Part shown: positions 1 through 64,000 of the stretch, one piece after another | Position numbering within the stretch: the stretch's first letter is position 1 | Layout: the number at the start of each line of letters is the position of its first letter | Assembly: GCF_013168275.1 (NCBI RefSeq) | Contig: NZ_AP019547.1 | Span: forward strand, 2,108,001-2,172,000 | Origin: Candidatus Nitrotoga sp. AM1P | GTDB taxonomy: Bacteria > Pseudomonadota > Gammaproteobacteria > Burkholderiales > Gallionellaceae | DNA length: 64,000 nucleotides | Reading direction: 5' to 3' | Program-made: the position numbers and the translations under genes | Notes under the pieces: generated by a model | Seen by the model: only the letters and a program-made list of their open reading frames with translations | Database searches by the model: none | What the model was told of the DNA's origin: nothing

Positions 1-59
1 CATAAGCAGAAATTTTAAGGCTCCCACTCAGCCTGTCAACCTAACAATTTCACAAGCTC

Positions 60-440
60 ATGAATTCGATAACGACAAAAACAAACTTGATTAAAAATGT
101 TGTCATTGTAGCGGCAATATTATTCGCTCTCTGCGCTCTTTATCTGTGGTTTGCTTTTACCTGGAGCTATTCAACTGGTGAGCGAGCTGGATATGTTCAA
201 AAGTTTTCAAAAACAGGATGGGTATGTAAAACATGGGAAGGTGAATTAAGCATGATGTCTCTTCCTGGCCAAGTCCCTGAAAAATTTCACTTCACGGTAA
301 GAAATAATACCGTTGCTGACAAGATCAATCAAAGTCTCGGTAAACAAATAGCGCTCAATTACGATCAATACAAAGGGCTTCCAACAAGTTGTTTTGGTAA
401 CACGGAGTTTTTTGTTTCCAATGTTAAAAATATAGAATAA
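60..440 (+). CDS. Small single-pass membrane protein, conserved hypothetical
   Basis: The 126-residue product has one hydrophobic segment at about residues 13-34, followed by a soluble tail with two cysteines (about residues 56 and 111). This suggests an N-in anchored protein with an extracytoplasmic domain. I recognise the general type (short GYVQKFS...GWVCKTWEGE proteins common in betaproteobacteria) but know no function. ATG start. It converges on metK. The 65 bases between the two stops hold no clear terminator. Confidence 0.7.
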   Translation: MNSITTKTNLIKNVVIVAAILFALCALYLWFAFTWSYSTGERAGYVQKFSKTGWVCKTWEGELSMMSLPGQVPEKFHFTVRNNTVADKINQSLGKQIALNYDQYKGLPTSCFGNTEFFVSNVKNIE

Positions 441-504
441 TATATTTTTCAATCATCCTTAGACCTGCGCTTGACGGAACCCTTTGTAATCAATTTGCAG
501 AGAT

Positions 505-1668
505 TTATAGTCCAGCCTCAGCTCGCAGGGCAGATGCCTTATCTGTTGCTTCCCAAGTAAACCCTGGTTCTTCGCGACCAAAGTGGCCATAAGCAGCAGT
601 ACTGGTATAAATCGGGCGCAATAAATCGAGCATTTGCACAATACCTTTTGGCCGCAGGTCAAAATGTTTTTTTACCAACTCTGCAATCTTTTCGTCAGAA
701 ATTTTTCCAGTGCCATAACTGGTGACCCACACACTGGTGGGCTGAGCCACGCCAATCGCGTAGGAAATCTGGATCAGGCATTTGCTGGCCAAACCAGCAG
801 CTACAATGTTCTTGGCGATATAGCGGCCAGCATAGGCCGCTGAACGATCCACTTTGGATGGATCCTTGCCGGAAAATGCACCCCCGCCATGCGGAGCAGA
901 ACCCCCATAGGTATCCACAATAATCTTGCGCCCAGTCAAGCCGCAATCACCTTGCGGGCCACCAATCACAAAACGGCCAGTGGGATTTACCAGATACTTA
1001 ATGTCACTTTTGATTAGTTCCTGTGGTAACACGGGCTTGATAATATCTTCAATTACGGCTTCACGAATGGTCTCTAACGACATTTCGGGAGAGTGCTGAG
1101 TAGATAACAATACCGTGTCAATGGAGTGTGGCTTGCCATCCTCATAACGGATAGTAACTTGTGCTTTAGCATCCGGACGCAACCAATTAAGACGGCCATC
1201 GCGGCGAAGTTGCGACTGACGCTCAACTACGCGGTGCGCCAGATAAATTGGCAGCGGCATCAACGTTGGAGTTTCATCGCAAGCGTAACCGAACATCAGA
1301 CCTTGATCCCCAGCACCCTGATCCATATACTCATGAGATGCGCGATCAACGCCTTGAGCGATGTCCGAACTTTGCTTGTCATAAGCAACAAGCACGGCAC
1401 AACCTTTGTAGTCTATGCCATATTCGGTATTATCATAGCCGATGCGCTTGATACAATCGCGCGCCACGTTGATATAGTCCACATTAGCGCTGGTCGTTAT
1501 TTCACCGGCAAGCACCACGAGGCCTGTGTTGACTAATGTCTCAGCGGCTACTCGCGCATAGGGGTCTTGCGCTAGAATAGCATCCAGAATGGAATCGGAA
1601 ATTTGATCCGCAACTTTGTCGGGGTGACCTTCAGACACTGATTCGGATGTAAACAGAAATTCACTCAT
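505..1668 (-). CDS. metK: S-adenosylmethionine synthetase
   Basis: MetK makes S-adenosylmethionine from methionine and ATP in the cytoplasm, releasing phosphate and pyrophosphate. The 387 residues match the usual length (about 384). Visible signatures are GHPDKVADQ near residue 14 (ATP and metal site), [12 protein letters not shown] near 118, and the glycine-rich [19 protein letters not shown] phosphate-binding loop near 262. It is divergent from the acyltransferase genes, with about 66 bases between the two starts. That gap is too short for a SAM riboswitch and none is visible. Confidence 0.98.
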
Positions 1669-1734
1669 AGCGCTCCGTGATAATTGGTTGAGAAAGTAAT
1701 TGATTATAGCAATAACTCGGTTGTAATTACCCCC

Positions 1735-2619
1735 ATGATATCTTCCCTTGTAACCTGGTTATTCAATTTGGTAGCGCGTTTGCCGCTGAGTGTGTTACAC
1801 CGCCTAGGAGCCGTGGTGGGCAGATTGATTTATCGTCTGTCCGATAAGTATGCCGAACGAATGCGCGAAAATCTCGGCCATGCATGGAAAGGCCGTCCCC
1901 AAGGAGATTTTCGCAAGGTGTTAAACGCCAGCATAGTTGAAACGGGCAAGGGGGCGGCCGAATTGCTGTGGATTTGGTGCCGACCGCTAGCAGAGGTGAC
2001 CGCCAGCGTCAAAGCATGCTATGGCTGGGAGCATATCGAAGCGGCTCGTGCACGTGGCAAGGGAATAATTTTTTTAACGCCGCACTTAGGATGTTTCGAT
2101 GTATCAGCCCTATATGTCGCTGAACACATGCCACTCACCGTACTGTATCGCCCCCCTAAGTTAATTTGGCTAGAGCAGGTAATGCGTAACGGTCGCGAAC
2201 GAGCCCAATTACGGTTAGCGCGTACCGATGTGGGCGGGGTGCGCCAGCTATATAAAGCACTCAAGCGGGCTGAAGCAATCGGGCTTTTGCCAGATCAGGT
2301 GCCCGGCAATGGCGAGGGAGAATGGGCAGATTTTTTTGGGCGACCCGCCTATACCATGACATTGATTGGGCGCTTGGTGAAATCCAGCGGCGCTTCGGTA
2401 GTAATGACATCCGCCGAACGATTGGCGCATGGGTCGGGATATATCCTACGCTTCACGCCACTGAATTTCGTTGCTGATTTACCCATCAGCAGGCAAGTCA
2501 ATGCGGCACTGGAAGAATTGGTGCTCATAAATCCTGCACAATATTTGTGGAGCTACAATCGTTACAAGATTCCAGCAGGCATTAAGCCCGCCAGCACACA
2601 AGACGTAAATCCAATATGA
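1735..2619 (+). CDS. LpxL/HtrB-family lysophospholipid acyltransferase (first of two)
   Basis: Inner-membrane acyltransferase of the late lipid A (Kdo2-lipid IVA) acylation family. It has an N-terminal hydrophobic anchor and the catalytic HX4D motif as HLGCFD at about residue 117. I prefer the ATG at 1735 ([12 protein letters not shown], 294 residues), because the frame's earlier TTG start at 1684 adds a polar stretch ahead of the membrane anchor. The gene overlaps the next acyltransferase by 4 bases (ATGA), so the two are translationally coupled. Which acyl chain or position it serves cannot be told from sequence alone. Confidence 0.92.
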
Positions 2620-3488
2620 TGGTGCGTTTTGGTGTTTTTCTGCTGTGGCTACTCCATTTCCTTCCATACCGACTGCAAGCGTGGATCGGTAATATCCTGG
2701 GAACGCTGCTTTATCTGTTTTCAGCCAGGCGGCGTCGCGTAGCAAGCATCAATTTGCGTTTATGTTTCCCCGAATTGAACGAAGCACAGCGGTCGCAGCT
2801 GGTACAGAAAAATTTTAACGCCTTCGGTCGCAGCATTGTGGAACGGGGGATTTTATGGTGGTGCAGCCGCGAGCGCATCCAGAAGTTGATACGGGTTGAA
2901 GGGGTAGAGCATTTTCAAAATGCACTTGGTAATCCACTGATTTTGCTTACCGCACATTTTGCCGCTCTGGATGTCGGTGGGTCCTGGATTACCCAGCATA
3001 CAGATGGAGTTAGCGTGTACTCCAAACAAAAGAATACTTACATGCAAAACTTGGTGTTGCAGAAACGCGCACGTTTTGGCAAGCAATATTTATATGCGCG
3101 ACAAGCGGGCATGCGTCCGGTAGTAAAGTCATTACGCGAATGTCGGCCATTTTATTATTTTACGGACCAGGATTGGACCACCAAGGATGGTGTGTTCGTT
3201 CCATTCTTTGGCATACCCGCAGCTACGTTGGCGACTTTACCTCGCCTGGTATCAATGGCCAACGCAAAGGTGGTACCGTGTATCACGCGTATATTGCCGG
3301 ATTACAAGGGGTATGAGGTACGCTTCTATCCTGCGTGGGAAAACTATCCTACCCATGATTTGGTAGCTGACACCCGCCGCATCAACGAATTCATCGAACA
3401 GCGAGTGCGGGAAATGCCGGAACAATATTTCTGGCTGCACAGACGATTTAAAACTCGGCCCGAGGGCGAAGAAAGTTTTTACAAATGA
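2616..3488 (+). CDS. LpxL/HtrB-family lysophospholipid acyltransferase (second of two)
   Basis: Second late lipid A acyltransferase, 290 residues, with an N-terminal membrane segment and the HX4D catalytic motif as HFAALD near residue 113. It overlaps both neighbours by 4 bases (the upstream acyltransferase and ubiD downstream), so the three genes form one tight transcription unit. A pair of paralogues probably adds the two secondary acyl chains in turn, like LpxL and LpxM in enterics. That division of labour is inference. Confidence 0.92.
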
Positions 3489-4948
3489 AATATCGTGACT
3501 TGCGAGACTTTATCTCGCAATTAGAAAAACTGGGTGAACTCAAGCGCGTGATTACCTCAGTTTCTCCACATCTGGAGATGACGGAAATCTGCGATCGCGT
3601 GTTGCGCGCACAAGGTCCTGCTGTGCTGTTTGATAATCCTGCAGGACACAATATGCCGGTGCTGGCGAATTTGTTCGGCACACCACACCGCGTAGCATTG
3701 GGCATGGGCGAGGAAAGCGTAACGGCGTTGCGCGAAGTGGGTAAATTACTGGCGTACCTGAAAGAACCCGAGCCGCCCAAAGGTTTGAAAGACGCCTGGA
3801 ACAAATGGCCGATATTAAAGCAGGTATTAAATATGACGCCCAAGGTAGTTTCGAGCGCTGCCTGTCAGGAAATCGTATGGGAAGGCAGCGAAGTAGACCT
3901 GAGCAGGCTGCCAATACAAACTTGCTGGCCAGGAGATATCGCACCGCTGATTAGCTGGGGGCTGGTGGTTACCCGCGGCCCCAATAAACCGCGCCAGAAT
4001 CTTGGTATTTACCGCCAGCAGGTGATCGCACCCAACAAAGTCATTATGCGCTGGCTGGCGCATCGCGGAGGAGCGCTGGATTTTCAGGAGTGGTGCAAAA
4101 CGTATCCGGGCCAGCCGTTTCCACTGGCAGTGGTGATCGGTGCCGACCCGGCTACCATTTTGGGTGCGGTCACCCCAGTGCCGGACAGCTTGTCTGAATA
4201 TCAATTTGCCGGCTTGTTACGGGGATCGAAAACCGAATTGGTTAAATGTATTGGTAACAATTTGCAAGTGCCTGCCAGCGCCGAGATCGTGCTGGAAGGG
4301 ATAATTCACCCTCATGATATCGCGTTGGAAGGCCCATTCGGTGACCATACTGGTTATTACAATGAGCAGGAAAAATTTCCGGTATTCACCATTGAACGCA
4401 TTACCATGCGTCGCAATCCCATTTATCACTCCACCTATACCGGCAAACCGCCCGATGAACCGGCCATTTTGGGCGTGGCATTAAACGAAGTGTTCGTGCC
4501 ACTTCTACAAAAGCAGTTTCCCGAGATTTCGGATTTCTACCTGCCGCCGGAAGGCTGTTCTTATCGTTTGGCAATTGTATCCATGAAGAAGCAGTATCCA
4601 GGACATGCCAAGCGCGTGATGTTTGGCATCTGGTCCTATCTGCGCCAGTTCATGTACACCAAGTTCATCATCGTGGTGGATGACGACATCGATATCCGTA
4701 AATGGCAGGAAGTCATCTGGGCGATCACCACACGCGTCGATCCCGCACGCGACACACTGCTGGTGGACCACACGCCCATTGATTATCTGGACTTCGCCAG
4801 TCCGGTATCCGGCCTGGGCAGCAAGATGGGGCTGGATGCGACCAACAAATGGCCGGGGGAAACGCAACGCGAATGGGGTACGCCCATTGCGATGGACGAC
4901 GCAACCAAACGCCGTGTAGATGCAATATGGGTGGAGCTGGGCTTGTAG
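3485..4948 (+). CDS. ubiD: UbiD family 4-hydroxy-3-polyprenylbenzoate decarboxylase
   Basis: Decarboxylates 4-hydroxy-3-polyprenylbenzoate in ubiquinone synthesis, using the prenylated FMN made by UbiX. The partner ubiX lies at 48150-48749. The 487-residue length matches the family. The N-terminus [20 protein letters not shown] and the central block with [11 protein letters not shown] (about residue 280) are typical; the latter contributes active-site acidic residues. It overlaps the acyltransferase stop by 4 bases and is convergent with the oxidoreductase gene 9 bases away. Confidence 0.97.
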
Positions 4949-4957
4949 GTGCCCGTA

Positions 4958-5959
4958 TTAATCCATCACCAGCACGATCTTGCCCGTGACGCCGCCTTGT
5001 TCAATGAGGCGATGTGCTTGGGCAACATCTTCCAATGGCAACATCCTATTCACCAGCACGCCGAGTTTACCCGTTTCAATTAGCTGCGCGCCCTGTTCCA
5101 GAATTTTGCGCTGACGAATACGCTCATCATGCAAATGCATAATTTGCGGCGTGAGCATAAGCTCGTAACACAACGACAGATTGCGCAGTCGCGCCAGTTG
5201 GGTGTCAGCCAGTGACAGCGGCGTGGACAGCAAGCTGACTATTTTTCCGCCAATGCGCGCTGCATTCAACGAGCGCAGGAAAACCTCGCCACCTACCGTG
5301 TCAAAGACCACCTCCACACCCTTACCAGCTGTCCAGACAAGCGCTTCCTGCACGAAATCCTGCTCGCGGTAGTTAATGATTTTTTCTGCACCGAGACCCT
5401 GCACCAGCCCGGCTTTCTTGTCATCGCTTACGGTTACCGCGACATGCGCGCCCAGATGGCGGGCGAGTTGCACGGCGATATGCCCGCCACCCCCCGCCGC
5501 GGCATGGATGAGGATCGTTTGGTTGGCTTGCAGATTAACGCGTTCGATTAGCGCTTCCCACACGGTGATCAGTACCAGTGGTAACGCAGCACTCTCATGC
5601 AAGCTGAGGTTGGCTGGTTTGAAAGCGCAGTAGTCTTCATGCACGTTGGTATATTCGGCATAACAGCCGGGCTCGTCGCCGATGCCACCGTTGCAGAAGT
5701 AGACCGCGTCACCGACCGTAAAACGTGTCACGGCCGTGCCAATGACATCTACGACACCGGCACCATCGCAACCCAGAATCGCGGGCAGTTTGTCGGGGTA
5801 ATAGGCTGGCTTGGTGCGCAGCTTGGTGTCCAGCGGATTGACGCCCGCGGCGGCCAGCTTGACCCGCACATGGTGTTCTGAGGGTAGTTTGGGTAGGGGA
5901 ATTTCACACGGTTGCAGCACATCGGGGCTGCCTGCGGCGGTCATTAAAATTGCTTTCAT
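4958..5959 (-). CDS. MDR-family NADPH:quinone oxidoreductase / zinc-type alcohol dehydrogenase-like protein
   Basis: A 333-residue medium-chain dehydrogenase/reductase. The N-terminal GroES-like half contains GVNPLDTKLR and LGCDGAGVV. A Rossmann NAD(P)-binding loop, AAAGGGGHIAVQLA, sits near residue 152. The cysteine/histidine ligands of true zinc alcohol dehydrogenases are not evident, which favours the quinone reductase (QOR) branch, reducing quinones or enones with NADPH. It is a single-gene unit, and the actual substrate is unknown. Confidence 0.85.
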   Translation of the reverse strand: MKAILMTAAGSPDVLQPCEIPLPKLPSEHHVRVKLAAAGVNPLDTKLRTKPAYYPDKLPAILGCDGAGVVDVIGTAVTRFTVGDAVYFCNGGIGDEPGCYAEYTNVHEDYCAFKPANLSLHESAALPLVLITVWEALIERVNLQANQTILIHAAAGGGGHIAVQLARHLGAHVAVTVSDDKKAGLVQGLGAEKIINYREQDFVQEALVWTAGKGVEVVFDTVGGEVFLRSLNAARIGGKIVSLLSTPLSLADTQLARLRNLSLCYELMLTPQIMHLHDERIRQRKILEQGAQLIETGKLGVLVNRMLPLEDVAQAHRLIEQGGVTGKIVLVMD

Positions 5960-6123
5960 TTACATAGCCAGGAATGAATAGTGAGCGGGGTAATCGGGCC
6001 GAAGCCGCAAATCTCTCAGACAAATCTCTCAGACAAGATCATTGCACATCAACCGCATAGTTGGAGCGACTTGAGAGAGGTGTGATATGTTAAACTTGCT
6101 TCATAAATTTAGCGAGTTTAACC

Positions 6124-7224
6124 ATGTCAGGAAATACTTTTGGTACTTTATTCTGCGTGACATCTTTCGGCGAATCGCATGGCGCTGCGATCGGTTGCGT
6201 GGTAGATGGTTGTCCGCCTGGGATGACATTAAGCACAGTAGACATTCAACGCGAACTGGATCGACGCAAGCCCGGCACTTCGCGCCACGTCACCCAAAGA
6301 CGCGAGTCAGACACGGTAGAAATTTTATCCGGCATCTTTGAAGGCAAGACCACTGGCACACCGATCGCGTTGTTGATCCGCAACGAAGACCAACGTAGTA
6401 AAGACTATGGCAACATCGCCGAAAGCTTTCGTCCCGGCCATGCCGATTATACTTATTGGCAGAAATACGGCATCCGCGACCATCGTGGTGGCGGGCGAGC
6501 GTCTGCGCGCGAGACCGCGGTGCGCGTAGCAGCTGGAGCGATTGCGAAAAAGTGGCTGAATGAGCGTTATGGTGTTGTGATACGTGGCTATTTATCGCAA
6601 TTGGGTGAAATAGTGGTGCCATTCAAGAGTTGGGATGAAGTCAACTGTAATCCCTTCTTTGTCGCCGATGACAGTTATGTTGAGCAGCTGGAAGCGTACA
6701 TGGATGCTTTGCGCAAATCCGGCGATTCCATCGGTGCAAAGCTCACGGTGGTAGCTGAACATATGCCTGTAGGCTGGGGCGAGCCGGTGTATGACCGTCT
6801 CGATGCCGAAATTGGCTACGCCATGATGAGCATTAATGCTGTAAAAGGAGTAGAGATTGGTGCCGGCTTCGCTTCAGTAACGCAGAAAGGCAGTGAGCAT
6901 GGTGACGAAATCACTCCGCAAGGTTTTTTATCCAACCACGCTGGCGGCATACTGGGCGGCATTTCCACCGGACAGGATATTGTGGCGCATGTCGCCATAA
7001 AACCCACTTCCAGCATCCGCCTGCCGCGTCGCTCCATCAATAAAACGGGTGAACCAACGCTCGTGGAAACCCATGGTCGCCACGACCCGTGCGTAGGCAT
7101 TCGCGCTACGCCCATCGCCGAGGCCATGCTGGCCTTGGTACTGATCGATCATGCTCTGCGCCATCGAGCTCAGAACGCAGACGTGGTATGCACCACGCCG
7201 AAAGTTCCGGGCAAGATTAACTAG
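6124..7224 (+). CDS. aroC: Chorismate synthase
   Basis: Last step of the shikimate pathway: converts 5-enolpyruvylshikimate-3-phosphate to chorismate and needs reduced FMN. The 366 residues are standard. Signatures include [18 protein letters not shown] near residue 15, the [14 protein letters not shown] block near 100, and [10 protein letters not shown] near 125. ATG at 6124. The upstream region holds a 13-base tandem duplication (6008-6033) of no obvious function. Confidence 0.98.
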
Positions 7225-7260
7225 CATTCGAAATTCCATGTCACGCAACTATTTTGCCAT

Positions 7261-7374
7261 TTACCCGGCCGCGTTGTTGCTGACTTGATACGCTGCGTAG
7301 CGCGGTAACGCAAAACGTTCCAAATACCAGCCGGATGGCATGGCGTGACGTAATTTTTGTTCGGTATCTTCACT
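7261..7374 (-). pseudogene. C-terminal remnant of an unidentified gene, cut by the IS30-like element
   Basis: On the minus strand, 37 codons stay open and read like genuine protein (MPSGWYLERFALPRYAAYQV, then a few residues) before a TAA at 7261-7263. The frame begins exactly where the inverted-repeat element ends (7375), and no continuation is visible beyond the element's other end at 7583. The likeliest reading is the tail of a gene destroyed by the insertion or an associated deletion. Identity unknown. Confidence 0.4.
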
Positions 7375-7583
7375 GGCGGATTCAAGCTCGAAGTGCAACA
7401 CGGGTTGCATCAGGTGTTTTCATTGCTTTTTTAAGTTTGATCGATACTTCTGGCAGCATCAAGGGCAAGCACCACACGTGGCGCGGTTTAGCCACCCTTG
7501 ACTCCGCCAGAAGTACCAACCCCTTGGTCTTTATGCAATAAAGGTGAATTGACAATGTGTTGCACTTCGAACTTGAATCCGCC
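7375..7583. mobile_element. 209-bp non-autonomous element with IS30-type terminal inverted repeats
   Basis: The two 27-base ends, 7375-7401 and 7557-7583, are inverted copies that match at 26 of 27 positions. The core GATTCAAGCTCGAAGTGCAA resembles IS30-family ends as I remember them. The interior (about 155 bases) has no transposase-sized frame but holds a second, nested inverted repeat: 7446-7465 against 7495-7514, 17 of 20 matching, with 10 perfect base pairs at its base. No clear target duplication flanks it. It is either an internally deleted IS30 relative or a MITE. Confidence 0.7.
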
Positions 7584-7617
7584 CCACCTTAAAACCGCTT
7601 AAAAATTGAGAAATAAT

Positions 7618-7633
7618 GGTTTCACGTGAAACA
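7618..7633. promoter_or_regulatory. parS: parS centromere site (15/16 match), upstream of mnmG-rsmG-parAB
   Basis: The 16-mer GGTTTCACGTGAAACA differs from the consensus parS TGTTTCACGTGAAACA only in its first base. ParB binds such sites to load the partition complex. The site lies about 110 bases upstream of mnmG, in the operon that also encodes ParA and ParB. A second, perfect copy lies at 27370-27385 before gyrB, so the two sites bracket the origin. Confidence 0.9.
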
Positions 7634-7739
7634 ACTATTGGGAGGTTTTCTGTCTTCCTAACATTTTGATGTATGATGCGCCCCTCCGTTTCATCAAGCA
7701 AATTACCGTTTCTGTAACCAACCGATCAAGAACACAAAG

Positions 7740-9677
7740 ATGGATTTCCCGAAAAAATTCGATGTAATTGTTGTAGGTGGCGGTCACGCCGGGACAGAGG
7801 CTGCGCTCGCTAGCGCACGCATGGGTTGCACCACTTTGTTGCTCACACATAACATTGAAACGCTCGGGATAATGTCGTGCAATCCCTCCATTGGCGGCAT
7901 AGGCAAGGGGCATTTAGTCAAGGAAATCGATGCCTTGGGTGGCGTTATGGCGGCGGCGGCTGATGAGTCGAGCATCCAATTTCGCATCCTCAACTCCTCT
8001 AAAGGCCCAGCAGTACGCGCCACGCGCGCTCAGGCAGATCGACTACTATACAAGCAAGCCATTCGCAAGCGCTTAGAAAACACCCCTAACCTTTGGTTAT
8101 TTCAACAGGCGGTGGATGATTTACTGGTAGAAAATGGTAAGGTATGTGGGGTTTCTACCCAGCTGGGCTTACGTTTTGCTGCAAAAACCGTTGTACTGAC
8201 AACCGGGACTTTCCTTTCTGGCCTGATTCACATTGGGCAGACCAACTATCAGGCAGGTCGGGCGGGCGATCCCCCGTCTTTTAGTTTAGCGCAATGTTTG
8301 CGTGAACTTAAGTTACCGATGGGTCGACTGAAAACTGGCACGCCACCGCGCCTTGATGGGCGCAGTATTGATTATTCCGTGATGACCGAGCAACCTGGTG
8401 ATATGCCGGTGCCGGTATTCTCATTCATGGGACGGGTACAACAGCATCCGCAACAATTATCTTGCTGGATTACCCATACCAATCAACGCACGCACGATAT
8501 TATTCGCGGTGGGTTAGATCGTTCCCCCATGTTCACCGGAGTAATCGAGGGTGTGGGGCCACGCTATTGCCCGTCTATCGAAGACAAAATCACGCGCTTT
8601 GCCGACAAAGAGTCGCACCAGATTTTTTTGGAACCGGAGGGGTTGACTACTCACGAGATCTATCCAAACGGGATTTCCACCAGCTTGCCTTTCGATGTAC
8701 AGTTGGCGCTAGTGCGTTCCATAAAAGGCTTGGAGAATGCGCATATCACACGCCCTGGCTATGCAATTGAATATGATTATTTTGATCCGCGCGGTTTGAA
8801 GCATTCATTGGAAACCAAAGCTATCACTGACCTATTCTTTGCCGGCCAAATTAATGGCACCACAGGATACGAGGAAGCGGCCGCCCAAGGTTTACTGGCG
8901 GGCATTAATGCCGCATTGCGTGCGCTTGGCAAAGAAAGTTGGTGCCCGCGTCGCGATGAGGCCTATCTGGGCGTATTGGTCGATGACTTGATTACGCGTG
9001 GCGTGTCTGAGCCCTATCGTATGTTTACCAGTCGGGCCGAATATCGCCTTCAACTACGTGAAGATAATGCAGACCTGCGTTTAACAGAAATCGGTCGTAG
9101 TCTAGGTGTGGTAGATGATGCCCATTGGCAGGCATTTGAGTTGAAGCGTACTGCAATTACACGCGAACAAGAACGGCTGAAATCCATTTGGGTTAACCCC
9201 AAGTTGTTACCCCAGGAAGATGCAGAACGTGTGCTGGGCAAAGGGATCGAGCGCGAATATGCGCTATATGAGCTTTTACGCCGCCCCGATGTAAGCTATG
9301 CCAGCCTGATGACTTTACCCGGGGCGGGTGAACCGGTGACCGATGAAAAAGTGGCAGAGCAGGTGGAAATTCAAGCCAAATACCACGGCTACATCGAGCG
9401 ACAGCGCGATGAGATAGCTCGCAACGAGCATAATGAAAACATGCGGCTACCTGGAATAATGGACTATCGTACGGTGCTTGGCCTATCAATTGAAGCACAA
9501 CAAAAACTCAATCAACACATGCCAGAGACAGTAGGAGAAGCAGCCCGTATTTCCGGAATAACGCCAGCGGCGGTCTCCCTGTTATTGGTTCATCTGAAAC
9601 GCGGTTTTCAGAGTAATGTAATCACAACAGATATTAAAGATCCACCAGAAGGCGAGAAAGTGCAGCAAAGCGCGTGA
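7740..9677 (+). CDS. mnmG: tRNA uridine-5-carboxymethylaminomethyl modification enzyme MnmG (GidA)
   Basis: Works with MnmE (20632-21981) to install the carboxymethylaminomethyl group on the wobble uridine of certain tRNAs, using FAD and a methylene-folate carbon. The 645 residues are near the usual 630. The FAD-binding [19 protein letters not shown] lies at residues 11-29, with [20 protein letters not shown] shortly after, both family hallmarks. It overlaps rsmG by 4 bases (GTGA) and starts the mnmG-rsmG-parA-parB unit. Confidence 0.98.
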
Positions 9678-10294
9678 ATCAGGCCGATGAGCTGGTGCTA
9701 GGTATCACACAACTGGGGCTGGATGTTGCACCAGAAGTACAGCGCAAGCTGTTCAGTTATCTTGAAATGTTGCAGAAATGGAATCGGGTTTATAACCTGA
9801 CGGCCATTCGTCAGCCGGAACAGATGATAAGCGGACATTTACTGGACAGCCTTGCCGTGTTACCACATTTATGGCCTGGTCGTTGGCTAGACGTGGGTTG
9901 CGGTGCAGGTTTGCCCGGTATAATACTGGCGCTAATGCGCCCGGAATGGACATTCGCACTTCTGGATAGTAATAGCAAAAAAACTAGTTTTGTGCAGCAA
10001 GTGAAAATCGAACTGGAGCTACACAACGTAAACATTTACTGCACACGTGTTGAAGCTTGGCAGGCGGGGGAGAAATTCGACGGCATCATTTCCCGAGCTT
10101 TTGCAGAGACTGCAAAATTTGTTACGCTGACGCGTCATTTGCTGGATCAAAAAGGACGCTGGATCGCCATGAAAGGAGTTCCGCAACAGGAACTGGAACG
10201 GTTGCCGAACGATATCAGCGTGGAACAAATTATTCCGTTGCAGGTACCGGGGCTAGCCGCCGCGCGCTGCCTGATTATGTTGAAATCCACTTGA
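9674..10294 (+). CDS. rsmG: 16S rRNA (guanine-527-N7)-methyltransferase RsmG (GidB)
   Basis: Methylates G527 in 16S rRNA with SAM; loss in other bacteria gives low-level streptomycin resistance. The 206 residues are standard. The SAM-binding motif [14 protein letters not shown] sits near residue 73, and the N-terminal [12 protein letters not shown] block is typical. The GTG start lies inside the mnmG stop (4-base overlap), which implies coupled translation. parA begins 2 bases after its stop. Confidence 0.97.
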
Positions 10295-10296
10295 AT

Positions 10297-11076
10297 ATGG
10301 CCAAAATACTAGCAATTACCAATCAAAAAGGGGGGGTGGGCAAAACAACCACATCAATTAATCTGGCTGCAAGTCTGGCGGCCGTTAAACAACGTGTATT
10401 GCTGATTGATCTTGACCCCCAAGGTAATGCCACTATGGGCAGCGGTATAAATAAGCGTGATCTGTCAGCAACCATTTACCACGTATTATTGGGAAGCAAA
10501 ACCTTACATGAAGTTCGTCTTCATTCGGAAGCCGGAAAATATGACGTGCTGCCAGCGAACCGTGACTTGGCTGGTGCCGAAATTGAACTTGTTGATTTGC
10601 CACAGCGTGAAATTCGGCTTAAAGAAGCTCTGCAAGCCGTGACGACTGAATATGATTATGCATTGATTGATTGTCCTCCCGCTTTAAATCTGCTTACCCT
10701 TAACGGACTGTGCGCAGCCCAGTCAGTCATGATTCCGGTGCAATGCGAATATTATGCCTTGGAAGGGCTTAGCGATTTGGTCAACACCATCCGAAAAGTG
10801 CGGGCAAACCTTAATCCGGATCTTGAAATTGAGGGTTTGCTGCGCACCATGTTCGATCCACGTAATACATTAGCTTTGCAGGTATCCGAACAATTGCAAC
10901 AACACTTTGGCGAGAAAGTTTATCGTACTATCATCCCCCGTAATGTGCGGTTGGCGGAAGCGCCCAGCTATGGTGTGCCGGTACTTCACCATGACAAACC
11001 TTCCAAAGGTGCGCAGGCCTATCTAGCTCTGGCAGGCGAATTGCTCAATAAGGCGGCGCAATCAGTACCGGCTTAA
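10297..11076 (+). CDS. parA: Chromosome partitioning ATPase ParA (Soj)
   Basis: A 259-residue Walker-type ATPase that moves ParB-parS complexes along the nucleoid. The deviant Walker A motif KGGVGKTTTS, with its signature first lysine, is at residues 11-20. Other blocks are DLDPQGNATMGSG and LIDCPPALNLLTLNGL. The frame stays open upstream of this ATG, inside rsmG, but MAKILAITNQ is the family's normal N-terminus. It sits 2 bases after rsmG and 12 before parB. Confidence 0.97.
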   Translation: MAKILAITNQKGGVGKTTTSINLAASLAAVKQRVLLIDLDPQGNATMGSGINKRDLSATIYHVLLGSKTLHEVRLHSEAGKYDVLPANRDLAGAEIELVDLPQREIRLKEALQAVTTEYDYALIDCPPALNLLTLNGLCAAQSVMIPVQCEYYALEGLSDLVNTIRKVRANLNPDLEIEGLLRTMFDPRNTLALQVSEQLQQHFGEKVYRTIIPRNVRLAEAPSYGVPVLHHDKPSKGAQAYLALAGELLNKAAQSVPA

Positions 11077-11088
11077 GAAGGAAATAAC

Positions 11089-11931
11089 TTGGCAAAACCA
11101 AACAAAGGATTAGGACGCGGCTTAGATGTGTTGCTGGCCGGTAGCGGCAAAGAGCAGGGCGATGTACTAAGTGAAATGAAGGTTGACGAACTCAAACCTG
11201 GCAAGTATCAGCCGCGCAGCCGTATGGATGAAGCCTCACTCAATGAATTGGCCGCTTCAATCAAAGTACAGGGCGTTATGCAGCCGATCCTGGCGCGTTT
11301 GTTACCCAATGGTAGTCACGAGATTATTGCTGGGGAACGCCGCTGGCGTGCCGCTCAGCTGGCTGGTCTGGTTCAAGTGCCGGTATTGGTACGCAAGGTT
11401 GCGGACAACGCCGCACTGGCCATGGCGTTGATCGAAAACATACAACGCGAAGATCTAAATCCCTTAGAAGAGGCAGTCGGTATTCAGCGCCTGATAGACG
11501 AATTCAAGATGACACACATGGCGGCCGCCGATGCGGTAGGGCGCTCGCGCAGTGCGACCAGCAACCTGTTGCGCTTGCTCAAGCTGCCGCAGCCGGTGCA
11601 GGGCATGTTGATGGGGTGTGACCTCGATATGGGCCATGCCCGAGCGCTACTAGCGCTGGATGGCGTACAACAGATCACTGCCGCCAACAAAATTGTAGCG
11701 GACGGGCTGTCAGTGCGCGAGGCAGAAAAGCTGGTACAGGATTTGCTGAGTCCCGTACTTCAACACAAAAAGGTCAAACCCAGTCGCGATATCCTGCAAT
11801 TGCAAGAAGATATTGCCCAGCATCTTGGCACCCATGTACAAATCAAGGCGGGTAAAAAAGGCGCAGGCAAGCTGGTTATCAACTACACCAGCCATGATCA
11901 TTTGGCCGACCTAATTGCACGTTGGAAATAA
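11089..11931 (+). CDS. parB: Chromosome partitioning protein ParB (Spo0J)
   Basis: A 280-residue CTP-dependent DNA clamp that binds parS. The N-terminal KGLGRGLDVLL segment contacts ParA. The ParB/CTP-binding block contains YQPRSRMDEASLNELAASI and GERRWRAAQLAG (about residues 83-94). The helix-turn-helix AAADAVGRSRSATSNLLRLL follows near 145. The start is TTG at 11089 behind a good Shine-Dalgarno AAGGA. Two parS sites in this window (7618 and 27370) are its likely targets. Confidence 0.96.
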   Translation: MAKPNKGLGRGLDVLLAGSGKEQGDVLSEMKVDELKPGKYQPRSRMDEASLNELAASIKVQGVMQPILARLLPNGSHEIIAGERRWRAAQLAGLVQVPVLVRKVADNAALAMALIENIQREDLNPLEEAVGIQRLIDEFKMTHMAAADAVGRSRSATSNLLRLLKLPQPVQGMLMGCDLDMGHARALLALDGVQQITAANKIVADGLSVREAEKLVQDLLSPVLQHKKVKPSRDILQLQEDIAQHLGTHVQIKAGKKGAGKLVINYTSHDHLADLIARWK

Positions 11932-11949
11932 ACCTCTGAAAATAAATCG

Positions 11950-11977
11950 TTGACGCCGGCAAGCGAGATTGAGTAGA

Positions 11978-11979
<2 letters not shown>
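11950..11979 (+). promoter_or_regulatory. Putative sigma-70 promoter of the ATP synthase operon
   Basis: TTGACG (11950-11955) and TAGAAT (11974-11979), each 5/6 to consensus, are 18 bases apart. Transcription would begin near 11986. That is downstream of the first two possible atpI starts (11969 TTG, 11978 ATG), so atpI made from this promoter would have to start at GTG 12008. Confidence 0.6.
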
Positions 11980-13224
<1,245 letters not shown>

Positions 13225-13269
13225 AAAATGATAAATTTATTTTCTTAAACACTTAACTTTTACTGATAG

Positions 13270-13524
<255 letters not shown>

Positions 13525-13558
13525 GCCTGCGTGCTTTTAATCAAGGAAAGGTTTTTGC

Positions 13559-14029
13559 ATGAACATTAATGCGACCCTTATCGGCCAGACGATCATGTTT
13601 GCATTGTTTGTTTGGTTTTGCATGAAGTTTGTGTGGCCACCCATCATGGCAGCGCTGGATGCACGCAATAAGCGGATTGCAGATGGTTTGGCTGCAGCGG
13701 AACGGGGTAAAAATGACTTGGCGTTGGCTGCTAAGCGCTCCGCTGAAATTCTCCGCGAAGCAAAAGAAAAAGTGTCTGAAATCATTGCGCTAGGCGATAA
13801 GCGGGCAAGTGAAATTGTCGAGGAAGCCAAAGCACAAGCCAAGATAGAAGGCGAACGTATTGTTACGGCAGCGAAGGCTGAGATTGAGCAGGAAGTATTT
13901 CGTGCCAAGGAACAGTTGCGGACGCAGGTGTCCGCAATTGCATTGGCTGGCGCAGGCAAAATTCTGGGCCGCGAAATAGACGCCACAGCACATAACGATT
14001 TGCTTGATAAGCTAGTAGCGGAAATTTAA
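13559..14029 (+). CDS. atpF: ATP synthase F0 subunit b
   Basis: A 156-residue peripheral stalk subunit. It has one N-terminal transmembrane helix (about residues 7-27, ending [20 protein letters not shown]), then a long charged, alanine-rich coiled coil that dimerises and binds delta. It lies between atpE and atpH with a 5-base gap to atpH and a clear AAGGA ahead of the ATG. Confidence 0.97.
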
Positions 14030-14034
14030 TTATT

Positions 14035-14568
14035 ATGGCTGAAGCTATTACTGTCGCGCGCCCCTATGCTCAAGCTGCATTCGATGAAGCGCGCGAGCTT
14101 GACGACTTGAAGGGGTGGTCGGATATACTGCAATCAGTCGCTCAAGCAGTGATTAATCCTGAAATTCGTGCAATTATTACCAGCCCACGTGCAGTCAAAA
14201 GCCAACTGGCAGAATTGATGCTAGCACTTTGCGGTGACAAAGTAAGCGAAACTCAACGTAACTTTATCAAGTTGCTTATAGAAGGTCAGCGCCTCTCTCT
14301 GTTACCAGAAATCGTAATGCTGTTCGAGATAATGCGAGCTGAAGCAGAGAAAAATGTGGACGTTGTGGTGACGTCTGCTTTCGATTTGAGCGAAACACAA
14401 AAGCAAAAGATTACTGCTGCGCTAAAAAAACGCATGGGACGTGAAATCAAGCTGAGCTGTGAAATTGACCGCAAATTATTAGGCGGAATAATTATCCGCG
14501 CCGGTGACAAAGTGATAGATGGTTCTGCGCGCACCCACCTTTCCGAGTTAGCCAACGCCTTGGCTTAA
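14035..14568 (+). CDS. atpH: ATP synthase F1 subunit delta
   Basis: A 177-residue subunit that joins the peripheral stalk to the top of the alpha-beta hexamer. It shows the usual N-terminal helical domain ([17 protein letters not shown]) and the C-terminal [22 protein letters not shown] signature. It sits in the standard atpF-atpH-atpA order. Confidence 0.97.
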
Positions 14569-14599
14569 TGGCAGATTTATTGAAATTAAGGAACAGCAG

Positions 14600-16141
14600 A
14601 TGAAGCTCAACCCTTCTGAAATTAGTAATTTGATTCGCAGCCGCATCGAGAATTTCGACGCGCTATCCCAAGCACGCACGGAAGGTACGGTGGTCAGCGT
14701 AACGGATGGTATCGTACGTATTCACGGCCTGTCAGACGTAATGCAGGGCGAAATGCTCGAATTTCCCGGCAATACCTTCGGTCTGGCGCTCAATCTAGAG
14801 CGCGACTCTGTTGGTTCAGTGGTGCTGGGTGACTATGAGCATATTACCGAGGGCGACACTGTCAAATGCACTGGTCGGATTCTGGAAGTACCCGTCGGCC
14901 CTGAACTGATCGGGCGCGTAGTGAATGCCCTCGGTCAGCCTATTGACGGTAAAGGTCCGGTCAACGCTAAAATGACCGATAAGATAGAGAAGGTTGCGCC
15001 CGGGGTAATTGACCGCAAGTCCGTGTCACAACCCGTGCAGACCGGCCTAAAAGCCATTGATTCTATGGTTCCGGTTGGCCGTGGCCAGCGCGAACTGATC
15101 ATAGGTGATCGGCAGACCGGAAAAACCGCCGTAGCGATAGATGCCATCATCAACCAGAAGGGTCAGAACATGACCTGCATCTACGTTGCGATCGGTCAAA
15201 AAGCTTCTACTGTCGCCAACGTAGTACGCAAGCTGGAAGAGCACGGCGCAATGGAATACACCATTGTGGTTGTGGCAACCGCCTCTGATTCTGCGGCGAT
15301 GCAATTTCTGGCGCCATACGCCGGTTGCACGATGGGCGAGTACTATCGCGATCGCGGCCAGGATGCACTGATTGTCTATGACGACTTAACCAAACAAGCA
15401 TGGGCTTATCGCCAAATATCATTACTGTTACGCCGACCACCGGGTCGTGAAGCTTATCCTGGAGATGTGTTTTACTTACATTCCCGTTTACTTGAGCGTG
15501 GTGCACGAGTGAATGAAGAATATGTTGAGAAATTTACCAATGGCGAAGTCAAAGGCAAAACGGGTTCACTGACTGCACTGCCGGTGATTGAAACTGCTGC
15601 TGGCGACGTATCTGCTTTTGTTCCCACCAACGTAATTTCTATTACCGACGGTCAGATTTTCCTGGAAACAGATTTATTCAATGCTGGTATCCGTCCTGCG
15701 ATCAACGCCGGAATTTCAGTATCACGCGTGGGCGGCGCAGCACAAACTAAGGTAATCAAAAAACTGGGTGGCGGCGTACGTTTGGCATTAGCGCAGTACC
15801 GTGAATTAGCTGCTTTCGCGCAATTCGCTTCTGATTTGGATGAGGCTACTCGCAAACAGCTGGAACGTGGCCGTCTGGTAATGGAGTTGATGAAACAACC
15901 GCAATATGCACCATTATCCGTAGCAGAAATGGCAATAACATTGTTCGCGATAAACAAGGGTTCCTTCGATGATGTTCCTATGAACAAAGTTCTGGCATTC
16001 GAAATCGGGCTGCATACGTTCGTGAAATCCCAATACAAGACCTTGGAAGAAGCAATCGAATCCAGTAAAGATTTGTCTGCCGACAACGAAAAAATCTTGA
16101 TTGCTGCAATTGATAAATTCAAATCCACTGCAATTTACTAA
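14600..16141 (+). CDS. atpA: ATP synthase F1 subunit alpha
   Basis: A 513-residue non-catalytic nucleotide-binding subunit. The P-loop [15 protein letters not shown] lies near residue 169. The family signature around [17 protein letters not shown], near residue 363, includes the arginine finger that completes the catalytic site on beta. Length and start ([19 protein letters not shown]) are canonical. Confidence 0.99.
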
Positions 16142-16156
16142 GCTGGAGTCAAGATA

Positions 16157-17026
16157 ATGGCTGGCAGCAAAGAAATACGAACTAAAATCAAGAGCGTTGA
16201 AAATACGCGCAAGATCACGCGAGCGATGGAGATGGTGGCGGCCTCCAAGATGCGTAAGGCTCAAGAGCGTATGCGTGCCGCGCGCCCTTATGCAGAAAAA
16301 ATACGTCAAGTTGCAGCGCATTTGTCGCGCGCTAATCCGGAATATAAGCATCCATTTCTGATAAAACGCGATGTCATCAAAAATGTCGCGGTGATTATTA
16401 TCACCTCGGACAAAGGATTGTGCGGTGGCCTTAATACCAACGTTCTGCGTCTGGTGGTGGCGCGAATGAAGGAATTGGAAGGCGAGAGCAAAGGCGTCAG
16501 CGTATGCGCTATTGGCAATAAAGGATTTAGCTTTATGTCCCGTATCGGTGCAAAAGTTAAATCGCATATGATCGGACTGGGAGACATTCCGCACATCGAA
16601 AAACTGATTGGAGCGGTCAAGGTAATGCTGGATGCTTACAATGCTGGCGAGATTGATGCAGTTTATATTAGTTACAACGGTTTCATTAACACCATGAAGC
16701 AAGAGCCCAGAATGGAACAATTACTGCCGCTCTCGAGTGAAAGTCTGGAACCTGCGGATGGCCATACATGGGATTACATTTATGAACCTGATGCCAAGGT
16801 CGTAGTGGATGAATTGCTGGTGCGCTATATTGAATCATTAGTTTATAACGCGGTGACCGAAAATCAGGCGTCCGAACAAAGTGCACGCATGGTAGCGATG
16901 AAGGCTGCATCCGATAATGCGAAGGAAGTAATAGGCGAACTTAAACTGATTTACAATAAAGCGCGTCAAGCAGCGATTACCAAAGAAATTTCAGAAATTG
17001 TCGGTGGCGCAGCAGCAGTAAGTTAA
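16157..17026 (+). CDS. atpG: ATP synthase F1 subunit gamma
   Basis: A 289-residue central rotor shaft. N-terminal [20 protein letters not shown] and the C-terminal coiled-coil helix ([20 protein letters not shown]) are the two family hallmarks. It follows atpA by 15 bases. The 210-base gap before atpD is far larger than any other gap in the operon. Confidence 0.98.
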
Positions 17027-17170
17027 TACCCGTGATTGGTTGGCATCTCTGATAAGTTGAAGATTGTAAATCAGTATGGGGCGCTAAAAATAGCGTTTAA
17101 CCTATATGAACAGATGTATAACGGTAAATGTAAGTTTCGTTGATCAAAGCCATATCGCAATCAAATTTGA

Positions 17171-18658
<1,488 letters not shown>

Positions 18659-18705
18659 GATTAAACGCTGTAATTAAACTAAGTGTCGTAGTAATAAGGA
18701 AAGTT

Positions 18706-19134
18706 ATGGCAATGACTGTTCATGTTGATGTGGTGAGCGCAGAAGCGTCCATTTTCTCTGGCCTTGTAGAAATGGTTGTCGTTCCAGGTGAAATGGGCGA
18801 ACTAGGAATCTACCCACGTCATGCACCCCTACTAACACGCATTAAACCAGGTTCGGTACGCCTCAAACTGCCAGATCAAAACGAATTGATGCTGATTTAC
18901 GTTTCTGGCGGAATGCTGGAAGTTCAGCCCAGCGTGGTTACGATTTTAGCTGATACCGCCATTCGCGGTGCAGACTTGGATGAAGCGCGCTCGCTCGAAG
19001 CTAAGCATGCAGCGGAAGAGGCCATGAAGAACCGTGCTTCTGATATTGACTACGCTACCGCACAAGCTGAGCTATCTGAAGCGCTTGCCCAGTTGCAAGC
19101 AATTCAGAAAATGCGCAAGAAGCAACCCCACTAA
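18706..19134 (+). CDS. atpC: ATP synthase F1 subunit epsilon
   Basis: A 142-residue rotor subunit and intrinsic inhibitor of ATP hydrolysis. It has an N-terminal beta-sandwich ([27 protein letters not shown]) and a C-terminal two-helix domain rich in alanine and charged residues. It is the last gene of the operon; a strong intrinsic terminator follows 28 bases after its stop. Confidence 0.97.
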
Positions 19135-19162
19135 GTCTGCTGGATAATGTGATTCGTAAATG

Positions 19163-19187
19163 AAAGCGGCTTAGGCCGCTTTTTTTG
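19163..19187 (+). terminator. Rho-independent terminator of the atp operon
   Basis: The stem AAAGCGGC / GCCGCTTT with a TTAG loop is followed by a run of Ts. It ends the atp operon and separates it from glmU. Confidence 0.93.
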
Positions 19188-19224
19188 TTTATACTTCTTT
19201 ATAAAATTTTATATCGCATACAAC

Positions 19225-20598
19225 ATGACTACACTCAACATCGTCATTCTTGCTGCTGGCAGAGGACAGCGCATGCACTCAGATAAACCAAAAGTGCTGC
19301 ATTCCCTGGCTGGTCGTCCACTATTGCAACATGTACTTGATACTGCGGTTCAATTTGCTTCCGGTATAACCTGCGTAGTATATGGTCATGGAGGCGAAGC
19401 AGTGCCACAGGCGATGGCGAAGTATAAGGCTGATTTTGTTTTGCAGGAGCCGCAGCTCGGGACTGGCCACGCAGTACAGCAAGCACTTCCACACCTGAAT
19501 GATGATACCTTGACGCTGGTGCTGTATGGTGACGTACCACTTATTCAACCTGGGACATTGGAAAAAATGTTAGGTGCGCAGCAAGCACTCACCCTGCTCA
19601 CCATTCACCTTGACAACCCCACCGGTTACGGACGTATCGTGCGCGATAGCGCAGGCAATGTAAGTTGCATAGTGGAGGAAAAGGACGCCACTACGGACCA
19701 GCGCGCCATCCGCGAAGTGAATACAGGCATCCTTGCCGTTCCCACTCATCTACTGCGTAACTGGTTGTCGAAATTGCGCAATGATAATGTACAAGGTGAG
19801 TATTATCTGACCGACATCGTCGCCATGGCCGTGGCGCAGGACGTTGCAGTACGTACAGTACAACCCGCGCATGGGTGGGAAGTGGTCGGTATCAACAGCA
19901 AAGCACAACTGGCCGAACTGGAACGCACCTGGCAATATGAACAGGCGCACCAACTATTGGTACACGGTGTTACCTTGGCTGACCCTGCACGCCTTGATGT
20001 GCGTGGCAAACTGATATGCGAACGTGATGTTGAAATTGATGTTGGCTGCATCTTCGAAGGCGATGTTTATCTGGGAAATGGCGCTCGCGTAGGAGCTTAC
20101 AGCATTATAAAAAATACTCGTATTGGCGCCAACACCTACATCGAACCCTATAGCCATATTGATCAAGTGAATATTGGCGACAACTGCCGTATTGGTCCTT
20201 ATGCCCGCCTGCGACCCGGCAGCAAACTACATAACGAAGTGCACATTGGAAACTTTGTCGAAGTAAAAAACAGTGAAATTGCCACCAGTAGCAAAGCTAA
20301 CCACTTAAGCTATATTGGCGACAGCAGCGTTGGCAGCCACGTCAACATAGGCGCAGGCACTATCACCTGCAATTATGATGGCGCAAACAAACATCGCACG
20401 ATCATCGAAGATGATGTTTTTATCGGCTCAAATACACAGCTGGTAGCACCCGTAAAAATAGGACGTGGTGCCACTATAGGTGCAGGTTCCACTATTACGA
20501 GCGATGCGCCGAAAGGTGAATTGACCCTATCGCGTGCCAAGCAAATTACTCTGCCGGGCTGGCGGAGGCCAAATAAGAGAAATAATATACCTAAATAG
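19225..20598 (+). CDS. glmU: Bifunctional GlmU: UDP-GlcNAc pyrophosphorylase / glucosamine-1-phosphate acetyltransferase
   Basis: Supplies UDP-N-acetylglucosamine for peptidoglycan and lipopolysaccharide. The N-terminal uridylyltransferase domain has [18 protein letters not shown] at residues 9-26. The C-terminal left-handed beta-helix shows hexapeptide repeats from about residue 265, and acetyltransferase residues lie in the NYDGANKH region near 386. The 457 residues are full length. It converges with mnmE, 33 bases between stops. Confidence 0.98.
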
Positions 20599-20631
20599 GT
20601 TAGGCCATACTTATAAGGTTAATCTTAATTT

Positions 20632-21981
20632 TTATTTTCCAATACAAAACCGGCTGAATATTTCACCGAGCAGATCATCCGCACTAAACTCACCTGTAAT
20701 AGAATTTAGTTCTTCGTGAGCAAGTCGCAGCTCTTCCGCGCAAAGTTCTGGACGTTTTATTTCCCCTGCGGCTCGCTGCAAATGGTCACGTGCGTTCAAT
20801 AATGCATGAACATGACGTTCGCGCGCCATAAAGATACCTGCCTCTTGATGCCAGCCAAGCAGTGACAGCAACTTATTACGCAACAACTCAAGCCCCTCGC
20901 CTGTTTTAGCCGACAGATAAATGTGACATTCGTCATTTTGTTCTTTTACATAGGCATGCTGAGCAAGCAAATCAACTTTATTAAAGACATATAATCGCGG
21001 AATTTCACACGGCAACTCGTCTAAAATTTTCTGATCATCTTCAGTCATTCCGTGGCTGGCATCCAACAGGATCAGGATAGCATCCGCTTTTTTTAGCGCT
21101 CCGTATGTACGCGCAATTCCCATCTGTTCCACGGCATCCTCTGCCTTGCGTAAGCCCGCCGTATCTATAATATGCAACGGCACACCCCCGATCTGAATAG
21201 ACCGGCTAATAAGATCGCGCGTAGTGCCTGGGAATTCACTCACTAACGCGACATCTTCCCCACTCAATCGGTTGAGTAAACTCGACTTTCCGACATTAGG
21301 CTGGCCGACCAGCACAATATGTGCACCCTCTCGCAACAGGCTCCCCTGTTGTGCCAAACTCAAAATCTTTTCTAATTCCGCATGCAATACGACTAATCGT
21401 GTATCACGTTGCGTCACATTTAAAGCATCAATCTCTTCTTCCGGAAAATCCAACATGGCTTCGATCAACATGCGTAACGCAACTAATCCGTTCACTAAGT
21501 GATAAATCGCCTGAGAAAACTCGCCTTGTAACGAACGCATGGCACTGCGCGCAGCCTGGCTAGTGGTCGCCGCTATCAGATCAGCTACGCTTTCTGCTTG
21601 TGCCAAATCAAGTTTTTCATTTAGGAATGCACGCTGTGTAAATTCGCCCGGCTGGGCGAGGCGAGCCCCAATTTCAAGACAGCGCTGTAACACCAATTGC
21701 AGTATGGCTGTGCCGCCGTGCCCTTGCAATTCTAAAATGTCTTCGCCGGTATAAGAGTGTGGGGCAGGAAAGAACAGAGCGATACCCTGATCTATAATTT
21801 GTTCTTGCGCATCCAGAAATGAAGCATACGTCGCACGCCGCGGTACAAGTACCTTTCCTAATAGAGCTTGTGCCCATAAGGAAAGGTCATGCCCGGACAA
21901 CCTGACCACGCCGATACCGCCTTGTCCATGAGGAGTAGCGATTGCGGCAATAACATCAGGTTTTAACAGCGCCTTTGACAT
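20632..21981 (-). CDS. mnmE: tRNA modification GTPase MnmE (TrmE)
   Basis: Partner of MnmG in wobble-uridine modification. The N-terminal folate-binding domain begins VIAAIATPHGQGGIGVVRLSG. The embedded G domain shows GQPNVGKSSLLNRL, DTAGLR and NKVD. The C-terminus ends FCIGK, carrying the catalytic cysteine of the family. The in-frame ATG at 21996 is possible, but MSKALLKPD at 21981 fits family length better (449 residues). Its start overlaps the yidC stop region by about 26 bases. Confidence 0.97.
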   Translation of the reverse strand: MSKALLKPDVIAAIATPHGQGGIGVVRLSGHDLSLWAQALLGKVLVPRRATYASFLDAQEQIIDQGIALFFPAPHSYTGEDILELQGHGGTAILQLVLQRCLEIGARLAQPGEFTQRAFLNEKLDLAQAESVADLIAATTSQAARSAMRSLQGEFSQAIYHLVNGLVALRMLIEAMLDFPEEEIDALNVTQRDTRLVVLHAELEKILSLAQQGSLLREGAHIVLVGQPNVGKSSLLNRLSGEDVALVSEFPGTTRDLISRSIQIGGVPLHIIDTAGLRKAEDAVEQMGIARTYGALKKADAILILLDASHGMTEDDQKILDELPCEIPRLYVFNKVDLLAQHAYVKEQNDECHIYLSAKTGEGLELLRNKLLSLLGWHQEAGIFMARERHVHALLNARDHLQRAAGEIKRPELCAEELRLAHEELNSITGEFSADDLLGEIFSRFCIGK

Positions 21982-23608
21982 CAGCCTCCAGTCCACGCGT
22001 GATATACCACTGTTGAACGATGGAAAGTATATTGTTTACAATGGAGTACAGCACCAACCCGGCCGGAAAGAAGAAAAATACCACGCTAAATACAATGGGC
22101 AACATTTTCATAAGCTTCGCTTGCAACGGATCCGGTGGAACAGGGTTTAACTTACTTTGGATTATCATGGAGGCTCCCATGATTAACGGTAAAACATAAT
22201 AGGGGTCAGGCACCGACAAATCGGTAATCCAGCCAAAAAACGGAGCATAACGTAATTCGACACTTGCAAGAATAGCCCAATACAGTGCGATAAATACTGG
22301 TATCTGAACCAACATTGGCAGACAACCCCCAAGCGGATTAATTTTTTCCGTCTTATACAATTCCATCATCGCTTTATGCAAGCGCTCACGGTCATCGCCA
22401 TATTGCTGCTTAATTTTCTCCAGCTTGGGGGCCACTACACGCATTTTTCCCATGGAGCGATAACTGGCCGCAGACAAGGGGAAAAATAATAATTTAATAA
22501 AAACAGTCAACAAGATAATAGCTATACCCCAGTTGGATACCCAGCCGTACAGGTAAGAAAGCAGCCAGAACAATGGGGTAGAAATGATTGTCAGCCAGCC
22601 ATAATCTACTGTTAACCCCAACCCTGGTGCGACTTCATCCAGTGAGGTTTGAGCTGGTCCAGCATAAAGTGGCACACTAATCTTTGCACTCTGGCCTGGT
22701 GCAATGGCTGCTACTGGTAAGATTACCCCTACTGAATAAAGGTCATTTTCCAAGTGCCTGGTATAAAACTCTCGCTGTATCTTATCCTTAGGTAACCATG
22801 CCGCTACAAAATAATGTTGCAACATCCCGGCCCAACCATTGTCAGCACTTTGAGAATGTTTAGCCTTGCCATTCTCAATATCAGGAAAACCCACTTTCTG
22901 AAATTTTTCTTTCTCTGTATAAATCGCAGTGCCCGTGTAAGTGGGCAAAAACATTGATGCACCTTCAGGTGTAGATTTGTCGCGCACCAACTGAAAATAA
23001 GTAGACGGGGAAAGTGGGCTGGTTCCAATGTTTTCGATTTCGTAGCCTACATCTATCAGGTAGCCATCTCGATGGAACACATAAAATTTAGTTACTTTTG
23101 CACCTACAACGTTAGTTGCAAATAATCGCACTTCAATTGTATTTTTACCTTCGGTTAATAGATATTCGTTAGCCTGGGCTGTGAATGTCGTATTGTGCGT
23201 GGGTAATCCAGTGCCAAGCAAACCCGTTTGGGCGATATAAGTGTGCGCTCCTTTATCTTGCAGTAAAACAAATGGTTTATTCTTGTTTTTGCTATCGCGC
23301 TGCTGTAAAAATTCCAAGCGACGCAAATCTCCTCCCACAGTATTAATTTCTGCGATTAGATAATCTGTTTTTACAATAATTTTTTGCCCAGTCTGAATTT
23401 TTTGTTGAGTAGCAACTGCAATTGTCTCTGGACTAGCCGTAGCTGTTATAGCGAGTGCATTATCTTTTGGCACGGCAATTTTTGGAACAGCAGCAGGCGC
23501 TGTTCGTACTATTGGTTGTTGAGTGCGCTGCCAACTATCCCACAACAATATGATTGATATTGAGAAAGCCAAAAAAAAGAACAGCCTAAACAGCTTGTGA
23601 AAATCCAT
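21956..23608 (-). CDS. yidC: Membrane protein insertase YidC
   Basis: Inserts and folds inner-membrane proteins, including the F0 subunits encoded in this window. The 550 residues show the gram-negative layout: an N-terminal signal-anchor (about residues 6-25), a large periplasmic domain (to about 350), and a cluster of five helices containing GWGIAIILLTVFIKLLFFPL and GGCLPMLVQIPVFIALYW. It sits in the conserved rpmH-rnpA-yidD-yidC-mnmE order. Confidence 0.98.
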   Translation of the reverse strand: MDFHKLFRLFFFLAFSISIILLWDSWQRTQQPIVRTAPAAVPKIAVPKDNALAITATASPETIAVATQQKIQTGQKIIVKTDYLIAEINTVGGDLRRLEFLQQRDSKNKNKPFVLLQDKGAHTYIAQTGLLGTGLPTHNTTFTAQANEYLLTEGKNTIEVRLFATNVVGAKVTKFYVFHRDGYLIDVGYEIENIGTSPLSPSTYFQLVRDKSTPEGASMFLPTYTGTAIYTEKEKFQKVGFPDIENGKAKHSQSADNGWAGMLQHYFVAAWLPKDKIQREFYTRHLENDLYSVGVILPVAAIAPGQSAKISVPLYAGPAQTSLDEVAPGLGLTVDYGWLTIISTPLFWLLSYLYGWVSNWGIAIILLTVFIKLLFFPLSAASYRSMGKMRVVAPKLEKIKQQYGDDRERLHKAMMELYKTEKINPLGGCLPMLVQIPVFIALYWAILASVELRYAPFFGWITDLSVPDPYYVLPLIMGASMIIQSKLNPVPPDPLQAKLMKMLPIVFSVVFFFFPAGLVLYSIVNNILSIVQQWYITRGLEADVKGAVKT

Positions 23609-23628
23609 ATGGTTTCGCCTATGTAAAT

Positions 23629-23841
23629 CTATGGGGCGGGATCATAACCACCTGGATTCCAGGGGTTGCAACGAATCACCCGCTTTATGCTTAACCAAGT
23701 ACCACACCAAGCACCATGTTTAGAGATAACCTCACGAGCATATTGAGAACAACTTGGAGTAAAACGACAGGTCGGAGGCATGAACGGGCTCAATAAATAT
23801 TGATATAAATCAATCAACCTGATTAAGAGTTGTCGCATCAC
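23629..23841 (-). CDS. yidD: Membrane protein insertion efficiency factor YidD
   Basis: A 70-residue protein with the family's cysteine-rich core [16 protein letters not shown] and the C-terminal [12 protein letters not shown]. It is thought to aid YidC-dependent insertion at the inner face of the membrane. It overlaps rnpA by 4 bases and lies 20 bases ahead of yidC. Confidence 0.96.
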
Positions 23842-24188
23842 ATACGGACAGATTGAAATAACTGTAATAACGCTAACCGTCCTTCAGCCGAAGTTTCAGA
23901 ATTAAATTGTCGCTTAGCCCGCACCACTACATCAACCGAATGTTCGACTGAGAAATTAAGTCTAAATATATTTCGAATCATGCGTTTTGCGAAATTTCTA
24001 GATACTGCCTTTGGCATGCTTCTTTTGCTGGCTATTACCCCAAGACGGGAATAACCATCCTCATTTTTTCGTATATAGACTGTAAACCATTTATTCGTCA
24101 AACAATCGGCACGAAGCGCCAACTCAAATTCTATCGGTTGCTTTAACCGGCGGCATGAAGGTAAAGTTTGTTTGGTATTAAACTGCAA
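23838..24188 (-). CDS. rnpA: Ribonuclease P protein component
   Basis: Protein subunit of RNase P, which trims tRNA 5' leaders. The RNR signature region is visible as [14 protein letters not shown] near residue 58. The best available start is TTG at 24188, which lies 11 bases inside the 3' end of rpmH, so the two genes overlap in different frames. The first dozen residues are not conserved in the family, and a start a little downstream cannot be excluded. Confidence 0.93.
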
Positions 24189-24312
24189 GGCGTGTACGGC
24201 CCTTAGCTCTTCGAGCTGCTATAACGGCCCTTCCTCCCTTAGTTTTCATGCGAACCAGAAATCCATGAGTCCGTTTCCTTTTAGTGACAGACGGTTGATA
24301 TGTACGTTTCAT
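24178..24312 (-). CDS. rpmH: 50S ribosomal protein L34
   Basis: A 44-residue, arginine/lysine-rich protein beginning [20 protein letters not shown] and ending RTRLAV, the canonical L34. ATG complement at 24310-24312, TAA at 24178-24180. First gene of the rpmH-rnpA-yidD-yidC-mnmE unit, which is transcribed away from oriC. Confidence 0.98.
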
Positions 24313-24354
24313 TGTTAATACCTCTAATTAATAATTAATACTTTAAAACCCGCT

Positions 24355-24383
24355 ATTACATTATTTACAGGGGTTCATGTCAA
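24355..24383 (-). promoter_or_regulatory. Strong sigma-70 promoter of rpmH
   Basis: On the minus strand, a perfect TTGACA (24378-24383) is followed after exactly 17 bases by TGTAAT (24355-24360, 5/6 to consensus). It lies about 45 bases upstream of rpmH, as expected for a ribosomal protein operon. Confidence 0.82.
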
Positions 24384-24583
24384 GCTTATTTTAATTATAA
24401 TGTAACAGGCATGATAAATTACCTATACTTTTAGCGTATGATTTATCTGAATTCAATTAGTCTAAAAATATGAGCAGTGGCTAATTTCAGAATTTCTCTC
24501 AATAGCTTATCTAACAGTAAATAATTTTTTTACCTTCCATGTAGTAGAATGTTCGAAGATTTTTTTGCATTGTCATTTTAAAA

Positions 24584-24617
24584 TTATGCGAGACAAAACA
24601 TTATGCGAGACAAAACA
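24584..24617 (+). repeat. 17-bp tandem duplication across the dnaA start codon
   Basis: The unit TTATGCGAGACAAAACA occurs twice back to back (24584-24600 and 24601-24617), followed by a partial third TTATG. Each copy carries an ATG (24586, 24603). Only the first is in frame with the body of DnaA as sequenced; see the dnaA entry. Confidence 0.95.
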
Positions 24618-25956
24618 TTATGGGATTCTTGTCTTCTTTTTTTTTGAAGGTACGCTTACCTCACAACAATTTAATTCTTGGATTAAACCTCTGAATTTTG
24701 AAATTCACGGCAATCAAATTACCTTGACCGCACCTAATAGTTTTACGTTAAAAATTGTACAGGAACGGTTTTTACCAGAAATTTCCAAGCAAGCAGAATT
24801 ATTCCTTTCATATCCACCAAATTTTGAGTTACGCATAGGAGAAAAACCTCTCAATTCATCTCCCTCAACATTACCCGTTGCTATAACAAATATTGTCCCA
24901 TCCGTATCACAACTCACACTCAATAAACACAAAAATCAAAATAAACTTAATCCTTTATTATCTTTCGAAAACTTTGTTACCGGTAAGGCAAATCAATTAG
25001 CTCATGCAGCAGCAATACAAGTTGCTGAAACGCCTGGCACCACATATAACCCATTATTTATTTACGGTGGAGTCGGATTAGGGAAAACTCATTTAATTCA
25101 AGCTATTGGGAATCATATTAAACTCGAAAATGCACAGGCAAAAATTTGCTATGTTCATGCTACAAATTATATTTCAGATGTTGTGCGTGCCTTTCAAACT
25201 AAGAAATTTGATGAATTCAAGCAGTTTTACAACTCATTAGATTTACTATTGATTGATGATATTCAATTCATTGCTGATAAAACTGGAACTCAGCAGGAAT
25301 TTTTCTATACTCTTAATTCATTGATTGATGGACATAAACAAGTTGTAATTACCTGCGACACCTTCCCTAAAGAAATTTCTGGAATGACGCCCCGACTTAC
25401 TTCTCGGTTCAGCTGGGGATTAACAGTAGCTGTTGAACCACCTGGTTTGGAAATGCGAGTAGCAATTTTGCTACAGAAAGCTGCTATTTCTAACAATCCT
25501 ATCAGTGAAGATGTTGCTTTTTTTATTGCCAAACATATTCGTTCTAATATCCGTGAATTAGAGGGTGCACTTAAACGCATCGATGCTTATTCTCGATTTC
25601 ACAAACGCACCATCTCTGTAGAACTTGCAAAGGAAGCACTTAAAGACTTACTAGCTTCTCAAAATAAACAGATTTCCATAGAAAATATTCAAAAAACTGT
25701 GGCTGATTTTTACCGTATCAAGGTTACTGATCTTCTTTCCAAAAAACGTACACGTTTAATTGCCAGACCTCGACAAATCGCAATGTGTTTAGCAAGAGAA
25801 TTAACACAATTAAGTTTGCCTGAAATTGGAACCGCTTTTGGAGGACGTGACCACACAACGGTTATGTATGCATGTAAAACCATTGAAAGCTTACGCAATC
25901 TGGATTCATCTCTTAATGCAGATTTTAATTTACTTAATCAAACATTACGAAATTAA
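24586..25956 (+). CDS. dnaA: Chromosomal replication initiator DnaA, with an altered N-terminus
   Basis: AAA+ initiator that opens oriC and loads DnaB. Walker A GGVGLGKTHLIQAIG, Walker B LLLIDDIQFI, and the domain IV DNA-binding block with GRDHTTVMYACKTI are all intact (456 residues). The oddity is domain I. From the first ATG the protein begins MRDKTLCETKHYGILVFFFF and then rejoins the family at EGTLTSQQFNSW. The expected LWDSCLLFFEGTL is encoded from the second ATG (24603), but that frame hits TGA right after the FF because the poly-T run (24637-24645) has nine Ts rather than eight. The 17-base duplication plus one T sums to 18, which keeps the first ATG in frame. No clear Shine-Dalgarno precedes either ATG. 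Confidence 0.93.
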   Translation: MRDKTLCETKHYGILVFFFFEGTLTSQQFNSWIKPLNFEIHGNQITLTAPNSFTLKIVQERFLPEISKQAELFLSYPPNFELRIGEKPLNSSPSTLPVAITNIVPSVSQLTLNKHKNQNKLNPLLSFENFVTGKANQLAHAAAIQVAETPGTTYNPLFIYGGVGLGKTHLIQAIGNHIKLENAQAKICYVHATNYISDVVRAFQTKKFDEFKQFYNSLDLLLIDDIQFIADKTGTQQEFFYTLNSLIDGHKQVVITCDTFPKEISGMTPRLTSRFSWGLTVAVEPPGLEMRVAILLQKAAISNNPISEDVAFFIAKHIRSNIRELEGALKRIDAYSRFHKRTISVELAKEALKDLLASQNKQISIENIQKTVADFYRIKVTDLLSKKRTRLIARPRQIAMCLARELTQLSLPEIGTAFGGRDHTTVMYACKTIESLRNLDSSLNADFNLLNQTLRN

Positions 25957-26172
25957 TATTCTTAAGTAAATTTAGTTAACATTAGTATTTATATTTTGTG
26001 AATAACTATTCTAAAAAATATTTTTTAAAAAACTATACACAAAAATTACATTATCCAAATGTACATTTATCCACATCTTTTTATAAACTCTAATATGTTA
26101 AAAACAAATAAAAATACCAAGTTATTCACTATATATAATATCTATTATTGTTATTATTAAGGATATATAAGA
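25957..26172. other. oriC: Chromosomal replication origin oriC (dnaA-dnaN intergenic)
   Basis: 216 bases, extremely AT-rich, between dnaA and dnaN. DnaA boxes (consensus TTATNCACA): perfect TTATTCACA at 25997-26005 on the minus strand and perfect TTATCCACA at 26067-26075 on the plus strand. One-mismatch copies are CTATACACA (26033-26041), TTATCCAAA (26051-26059) and TTATTCACT (26122-26130). Long A/T runs at 26011-26033 and 26098-26160 could serve as the unwinding element. Five boxes in 134 bases is far above chance. Confidence 0.88.
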
Positions 26173-27279
26173 ATGTTTATTGAAAAGATTGAAAAAGACC
26201 ATTTATTAAATCCACTTCAGAAAATTATTGGAATAGTAGAACGTAAGCAACCTCTTCCTATACTGTCAAACGTACTAATTCAAAAAACTGGTTCAAATAT
26301 ACATTTTGTAGCGACTGATCTTGAAATTCAAATTACAACGCAACTTACTGATGTAAATCAAACAGGCTCGGATACAGCAATTACTGTAGCTGCTAAAAAA
26401 TTACAAGAAATCCTGAAGGTTTTACCTGAAGGAAGTAAAGTTACATTAGACGTTCATGAAAGTCGTCTTTTAGTAAAAGTAAATAAAAGTAAATTTACTT
26501 TACAAACTTTACCAGCTCAAGATTTTCCAAAAGTTTCGGAACAATTAGAGCAAGCCGTAAAAATTCAAATTGAACAGGATAAACTTAAAAAATTGTTGGG
26601 TATGGTTCAATATGCCATGGCACAACAAGATATTCGTTATTATTTAAATGGTGTTTTATTAGTTATTGATGGTCATTTTTTAAAACTAATAGCAACAGAT
26701 GGACATCGTCTCGCTTATGTTATTACTAGGCTTGATCAAGAATATCCCAAACGTGAAATTATTCTACCTAGAAAAACAGTTAATGAATTAATTAAACTTT
26801 TAGTTGAGACAGAAGAAAAAATAACATTTGAATTAGCTGAAAATCAAGTCCGTATGATTTTTTCAAATATTATTTTAATTTCTAAGGTAATTGATGGAAA
26901 ATTTCCAGATTATGAACGTGTTATTCCTAATTATACTAATCAACTTACATTAAATAGAATTGAAATATTACAAGCATTACAACGAGCAGCAATTTTATCT
27001 AATGAAAAATTCAGGGGTGTACGCTTTGTACTGACAGAAAAAAATCTGCGAATTATAAGTAATAATAGTGAGCAAGAAGAAGCGCAGGAGGATATGGAAA
27101 TAGACTATCAAGGAATTGCACTTGATGTTGGTTTCAACGTTAATTATTTAATGGATGGATTAAATAATGCTGCTACACAAACGGTCATATTCTCATTCGG
27201 TGATGCAAATAGTAGTATTTTAATTACTATTCCAGGTAATGAAGAATTTAAATATGTGGTTATGCCAATGCGTATTTAA
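26173..27279 (+). CDS. dnaN: DNA polymerase III sliding clamp, beta subunit
   Basis: Ring-shaped processivity clamp. The 368 residues cover the three repeated clamp domains, and the C-terminus KYVVMPMRI is the family's conserved end. ATG at 26173 sits behind an AAGGA-like site. It is the most AT-rich gene in the window: I counted 12 G/C of 60 in 26821-26880 and 20 of 60 in 26401-26460. Its codons strongly favour A or T in third position, unlike genes a few kb away. Confidence 0.98.
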   Translation: MFIEKIEKDHLLNPLQKIIGIVERKQPLPILSNVLIQKTGSNIHFVATDLEIQITTQLTDVNQTGSDTAITVAAKKLQEILKVLPEGSKVTLDVHESRLLVKVNKSKFTLQTLPAQDFPKVSEQLEQAVKIQIEQDKLKKLLGMVQYAMAQQDIRYYLNGVLLVIDGHFLKLIATDGHRLAYVITRLDQEYPKREIILPRKTVNELIKLLVETEEKITFELAENQVRMIFSNIILISKVIDGKFPDYERVIPNYTNQLTLNRIEILQALQRAAILSNEKFRGVRFVLTEKNLRIISNNSEQEEAQEDMEIDYQGIALDVGFNVNYLMDGLNNAATQTVIFSFGDANSSILITIPGNEEFKYVVMPMRI

Positions 27280-27369
27280 TAACATTTATACTTAATCGCC
27301 TTCTAAAACTTAACTTTAGTATTTAAAAATATCATTTGGAATAAGTAATATTTATAAATGCATTCTCAA

Positions 27370-27385
27370 TGTTTCACGTGAAACA
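27370..27385. promoter_or_regulatory. parS: parS centromere site (perfect) upstream of gyrB
   Basis: TGTTTCACGTGAAACA is a perfect 16-base palindrome and an exact match to the consensus ParB-binding site. It lies 15 bases upstream of the gyrB start, between dnaN and gyrB, about 1.3 kb from oriC. Confidence 0.96.
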
Positions 27386-27390
27386 AATGA

Positions 27391-29781
<2,391 letters not shown>

Positions 29782-29784
29782 AAA

Positions 29785-30854
29785 ACCTGATTAGTTACAT
29801 GCCTCAGCTGCCCGAATGGCAGCTTCAGGGCATGGGGTTGTATTCGCCGCAGCGCGAACGAGGCGCTTGAGGATGGTGCCAAGATCGAAGCGGCGGTTAA
29901 AACGGTACTGAACCTCGGCCAGGTAACGGTCTGCGTATTGACGGAAGTCGAAAGCATGGTAGGTTCCACTGATAGCTGTTTTCAGGTTGCTCAGCACGGT
30001 ATTCACGGCGCGGAATGCCGGGTGTTGTGCCACTTCCCGACCCGTGCCCCCGTTCATAATAATGGCGGAGTGCGTAGCGCCGCTGGCAGCGACACCCCGA
30101 AAACATCCCAATCCGTCGGACAGCACTTGAGCGGAAGGTGCCAGCACCTTCTGGGCCCAAGCTTCGATGGCTTTCCTGGTGAACGGAATGTGGACGAAGC
30201 AGGCTACGACCGGCTTGCCGTCCTCTGTAGTCTGCACAGCCGCAACGAAGGAGGCTTTGTTTTCGGAACCTCGACCGCGCTTACCCGGGCGCTCGCCGCC
30301 CAGGTAGGAGTCGTCAATTTCGACTCGCCCTTCGAGGACACGGGAGGATTCACGCTCAGTCATGACTTGCAGCAGCTTGAGTTTCATCAGCCAGGCGGTC
30401 TTGTAGCTCACACCCAGATGGCGCATGAGTTCCAGCGCGGCAACCTTGTTTTTCGCTTGGGTCAGCAAGTGCATCGCCAGAAACCAGAGCGTCAGCGGCA
30501 GCTTAGTCGCTTGGACGATCGTACCGGCAGTGACCATCGTCTGGTAGCGGCACGCTTGGCACTGCCAGTGCTGCCTGCCGTCGTGGATGAAGGTGCTGTG
30601 ATGGGTTTCTCCGCAATGCGGGCAGACAAAGCCCTCTGGCCAGCGTGACGCCAACAGCGCCACGTGACATTGCTCCACCCTCCCGTACTGCTTCAGAAAC
30701 TCAGACATCGACAGACCCTTTTGAAACTGAACTCGGTTCATTGCCATGACGCATTTCCTTCGGTAGATGTGCCTATTATTCGCCCCTCAGTGGCTCACCA
30801 CATGAGCCTGTACGTAAAAAATAGCACCTAACTGAGGCATGTAACTAATCAGGT
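29785..30854. mobile_element. Complete IS1595-family insertion sequence
   Basis: A 1,070-bp element bounded by perfect 23-base terminal inverted repeats at 29785-29807 and 30832-30854 (core TGATTAGTTACATGCCTCAG), with one intact transposase on the minus strand. No exact 8-bp target duplication is visible; the flanks TAGAAAA and TAGAATAA are only similar. It landed 4 bases past the gyrB stop, so it may carry away gyrB's original terminator. Confidence 0.9.
29791..30747 (-). CDS. IS1595-family transposase (ISXO2-like)
   Basis: 318 residues. An N-terminal zinc ribbon has two CXXC pairs (CPHC near residue 42 and CQAC near 63). The ISXO2-like DDE catalytic domain shows EIDDSYLGGERPGKRGRGSE near 142 and DGLGCFRGV near 210. 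The frame is intact and the stop lies inside the left inverted repeat, so the element could still be active. G+C is clearly higher than in adjacent gyrB. Confidence 0.93.
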   Translation of the reverse strand: MAMNRVQFQKGLSMSEFLKQYGRVEQCHVALLASRWPEGFVCPHCGETHHSTFIHDGRQHWQCQACRYQTMVTAGTIVQATKLPLTLWFLAMHLLTQAKNKVAALELMRHLGVSYKTAWLMKLKLLQVMTERESSRVLEGRVEIDDSYLGGERPGKRGRGSENKASFVAAVQTTEDGKPVVACFVHIPFTRKAIEAWAQKVLAPSAQVLSDGLGCFRGVAASGATHSAIIMNGGTGREVAQHPAFRAVNTVLSNLKTAISGTYHAFDFRQYADRYLAEVQYRFNRRFDLGTILKRLVRAAANTTPCPEAAIRAAEACN

Positions 30855-30950
30855 AGAATAATGCGGTTAACCTAGAGAATTTAAGTGTACAGCTATAAAA
30901 TTGCGACAAATTCCGCCAAGCTCAAATATTTTTTGATCCGGGAATTTTTC

Positions 30951-31079
30951 CTACCGGGGGTTAAGTTTGCGCAGCACCTCCACTAAAGCCGTGTCTACCA
31001 TCTGGTCTGCATGAGCCGCATAGCCTTGCCAGTTGCTCGTGAAATCCGTTAAACACCGTTCCAATCAGTTTCAGGTCTC
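30951..31079 (-). pseudogene. C-terminal remnant of an unidentified gene next to the IS5-like element
   Basis: Minus-strand frames that read like protein lie between the two insertion sequences. The stretch NWQGYAAHADQMVDTALVEV ends with LRKLNPR and a TAG at 30951-30953. Joining it to the preceding DWNGV needs a one-base shift near 31047. It is probably the degraded tail of a gene interrupted at 31080 by the IS5-family element. Family not recognised. Confidence 0.3.
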
Positions 31080-31884
31080 TTAGAACGTGTTTACGATCTT
31101 CTGAGCAGCAGCCCCAGAAAGATGGATGAACTGCAGGCTGGTGTTGAGCTTTCGCTCGCAGTTCTTCCACAGCCTCCTATTCTTCTCCAGCCAGGCAAAG
31201 CTGCGCTCCGCCACTCAGCGCTTGGGAATCACCGCGAACTTGTGCAGTTCACTGCGCTTGGCAATCTGCACCGTGACAGCCTGACCCAGTATCTCCTGCA
31301 CGCCTTGCGCGAAGGGCTGGCCCATATAACCGCTGTCGGCCAACACGCTTTGAATCTTGCTCAGATTCGCCTTGCAATGGCGTATCGCCTGTAGTGCACC
31401 TTTGCGATCCGTTACTTCGGCAGTGGTGACGGCAACGGCATGGGGCAGCCCCTGCGTGTCCACTGCAATGTGGCGCTTGATGCCTGAGACTTTTTTGCCC
31501 GCGTCATAGCCCTTGCTCCCGGCTGTGTCCGTGTTCTTCACGCTCTGCGCGTCCACAATCAATAGTGTGGGCATGGCGCTGCGCACCTGTTTCTTGCAGG
31601 CCGCGCCAACCTGATTTTTTTAAAGCCCGCTCCAGCACACTGATATCGTGCTCGTCGGGCTTGCTCCACTTGGCAAAGTAGGCGTACACCGTCTGCCATT
31701 TCGGAAACTCACTGGGCAGAAATCTCCATTGGCAGCCCGTGCGCAGTACATACAACACCGCACAAAACACTTCGTACAAATCCACCGTCGTGGGCTTGGT
31801 ACGTCGACGCACGCTAGCCAGCAGTGGCTCTATCTCCGCAAATTTTTCCCGACTGATGTCGCTGGCGTATTTCTTCTCTCTCAT
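31080..31884 (-). pseudogene. IS5-family transposase, frameshifted and with a premature stop
   Basis: The first part (MREKKYASDISREKFAEIEP... to LERALKK) and the second part (LLIVDAQSVKNTDTAGSKGY...) lie in different frames, with the junction at a run of seven As (about 31616-31622). Removing one A would join them. The catalytic-domain block DAQSVKNTDTAG and IPKR are present. After IPKR a TGA replaces the tryptophan codon expected before VAERSFAWLEKNRRL, and the frame then continues to a natural-looking end at TAA 31080-31082. A programmed shift at the A-run could be normal for this group, but the TGA is a true lesion. Confidence 0.85.
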
Positions 31885-31926
31885 ACCTATAGTTTAAGGG
31901 AGGTTCCTCAGATCGTAAACACGTTC
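31083..31926. mobile_element. Decayed IS5-family insertion sequence
   Basis: An 844-bp element with near-matching inverted ends. The core GATCGTAAACACGTTC at the right end (31911-31926) is repeated inverted at the left (31083-31098). It is flanked by the 3-base target duplication TTA (31080-31082 and 31927-31929), as in IS5-family elements. The transposase inside is broken by a frameshift and a nonsense codon. Confidence 0.85.
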
Positions 31927-32096
31927 TTAGGAAAATACAGTTAGACTTCCCGTCAATATTGGGGAATTGTTGTTTGCTTTAACCGTCATCGCGAACCGCT
32001 GCAAAAACACATTAATGGAAAATCTGGGTTATACCAGACAAATCATGTACCAAACGTCTTGACAGTTTCTTGCACGCTACATCTCTAGTTCTAATG

Positions 32097-32126
32097 TTGC
32101 GATTAAGCGATAGCATGGTTTAGAAT
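32097..32126 (+). promoter_or_regulatory. Putative sigma-70 promoter of the mla operon
   Basis: TTGCGA (32097-32102) and TAGAAT (32121-32126) are spaced 18 bases apart, 33 bases upstream of the mlaF GTG. The rest of the 230 bases between the IS5-like element and mlaF shows no other clear feature. Confidence 0.45.
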
Positions 32127-32158
32127 GCCCATCTACCGGACAATCAAGGTGTTGATAC

Positions 32159-32968
32159 GTGTCATCTCAAGCGCTGGTCGAAATTCGCGACGTCAATTTT
32201 GGCTATGACAGCCGCCCTATACTAAAAGGTGTCAATCTCACTTTTCCCAAGGGCAAGGTGATCGCTGTTATGGGTGGCAGCGGTTGCGGCAAGACTACCT
32301 TATTACGGCTTATCGGCGGTGCGCTCAAACCAAGTAACGGCTATGTGAAAGTTGATGGACAGGTGATACATGAGCTTGATCATGACGGTTTGTTTCGCAT
32401 GCGCCGCAGGATGGGCATGCTGTTCCAGTTTGGCGCGTTATTCACGGATATGTCGGTGTATGACAATGTGGCGTTTCAGATGCGCGAGCATACTGATCTA
32501 CCGGAAGAAATTATCCGGGATTTAGTGCTGATGAAGTTACATGCGGTGGGGTTGCGCGGCACACATCATCTGATGCCTGCCGAGCTTTCAGGTGGTATGG
32601 CGCGACGCGTGGCGCTGGCGCGTACGGTGGCGCTGGATCCCATGTTGATCATGTACGACGAGCCATTTGCCGGGCTGGATCCCATCTCACTTTCCGTGGT
32701 GGGTAATCTTATTCGTCGCTTGAACGATGCGTTGGGTGCGACTTCGGTCGTGGTCACGCATGATGTGCAGGAATCGCTCAAGATTGTCGACTATATTTAT
32801 TTTATTGCTGATGGGGTGGTTGTTGCAGAAGGGACTCCGGCCGAAATCAGCACTTCCGATAAACCGTTCGTGCATCAATTCGTGCATGGCGAAATGGATG
32901 GCCCGGTTCCATTCCATTATCCTTCCAGTGATTACGGGCAAGATTTAAATTTGCGGCCATCGCCATGA
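32159..32968 (+). CDS. mlaF: Mla phospholipid transport system ATP-binding protein
   Basis: ABC ATPase of the MlaFEDB inner-membrane complex that moves phospholipids between the membranes and keeps outer-membrane asymmetry. 269 residues. Walker A GGSGCGKTTLLRLIGG near residue 39, signature LSGGMARRVALARTVA near 143, Walker B LIMYDEPFAGLDP. GTG start. It overlaps mlaE by 4 bases, in the order F-E-D-C-B. Confidence 0.96.
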   Translation: MSSQALVEIRDVNFGYDSRPILKGVNLTFPKGKVIAVMGGSGCGKTTLLRLIGGALKPSNGYVKVDGQVIHELDHDGLFRMRRRMGMLFQFGALFTDMSVYDNVAFQMREHTDLPEEIIRDLVLMKLHAVGLRGTHHLMPAELSGGMARRVALARTVALDPMLIMYDEPFAGLDPISLSVVGNLIRRLNDALGATSVVVTHDVQESLKIVDYIYFIADGVVVAEGTPAEISTSDKPFVHQFVHGEMDGPVPFHYPSSDYGQDLNLRPSP

Positions 32969-33753
32969 TTGTCGTTGAAAGTATGAGGTCCATAGGGCGC
33001 CGTGTTGTAAATGCTGTATGGCGCACGGGATATGCCACCCGCTTTTTCTTGCTGATTCTGTTTTATTCTGGGGTCAGCTTCCGACGCTTCCACTTGATCA
33101 TCAAGGAGTTATTCTCTAGTGGAGTGATGTCGCTGATTATAATTTTAGTGGCGGGCATGTTTGTCGGCATGGTATTGGGGTTGCAAGGCTATGAGACACT
33201 CAAACGTTACGGCTCAGAATCTGCACTGGGGTCGCTTGTAGCACTGAGTTTGGTGCGCGAATTGGGGCCGGTGCTGGCTGCTCTGCTGTTTGCAAGTCGT
33301 GCTGGTTCGGCGATGACTGCGGAGATTGGTTTGATGAAGGCTACCGAGCAGATATCCGCGATGGAGATGATGGCGATTAACCCGATGGCGCGCGTGGTTG
33401 CGCCTCGTTTTTGGGCTGGAGTCATTTCTATGCCGCTGCTGTCGGCGTTATTTTCTGCCATGGGTATATTTGGTGGCTATGTGGTGGGTGTGGTGCTGAT
33501 CGGCGTGGATCAAGGTTCATTCTGGTCGCAAATGCAGGCTGCGGTCGATTTTCAGTACGACATACTTAACGGTATGATTAAGAGTGTCGTATTTGGGGTG
33601 GCGGTGACCGCAATCGCATTGTTCGAAGGCTATGATGCACCGCCTACCGCAGAAGGCGTGTCCGGTGCGACCACACGCACAGTCGTTGAGTCGTCACTGG
33701 CAGTTTTGTTTTTGGATTTTATTTTGACTGCATTTATGTTTCAAGGGGGTTAG
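32965..33753 (+). CDS. mlaE: Mla phospholipid transport system permease
   Basis: A 262-residue MlaE/YrbE permease with about five hydrophobic helices. The conserved region LVRELGPVLAALLFASRAGSAMTAEIG... near residue 94 marks the family, and AMEMMAINPMARVVAPRFWA follows. It overlaps mlaF by 4 bases, and mlaD begins 2 bases after its stop. Confidence 0.96.
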   Translation: MIVVESMRSIGRRVVNAVWRTGYATRFFLLILFYSGVSFRRFHLIIKELFSSGVMSLIIILVAGMFVGMVLGLQGYETLKRYGSESALGSLVALSLVRELGPVLAALLFASRAGSAMTAEIGLMKATEQISAMEMMAINPMARVVAPRFWAGVISMPLLSALFSAMGIFGGYVVGVVLIGVDQGSFWSQMQAAVDFQYDILNGMIKSVVFGVAVTAIALFEGYDAPPTAEGVSGATTRTVVESSLAVLFLDFILTAFMFQGG

Positions 33754-33754
33754 T

Positions 33755-34216
33755 ATGAAACGCACCACGCTGGATTTATGGGTCGGCATATTTGTCGTGG
33801 CTGGTTTAGCGGCGCTGGCAGTGTTAGCGCTGAAGGTGGGGAACCTGAGTACGTACAACATGTCCGAGACATATGAGTTGCAGGCTTATTTTTCTAACAT
33901 CGGTGGCCTCAAATCCCAGGCATCCATCAAAAGTTCTGGAGTACTCATTGGACGGGTGGCTCAGATCAGCCTGGATCCCAAGCGCTATGAAGCTAAAGTG
34001 ACAATGACTATAGACAAGCGTTACCAGTTTCCCAAAGATACATTCGCTAATATTCTGACTTCAGGATTATTAGGTGAGCAGTACATCGGTTTTATCCCGG
34101 GTGGTGAGGAAGAATTTTTGAAGGCAGGCGACGAAATCAAGAAAACACAGTCTGCCGTAGTCCTGGAGGATTTAATTGGCAGGTTCTTATACAGCAAGGC
34201 TGAAGATTCCAGATAA
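33755..34216 (+). CDS. mlaD: Mla system substrate-binding MCE protein MlaD
   Basis: A 153-residue inner-membrane-anchored MCE-domain protein. It has one N-terminal helix (about residues 8-27), then the periplasmic MCE fold (YFSNIGGLKSQASIKSSGVL, LTSGLLGEQYIGF), which forms a hexameric lipid channel on MlaE. The operon continues with mlaC 29 bases downstream. Confidence 0.95.
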   Translation: MKRTTLDLWVGIFVVAGLAALAVLALKVGNLSTYNMSETYELQAYFSNIGGLKSQASIKSSGVLIGRVAQISLDPKRYEAKVTMTIDKRYQFPKDTFANILTSGLLGEQYIGFIPGGEEEFLKAGDEIKKTQSAVVLEDLIGRFLYSKAEDSR

Positions 34217-34244
34217 CTTAATAAATAAATTACTAAAGGTATAT

Positions 34245-34883
34245 ATGAACAAAATAATTGCACTGTGGGTGGGAGTATTGCTGGCGTGCGTGTCACTGGG
34301 CGTGCGTGCGGATACGCCAGAACCGGAAGCGTTAATCAGAAACACCGTGGATGAAGTGCTGGCCATTGTTAAGCGGGACAAGGATATTCAGAGTGGTAAT
34401 ACAAAAAAAGTTAATGAATTGGTGGATGCCAAAGTACTGCCGCATTTTAATTTTACTCATATGACCAGACTTGCCGTAGGCAAGAACTGGCGTAATGCTA
34501 CGCCAGAACAGAAAAAAGTCTTGGAAATCGAGTTTCGCAATTTGCTGGTGCGTACTTACACAACTGCATTCACTACCTACCAGAATCAGGAAGTTGAAGT
34601 GAAGTCGCTCAAAATGACAAATGATGCCACTGAAGTGACTATAAAAACTTTTATTCTTAACAAAGGTAAACCCCCTCTGCCCGTAAATTATGATATGGAA
34701 AAGACGGCTAATGGTTGGAAGGTATATGACCTATCGATTGAAGGCGTGAGTCTGGTAACTAATTATCGCGGTACCTTCGCTGAGCAGATTCAGAAGAGCG
34801 GCATTGATGGATTGATTAAAATGTTAGTGGAAAAAAATCAGGCGCAGACCGGCACAATGTCGTCTAAGGCGACGTCCAAGTGA
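34245..34883 (+). CDS. mlaC: Periplasmic phospholipid-binding protein MlaC (Ttg2D)
   Basis: A 212-residue shuttle carrying phospholipids across the periplasm. The signal peptide is clear (MNKIIALWVGVLLACVSLGV, then RADT). Conserved blocks are LPHFNFTHMTRLAVGKNWR and VYDLSIEGVSLVTNYRGTF. The ATG at 34245 starts the signal peptide; the frame opens earlier inside mlaD but lacks sense there. The outer-membrane partner MlaA, encoded in this operon in some relatives, is absent here. Confidence 0.94.
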   Translation: MNKIIALWVGVLLACVSLGVRADTPEPEALIRNTVDEVLAIVKRDKDIQSGNTKKVNELVDAKVLPHFNFTHMTRLAVGKNWRNATPEQKKVLEIEFRNLLVRTYTTAFTTYQNQEVEVKSLKMTNDATEVTIKTFILNKGKPPLPVNYDMEKTANGWKVYDLSIEGVSLVTNYRGTFAEQIQKSGIDGLIKMLVEKNQAQTGTMSSKATSK

Positions 34884-35182
34884 TTGATCATGACGGTGGC
34901 CGTATGCAAGTAACGAGTCATCTGACCATTGAAACGGTTACATCCCTGTTCAAAAATGGTTTGCCAGTTTCTGGAGAAACATCGCTGGTAGTTGACTTGG
35001 CTAAGGTAGAGACGGTGGATTCTGCTGCGGTCAGTTTGTTGCTGGCTTGGCTACGCGAGGCGCAACGGAGTAGTGTGAAACTGTATTTTGCTCATATTCC
35101 AGAGAATTTATTAAGCTTGGCTCGTTTATATGGCGTGGCGGACATGCTGCCGCTATGCGGTAATGATTCCGTGCAGCCTTGA
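34880..35182 (+). CDS. mlaB: STAS-domain protein MlaB
   Basis: A 100-residue cytoplasmic STAS protein that binds and stabilises MlaF. The VVDLAKVETVDSAAVSLLLAW segment is the STAS core; the serine after VD-less spacing is conserved in the family. GTG 34880 overlaps mlaC by 4 bases. ATG 34904 (MQVTSHLTIE) is an alternative start that matches the domain boundary equally well. Confidence 0.88.
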   Translation: MIDHDGGRMQVTSHLTIETVTSLFKNGLPVSGETSLVVDLAKVETVDSAAVSLLLAWLREAQRSSVKLYFAHIPENLLSLARLYGVADMLPLCGNDSVQP

Positions 35183-35195
35183 TCCATTCAATTTG

Positions 35196-36098
35196 ATGCC
35201 ACCTGCTATTGATGTACGCCAAGTACGCAAGCGCTATGGTCAATTACAAGCATTGGATGGCGTGGATTTGCGTATTGAGCAGGGTGAGTTCGTCGGTTTA
35301 CTTGGCCCCAACGGTGCGGGTAAAACCACGCTGATTAACCTGCTGGCCGGACTTGCGTTACCAGATGATGGGCAACTTTCCATACTGGGATACGATGTAG
35401 TCAAGCAATACCGTGCTAGCCGTCGCGTGTTGGGTGTGGTGCCGCAAGAATTGGCCTTTGATCCTTTTTTCACAGTGCGCGAAACGCTGCGTTTGCAGTC
35501 TGGTTTTTTTGGATTGCGTCGTAACGACAGCTGGATCAATGAGGTAATGCACCACTTGGATTTGACCGGTAAAGCCGATACCAATATGCGCCGCCTGTCC
35601 GGTGGTATGAAGCGCCGTGTCTTGGTGGCGCAGGCCCTGGTGCATAAGCCGCCCGTTATTGTGTTGGATGAACCGACTGCCGGGGTGGACGTGGAACTGC
35701 GTCAATCGTTATGGCGCTTTATTCAGCAGCTTAACCGCGAGGGGCATACCATTCTGCTAACGACCCATTATCTGGAAGAAGCGGAAGCTTTGTGCACACG
35801 GATTGCCATGCTCAAGCATGGTCGGATTGTAGCGTTGGATAGCACACAAAATTTACTTAGTAGTTTGGCCGGTTGTCGCGTCAGACTGAAACTAGCGGGT
35901 TGTCTACCTGCTACATTGCTGCTGCACGTGCTCGAACAGACGGACAGCGATTACCTGTTGACTTTGCCAACCTATCAAGCATTGGAGTCAGTGCTGACGG
36001 AACTGCGTGTGGCTGGGGTTGCAGTGCAGGAGATGACCTTGCAGCAGCCTGATCTGGAAGAAGTCTTCCTGCGTTTGGTGGGGCGGACCGTGCAGTGA
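35196..36098 (+). CDS. ABC-2 type transporter, ATP-binding protein (YadG/CcmA-like)
   Basis: 300 residues. Walker [17 protein letters not shown] near residue 35, signature RLSGGMKRRVLVAQALVHKP near 130, Walker B VIVLDEPTAGVD. It forms an exporter with the permease that starts 7 bases after its stop. The cargo is unknown. The steady position between mla genes and murA suggests an envelope substrate, which is inference. I start it at ATG 35196 because the longer frame extends back into mlaB. Confidence 0.9.
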   Translation: MPPAIDVRQVRKRYGQLQALDGVDLRIEQGEFVGLLGPNGAGKTTLINLLAGLALPDDGQLSILGYDVVKQYRASRRVLGVVPQELAFDPFFTVRETLRLQSGFFGLRRNDSWINEVMHHLDLTGKADTNMRRLSGGMKRRVLVAQALVHKPPVIVLDEPTAGVDVELRQSLWRFIQQLNREGHTILLTTHYLEEAEALCTRIAMLKHGRIVALDSTQNLLSSLAGCRVRLKLAGCLPATLLLHVLEQTDSDYLLTLPTYQALESVLTELRVAGVAVQEMTLQQPDLEEVFLRLVGRTVQ

Positions 36099-36105
36099 GG
36101 CGGGC

Positions 36106-36861
36106 ATGTTGAGTTTTTACAGTCTGCTCTACAAGGAGGTGTTCCGTGTGTGGAAGGTAGGCTTCCAGACCGTACTGGCCCCCGTGTTGACCGCATTGCT
36201 CTATCTGCTGATTTTTTCGCATGTGCTGGCACAGCATGTCGAGGTGTATCCGGGGGTGCATTACACTGCCTTCCTGATCCCGGGACTGATGATGATGGCA
36301 ATGCTGCAGAACGCTTTTGCTAATAGCTCTTCCAGTCTGATTCAGTCCAAGATTACTGGCAATATCGTGTTCGTGCTGTTGGCGCCGATTGCTTATTGGG
36401 AATTCTTTGCGGCATATGTGTTCGCTTCCATGCTGCGGGGGTTGGTGGTTGGCATAGGCGTATATTTGGTCGCACTGTGGTTTGCCCAGCCACCGTTACA
36501 GTTTCCAATCTGGATTATATTGTTCGCCGTTCTGGGTAGCGCGATGCTTGGTTCACTGGGGGTGGTGGCCGGGATGTGGGCAGAAAAATTCGATCAACTC
36601 GCAGGATTTCAGAATTTCATTATCATGCCGTTGACGTTTTTATCCGGCGTATTCTATTCCATTCATTCGCTACCGCCATTCTGGCAGGAGTTGTCGCGCT
36701 TTAACCCGTTTTTTTATGTGATAGATGGTTTTCGTTATGGATTTTTCGGCGTATCAGATATTTCTCCTTGGGTGAATTTGATGGTGGCGGGCGGGTGCAT
36801 GCTGGGTTTGACGTTGTTGTCTTTGGCGTTGTTAAAGTCCGGATATAAGTTGCGCTACTGA
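36106..36861 (+). CDS. ABC-2 type transporter permease (YadH/NodJ-like)
   Basis: 251 residues with six hydrophobic helices. The ABC-2 signature region FIIMPLTFLSGVFYSIHSLP near residue 168, followed by NPFFYVIDGFRYGFFG, places it in the NodJ/YadH family. It pairs with the ATPase immediately upstream. Substrate unknown. Confidence 0.92.
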   Translation: MLSFYSLLYKEVFRVWKVGFQTVLAPVLTALLYLLIFSHVLAQHVEVYPGVHYTAFLIPGLMMMAMLQNAFANSSSSLIQSKITGNIVFVLLAPIAYWEFFAAYVFASMLRGLVVGIGVYLVALWFAQPPLQFPIWIILFAVLGSAMLGSLGVVAGMWAEKFDQLAGFQNFIIMPLTFLSGVFYSIHSLPPFWQELSRFNPFFYVIDGFRYGFFGVSDISPWVNLMVAGGCMLGLTLLSLALLKSGYKLRY

Positions 36862-36895
36862 CATAATATTTAAAGATATGGCAAGAATACATTAA

Positions 36896-38176
<1,281 letters not shown>

Positions 38177-38190
38177 ATGAAAGATACCGC

Positions 38191-38829
38191 ATGATTACCA
38201 TCGCCTTATCCAAAGGGCGCATTTTTGAAGAGACCTTGCCGTTGTTGCAGGCGGCGGGCATTACGCCGATGGAAGCGCCGGAGCCTACGCGCAAGTTGAT
38301 TTTATCCACCAATCGTGCCGACGTACGTTTGATTATTGTGCGTGCTTCCGATGTGCCGACCTATGTGCAATACGGAGCTGCTGATTTGGGGATCGCGGGC
38401 AAGGATGTCCTTGATGAGCATGGTGGCATCGGTTTGTACCAGCCGCTGGATTTGAATATTGCGCGTTGCCGCATGATGGTGGCAGTAAGGAATGATTTTG
38501 ATTATGACTCCGCAGTGCGTCAGGGCGCGCGCCTGCGTGTGGCGACCAAATACGTACAGACCGCACGCGAGCATTTTGCGGCTAAAGGTGTGCATGTGGA
38601 TTTGATTAAATTATATGGCTCGATGGAGCTGGCGCCACTGGTCGGTTTGTCAGATGCAATCGTGGACTTGGTCAGTAGTGGCAATACATTGAAGGCCAAT
38701 CATCTTAAGGCGGTAGAAGAGGTTTCTGCAATTTCTTCGCGTCTGGTGGTGAATCAGGCCTCACTTAAACTCAAACATGCGGCTATTCAGCCTATGCTGG
38801 ATGCGTTTTCCTTGGCGGTAGTTCAATGA
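38191..38829 (+). CDS. hisG: ATP phosphoribosyltransferase, short form
   Basis: First enzyme of histidine synthesis. At 212 residues it is the short HisG that lacks the C-terminal regulatory domain and needs the HisZ subunit for activity and feedback control. No hisZ is in this window. Core motifs include [28 protein letters not shown] and [12 protein letters not shown]. It overlaps hisD by 4 bases. Confidence 0.96.
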
Positions 38830-40124
38830 ATATCAGACGGCTTTCTACTCGGCAGCCAGATTTCAATTCGCAACTGGATAGACTGCTGGCTTTCGAAGCG
38901 ACTCAGGATGACCAGCTGGACGCGATTGTCGCGGCTATTCTGGCGGATGTGCGCACACGCGGCGATGTCGCCCTGCTTGAATATACCCGACGCTTTGATC
39001 GCATGGAAGTACATGATGGTGCTGCACTGGAACTGCCTCCTGCTGTGTTGCGTACCGCCTTCGAGGGGTTGCGCGCCGCACAGCGCGCCGCTCTGGAGCA
39101 GGCCGCACAGCGCGTTACCACTTACCATCAAAAGCAGTTACAAGCTTCATGGAGCTATACTGAGGCGGATGGCACGCTGCTTGGCCAGCAGATTACGCCA
39201 TTGGATAGGGTTGGTCTGTATGTGCCGGGCGGCAAAGCTGCCTATCCCTCTTCAGTGCTGATGAATGCGCTACCGGCGAAAGTGGCTGGGGTGGGCGAAC
39301 TCATTATGGTAGTGCCGACACCAGATGGAGTGCGAAATGCGTTGGTGTTGGCAGCAGCCCATCTGGCCGGGGTAGATCGGGTCTTCACCATTGGCGGAGC
39401 GCAAGCGATTGCTGCGCTGGCCTATGGCACGGCAACCGTGCCGCGGGTAGATAAAATCGTCGGCCCCGGCAACGCTTACGTGGCCGCCGCCAAGCGCCGC
39501 GTATTTGGCGTGGTTGGTATTGATATGGTGGCAGGCCCATCAGAGATTCTGGTGATCTGCGATGGACAAACCGACCCGGACTGGATTGCGATGGATCTAT
39601 TTTCTCAAGCAGAGCACGATGAATTGGCGCAGGCCATCCTGTTGACACCGGATGCGGCTTTCGCCACAGCCGTGGCGCAAAGTGCAGATCGTCTACTGGC
39701 GCAGATGCCGCGCCGTGACATCATACGCACTGCATTAGAGAACCGCGGTGCTTTGATTGATGTGACTGACTTGGATGAGGCTTGTGTTATCAGTAACCGT
39801 ATAGCACCGGAGCATCTGGAGCTTTCAGTGGCCGATCCCCAGCAATGGCTGCCAAAAATCAAGCATGCCGGGGCAATTTTCCTGGGTTGTTACACGTCCG
39901 AGTCGCTTGGTGATTATTGCGCTGGTCCTAATCATGTCCTGCCGACCTCTGGCACGGCACGTTTTTCTTCCCCATTGGGGGTGTATGACTTTCAGAAACG
40001 CAGCAGTTTGATTCAAGTATCCGCGCAGGGTGCAGGGATGCTGGGCGAAATTGCAGAAGTGCTGGCGCTTGGTGAGGGCTTGCATGCACATGCGCAGTCT
40101 GCCCGGTTCAGAATGGGTTCGTGA
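38826..40124 (+). CDS. hisD: Histidinol dehydrogenase
   Basis: Last two oxidations of histidine synthesis (histidinol to histidine), zinc- and NAD-dependent. 432 residues. The signature block [19 protein letters not shown] and the zinc-ligand region [10 protein letters not shown] lie near residues 237-265; PEHLEL near 335. It overlaps hisG by 4 bases. The run murA-hisG-hisD is a familiar betaproteobacterial order, but hisC/hisB do not follow here. Confidence 0.97.
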
Positions 40125-40184
40125 ACTTGTTGAGAGCAAGTCGCCTCATTTGAGATTGTTCGCGTCCGTACGGTTCTTTCAAAA

Positions 40185-40215
40185 TTGCACTACGCCCGAA
40201 TGGCACTGTTATAAT
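40185..40215 (+). promoter_or_regulatory. Putative promoter directly ahead of kdsD
   Basis: A perfect TATAAT (40210-40215) follows TTGCAC (40185-40190) at 19 bases. Its expected start point, near 40222, is only 2 bases before the kdsD ATG (40224), which would make a nearly leaderless mRNA. Spacing is slightly long. Confidence 0.4.
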
Positions 40216-40223
40216 TCGTCACC

Positions 40224-41210
40224 ATGAACAAAGCCCTCTTCGCAACCCCACGCGCACTTGATTTAGCGCGTGAGGTATTACACATTGAAGCCGCAGCTGT
40301 ATTGGCTCTTACACAACGCATAGATGAAAATTTTCTGCAGGCGTTAAATATCATTTTAGCCTGCGAAGGCCGTGTGATTGTAAGCGGCATGGGTAAGTCT
40401 GGCCATATTGCGCGCAAGATCGCCGCTACACTTTCCAGCACGGGTACTCCAGCGTACTTTGTCCATCCTGCCGAAGCTAGTCACGGCGATTTAGGCATGA
40501 TCACCACTAAAGATGTGTTTATTGCGTTATCGTATTCCGGAGAAAGTCAGGAGTTACTTACTATCGTGCCAGTCATCAAACGTCAGGGAGCGCGGTTGAT
40601 TAGTCTGACAGGCAATCCACGATCCAGCTTGGCAGAGGCGGCAGACGCGCACCTCGATGCTGCTGTGGACAAGGAAGCTTGCCCGCTAGGGCTTGCTCCT
40701 ACCGCCAGCACTACGGCAGCGCTGGCATTGGGTGATGCACTGGCCGTGGCGCTGTTAGATGCCAAAGGGTTCGGGGAGGAAGATTTTGCGCGTTCGCACC
40801 CTGGCGGAAGCTTGGGCCGCCGTTTGCTAACTCATGTGCGTGACATTATGCATTCCGACAAGGGGGTGCCTGCTGTGAATCAAAATGCAACGCTGGCCGA
40901 GGCAGTGCTTGAAATCTCGTGCAAAGGGTTAGGCATGACCGCCATTGTAGATGATGCTCGGCAGGTGCTGGGTATCTATACTGATGGAGATTTACGCCGC
41001 ACGTTGGAAAAGCGTGTTGATTTCGCCACTACTACAATCAGCTCGGTCATGTCGCGCAATCCGCGCAGTATTAAGCCGGATGCACTGGCAGCCGAAGCGG
41101 TGCAGATCATGGAGCAATATAATATTAGCCAGATGCTGGTGATAGATTCCAACAATAAGCTGGTAGGTGCTCTGAATATGCATGATCTGCTGCGTGCGAA
41201 AGTGATTTGA
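40224..41210 (+). CDS. kdsD: D-arabinose 5-phosphate isomerase (KpsF/GutQ family)
   Basis: Converts ribulose 5-phosphate to arabinose 5-phosphate, the first step to Kdo. 328 residues: an N-terminal SIS domain with VSGMGKSGHIARKIAATLSS near residue 53, ALSYSGES near 95, and two C-terminal CBS domains from about residue 210. It shares the TGATG junction with kdsC, which begins the kdsD-kdsC-lptC-lptA-lptB run for LPS core synthesis and export. Confidence 0.97.
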   Translation: MNKALFATPRALDLAREVLHIEAAAVLALTQRIDENFLQALNIILACEGRVIVSGMGKSGHIARKIAATLSSTGTPAYFVHPAEASHGDLGMITTKDVFIALSYSGESQELLTIVPVIKRQGARLISLTGNPRSSLAEAADAHLDAAVDKEACPLGLAPTASTTAALALGDALAVALLDAKGFGEEDFARSHPGGSLGRRLLTHVRDIMHSDKGVPAVNQNATLAEAVLEISCKGLGMTAIVDDARQVLGIYTDGDLRRTLEKRVDFATTTISSVMSRNPRSIKPDALAAEAVQIMEQYNISQMLVIDSNNKLVGALNMHDLLRAKVI

Positions 41211-41728
41211 TGTCGTTAAGTCAAGCTCAGTCCATTCGCCTTATTGCCTTTGATGTGGACGGCATTATGACGGATGGCGGTCTCTATTTAACCGACTCCG
41301 GTGAAGAATTTAAGCGCTTCAATTCGCTTGACGGACAGGGTTTAAAAATGCTCAAAGCATCCGGTGTGGAACTGGCTATTATTACTGGTCGGACTTCCCG
41401 CTGTGTAGAGCTACGCGCACACCACCTTGGCATCTCGCACTTGTATCAAGGTGTTCATGACAAGTTTGCTAGCATGCAAAAAATGCTTGCTCAGCTCAAA
41501 CTGCCCTTGGATGTCGTCGCTTTTATGGGTGACGACGTAATAGATTTACCGGTCATGCTTCGTGTCGGGTTGGCTATCAGCGTGCCGAGTGCGCCACAAA
41601 CAGTGCGTGATCGTGCTCACTATATTACCGAGCGAGACGGCGGGCATGGCGCGGTACGTGAAGCATGCGAATTGCTGATGTCAGCGCAAGGCACGCTGGA
41701 TGCGCAACTCGCGCCTTATTTGGCATGA
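41210..41728 (+). CDS. kdsC: 3-deoxy-D-manno-octulosonate 8-phosphate phosphatase
   Basis: HAD-family phosphatase that frees Kdo. 172 residues. The nucleophile motif FDVDGIMTDGGLYL is near residue 13, ITGR near 60, and GDDVIDLPVM near 107. ATG at 41210 overlaps the kdsD stop by one base. Its own stop overlaps the lptC start by 4 bases. Confidence 0.97.
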   Translation: MSLSQAQSIRLIAFDVDGIMTDGGLYLTDSGEEFKRFNSLDGQGLKMLKASGVELAIITGRTSRCVELRAHHLGISHLYQGVHDKFASMQKMLAQLKLPLDVVAFMGDDVIDLPVMLRVGLAISVPSAPQTVRDRAHYITERDGGHGAVREACELLMSAQGTLDAQLAPYLA

Positions 41729-42321
41729 ATTATTCAGTCGTTATTGACCGTTTGCGCGCTTGGTTCACCGGCTTACCGTTGCTATTACTGCTACTGGCCG
41801 CAGCTTATTGGCTGAATCAGCAAGTACAGCCGCTGCCGTCCGTACCCGACAGCAGCAAGCGCCGCCACGATCCAGATTTTATTGTCAGTAAATTTGTCGC
41901 TACTACGCTGAATGAACAGGGCAAACCGCGTTTCGTGATGGCTGCAAAAACAATGCTGCATTACCCAGATAACGATAGCACGTACCTGGAAGCGCCTGTA
42001 CTTACCAGCTTTGATTTAGATCATCCTCCCACGCATACTTCTGCAAATAATGGAATGGTGTCAGGCAAGGGCGATGAAATATTTTTACGCGATAATGTAA
42101 AAATCGTGCGTGCCAACAGTACCAAGCAGAGAGACATGATATTTACCACTACTTATCTGCATGTGATCCCTGACCGTGGCTTGGCCGAAACAGACCAGCC
42201 TGTCACTATGGTTGATGGACGTAACATTGTGCATGCAGTAGGTATGAAATTTGATAATAAATCGCATATAGTAAAACTGCTTGCGCAAGTTAAAAGTGAA
42301 TATGTGCCCGACAAAAATTAA
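41725..42321 (+). CDS. lptC: LPS export system protein LptC
   Basis: Bitopic inner-membrane protein of the Lpt bridge, accepting LPS from LptBFG and passing it to LptA. 198 residues with one N-terminal helix (about residues 14-30) and a periplasmic beta-jellyroll. The start is ATG 41725, inside the kdsC stop; the longer open frame lies within kdsC. It overlaps lptA by about 20 bases. Confidence 0.92.
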   Translation: MNYSVVIDRLRAWFTGLPLLLLLLAAAYWLNQQVQPLPSVPDSSKRRHDPDFIVSKFVATTLNEQGKPRFVMAAKTMLHYPDNDSTYLEAPVLTSFDLDHPPTHTSANNGMVSGKGDEIFLRDNVKIVRANSTKQRDMIFTTTYLHVIPDRGLAETDQPVTMVDGRNIVHAVGMKFDNKSHIVKLLAQVKSEYVPDKN

Positions 42322-42874
42322 ATATGCTGCTTTGCTCTGCATAGAGCTTCTCTGTCATGTGCCAATCAGCCAAGCGGAACTTGCCGACCGTGATAAGCCG
42401 ATGCATTTGGAAGCAAATCAGCTCAGTATTGACGATGTCAAACAAATTAGCGTCTTTGAAGGCAAGGTGCGGCTCACTCAGGGCACGATGATTATTAACG
42501 CCGACAAAATTGTCGTAGTACAGGACAAGGAAGGATTCAAGCACGGTACGGCAACCGGACAACCCGCCAGTTTTCGCCAGAAGCGCGATAATATCGACGG
42601 ATATGTGGAAGGGTATGGTGAGCGCATTGAATATGACACCAAGACTGCAATCATAGATTTTTTTGGCCAGGCGCGTGTGAAGCAGGATCAGGATGAAGTG
42701 CGTGGTGAACATATTACCTATAACTCCAAAACTGAGATATTTCAGGTGAACGGTATCTCCAACAAGGGGCGCGTGCGCGCTATCATTCAACCAAAAAACA
42801 AGCGTTCTTCAGTCGGCGAACCGCTATCAATCAAGCCGACAACGATATTAACCAAGCCTAACGAACGTCAATGA
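42302..42874 (+). CDS. lptA: LPS transport periplasmic protein LptA
   Basis: A 190-residue periplasmic bridge protein. A signal peptide is visible ([20 protein letters not shown], cleavage near QAELA). The OstA-like beta-jellyroll follows with [12 protein letters not shown] and [23 protein letters not shown] 42302 is preferred over the upstream TTG 42281. It overlaps lptB by 4 bases. Confidence 0.94.
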
Positions 42875-43593
42875 GCGAGCTGCGCGCCGTTGCACTGAAA
42901 AAGCGCTATCGATCTCGTACCGTAGTGCATGATGTTTCCCTGTCGGTACAGAGCGGCGAAGTAGTCGGTCTGCTTGGTCCTAATGGTGCTGGAAAGACTA
43001 CCTGTTTCTACATGATTGTTGGGCTGGTAGCTGCAGACGGAGGCGATATTTTTATCAATGGACAGAATATTACTCATCTCCCCATTCATCGCCGTGCGCG
43101 TTTGGGGCTGGGTTATCTGCCACAGGAAGCATCTATTTTTCGCCGCCTGACGGTCGCACAAAATATTCAGGCTGTGCTGGAATTACAAGATTATGATAAC
43201 GATGAAATTCAAGCACGGCAGGACGAGTTGATGGAGGATCTGCATATCACTCATATACGAAACAATCCAGCGGTCAGCTTGTCAGGGGGCGAACGACGAC
43301 GTGTTGAAATCGCTCGCGCGCTGGCCACCAATCCACGATTTATTCTTTTGGATGAACCGTTTGCAGGGGTGGATCCGATTGCCGTGCTGGACATTCAGAA
43401 AATCATTCGGTTTCTTAAAGAGCGTGACATTGGCGTGTTGATTACTGACCACAATGTTCGCGAAACATTGGGAATCTGTGACCGCGCCTATATTATTAAT
43501 GCCGGGTCGGTAATGGCGGAAGGCAAACCTGACGAAATCATTTATAATGAAGGCGTGAGAAAAGTATATCTAGGCGAGCATTTCAAACTATAA
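42871..43593 (+). CDS. lptB: LPS export ABC transporter ATP-binding protein LptB
   Basis: 240-residue ATPase that powers LptB2FG. Walker [17 protein letters not shown] near residue 39, Q-loop region [16 protein letters not shown] (characteristic of LptB), signature [16 protein letters not shown] near 139, and [12 protein letters not shown]. lptF and lptG are not nearby, which is usual. Confidence 0.97.
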
Positions 43594-43631
43594 ATGCACA
43601 TTATGCGCCGCTCCTGTCCGTAAATTTCGTA

Positions 43632-45059
43632 ATGAAACCCACATTACAGCTTAGGCAATCCCAGCAACTGACGCTTACCCCCCAGTTACAGCAAGCCATA
43701 CGCCTGTTGCAACTATCCACTCTGGAAGTCAATCAGGAAGTAGCACGTTTGCTGGATGAAAATCCATTGTTAGAACGTGCAGATGAAGATGCGATGCAGC
43801 CCTATGCGCATGGAGATGCTGCTTCTAGCGCTGTTGTAGATAATACTGAAGTAAAAGATGAAATGCCGCAACAGACCGATGAAGACTGGGTAAAAGAAGA
43901 CTGGAATGAACCTTCTTTTTCCGCAGCCAGCGGGCCGGATGATGAAAAAGAAGCTCGTGCGGAAGTCGCGGCAGATACCCCAAGCCTGCGTGAGCACCTC
44001 ATCTGGCAACTAAATATGAGTCAGCATGATGTGCGCGACCGAAAAATTATCGGTTTGTTGATCGATGCATTGGACGGCAATGGTTATCTGGCGCAGCCGC
44101 TGGAAGAAATTGTCGAAATGCTACCAGAACAACTTGATATTACTTTGGATGACTTGGAAACTGCACTGGTGCAATTACAGCACCTGGATCAGCCCGGCAT
44201 AGCTGCCCGTACCTTAAGCGAATGTCTCACGCTCCAACTTAAAGCGCTCCCGGAAGATACTCCATGCCGGGATCTGGCGCTACGCTTGGTGTCGCAATAC
44301 CTCAACCTGCTGGGTGCGCACGATTTTACCAAGCTGAAAAAAGTCCTTCGCTGTGACGATGACGCATTGCGCACCGTACAATCGCTCATTACTCATCTGC
44401 AACCAAGACCTGGCGCTGAATTTGAACAGCGAGCCGCAGACTATGTCGTACCTGATGTGGTGGTAGAATTCCGCCACGGTAACTGGCATGTACGGCTAAA
44501 TCAGGGCGCTATGCCGCGCCTGCGTGTTAATCAAATGTATGCCAATATCTTGCAACAGGGTAATGAAAAAAACGTACAGCAGCTGGCTGGTCAATTGCAG
44601 GAAGCGCGCTGGTTTATCAAAAATTTGCAACAGCGTTTCGATACTATTTTGCGTGTATCGCAGACAATTGTTGATCGTCAACGCAATTTTTTAGAGCATG
44701 GTGATACAGCGATGTGCCCGCTGGTACTGCGCGAAATTGCAGAACAGCTTGATCTGCATGAATCCACCATTTCCCGTGTGACTACACAAAAATTCATGCT
44801 TACCCCGCGCGGTATTTATGAACTCAAGTATTTTTTCTGCAGTGGAATCGCGACCGAAAGTGGCGGTACGTGTTCCTCCACGGCAATCCGCGCACTCATC
44901 AAGCAGCTTGTCAACCAGGAAGACGCACGTCACCCTCTAACCGACAGCCGCATGTCTGAAATCCTGGCACAGCAGGGCATATTGGTTGCCCGGCGTACCG
45001 TGGCAAAATACCGGGAATTGCTGAATATCCTCCCAGTTAATCTTCGTAAATCACTCTAA
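43632..45059 (+). CDS. rpoN: RNA polymerase sigma-54 factor
   Basis: Alternative sigma factor for -24/-12 promoters that depend on enhancer-binding AAA+ activators. 475 residues. The glutamine- and leucine-rich region I (LRQSQQLTLTPQLQQAIRLL) is at the start, an acidic region follows to about 110, then the core-binding and HTH regions. The RpoN box ARRTVAKYRE is near the C-terminus. It leads the rpoN-hpf-ptsN-hprK-rapZ cluster. Confidence 0.98.
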   Translation: MKPTLQLRQSQQLTLTPQLQQAIRLLQLSTLEVNQEVARLLDENPLLERADEDAMQPYAHGDAASSAVVDNTEVKDEMPQQTDEDWVKEDWNEPSFSAASGPDDEKEARAEVAADTPSLREHLIWQLNMSQHDVRDRKIIGLLIDALDGNGYLAQPLEEIVEMLPEQLDITLDDLETALVQLQHLDQPGIAARTLSECLTLQLKALPEDTPCRDLALRLVSQYLNLLGAHDFTKLKKVLRCDDDALRTVQSLITHLQPRPGAEFEQRAADYVVPDVVVEFRHGNWHVRLNQGAMPRLRVNQMYANILQQGNEKNVQQLAGQLQEARWFIKNLQQRFDTILRVSQTIVDRQRNFLEHGDTAMCPLVLREIAEQLDLHESTISRVTTQKFMLTPRGIYELKYFFCSGIATESGGTCSSTAIRALIKQLVNQEDARHPLTDSRMSEILAQQGILVARRTVAKYRELLNILPVNLRKSL

Positions 45060-45075
45060 CCATAAGGAGCAGGCC

Positions 45076-45405
45076 ATGAACCTCAATCTCAGCGGACACC
45101 ATTTGGAAATTACCCCCGCCATTCGCGAGCACGTGGTAAGTAAACTCGGCAAAATCGAGCGTCACTTTGATAATATGATTGATGTTAATGTCATTCTTTC
45201 AGTGGAAAAATTAAAACAAAAGGCCGAGGCTAATGTCCACCTGAGCGGTAAAACTATTTTTGTGGAATCTGATGATACGAACTTATATGTGGCGATTGAT
45301 AATTTGATCGAAAAACTTGATCGTCAAATTATCAAGCATAAGGAAAAACAGGCCGCTCGTCGTCATGATGAATCCGGCAATCCCCCCGCAGTAGGACAAG
45401 AATGA
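45076..45405 (+). CDS. hpf: Ribosome hibernation promoting factor (short form)
   Basis: 109 residues of the HPF/RaiA family, which dimerises or silences 70S ribosomes in stationary phase. MNLNLSGHHLEITPAIREHV and the DDTNLYVAIDNLIEKLDRQI segment are typical. At this length it lacks the long form's dimerisation domain. It sits 16 bases after rpoN, with AAGGAG ahead of the ATG. Confidence 0.95.
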   Translation: MNLNLSGHHLEITPAIREHVVSKLGKIERHFDNMIDVNVILSVEKLKQKAEANVHLSGKTIFVESDDTNLYVAIDNLIEKLDRQIIKHKEKQAARRHDESGNPPAVGQE

Positions 45406-45410
45406 TAGCA

Positions 45411-45441
45411 GGGCGGCTTACGGCCGCCCCTTCCTTATTTT
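45411..45441 (+). terminator. Hairpin between hpf and ptsN
   Basis: A perfect 7-bp G/C stem (GGGCGGC / GCCGCCC, loop TTACG), followed by CCTTATTTTT. The T-run is interrupted, so it may only attenuate transcription into ptsN-hprK-rapZ. Confidence 0.6.
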
Positions 45442-45456
45442 TGAAGTGCTTGAATT

Positions 45457-45912
45457 ATGAACCTGATCAGCAAAGTTCTGCCCCTTGAGAACGTCATACT
45501 GGACGCCGATTCCACCAGTAAAAAACGGGTTTTCGAAAGAGTGGGGGTGTTATTTGAAAATACTCAGAAAATTGCACGTAGCCAAGTATTTGATAGCCTG
45601 TTTGCGCGCGAGAAGCTTGGCTCGACGGGTCTGGGACACAGCGTGGCTATTCCGCATGGTCGCATCAAGGGTCTGCGTGATGCGATTGCCGCTTTCGTCA
45701 AGACCCAAGCATTGATTCCGTTCGACGCACCAGATGGTCAACCGGTAAACCTGATTTTTGTGTTGTTGGTGCCGGAAAGGGCCACTGACCTGCACTTGCA
45801 ACTACTGGGCGAGTTGGCGCAAATGTTCAGTGATAAAACCTTCCGCGAACAAATACAGAATAGCAATGATGTAGCGGTAATCCATCAATTGTTTACTGAC
45901 TGGGCGATGTAA
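45457..45912 (+). CDS. ptsN: PTS IIA-like nitrogen regulatory protein PtsN
   Basis: Phosphate acceptor of the nitrogen-related PTS, which regulates potassium and nitrogen functions rather than sugar uptake. 151 residues. The phospho-histidine lies in GLGHSVAIPHGRIKGLRDAI near residue 67. It is 5 bases ahead of hprK. Confidence 0.95.
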   Translation: MNLISKVLPLENVILDADSTSKKRVFERVGVLFENTQKIARSQVFDSLFAREKLGSTGLGHSVAIPHGRIKGLRDAIAAFVKTQALIPFDAPDGQPVNLIFVLLVPERATDLHLQLLGELAQMFSDKTFREQIQNSNDVAVIHQLFTDWAM

Positions 45913-45917
45913 AAGCA

Positions 45918-46856
45918 ATGGCACAGGTCAATATTCAGCAGTTGTTCGAGGACAAACAGGAGCAGCTGGCATTGAGCTGGGTAGCCGGAGCGAATGGTGC
46001 TGCGAAGATAATTGATAGTGATTTAGTCAGTGCCTCTAACAACGGTTTGATTGGTCACCTCAATTTGATCCACCCGAATTGGGTGCAGGTATTGAGTGAA
46101 ACCGAGGTCGACCATCTTCAAGTGCTTTCGCCCGTCGCGTTCGCAGAAGCGCTGATGCAACTTGAACGTGGCGGTACGTTATGCCTGATTGTGGCCGGCA
46201 CGGATAAGATCCCACAAGAGTTGATCATTTACGCTAATCGCACACATACACCGTTGTTTCGTTCTCCTCTGCCCAGCGTACATTTGATGTGGTTGGTACG
46301 TCATTACATTGTCAAAGCGCTGGCGGAATCGACCACGCGTCACGGTGTGTTTCTTGACGTATTGGGGGTGGGAGTGCTGGTCACGGGTGATAGCGGCATA
46401 GGCAAGAGTGAACTGGGGCTGGAACTTATCACACGCGGCAACGGCTTAGTGGCGGACGATATTACCGAGCTGTACCGTATTTCTCCGGAAACGCTGGAAG
46501 GGCGCTGCCCGGAATTGTTGCGTGACTTCCTTGAAGTGCGGGGGCTGGGTGTGCTGAATATTCGCACCATGTTTGGCGAGACTGCGGTGCGGCGCAAAAA
46601 AAGTTTAAAACTTATTGTCCATCTACATCGCCCTCTACGTGGCGATCTTTCCCATCTGGAACGCTTGCCGTTAGTGGCTAGTCATCAGGAAATTCTTGGC
46701 GTGAAGATTAGCGCGGTGAGCATTCCGGTCATGGCTGGACGCAACCTTGCGGTGCTGGTAGAAGCAGCAGCACGCAATTTTGTGCTTCAGCAACGCGGCA
46801 TTGACAGTATGCAAGAATTTATCAGTCGTCACGAGCAGCAGATGCAGGAACAATAA
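45918..46856 (+). CDS. hprK: HPr kinase/phosphorylase
   Basis: Phosphorylates HPr on serine and reverses it. 312 residues. Walker A GDSGIGKSELGLELI near residue 156, the capture/HPr-binding segment ending CPELLRDFLEVRGLGVLNIR near 205, and the C-terminal RRGID-like QQRGIDSMQEF. HPr and enzyme I genes are not in the window. HprK presence with PtsN is characteristic of betaproteobacteria. Confidence 0.96.
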   Translation: MAQVNIQQLFEDKQEQLALSWVAGANGAAKIIDSDLVSASNNGLIGHLNLIHPNWVQVLSETEVDHLQVLSPVAFAEALMQLERGGTLCLIVAGTDKIPQELIIYANRTHTPLFRSPLPSVHLMWLVRHYIVKALAESTTRHGVFLDVLGVGVLVTGDSGIGKSELGLELITRGNGLVADDITELYRISPETLEGRCPELLRDFLEVRGLGVLNIRTMFGETAVRRKKSLKLIVHLHRPLRGDLSHLERLPLVASHQEILGVKISAVSIPVMAGRNLAVLVEAAARNFVLQQRGIDSMQEFISRHEQQMQEQ

Positions 46857-46859
46857 ATT

Positions 46860-47729
46860 ATGCAATTATTTCTGATCAGCGGCCTCTCCGGCTCAGGAAA
46901 AAGCGTGGCGCTTAAGGCGCTGGAAGATAGTGGCTACTATTGTGTGGACAATCTGCCCGCTGCGTTGTTGCCCGTCCTCGTGGAAAATTTGCATCAGACT
47001 GGTAATACACGCATTGCTGTCAGTATCGATGTTCGTAGCGGCGACAGCGTGAAACAACTGCCGCACTATATTGAACGGCTTAAGCAACAGGGTATCGATG
47101 TGCACTTGCTCTTTCTGGACGCGCAGACTGACACGTTGGTGAAACGCTTTTCCGAAACGCGTCGCCGTCATCCGCTGCGTAATGCTCTACCTCCGGCGCA
47201 GACCAATGAAGGGCTTACCTTACCTGAATGCGTACAACTCGAGCGCGAAATGCTGGCCGAGATCAGTAACATCGGTCATCGTATTGATACCAGCGAACTC
47301 GGCGCCAATGCCTTGCGTGCATGGGTCAAAGATTTTAAGGGTGTTGACCGCGCACGCATTACGTTACTGTTCCAATCGTTCGGCTTTAAGAATGGTATTC
47401 CGCTCGATGCTGACTTGGTGTTCGACGTGCGCTGCCTACCCAATCCACATTACGATCCTGTGCTGCGGCCATTAACCGGACGCGATGCGGCGGTAATTGA
47501 GTTTCTCGAACGCAACCAAAATGTACAACAAATGTGTGAAGACATCCGCAGTTTTGTCGAGAGGTGGCTACCCTGTTTCATCGCTGATAACCGCAGCTAT
47601 CTCACTGTCGCCATCGGGTGTACAGGTGGCCAGCATCGCTCGGTGTACTTGGTGGAAAAGCTCGCTCGTTGTTTTAAATTGCAACAGCAAGTGTTGTTGC
47701 GTCACCGTGAATTAGGTAACACTTATTGA
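46860..47729 (+). CDS. rapZ: RNase adapter protein RapZ (YvcJ family nucleotide-binding protein)
   Basis: 289 residues. P-loop [20 protein letters not shown] at the N-terminus; the C-terminal block [17 protein letters not shown] is the family's second signature. In E. coli RapZ senses glucosamine-6-phosphate and steers the small RNA GlmZ to RNase E; whether it does so here is not shown. Last gene of the rpoN cluster, 3 bases after hprK. Confidence 0.95.
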
Positions 47730-47891
47730 TTTTTGTGCAATTTATGACACATCTCATTACAGTAACTGTCAGTTCCGTACAGGAGCAAATCCAGGTTTTT
47801 CAGAGTACGTTGATTTAAACCCACTGAATGTATTTTGGTGCGGGAATGACGGGATGTTGCTTAGCCTTGTCATTCACGATATTCAATAATC

Positions 47892-48143
47892 ATGTTGCTA
47901 CTAGCACTCATAAAATTAGGCGATTGGATCGTGCTGTTGCTCGGGTGCTCTGCATTACATGGATCACCGTCATACTATGGCAGGGTGGTGTAGCGGATAA
48001 AGCTGTCATTCGCAAACAGCGGCAAAATGCTGAGTGAAGTGCCGCTACCGCATAACAAAATTATTTCTGTGTCCGGTTTGATCGCAGCACACTATTTGGA
48101 CGAATCAAACATTGAGTTCGAAACACCCAAAATAATTGAGTGA
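47892..48143 (+). pseudogene. NusG domain II-containing protein, broken by frameshifts
   Basis: Three pieces of one small secreted/anchored protein lie in different frames: MLLLALIKLGDWIVLLLG (from ATG 47892), then LWQGGVADKAVIR about 70 bases later, then the tail with PHNKIISVSG ending at TGA 48141-48143. Together they match the layout of short NusG-domain-II proteins: an N-terminal helix, LWQGG-ADKAVIR, and a beta-rich end. At least two frameshifts, plus an in-frame TAG in the first frame, make it a pseudogene. The C-terminus also looks replaced or truncated. The 160 bases before it (47730-47891) hold nothing I recognise. Confidence 0.6.
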
Positions 48144-48149
48144 AAAGCC

Positions 48150-48749
48150 ATGAAAACTATCGTACTCGCTCTAACCGGTGCATCCGGCCTACCCTATGCC
48201 ATGCGATTGCTTGAGTGCCTACTCCAAAGCGGTCACCGCGTGCACCTGGTTTATTCCCAAGCGGCACAAATAGTTGCCAAACAAGAGTTGGATTTTGTGT
48301 TGCCCAACCGTCCACAAGATGCAGAAAAAATCTTGGCGGAACGAATCGGTAAAGTCAGCGGCGAACTGCGCGTGTTCGGGCGTGATGATTGGTTTGCACC
48401 CATGGCCTCCGGTTCTAATCCTGGCGACGCAATGGTAATTTGCCCCTGTACTATGGGTACGCTGGCAGCGGTGGCGGGAGGGTTAAGCGACGATCTCATC
48501 ACCCGTGCAGCCGATGTTATGCTAAAGGAAAAGCGTCCGTTGATTTTAGTGCCGCGCGAAACACCATTTTCCGCCATCCATCTGGAAAACATGCTTAAAC
48601 TTAGTCACGCCGGTGCGGTCATTCTGCCGCCAAATCCGGGATTTTACTATCACCCGCAAAGCGTGCAAGATTTGGTAGATTTTGTGGTGGCAAAGATACT
48701 TGATCACTTGGGCGTGGAGCACAAGTTAGTGAAGCGGTGGGGAGAATAA
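48150..48749 (+). CDS. ubiX: Flavin prenyltransferase UbiX
   Basis: Makes prenylated FMN, the cofactor of UbiD (3485-4948). 199 residues. The N-terminal LALTGASGLPYAMRLLE, ICPCTMGTLAAVAGGLSDDL near residue 97, and LVPRETPFSAIHLENMLKL near 131 are the family's FMN- and prenyl-binding blocks. Starts 6 bases after the NusG-II pseudogene. Confidence 0.97.
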   Translation: MKTIVLALTGASGLPYAMRLLECLLQSGHRVHLVYSQAAQIVAKQELDFVLPNRPQDAEKILAERIGKVSGELRVFGRDDWFAPMASGSNPGDAMVICPCTMGTLAAVAGGLSDDLITRAADVMLKEKRPLILVPRETPFSAIHLENMLKLSHAGAVILPPNPGFYYHPQSVQDLVDFVVAKILDHLGVEHKLVKRWGE

Positions 48750-48967
48750 TAATAGGTTGCGTGGAGGACCGTTACGCTTGCAGCTACCCATTGATGATGG
48801 AAACTGCGGGTTGGAAGGTGCGATAGAGGTCGTGTAAATTTTTGCTGATTCACTCCGTAATCTAACGTGATCCGCCAAACTGACTTGAATCCCGGATTGC
48901 TTCCATAGAGCGCGCACGCTAAACCGGCCATTGACGGGGCAATTTAAAATTATTGTTGGCTATTCAT

Positions 48968-48997
48968 TTGACTGGTCAGGTTTTTTTAAACTATAGT
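48968..48997 (+). promoter_or_regulatory. Putative sigma-70 promoter of the zapB-like/zapA/6S unit
   Basis: TTGACT (48968-48973) and TATAGT (48992-48997) are 18 bases apart, just ahead of the ATG at 49005. The start point would fall at or within the first codons, so either the mRNA is leaderless or this promoter mainly serves zapA and the 6S RNA. The 218 bases before it (48750-48967) show nothing recognisable. Confidence 0.45.
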
Positions 48998-49004
48998 TCG
49001 CTTC

Positions 49005-49199
49005 ATGCAAGCAGAATTAGACGTATTGGAAAGCAAGTTGGCTCAATTGGTGCAATTGGCTATACATTTGCGCGAAGAAAATCATCATCTGCGTAAAGAA
49101 TTAGCTCAAGCGCTGAGCCAAGGCCGTCAATGCCACGACAAGATTGACTCTGTTAAGTCGCGTTTGGAACGACTGCTGGCGCAATTACCTGAAGAATAA
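49005..49199 (+). CDS. Small coiled-coil protein, ZapB-like (TIGR02449/DUF904 type)
   Basis: 64 residues that are almost entirely one heptad-patterned helix (LDVLESKLAQLVQLAIHLRE, then a leucine/glutamine-rich stretch). This small protein commonly precedes zapA in betaproteobacteria and is thought to act with it at the division ring, like ZapB. Only 2 bases separate it from zapA. Confidence 0.8.
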   Translation: MQAELDVLESKLAQLVQLAIHLREENHHLRKELAQALSQGRQCHDKIDSVKSRLERLLAQLPEE

Positions 49200-49201
49200 A
49201 T

Positions 49202-49516
49202 ATGAGCAGCGAGAGTGCAAGAACGCTTGATGTCACAATCCTTGATCGGGAGTTTCGTGTTGTCTGCTCGGAAGCGGAACGTCCAGAACTGCTTGATGCG
49301 GTCGCTTATCTTGATAAGAAAATGCATGAGATTCGCGATATTGGCAAGGTCGTTACGATCGAGCGTATCGCAATTATGTCTGCCTTGAATATTGCTCATG
49401 AACTATTGACCACAAGGCTCGGTTCTGGTTTTGACATGAGTGAATTTAAGCGTAGAATGGAGCGTATGGAGGCAACTATCGACGTGGCACTGGTTGAGCA
49501 AGATGAGTTGTTTTAG
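49202..49516 (+). CDS. zapA: Cell division protein ZapA
   Basis: 104-residue FtsZ-ring stabiliser. The N-terminal LDVTILDREFRVVCSEAER and the C-terminal coiled coil are typical, with IERIAIMSALNIAHELL between. It lies immediately upstream of the 6S RNA, the standard proteobacterial arrangement. Confidence 0.95.
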   Translation: MSSESARTLDVTILDREFRVVCSEAERPELLDAVAYLDKKMHEIRDIGKVVTIERIAIMSALNIAHELLTTRLGSGFDMSEFKRRMERMEATIDVALVEQDELF

Positions 49517-49517
49517 G

Positions 49518-49695
49518 TTTCCCCTGCGGTGTTTGTCAGGCTCATAATTCTTTGGACCAATAAGCTTTGCTTAGGTTGTGACCCTTAATGTTACTGTTGT
49601 GCGCATCCCTTGTGGATGTACCTGATGTAACTGGGAATCGGCTCTCTTGAACTCAGGTTCAAGATGTTGGGTCAACGGCACAGGCGGGGGTCTTT
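49518..49695 (+). ncRNA. ssrS: 6S RNA
   Basis: Regulatory RNA that mimics an open promoter and sequesters sigma-70 RNA polymerase. Evidence is position directly after zapA, length of about 178 bases, and closing helices formed by the 5' CCCCTGCGGTGTTTG region (49521-49535) and the 3' CAACGGCACAGGCGGGG region (49674-49690), with a long central bulge. Ends are approximate. The gene usually found next, fau (5-formyltetrahydrofolate cyclo-ligase), is absent. Confidence 0.85.
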
Positions 49696-49701
49696 ATTTT
49701 A

Positions 49702-49730
49702 AATGCGGCTTATGCCGCATTATTTTTTTC
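49702..49730 (+). terminator. Rho-independent terminator after 6S RNA
   Basis: Stem AATGCGGC / GCCGCATT with a TTAT loop, followed by ATTTTTTT. It ends the zapA-6S transcript. Confidence 0.92.
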
Positions 49731-49736
49731 TAGGTG

Positions 49737-50113
49737 TGCCAAGTATATCGTGTTGTGCGTTAATGCAATTTGACTGATTGCGTGGATCCAAGTCACTGGG
49801 AACAATGATGTTGATTGTGAGGTGGAAATCTAGAGGGAGCCGCAAGCAAATTGCGGAGCCTGACGAACAGGAAGTGGATAGATATAACGTAGCGAGGCGA
49901 GTAGGTCAAGATCTGTAAAGCGCATTGTACAGAACGCTACGACGTAGCGTCGACAGGCATAAGCAAGATCATACGCATTACCTAGAGTGTTTATACTTCT
50001 GCTTCTTGCCCGATCAAGACTCCAATCTTAATAACAGAATGATAATGGTGAGAGCGGCCTCAGGAGTACTCGCACAGAATGAATCACTTTATTTGAATTA
50101 GAAATGGAATAAC
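49737..50113. other. 377-base intergenic stretch without a recognised gene
   Basis: No credible coding frame on either strand. The only structure I see is a near-perfect palindrome at 49934-49950 (ACGCTACG, one base, CGTAGCGT). Repeated short GTAGCG words nearby (around 49886 and 49943) give it a patchy, repeat-like look. It lies where fau is expected in relatives. Confidence 0.5.
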
Positions 50114-50578
50114 GTGCGTTATTGGCTAATGAAATCTGAACCGAGCGACGTTAGCATCGATGACCTCGCTAACCTACCTGATCAGACCGTGGCATGGTAC
50201 GGTGTACGTAACTATCAGGCACGTAACTTCATGCGCGATCAGATGTGCAAAGACGATGCGGTGCTTTTCTATCATTCTAATTGTGCTGTACCAGGCATTG
50301 CAGGTATCGCGCGTGTTTCCAGTACTGCCTACCCCGATGCAACTCAGTTCAAACGTAATAGTAAATATTTCGATCCCAAGGCTACGCAGGAAACGCCGCG
50401 GTGGTTTAATGTAGATGTGCAATGGGTAAAGAAAATTGAACCCATTTCATTGGCAGAGCTGCGCCGCCATCCACAATTGGAAGGCATGCGCGTTTTGCAA
50501 CGGGGTAATCGATTGTCCATTACACCGGTTGATCCCGCCGAGTGGAGGTTCATTCTGAAGCATCTGGTACGCGATTAA
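50114..50578 (+). CDS. EVE domain-containing protein
   Basis: 154 residues matching the EVE fold (PUA-related), which binds modified bases. MRYWLMKSEPSDVSIDDL and WYGVRNYQARNFMRD are the diagnostic N-terminal motifs, with VLFYHSN near residue 51. The role of the stand-alone protein is not established; possible binding of modified nucleic acid is inferred from the fold. GTG start. The permease gene follows 1 base after its stop. Confidence 0.9.
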   Translation: MRYWLMKSEPSDVSIDDLANLPDQTVAWYGVRNYQARNFMRDQMCKDDAVLFYHSNCAVPGIAGIARVSSTAYPDATQFKRNSKYFDPKATQETPRWFNVDVQWVKKIEPISLAELRRHPQLEGMRVLQRGNRLSITPVDPAEWRFILKHLVRD

Positions 50579-50579
50579 T

Positions 50580-51371
50580 ATGGAATGGGCTTTCGCCTAT
50601 CTCGCGCTGGGGGCATTGGTTGGGTTATTTAGTGGAATGTTCGGCATTGGTGGCGGAACCATTCTAGTACCGGTATTGCTGATACTGTTCAAAATGCAGC
50701 ACTTTCCTGCCCCCAATATCATGCATTTGGCGCTCGGTACCTCTATGGCAACTATTCTGTTTACGTCTCTTGCCAGCATGTACAAACACCACCAGCATGG
50801 TGCGGTGAACTGGGACGTGGTTCGTATCATGACTCCCGGCATTTTGTTCGGAACAGCGCTGGGTGCGCTATGCGCCGCATCTGTTTCGCCGCGTGGACTA
50901 GGAATATTTTTTGCTTTATTTGTATATTGTGCAGCAATTCAAATTTTGTTTGAATTGCGTCCGCAAGCCTCACGTCAATTACCCGGTATGACTGGTATGA
51001 CGCTGACGGGTATGTTCACCGGCTGGATCAGTAGTCTAGTATCTATCGGCGGCGGTACGGTCGTAGTTCCGTTTCTAATTTGGTGCAATGTGCCAATACG
51101 CAATGCAATTGGTACCTCTGCAGCGATCGGTTTTCCGGTCGCCATAGGTGGCACAACTGGCTATATTATTACTGGCCTTAGTTCCCCCTTACCCTCTCCT
51201 AACCTGGGTTTCGTGTACCTCCCATCGTTATTGTGGATCGTACTTGCCAGTGTTATTACCGCGCCGCTTGGCGCAAAGGCGGTACATCGCATGAAGATTG
51301 GGCTATTGCGCAAACTTTTCGCAATACTGATGCTGATATTAGCGACACATTTGTTAATAAAATTTATTTAG
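50580..51371 (+). CDS. TauE/SafE family membrane permease
   Basis: 263 residues with about eight hydrophobic helices. It carries the two internally repeated GIGGGTILVPVLL and SIGGGTVVVPFLI motifs that define TauE/SafE (sulfite or sulfonate exporters and relatives). Substrate unknown. It forms a two-gene unit with the EVE protein, though a functional link is unclear. Confidence 0.9.
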   Translation: MEWAFAYLALGALVGLFSGMFGIGGGTILVPVLLILFKMQHFPAPNIMHLALGTSMATILFTSLASMYKHHQHGAVNWDVVRIMTPGILFGTALGALCAASVSPRGLGIFFALFVYCAAIQILFELRPQASRQLPGMTGMTLTGMFTGWISSLVSIGGGTVVVPFLIWCNVPIRNAIGTSAAIGFPVAIGGTTGYIITGLSSPLPSPNLGFVYLPSLLWIVLASVITAPLGAKAVHRMKIGLLRKLFAILMLILATHLLIKFI

Positions 51372-51617
51372 CATTAAAAGTACGCAATCCTATGCGGGGT
51401 AAACTGTACCGGGTTTGTCATGACGAAGAGTGATGCGTATTGCTATACGATGATCGGACGCTATTGGAATTTTTGGTTTTTGAGGGCGCGCAAGCATGGC
51501 TGAGCTGGATCACCATTTTTGGAAAAAATGGTTGAACTATCTTCACCTTTCAACTAATTTGACATCGAGTAAATTGCTTGGTGTGGCGCGCATAACATAA
51601 AATCTCTACGACAGGAT
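51372..51617. other. Intergenic stretch between the permease and dapF, no gene seen
   Basis: No credible frame or RNA gene is visible. It ends in the hairpin listed next. Together with the dapF leader the gene-free stretch is 333 bases. Confidence 0.5.
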
Positions 51618-51660
51618 GCAGGCATTGGGCACAATTTGTCACGGTAGCCTGCATTTTTAA
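51618..51660 (+). terminator. Possible terminator hairpin upstream of dapF
   Basis: ATGCAGGC (51618-51625) pairs perfectly with GCCTGCAT (51648-51655) and is followed by TTTTTA. The 22-base loop is long, so it is either a weak terminator for upstream transcription or a leader structure. Confidence 0.5.
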
Positions 51661-51704
51661 ACGATGGATTGCTTTAGGTATTTGAAATTAATAGAAACGA
51701 AGAG

Positions 51705-52535
51705 ATGAGACTAAAATTTACCAAAATGCACGGTGCCGGTAATGATTTCGTAGTCCTCAATGGGTTGCGCCAGCGCATTCAGCTTACACCGGAGCAGTTG
51801 CGCCTGTTAGCTGACCGGCACTTTGGCGTGGGCTGCGATCAAATTCTGTTAGTGGAAACTGCTCAGCATCCCGATGCGGATTTTTGTTATCGTATCTTCA
51901 ATGCGGATGGCGGCGAGGTGGAACAATGCGGCAATGGCGCACGCTGCTTTATGCGCTTTGTACACGATCACAAACTGACACATAAGCGTGAGATCGTGGT
52001 AGAAACAAAAAATGGCTTGATTACCCCGCGCCTTGAGGACAATGGTCAAGTTACAGTAAACATGGGCGCACCGATTTTTGAGGCTGCACGTATTCCGTTT
52101 CTTGGCAGTAGTGATGCTGTTATCCAAACGCTAGAAGTAGCGGGCGAGACAGTGCAGATTACGGCACTATCGATGGGCAATCCACATGCGGTACAGGTAG
52201 TGACTGATGTGGAACAGGCACCAGTCGCCATACAGGGGGCGCTCATTGAACAACACCCACGTTTTTCGCAACGAGTGAATGCAGGTTTCATGCAGATAGT
52301 GGATCATAAACACATCAAATTACGCGTGTATGAACGCGGCGCTGGTGAAACACTGTCTTGCGGCACTGGCGCATGCGCCGCAGTGGTAACCGGCATCCGG
52401 CGCGGCCTGTTGGACGCGCGCGTGAATGTTGCCACGCGCGGTGGGGTGTTGAACATAGCTTGGGCCGGAAACGGTACACCGGTATTTATGACCGGACCAG
52501 CGATTGCTGTATTTGAAGGCGAAATAAATTTATAA
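51705..52535 (+). CDS. dapF: Diaminopimelate epimerase
   Basis: Interconverts LL- and meso-diaminopimelate for lysine and peptidoglycan. 276 residues. The two catalytic cysteines lie in [15 protein letters not shown] near residue 73 and [12 protein letters not shown] near 220. N-terminal [13 protein letters not shown] is canonical. First gene of a dapF-DUF484-xerC-methyltransferase run, the conserved dapF-yigA-xerC order. Confidence 0.97.
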
Positions 52536-52544
52536 GAGGACCAC

Positions 52545-53165
52545 ATGAAATCCGCAGACATCGCACTATATTTAAAAAATAATCCACAGTTCTTTGAAGA
52601 TCATGCTGATATGTTAGCGGAAGTCACTATCCCCCATCCTTACAGCGGACGCACCATTTCATTAAGTGAGCGGCAGTTATTGACTCTGCGTGAGCAGAAC
52701 AAAAACCTGGAAAAAAAACTGCACGAGATGGTAATGCTTGCTCAGGACAACGACTCATTACAGCAAAAAGTACATCAATTTACCCTTGCGTTATTTGGCG
52801 TGCGTGACCTGATGAATTTGCAGAATGTCATTACGCAGAATTTGCGTGAAATTTTTGCAGTACCACATATTGTGTTGCACATCTGGAAAGGATTACCGCC
52901 CAGCTTGGAAGTGCTTGCCTTTGTGAATCAGCAACTGCATCCCGTCTGTGTTCATCACGCTCTTCATGATACTTTGGCCTGGTTTGGCGAAAGCGCGACT
53001 CATTTGCATTCGTTTGCTTATTTACCGCTGCGGACGGATGAACAATCCATTGGTCTGTTAATATTGGCTAGTGAGGATGCGCAGCGTTTCTATCCTGGCA
53101 TGGGTACGTTGTTTCTGCAGCGTATCGCGGAAACTGTGAGCAGCGCGCTACGTCCCTCACTATAA
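52545..53165 (+). CDS. DUF484 family protein (YigA-like)
   Basis: 206 residues. The N-terminal ALYLKNNPQFFEDHADMLAE motif is diagnostic, followed by a coiled coil (about residues 45-75) and a GAF-like domain. The function is unknown. It is consistently found between dapF and xerC, as here, 9 bases after dapF and 4 bases before xerC. Confidence 0.92.
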   Translation: MKSADIALYLKNNPQFFEDHADMLAEVTIPHPYSGRTISLSERQLLTLREQNKNLEKKLHEMVMLAQDNDSLQQKVHQFTLALFGVRDLMNLQNVITQNLREIFAVPHIVLHIWKGLPPSLEVLAFVNQQLHPVCVHHALHDTLAWFGESATHLHSFAYLPLRTDEQSIGLLILASEDAQRFYPGMGTLFLQRIAETVSSALRPSL

Positions 53166-53169
53166 AGTG

Positions 53170-54090
53170 ATGACAAACAGTATCGCGCAGGCTGCAACTC
53201 TCAACCAAGCTGCGCTGCACGGATTTATCGACCATCTGCGCAATGAGCGTCGTTACTCCCCCCATACCGTGGAAAACTATTCCCGCGATATTTGCCGTTT
53301 GTTTAAGCTTGCTGGTGTTACGCCGCTAAACGAACTCAAAAACCATCAAATTCGCCGTTTCGTAGCACAATTGCACGGTAGCGGTTTGGGCGGCAAGAGT
53401 TTGGCGCGTATGCTTTCGGCATGGCGTACCTTTTATTCTTATCTAATACGCGACTACCAGTTTAAAGACAATCCGTGCATCGGGCTGCGTGCGCCCAAGT
53501 CGGCACGTAATCTGCCGCATGCACTTTCCCCGGACGAAGCTGTGCGCATGGTTGAACTGCCCACAGCAGGCGACATTCTGGCGGTGCGCGACAAAGCGAT
53601 GTTTGAGTTATTTTATTCTTCCGGTCTGCGCTTGGCAGAGCTGGTCAGTCTCGATCCTGCTGCGCTTGATTTTGCAGATGCAGCTGTGCGCGTTATCGGT
53701 AAAGGCGCCAAGACACGCATCGTACCGCTGGGCAGCTATGCGATCTCAGCGCTGCAAGCTTGGCTGGCGCTGCGCGGGCAGTTGTCCAAACAGGGTGAAA
53801 CTGCGCTGTTCGTAAATCGCAATGGTAGCCGCATTGGTTCGCGCGCGGTACAACTGCGCATGTCAGGTTGGGGCATCAAACAGGGCATCACCAGCGGCGT
53901 TCACCCACATTTGTTGCGCCATTCGTTCGCCTCACATGTGCTGCAATCCAGCGGAGATTTACGGGCAGTTCAAGAAATGCTCGGTCATACCAGCATTTCT
54001 ACTACGCAGGTATACACTCATCTTGATTTCCAATACCTCAGTAAAATTTACGATGCCGCGCATCCGCGGGCCAAAAAGAAAACCTTATGA
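53170..54090 (+). CDS. xerC: Tyrosine recombinase XerC
   Basis: Resolves chromosome dimers at dif together with XerD. 306 residues. The N-terminal SAM-like core-binding domain contains RNERRYSPHTVENYSRD. The catalytic domain shows the conserved arginine in SSGLRLAELVSLD, HLLRHSFASHVL and GHTSISTTQVYTHLD with the tyrosine nucleophile. GTG 53167 and ATG 53170 are adjacent starts. It overlaps the next gene by 4 bases. Confidence 0.96.
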   Translation: MTNSIAQAATLNQAALHGFIDHLRNERRYSPHTVENYSRDICRLFKLAGVTPLNELKNHQIRRFVAQLHGSGLGGKSLARMLSAWRTFYSYLIRDYQFKDNPCIGLRAPKSARNLPHALSPDEAVRMVELPTAGDILAVRDKAMFELFYSSGLRLAELVSLDPAALDFADAAVRVIGKGAKTRIVPLGSYAISALQAWLALRGQLSKQGETALFVNRNGSRIGSRAVQLRMSGWGIKQGITSGVHPHLLRHSFASHVLQSSGDLRAVQEMLGHTSISTTQVYTHLDFQYLSKIYDAAHPRAKKKTL

Positions 54091-55274
54091 ATAAAATTAT
54101 TCTCAAGGAGGGGAGGGAGAAATCCCTTCTGCGCCGTCACCCCTGGATATTTTCCGGGGCAATTAAACGCGTGGAAGGCTCACCTGCTGATGGTGACGCG
54201 GTACAGATATACTCAACACAAGGCGCTTTCCTCGCCCATGCCGCATACAATGCACATTCACAAATTGCTGCGCGAGTATGGTCATGGCACGCGGAGCAAA
54301 GCATCAACGCAGATTTTTTCCGCACGAAAATCACTCATGCACTGACATTGCGCAAAAATCTCAAATTGGCGCAACACAGCACTGGCCTGCGCCTGATTCA
54401 TGGCGAATCCGATGGCCTGCCCGGGCTGGTAGTAGATCAATATGGTGATGTGCTGGTTATGCAGATTGGCAGTGCGGGAGCGGAACGCTGGCGCGACACT
54501 TGTGCCGACATATTGCGAGAGATGTGCAATCCGGTTTGTATTTACGAGCGTTCTGATTCTGACTCACGTGCATTAGAAGGCTTACCGGAACGCAATAACG
54601 TACTACGTGGCATCTTGCCCGAATCTTTAACCCTTGTTGAACATGGGCTGCGTTTTGTTGTGGATGTAGCACATGGGCAGAAGACGGGTTTTTATCTCGA
54701 CCAGCGTGACAACCGCGAACTGATTGGAACCCTGGCGCAAGATAAGGATGTTCTGAATTGCTTTTGCTACAGCGGCGGTTTCTCGCTGTATGCACTGCGC
54801 GGTGGCGCGAAATCAGTGCTATCAATTGATTCTTCGAATGAGGCACTGCAACTGGCACAACGCAATGTGGAACTTAATGGGCTGGATGCCAGCCGCGCTG
54901 AATGGCAATGTGACGACGTGTTCCAGACACTGCGTAAGCTGCGTGACCAGAACCGCAAATTTGACCTGATCATTCTCGATCCACCCAAATTTGCGCCTAC
55001 CGCAGCCTTCGCCGAAAAAGCCGCGCGCGGTTACAAGGATATTAACTTGTTAGGCTTCAAGCTGCTTAGACCGGGAGGAATGCTCGCCACCTATTCATGT
55101 TCCAGCGGCATAAACGATGACCTGTTTCAGAAAATTATTGCCGGTGCCGCCTTGGATGCCGGAGTAACCGCGCACATCATACGCAAACTGCAGGCCGCGC
55201 CGGATCATCCAATATTATTGAATTTCCCGGAAGGCGCATATCTCAAGGGACTTGTATTGCGCGTGGCAGGTTAA
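54087..55274 (+). CDS. rlmI: Class I SAM-dependent rRNA methyltransferase, RlmI-type
   Basis: 395 residues: an N-terminal PUA domain (RRHPWIFSGAIKRVEG), a linker, and a Rossmann methyltransferase with KTGFYLDQRDNR, LNCFCYSGGFSLYALRGGA and LDPPKFAP, where the PP-K-F motif marks cytosine-C5 methylation (23S m5C1962 in E. coli). Target specificity is inferred. It overlaps xerC by 4 bases. Confidence 0.9.
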   Translation: MNKIILKEGREKSLLRRHPWIFSGAIKRVEGSPADGDAVQIYSTQGAFLAHAAYNAHSQIAARVWSWHAEQSINADFFRTKITHALTLRKNLKLAQHSTGLRLIHGESDGLPGLVVDQYGDVLVMQIGSAGAERWRDTCADILREMCNPVCIYERSDSDSRALEGLPERNNVLRGILPESLTLVEHGLRFVVDVAHGQKTGFYLDQRDNRELIGTLAQDKDVLNCFCYSGGFSLYALRGGAKSVLSIDSSNEALQLAQRNVELNGLDASRAEWQCDDVFQTLRKLRDQNRKFDLIILDPPKFAPTAAFAEKAARGYKDINLLGFKLLRPGGMLATYSCSSGINDDLFQKIIAGAALDAGVTAHIIRKLQAAPDHPILLNFPEGAYLKGLVLRVAG

Positions 55275-55373
55275 CTCGAGATTATGTCAGAATTAAATGG
55301 AGGCTATGCAACGGAGAGGTAATGCCATGCGAAAAACAGTGAAACTGGAGCGTTAAATCTGACTCAACATAAA

Positions 55374-55394
55374 CCTTTTGCATAAAGCAAAAGG
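55374..55394. terminator. Possible bidirectional hairpin between rlmI and hicB
   Basis: Perfect 8-bp inverted repeat CCTTTTGC / GCAAAAGG around ATAAA, lying between the convergent rlmI and hicB genes. There is no strong T-run on either side, so termination is only suggested. Confidence 0.4.
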
Positions 55395-55424
55395 TCCATT
55401 CTGTTTCTTAACTCCCACTCTTGG

Positions 55425-55694
55425 TTATTTCTTTAGAGATAACCAGTTCGAAATCATTTTGGCAATTACTATTGCATCGGGCGTAACAGTGGGACGTCCC
55501 GCTGCAAGGGAGGGCAAGGGTAGCTGACGACGATCTCCTATATAGAAACCAAGCGCGGTTTCCAGCGCCTCACTGGCATACTGTAGTGCTTCGTCTTTAT
55601 CGCCACCTTGGGTAATGGCTTCCGGTACATCGGGAAAAGTCACGACAAATCCGCCATCCTTGGCAGGTATCAAGTCCACTGGATATTCAAACAT
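55425..55694 (-). CDS. hicB: HicB-family antitoxin, shortened C-terminus
   Basis: 89 residues. The HicB-like partial RNase H fold is clear (FEYPVDLIPAKDGGFVVTFP, then DVPEAITQGGDKDEAL). The family normally continues for 40 or more residues with a helix-turn-helix or ribbon-helix-helix DNA-binding domain; here the frame stops at WLSLKK just after the VIAKM position where that domain would begin. It could still neutralise HicA but may not autoregulate. It follows hicA by 10 bases. Confidence 0.85.
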   Translation of the reverse strand: MFEYPVDLIPAKDGGFVVTFPDVPEAITQGGDKDEALQYASEALETALGFYIGDRRQLPLPSLAAGRPTVTPDAIVIAKMISNWLSLKK

Positions 55695-55704
55695 CGCAAG
55701 TCCC

Positions 55705-55881
55705 CTAATTCAACCCTAGCCGTTTTTTAATATATTCAATAGTATCGATTTTCAGTTCCGTGTCATGCATCGGCAGAACCGATTGACGGCCATTAAGAAA
55801 CACCCTGATGTGAGCTCCCTGACCTGGCTGAAATGTAGCGCCTTGCTTAACAAGCCATTGTTTAAATTCATTGCTATTCAT
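55705..55881 (-). CDS. hicA: HicA-family mRNA interferase toxin
   Basis: 58 residues with the double-stranded-RNA-binding-like HicA fold: NSNEFKQWLVKQGATFQPGQ, the GAH motif holding the catalytic histidine, then VLPMHDTELKIDTIEYIKKR. ATG complement at 55879-55881, TAG at 55705-55707. It precedes hicB in one unit, the usual toxin-first order. A perfect palindrome lies 40 bases upstream of its start. Confidence 0.85.
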   Translation of the reverse strand: MNSNEFKQWLVKQGATFQPGQGAHIRVFLNGRQSVLPMHDTELKIDTIEYIKKRLGLN

Positions 55882-55920
55882 CTTTTAAATTTAACAGAAA
55901 TACTCCTGGTGGTCAAACTC

Positions 55921-55941
55921 TTACCACCCGGCGGGTGGTAA
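55921..55941. promoter_or_regulatory. Perfect palindrome upstream of hicAB, candidate operator
   Basis: TTACCACCC, GGC, GGGTGGTAA: perfect 9-base arms around 3 bases. A second overlapping inverted pair, ACTCTTAC (55917-55924) with GTAAGAGT (55948-55955), can form the outer stem. Position 40 bases ahead of hicA suits an operator, but a short transcript hairpin is also possible. The rest of 55882-56096 shows nothing else clear. Confidence 0.5.
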
Positions 55942-56096
55942 ACAGTGTAAGAGTATCTAGGTAATGCGCCTGCCTCACCGTATCTATCCTCGTGCCGATG
56001 GCAAGCCCAGGTAGACCAAATTACAGGAAAAAACTGGATTTGATTTATGATGCATTATTGAGAGCCCATGTTTGGCATCTGAATTAATAGGCATCC

Positions 56097-57374
56097 ATGA
56101 ACAAATATAGAGCCCTCCTGCCGCAAACCAGTTTATTCTGGAAAAAACTGGGGCCCGGTCTTATAACGGGAGCTGCGGATGATGACCCCAGCGGTATTGC
56201 TACCTATTCACAAGCCGGAGCCGGATTCGGCTATGCAATGCTGTGGACGACATTTTTAACTTTCCCTCTTATGGTCGGCATCCAGATGGTAAGTGCTCGG
56301 ATTGGCCGGGTAACTGGGCATGGCCTTGCCGCCAATATTCGACTACATTACTCTCCGGCGCTACTTTATGTGCTCGTTGGGCTGCTTCTGATTGCAAATA
56401 CGATTAACATTGCAGCAGATATTGGCGCAATGGCTGCAGCGCTTAAACTTCTCATTGGTGGCCCCGCTCACTGGTATGCAATAACCTTTGCCATGGTATC
56501 GTTGGTGCTGCAAATATTCATACCTTTTCCACGTTATGCACCCATTCTCAAAATACTGACATTGTCGCTCTTTACTTATGTAGTCACGGTGTTCGTCGTC
56601 AATGTGCCGTGGGGTGAGGTGCTTTATCGCACAATCATGCCGTCCATATCATTTAAAGCGGATTATGTGATGGCGGTGGTTGCCGTATTTGGCACCACGA
56701 TCAGTCCGTATTTATTCTTTTGGCAAGCCTCTCAGGAAGTTGAGGAATTGCAAGCGAAAGGGGAAGCACCGCTTAAAGAGGCGCCAGAACAAGCCCCCAG
56801 TCACCTGCAGCGTATTAAGATCGACACGTATATCGGAATGGGGTTTTCCAACCTGATCGCTTTTTTTATCATATTGACGGCAGCGGTGACTTTGCACTTG
56901 CACGGCATTACAGATATTCAAACCTCTGCCCAGGCAGCGGAGGCTTTGCGTCCCTTAGCTGGTGAATTTGCGTTTTTATTATTTACCGCCGGAATTGTTG
57001 GTACGGGATTGCTCGCTGTGCCTGTTTTAGCAGGTTCAGCCGCGTATGCCATAGCAGAATCATTTGATTGGCACATTGGTTTAGGCCGCAAGCCTATGGA
57101 GGCGCGAGGCTTTTATATGATTCTGATCATTGCGACGCTCTTGGGCGTAGCGCTTAACTTTACTCCCATTGATCCTATCAAGGCACTATTCTGGAGCGCA
57201 GTCATCAATGGCGTCATTGCCGTGCCCATCATGATAGTGATAATGTTAATGGTGGCAAGACCGGATGTCATGGGACAATTTGTGGTCACGCCTGGTCTTC
57301 GAATTACCGGTTGGTTAGCGACGGCCGTGATGGCATTCGCAGTGCTTGCCATGGCGGTAACGTGGTTGATATAA
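56097..57374 (+). CDS. Nramp-related divalent metal transporter
   Basis: 425 residues with about eleven hydrophobic helices in the LeuT/APC fold of Nramp proteins. The helix-1 motif that is DPGN in classical Mn/Fe transporters reads DDDPSGIATYSQAGAGFGYA here, and the helix-6 region reads TTISPYLFFWQASQEVEE instead of the MPH type. The metal-binding set therefore differs, and the substrate may not be Mn or Fe. It stands in an accessory stretch next to a MOSC protein. Confidence 0.88.
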   Translation: MNKYRALLPQTSLFWKKLGPGLITGAADDDPSGIATYSQAGAGFGYAMLWTTFLTFPLMVGIQMVSARIGRVTGHGLAANIRLHYSPALLYVLVGLLLIANTINIAADIGAMAAALKLLIGGPAHWYAITFAMVSLVLQIFIPFPRYAPILKILTLSLFTYVVTVFVVNVPWGEVLYRTIMPSISFKADYVMAVVAVFGTTISPYLFFWQASQEVEELQAKGEAPLKEAPEQAPSHLQRIKIDTYIGMGFSNLIAFFIILTAAVTLHLHGITDIQTSAQAAEALRPLAGEFAFLLFTAGIVGTGLLAVPVLAGSAAYAIAESFDWHIGLGRKPMEARGFYMILIIATLLGVALNFTPIDPIKALFWSAVINGVIAVPIMIVIMLMVARPDVMGQFVVTPGLRITGWLATAVMAFAVLAMAVTWLI

Positions 57375-57434
57375 CTTCGGATGATTGCGATAAAGCCGAG
57401 TCCGACTATTAATTTTCACACAAGGATATTCTCA

Positions 57435-58145
57435 ATGAATAATACAGGCATAAAACTCCTCTCTCTTCAGATTGGCCTGCCTAAAACACTGGGGACACCT
57501 GATGCCTCAGACACTATGGATCAGGAGTGGACGACCGGCTTTTTTAAGGAGTCGGTGTCTGGTCCAGTTTGGGCCGGAATAACTAACTTGGTTGGCGACG
57601 GGCAAGCCGATCTTCGCGTCCATGGTGGACTCGATAAAGCGATCAACGCCTATCCTTTCGAACATTACGCATTTTGGCTCGCCGACCTTGATTATAAAGA
57701 GCTGCCCAATGGTGCGTTCGGAGAAAACTTTACCGTGGCAGGCCTACTGGAAACAGAGATCTGCATCGGTGATATTTTCGAGGTTGGTGGCGCATTGGTA
57801 CAGATTTCTCAACCTCGCCAGCCGTGCTGGAAGCTTGCCCGCCGATGGAGGGCTCAGGACTTAGTGGCGCGAGTCGTGCGCACGGGCAAGACAGGTTGGT
57901 ATTTCCGTGTTTTGCGCGAGGGAAACGTTCAAGCCGGAGCGGCACTGGTATTGGTGGAGCGTCCTTATCCTGAATGGACAGTTGCGATCGCGAACAACAT
58001 AATGCTGCATCGCAAGGAGAACTATGTGGCCGCACACGCGTTGGCCGAGTGTCCGGCGCTCTCCGGCAGCTGGAAGGCAACCCTGTCGCGGACGACTACT
58101 TCTATTGAAATTGCAGCCGATACTTCAGCGCGTCATTTTCAATGA
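57435..58145 (+). CDS. MOSC domain-containing protein (YiiM-like)
   Basis: 236 residues. The MOSC domain, a molybdenum-cofactor sulfurase C-terminal relative, shows DLRVHGGLDKAINAYPFEHY near residue 63 and the conserved cysteine in SQPRQPCWKLARRW near 128, followed by the 3-alpha region typical of YiiM, which reduces N-hydroxylated compounds with Mo cofactor. ATG 57435 has a good AAGGA site; an ATG at 57381 lacks one. Confidence 0.87.
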   Translation: MNNTGIKLLSLQIGLPKTLGTPDASDTMDQEWTTGFFKESVSGPVWAGITNLVGDGQADLRVHGGLDKAINAYPFEHYAFWLADLDYKELPNGAFGENFTVAGLLETEICIGDIFEVGGALVQISQPRQPCWKLARRWRAQDLVARVVRTGKTGWYFRVLREGNVQAGAALVLVERPYPEWTVAIANNIMLHRKENYVAAHALAECPALSGSWKATLSRTTTSIEIAADTSARHFQ

Positions 58146-58345
58146 ATGTCTAATTACCATTTAGGTAAGCGAGTTCAATAAAAGTCGGTCGTGGTGCACA
58201 GATGTATCGGAATTCTGATCGCTTGCACAGCGTCGAGTGGGATATGGGCGCAGATTGCGGCGGACGAGAAGAGAGTAGTGGGGAGGGCGGGGATTTCATT
58301 TATAACCATTTCCCCGTCCTGGTTGGTTATTCTAACCTTGTTGTA

Positions 58346-58873
58346 TTAGTGCTGCGTTAGTGCACTTAATGCTGCTTGATAGTCAGGTTCATGCGTGATG
58401 TCGTCCACCAACTCTGCGTGCAACACGTGGTTATTTTCATCCAGTACCAGTACAGCGCGTGCGGTTACGCCACGTAATATAGAATCAGCAATCTTTACGC
58501 CGTAATTCCGCATGAAATCCCGTCCGCGCATTAAGGACAGTGTAGTGACATTGTCCAATCCTTCAGCCACGCAAAAGCGACTCATAGCAAAGGGTAAGTC
58601 GGCGGAAATCACCAGCACCACTGTGTTGTCGAGCTTGCTTGCCGCTTCGTTAAATTTGCGTGTAGAAGTGGCGCACACGGCGGTATCTAAACTAGGCACA
58701 ATGTTAAGAACCTTACGCTTGCCGGCAAAGTCTTTTAACGCCACATCTTTCAGGTCTTTGTCCACTAGCGTGAATTCCGGGGCAATTTGACCAACGGTTG
58801 GAAAAGTGCCGAACAATGTAATGGGTGTGCCGTTCAAGGTGACAGCAGGGTTGGTTGAAGTTTCATTAGCCAT
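58346..58873 (-). CDS. tpx: Thiol peroxidase (atypical 2-Cys peroxiredoxin)
   Basis: 175 residues. The peroxidatic cysteine lies in [16 protein letters not shown] near residue 60 and the resolving cysteine in [17 protein letters not shown] near 96. Both are present, so a normal intramolecular-disulfide cycle with thioredoxin is expected. It removes organic and hydrogen peroxides. It lies downstream of gcvP on the same strand with 26 bases between. Confidence 0.97.
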
Positions 58874-58899
58874 GATTTCTTTCTTTTTGTTAAGGTGGG

Positions 58900-61770
58900 T
58901 TATAGCGCATCATCGGCATACGCTTGTATTGGTGGGCAAGCACAAATCAGATTTTTATCACCATGGACATTGTCTACACGGGCAACACTTGGCCAGAATT
59001 TGTTGTCTTGTACCCACTTTAATGGATAAACTGCTTTTTCGCGCGAATAGCTGTGTTTCCAATTGCTCGTGAGAGTTGATTTCGCTGTATGCGGTGCATT
59101 TTTAAGTACGTTATCTTCTTTATCCGCTTTACCTGTAATTATTTCATCAATTTCTTTGCGTATAGAAATCATAGCAGAGCAAAAACGATCTAATTCTTCT
59201 TTTGATTCACTTTCGGTTGGTTCAATCATCAATGTATCGGCTACCGGGAATGAAACTGTCGGTGCATGATACCCATAATCCATTAATCGCTTTGCAATGT
59301 CCCCTACTTCTATTCCGACTTCTTTTTTAAACGCAACGCAGGCTAAAATCATTTCGTGCGCGCAACGTCCATTGGCACCACTATATAAAGTAGGGAAATG
59401 ATCTTTTAATGAGTCTTTAATATAGTTGGCATTTAAAATTGCGATACGTGTTGCTTCGGTAACGCCATCGTTGCCTAACATTTTTATATATCCATAAGAT
59501 ATCAATAAAATTAGTGCACTGCCGTAAGGCGCTGCAGATACTGCGTGTATGCCGTTTTCTCCCCCAGTTTTTACTAAGGAATGTGAAGGCAAAAAAGGAG
59601 CCAGGTGTTTTGCAACGCCAATGGGTCCCATACCTGGGCCGCCACCACCGTGAGGAATTGCAAAAGTTTTATGTAAATTCAAGTGGCAAACATCGGCGCC
59701 AATATTGCCGGGGCTGGTTAAGCCTACTTGTGCATTCATGTTGGCGCCATCCATATAAACTTGTCCGCCATTTTCATGAATGATGTTGGTAATCTCAATG
59801 ATACTTTCTTCGTAAACACCGTGAGTGCTTGGGTATGTAATCATTAAGCATGCCAGATTATCTTTATGCTGAATTGCTTTTTCACGCAATTCGCTTACAT
59901 CAATATTTCCTACTTTGTCACATTTCACCAAGACTATCTTCAGGCCACACATTGCAGCGCTGGCAGGATTGGTGCCATGTGCCGATGTGGGAATTAACGC
60001 AATATTTCTGTGCGCATCACCACGTGATTGATGGTATGCCTGAATGACCAATAATCCGGCATATTCGCCCTGAGCGCCGCTGTTGGGCTGAAAACTCATT
60101 TTTTCGAAACCCGTAATCTCACTTAATGATTTATCCAGGTCATCGATTATTTCATGGTAACCCGCCGCTTGTTCAACGGGTACAAAGGGGTGGATATGGG
60201 CAAATTCGGGCCATGTAATAGGCATTAATTCGGAGGCGGCATTTAATTTCATAGTACAAGAGCCTAATGAAATCATGGAATGAGTCAAAGATAAATCCTT
60301 GTTTTCCAATCGCTTGATATACCGCATCAGCTCGGATTCGGAATGGTAAATATTAAATACAGGATGTTGCAGGATTAAAGATTGACGATTTTTGATCAAA
60401 GATTTTTGATTAAAAATCTGTTCTTCAGTAATTTTAGAAGGGGTTTTGCCAACGGCGTGTGCGAATACACTAATAAGCGCATTCAAGTCATCGGTGTCGA
60501 TAGTTTGATCAACAGAAATAGTAATTGCATTATCCGTATAACGGAAATTAATCTGTGCTGCTTGCGCTAATTGTTTAATTTTCGCATTGTCTGTTCCATT
60601 GATTTTGATGGTATCAAAATAAATTCCATCTTCAATGATATAGCCTAATTTTTTTAACTCGGTTGCCAATGCTATAGCAGTAAAATGTACTTGTTGTGCA
60701 ATCCCTTTGAGGCCTTCCGGTCCGTGATATACCGCATACATACTTACCATAATGGCTAATAATGCTTGTGCAGTACAAATGTTGGAGGTGGCTTTGTCTC
60801 TACGTATGTGTTGCTCGCGCGTTTGTAATGCCATACGTAATGCTTGATTTCCGTCCGCGTCAATCGAAACACCAATGATGCGGCCAGGAATGGATCGTTT
60901 ATATTCTTCACGGCAAGCAAAATATGCCGCGTGCGGGCCGCCGTAACCCATAGGGACACCAAAGCGTTGTGTGGAACCAACAACAACATCAGCTCCCCAT
61001 TTGCCTGGAGGGGTCAGTAATACTAAACTCAGTATATCGGCTGCTACAGCAATGGTGGTTCCATTTGCTTTTGCCCTTTTTACAAAGTCAGCGTAATCGT
61101 GAACTGTGCCATCAGCGGTTGGATATTGAAGCAATGCACCATAAATACTGTTATCTAACGTTCCGGTTTTAAAGTCACCAATCACTAATTCAATCCCCAT
61201 TGGAGTTGAACGTGTTTTTAATAAATCGATAGTTTGCGGGTAACATTCGTTGGAAACGAAAAACTTGTTCGCTCCATTTTCAATTGCTCGGTGCGTGCGA
61301 TTGTTGAACAACATTGCCATTGCTTCAGCTGCCGCAGTGGATTCATCCAGCAATGATGCATTTGCTATTTCCATTCCGGTTAAATCCATAATCATGGTTT
61401 GGAAATTCAACAGTGCCTCTAAACGACCTTGTGAAATCTCTGCCTGATAAGGCGTGTAAGCGGTATACCAACCCGGGTTTTCTAAAACATTTCTCTGGAT
61501 AACAGGGGGAACTATCGTGTTGTAATAACCTAAACCAATATAGGTTTTAAAAATTTTATTCTTTGCCGCAACACCACGTAAATGCTTGTGGTATTGATAT
61601 TCAGTCATCCCTGATGGTAAGTTCAATGGTTTTTTTAAGCGGATCGCAGCAGGGATGGTTTGATCAATTAATTCATCTACAGAACCTGCACCAATTGTAT
61701 CAAGCATTGCCTTAACATCATTTTTGCGCGGACCGTTATGACGGTTTACAAATTTATCGGTTGTAATCAT
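58900..61770 (-). CDS. gcvP: Glycine dehydrogenase (decarboxylating), P-protein, single chain
   Basis: PLP enzyme that decarboxylates glycine and passes the aminomethyl group to GcvH. At 956 residues it is the fused single-chain form. The PLP lysine lies in [20 protein letters not shown] near residue 700; [20 protein letters not shown] near 108 is typical. Composition is unlike gcvT/gcvH: 15 G/C of 60 at 60601-60660 and 25 of 60 at 61021-61080. Segments such as [20 protein letters not shown] resemble Bacteroidota versions as I remember them, suggesting transfer. Confidence 0.97.
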
Positions 61771-61841
61771 TGCTGGCTTTATTTTCTAAAGGAGTATAAA
61801 TAGGTATAGGAAGCGGGAATTATCTTATCCCTTACGACGTC

Positions 61842-62243
61842 TTAATGTGCTTCACTATCGACTAGTGCCTGATACGCTGCAGCATCCATTAATGTGTCTA
61901 CGTCGGCGGTGTTATCTGGCTTCATTTTGAACATCCATGCGGAATAAGGATCTTCATTGATCTTTTCTGGCGCATTGCCGAGTTCAGAATTAACCGCAAC
62001 CACTACACCAGTAACAGGCGCATAAATATCAGCCGCAGCCTTTACTGATTCTACTACTACGCATTCTTCCTTGGCTTTCAGTTGGCGGCCCACTGCTGGA
62101 GTTTCCACAAATACCATGTCGCCTAACAGCTCTTGCGCGTGTTGGGTGATGCCGATCGTGATCGTCCCGTCGGTCTCTTTTTTGATCCACTCGTGGGATG
62201 TAGTGTACTTCAGGTTACTTGGCAGATTGTTTGAATTGCTCAT
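61842..62243 (-). CDS. gcvH: Glycine cleavage system H protein
   Basis: Lipoylated carrier of the glycine cleavage system. 133 residues. The lipoyl lysine is in [18 protein letters not shown] near residue 68. I start at [14 protein letters not shown] (62243) rather than the in-frame ATG five codons upstream, because the GAGGATATAACC stretch before 62243 works as a ribosome-binding site. It lies between gcvT (26 bases) and gcvP (71 bases). Confidence 0.97.
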
Positions 62244-62269
62244 GGTTATATCCTCCAATAAAATAAAAA

Positions 62270-63352
62270 TTAGATTAAGCCTTTGCCGTTACGTACGAAC
62301 GGGTATTTCACTACCTTGGCCGCCAGCATTTTATCGCGAATCACCACCTGTACCGTGTCGCCTATTTGTACCGTGGAGGGTATACGTGCCAAGGCGATTG
62401 ATTGATTCAGTGTGGGTGAAAAACTACCGCTGGTAATTTCGCCATCGCCATGGCTGCTGTGTACTACTTGGTGATCACGCAGCACCCCGCGATCCTGCAA
62501 GACAAGGCCGACTAACTTACGAGTTCTAGGCTTGGTGACGAGCGCTGTTTTACCAATGAAGTCGCGTTCACTCACCAGATCTACCGTCCATGCCAGCCCG
62601 GCTTCCAGCGGATTTATGGTCTCATCCATATCATGACCGTACAGGTTCATGCCGGCTTCCAGACGCAACGTGTCACGTGCGCCCAGCCCGATAGGTTTCA
62701 CTCCCACGTCATTTAGTGTTTGCCAGAAGGAAGGTGCAGCCTTGGCCGGTAGTATGATCTCAAAGCCATCTTCGCCAGTATAGCCAGTTCGGGCGATAAA
62801 CATTGAATTGCACTCTACGGCATTGAAGGGTTTGAGTTCTTCCGCCAATTTTTGTGCTTCGGGCAAGGCCTGCCATAGTTTTGCCGCTGCATGTGGTCCT
62901 TGCACCGCGATCATTGCCAACTCGTTGCGTGAAGTAATCTGCAATTGTGGTGCGCGGACAGTAGCTTGTTCAATCATCCATGCAATATCCTTATCAGCTG
63001 TACCCGCATTCACGACGATGCGAAACCACCTTTCATTCATGAAGTACACGATGAGATCGTCGATCACACCACCATCCGGACGTAACAGGCAAGAATACAG
63101 CGCTTTTCCGGAAGATTGCAGTTTGTCCACGTTGTTTGCCAATAGATAGCGCAAGAAGTCGCGCACCCCTTCGCCCTTCATATCGACCACGCGCATGTGC
63201 GAGACATCAAACATGCCGGCATCGCGACGTACTTGATGGTGTTCGTCAAGTTGTGAACCGTAATGCAACGGCATATCCCAGCCGCCGAAATCGACCATCT
63301 TTGCGCCCATTGCGCGATGTGCTGCATTCAGAGGAGTTTGTTCGAGTGTCAT
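62270..63352 (-). CDS. gcvT: Glycine cleavage system T protein (aminomethyltransferase)
   Basis: Transfers the methylene group to tetrahydrofolate and releases ammonia. 361 residues from ATG 63352 ([20 protein letters not shown]). DVSHM, and the region with [12 protein letters not shown] near residue 185, are family hallmarks. The frame is open further upstream, but that stretch is the riboswitch leader, not protein. Confidence 0.98.
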
Positions 63353-63364
63353 GAGTAATCTTTC

Positions 63365-63404
63365 AAAAAAATAAAAAAGGCGAGACAGAAAAATCTGCCT
63401 CGCC
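63365..63404 (-). terminator. Intrinsic terminator between the glycine riboswitch and gcvT
   Basis: On the minus strand, GGCGAGGCAGA and TCTGTCTCGCC form an 11-bp stem with one G-U pair and a 4-base loop, followed by TTTTTTATTTTTTT. It lies directly after aptamer 2, so glycine binding most likely decides readthrough. Confidence 0.9.
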
Positions 63405-63600
63405 CCATCTGTCCTCTTTACCTGAGAGATTACGAAAAATCCGTGTGCCCCTTCGGTGGCTGTGTTAACAGCACTCTCCAGATTTGCCTGTGCCAACAGT
63501 TCTTGAGCCTGAGCGGTTACGGGTGTTGCGCCTTCGGCAATGCGCCTGTACTTAATACTTACCAGGCAGCATGTTCTTCCATTGGTTTAAACGGCAGGTA
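63405..63600 (-). promoter_or_regulatory. Tandem glycine riboswitch controlling gcvT-gcvH-gcvP
   Basis: Two aptamers read on the minus strand. Aptamer 2 (63405-63480) has GGAGAG, CACCGAAGGGGCAC, CTCTCAGG and AGGACAGA at 63474-63479, 63445-63458, 63421-63428 and 63409-63416. Aptamer 1 (about 63485-63600) is more diverged but has GCCGAAGGCGCAA (63526-63538) followed by GCTCAGGCTCAAG. Glycine should regulate its own breakdown operon. The rest of 63601-63754 holds only the divergent leaders of the riboswitch and rpmE. Confidence 0.92.
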
Positions 63601-63754
63601 GAACTATACCGGAATAAGGGGGTGGTCGGCAAACGATCTAACATAAAGTTGCGTGGGGGCTTCATTTCAGGGATAATCTATGCCCTTATATGTGCGTTAG
63701 TGCGCACTGCTTTAAATTTTTAAGTCCTCAATTTTCATGTTTAAGGAAGCCAAA

Positions 63755-63976
63755 ATGAAAACCGACATTCATCCGCAATACGACGAAATTGCAGTTACTT
63801 GTAGTTGTGGCAATACTTTTAAAACCAAGTCCACAATGGGTAAACCGCTGCATGTAGAAGTCTGCTCGGACTGTCATCCTTTTTATACCGGCACGCAAAA
63901 AATCGTGGATACCGCTGGTCGAGTGGAGAGATTCCGCCAAAAATATGGCAAGTCCGGTGCAAAATCTGCACCATAA
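63755..63976 (+). CDS. rpmE: 50S ribosomal protein L31
   Basis: 73 residues. [20 protein letters not shown] is canonical. Four cysteines (CSC and CSDC) form the zinc site, so this is the C+ type L31, replaceable by a C- paralogue under zinc starvation. ATG 63755 follows AAGGAAG; an ATG six codons upstream is in frame but less likely. Confidence 0.96.
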
Positions 63977-64000
63977 TGAAACTGAACGATAAGCAGCAAT

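Follow-up and report, generated by a model that had tools for sequence, protein, structure and literature searches.

A 17-bp duplication and a nine-T run at the start of dnaA in Candidatus Nitrotoga sp. AM1P and their predicted effect on the DnaA N-terminus

The genome of the nitrite-oxidising bacterium Candidatus Nitrotoga sp. AM1P is a single contig of 3.008 Mb, and its dnaA lies on the forward strand at positions 24586..25956 of the 64,000-nucleotide stretch analysed here (the window). The reading frame from the first ATG of the gene (ATG1) encodes 456 amino acids with an altered N-terminus, MRDKTLCETKHYGILVFFFFEG, and Pfam matches place both the AAA+ ATPase domain (PF00308, 214.9 bits) and the C-terminal DNA-binding domain (PF08299, 108.4 bits) in its product. 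On the reverse strand at 21956-24188 are genes that we take, by eye from their translations, to be yidC, yidD and rnpA, and the forward-strand genes at 26173-29781 are, judged in the same way, presumably dnaN and gyrB; these flanks look like a classical dnaA neighbourhood. The nearest named relatives of the gene belong to Candidatus Nitrotoga. In a search of the AM1P genome for DnaA, the only match besides the full one was weak and partial (23.9 bits), and a second intact dnaA was rejected on this basis. Scanning for promoters gave 3 sites, compared with 2.6 in shuffled sequences.

The start of the gene overlaps an exact tandem stretch of 40 bases (24583..24622, + strand) with a 17-bp period and 2.35 units, in which copies of TTATGCGAGACAAAACA occupy 24584-24600 and 24601-24617 and the hexamer ATTATG occurs at 24583, 24600 and 24617. 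A run of nine Ts (T9) follows on the same strand at 24637..24645. The original prediction had reported both features and they are present, with the two copies matching exactly; it had also described the frame from 24586 as open through dnaA and that from the second ATG, at 24603 (ATG2), as ending early, and the translations are as claimed. The ATG2 frame spans 24603..24647 (+), reads MRDKTLWDSCLLFF and stops at TGA, and would supply a normal N-terminus if the run held eight Ts (T8). A third ATG (ATG3, 24620..24622, +), which the original prediction had not mentioned, stands where relatives also have an ATG; it lies in the third frame and enters DnaA at run lengths of seven and ten. The predicted N-terminal peptides are MRDKTLCETK from ATG1 and TLWDSCLLFFEGTLTSQQF from ATG2. 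T9 is the sole run of at least nine within the window, and A/T runs of nine occur four times in 400 kb of the AM1P genome, so that T9 alone is not rare. The 17-bp repeat exceeds chance. Exact tandem units of 10–60 bases gave 18 rows in a scripted search of 800 kb of the genome, among which units of at least 15 bases occupy 5 distinct places when counted by hand. Beyond the window, an array of tandem 33-bp units was observed at G000:C1:1981167-1981500.

Because the ATGs are spaced 17 and 34 bases, ATG1, ATG2 and ATG3 occupy three frames. DnaA is open at run lengths of 6, 7, 8, 9, 10 and 11 from ATG1, ATG3, ATG2, ATG1, ATG3 and ATG2, respectively, so that at each of these lengths a single one of the three reads into the protein. 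Without the duplication, when only ATG2 and ATG3 are there, a run of nine would leave no ATG in frame with DnaA. The duplication and the additional T had been singled out as a compensated pair (+17 plus +1 = 18), but this compensation is less remarkable than it appeared, since it is a consequence of having an ATG in each of the three frames, with any length from 6 to 11 readable. The match of the ATG1 frame is a by-product of the duplication geometry and therefore no independent proof that T9 is real.

Comparison with the dnaA start regions of same-genus relatives indicates which state came first. Among 18 such relatives searched, 17 had a match; in 15 (L004-L018) it was DnaA itself, and in the other 2 only distant proteins matched. 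The 17-bp unit is single-copy in 15 of the 15 same-genus start regions read, where the T-run measures eight in 10, seven in 4 and is interrupted in 1; because all are single-copy and none has nine, the duplication and T9 are, on this comparison, both derived. Other Candidatus Nitrotoga (for example HW29, SPKER and 1052) share with AM1P the same gene and, where checked, the same ATTATG pair, and their DnaA proteins are 96–97% identical to the typed normal form; unlike AM1P, they have one 17-bp copy, T8 and a normal N-terminus. In each of the 6 relatives checked there are two ATTATG hexamers at a spacing of 17 bp, and ordinary slippage between them would explain the duplication. Across the wider family, a first pass yielded 78 distinct start regions, with 6 loci missed, and a looser pattern yielded 81, missing L101 and L018, the latter already read earlier; among these 81 distinct start regions, a tandem unit of 10–40 bases or a run of nine is found in AM1P only. 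The dnaA 5′ end of one family member, L067 (VBWD01000016.1, a Gallionellaceae MAG), looks frame-broken, being ~4 bases short after MSAQGL compared with L059, and this is either real or a MAG error.

A protein search with DnaA residues 1–60 matched 226 proteins, 120 of which were listed. Among the matches listed, the ATG1 form (P0001) occurs on 1 contig, the AM1P genome itself (3,008,303 bases), and the W..C pattern is found in 119 of the 119 other proteins. One of these, P0002, has the normal N-terminus and, from its own residue 15 through to the C-terminus, the same sequence as P0001; it is encoded on 10 contigs, the longest of 22,243 bases. Letter for letter, P0002 is what ATG2 would encode if the run were one T shorter, in agreement with the earlier expectation that eight Ts would restore the family N-terminus from ATG2; the further expectation that the ATG1 product lacks the W..C residues was likewise borne out. 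Because P0002 is otherwise identical to P0001 and lies on 10 contigs, the normal N-terminus, as judged from these protein sequences, is present in this lineage or in one very close to it. The DNA of the 10 contigs was sought among viral contigs and was not found there. The altered N-terminus is, among the proteins listed, private to AM1P and looks like a private accident.

These protein data, which fit a genuine double change as well as a one-base error, bear directly on the possibility that the duplication is real and the ninth T arose from an error in the consensus, in which case DnaA would be made from ATG2 with a normal N-terminus and ATG1 would be a harmless leader remnant. We consider this reading a serious contender, although its probability falls clearly short of even. 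The identity of P0002, on its 10 contigs, to the ATG2 frame minus one T speaks for it, as do the predominance of T8 in the genus (10/15) and the place of T9 among the longest runs sampled, where errors are likeliest. Run lengths were weighed against those of a complete relative (G001) over 607 kb of aligned sequence, with runs classed by the longer of the two compared lengths and counted as coding when they fell within a G001 ORF that starts with ATG and has 120 aa or more; this definition may admit a few false 5′ ends. Coding runs were equal to those of G001 in 926 of 928 cases at length 5, in 285 of 288 at length 6 and in 139 of 141 at lengths of at least 7, the exceptions in the last class being dnaA and an A6/A7 run near 1985847. 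At lengths of at least 8, 29 of 30 coding runs were equal and the exception was dnaA; the agreement of the other 29 argues against an error in the consensus. Similarly, coding runs of at least 7 were equal to those of a second relative, G004, in 47 of 48 cases, the exception again being dnaA, and the control comparison of G004 with G001 gave 53 equal of 53. Non-coding runs of at least 7 were equal to those of G001 in 36 of 50 cases (14 differ), which reflects natural variation. The change from A6 to A7 near 1985847 (G000:C1, outside the window) possibly lies in a false 5′ end.

Frame continuity pointed the same way. Four frame switches relative to G001 were detected in 291 genes, none of them at runs of at least 5, by a test that is blind to changes lying wholly within about the first twelve residues, such as that of dnaA; run in the opposite direction, the comparison gave 6 rows among 279 genes. 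Frame-switch candidates at runs numbered 14 in AM1P and 18 and 20 in two relatives, so that AM1P has no excess, and the absence of both an excess and of switches at runs counts against a consensus error. The homopolymer spectrum of 400 kb also resembled that of two relatives. A generally error-prone assembly was accordingly rejected, given this spectrum, the candidate counts and the fidelity of the long coding runs. A C8/G8 frame-switch candidate at 1801432, in what we take by eye to be the mreC/mreD junction, was discarded, as the surrounding 600 bases align to G001 without a gap. AM1P mutS and mutL were searched for internal stops, and both are uninterrupted; a mutator was rejected on this basis. 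Because the other long coding runs agree with relatives, a random error in dnaA alone would be a coincidence, and T9 is, in our judgement, somewhat more likely to be real than to be an error.

The predicted effect on the protein lies in domain I. The DnaA_N profile (65 positions) matches the ATG1 form at 37.0 bits over positions 14-62 and the normal form at 47.1 bits over positions 2-62, both above the cut-off of 24.6 bits; the ATG1 form has lost profile positions 2-13, and its domain I no longer includes a complete helix 1 with the Trp. The AlphaFold models were poor overall (mean pLDDT 57.2 and 52.3). Domain I of the normal form was fairly confident, with helix 1 at residues 4-17, and in the low-confidence model of the ATG1 form residues 1-17 had pLDDT values below 50, with a helix only at 14-20. 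In the ATG1 form, helix 1 of domain I is thus probably largely replaced by CETKHYGILVFFFF, and the first helix damaged. PMC5448010 describes helix 1 residues of E. coli DnaA, including Trp6, as serving dimerisation, with Trp6 mutants failing in DnaB loading, and describes the H. pylori protein as being without that Trp. The Trp is absent in 21 of 77 other family start regions, in one (L067) via the frame break, and because of these losses some change is taken to be tolerated. In a group of family members (L044-L048, L051, L053, L055, L058-L060, L062-L064, L068, L070-L072, L076 and L100), LSGSC or LSVCY replaces LW..C, a natural loss of the residue equivalent to E. coli Trp6.

With slightly better than even confidence, we explain the locus as an ordinary dnaA that underwent two slippage-type changes, a 17-bp duplication and then an extension from T8 to T9, seen in AM1P only. 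A tandem duplication between two ATTATG repeats would have put an ATG in each frame and would have been harmless at T8, when ATG2 gives the normal protein. The length of the run would thereby have become non-lethal, and the run could then have grown from eight to nine, which is the order of events that we infer. DnaA would now be made mainly from ATG1, with helix 1 replaced, and a minority of normal DnaA may arise from ATG2 via transcripts one U shorter. Reporters with T7-T8 runs in E. coli undergo transcriptional slippage, and PMC6260861 puts rescue through deletion by the E. coli RNA polymerase at ~10% for T8; because that polymerase slips at T8, slippage may be expected at AM1P dnaA too, and the T9 gene would still yield some U8 transcripts. 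Such transcripts, read from ATG2, would give normal DnaA. Perhaps a +1 ribosomal shift at UUU-UGA from ATG2 also contributes normal protein, a conjecture that draws on the resemblance of UUU before UGA to the release factor 2 +1 shift site (PMC5009743). Thermus dnaX, with an A9 run, is like AM1P dnaA in having a nine-base A/T run inside the coding sequence, and selection against A/T runs starts at nine in a large share of 108 genomes, according to PMC1088944. Three points weigh against this explanation, namely that 10 contigs encode the normal N-terminus, as P0002, and the AM1P assembly alone the altered one, that the open ATG1 frame, as a by-product of geometry, proves nothing for T9, and that the altered form loses a helix important in E. 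coli for dimerisation and DnaB loading (PMC5448010).

A more ambitious interpretation, which we hold to be improbable, is that the start of this essential initiator gene is now a three-frame cassette in which every T-run length yields DnaA with a differing N-terminus, so that changes in domain I would be reversible and non-lethal and the forms mixed by slippage. Less probable still is a selected switch, in which the T-run would often change length, toggle normal and altered DnaA and thereby tune initiation. Nine Ts are short for phase variation. The layout itself, in which a slippery run is preceded by an ATG in each of three frames, is of the phase-variable type and favours a switch, as does the occurrence of both N-termini on otherwise identical proteins. 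According to PMC4019658, the repeat of H. influenzae lic1A is preceded by 3 start codons in 2 frames, and lic1A/lic2A and AM1P dnaA are alike in having start codons in more than one frame before a slippery repeat whose length picks the start. However, lic1A/lic2A carry a long tetranucleotide (CAAT) array in a surface-sugar gene, whereas dnaA, an essential initiator gene, has a run of nine bases, and in one genome, that of AM1P. The start cassette occurs in 1 of 81 distinct start regions, that of AM1P, and mutS and mutL are uninterrupted, both of which argue against a selected switch; the slippage-prone toggle of the initiator N-terminus offered in the original prediction accordingly found no support. 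Among the papers listed in a literature search on dnaA and phase variation, none evidently described such a switch, and a search for a duplicated or frame-shifted dnaA start gave no report. That the duplication and the ninth T are both assembly artefacts is the least credible reading: no relative shows either of them and, among the matches listed, the altered form occupies one contig, but base errors do not usually take the form of a 17-bp tandem copy within a contig, the ATTATG repeats give the duplication a natural origin, and other exact tandem units of at least 15 bases are few, with 5 such places in 800 kb.

Should T9 be an error, the locus is a caution on reading initiator genes from single assemblies. 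If it is real, the locus shows how duplicating a short start-codon segment allows a homopolymer to vary inside an essential gene, and a free-living bacterium lives with helix 1 of its DnaA largely replaced, which would be a natural test of whether this helix is dispensable.
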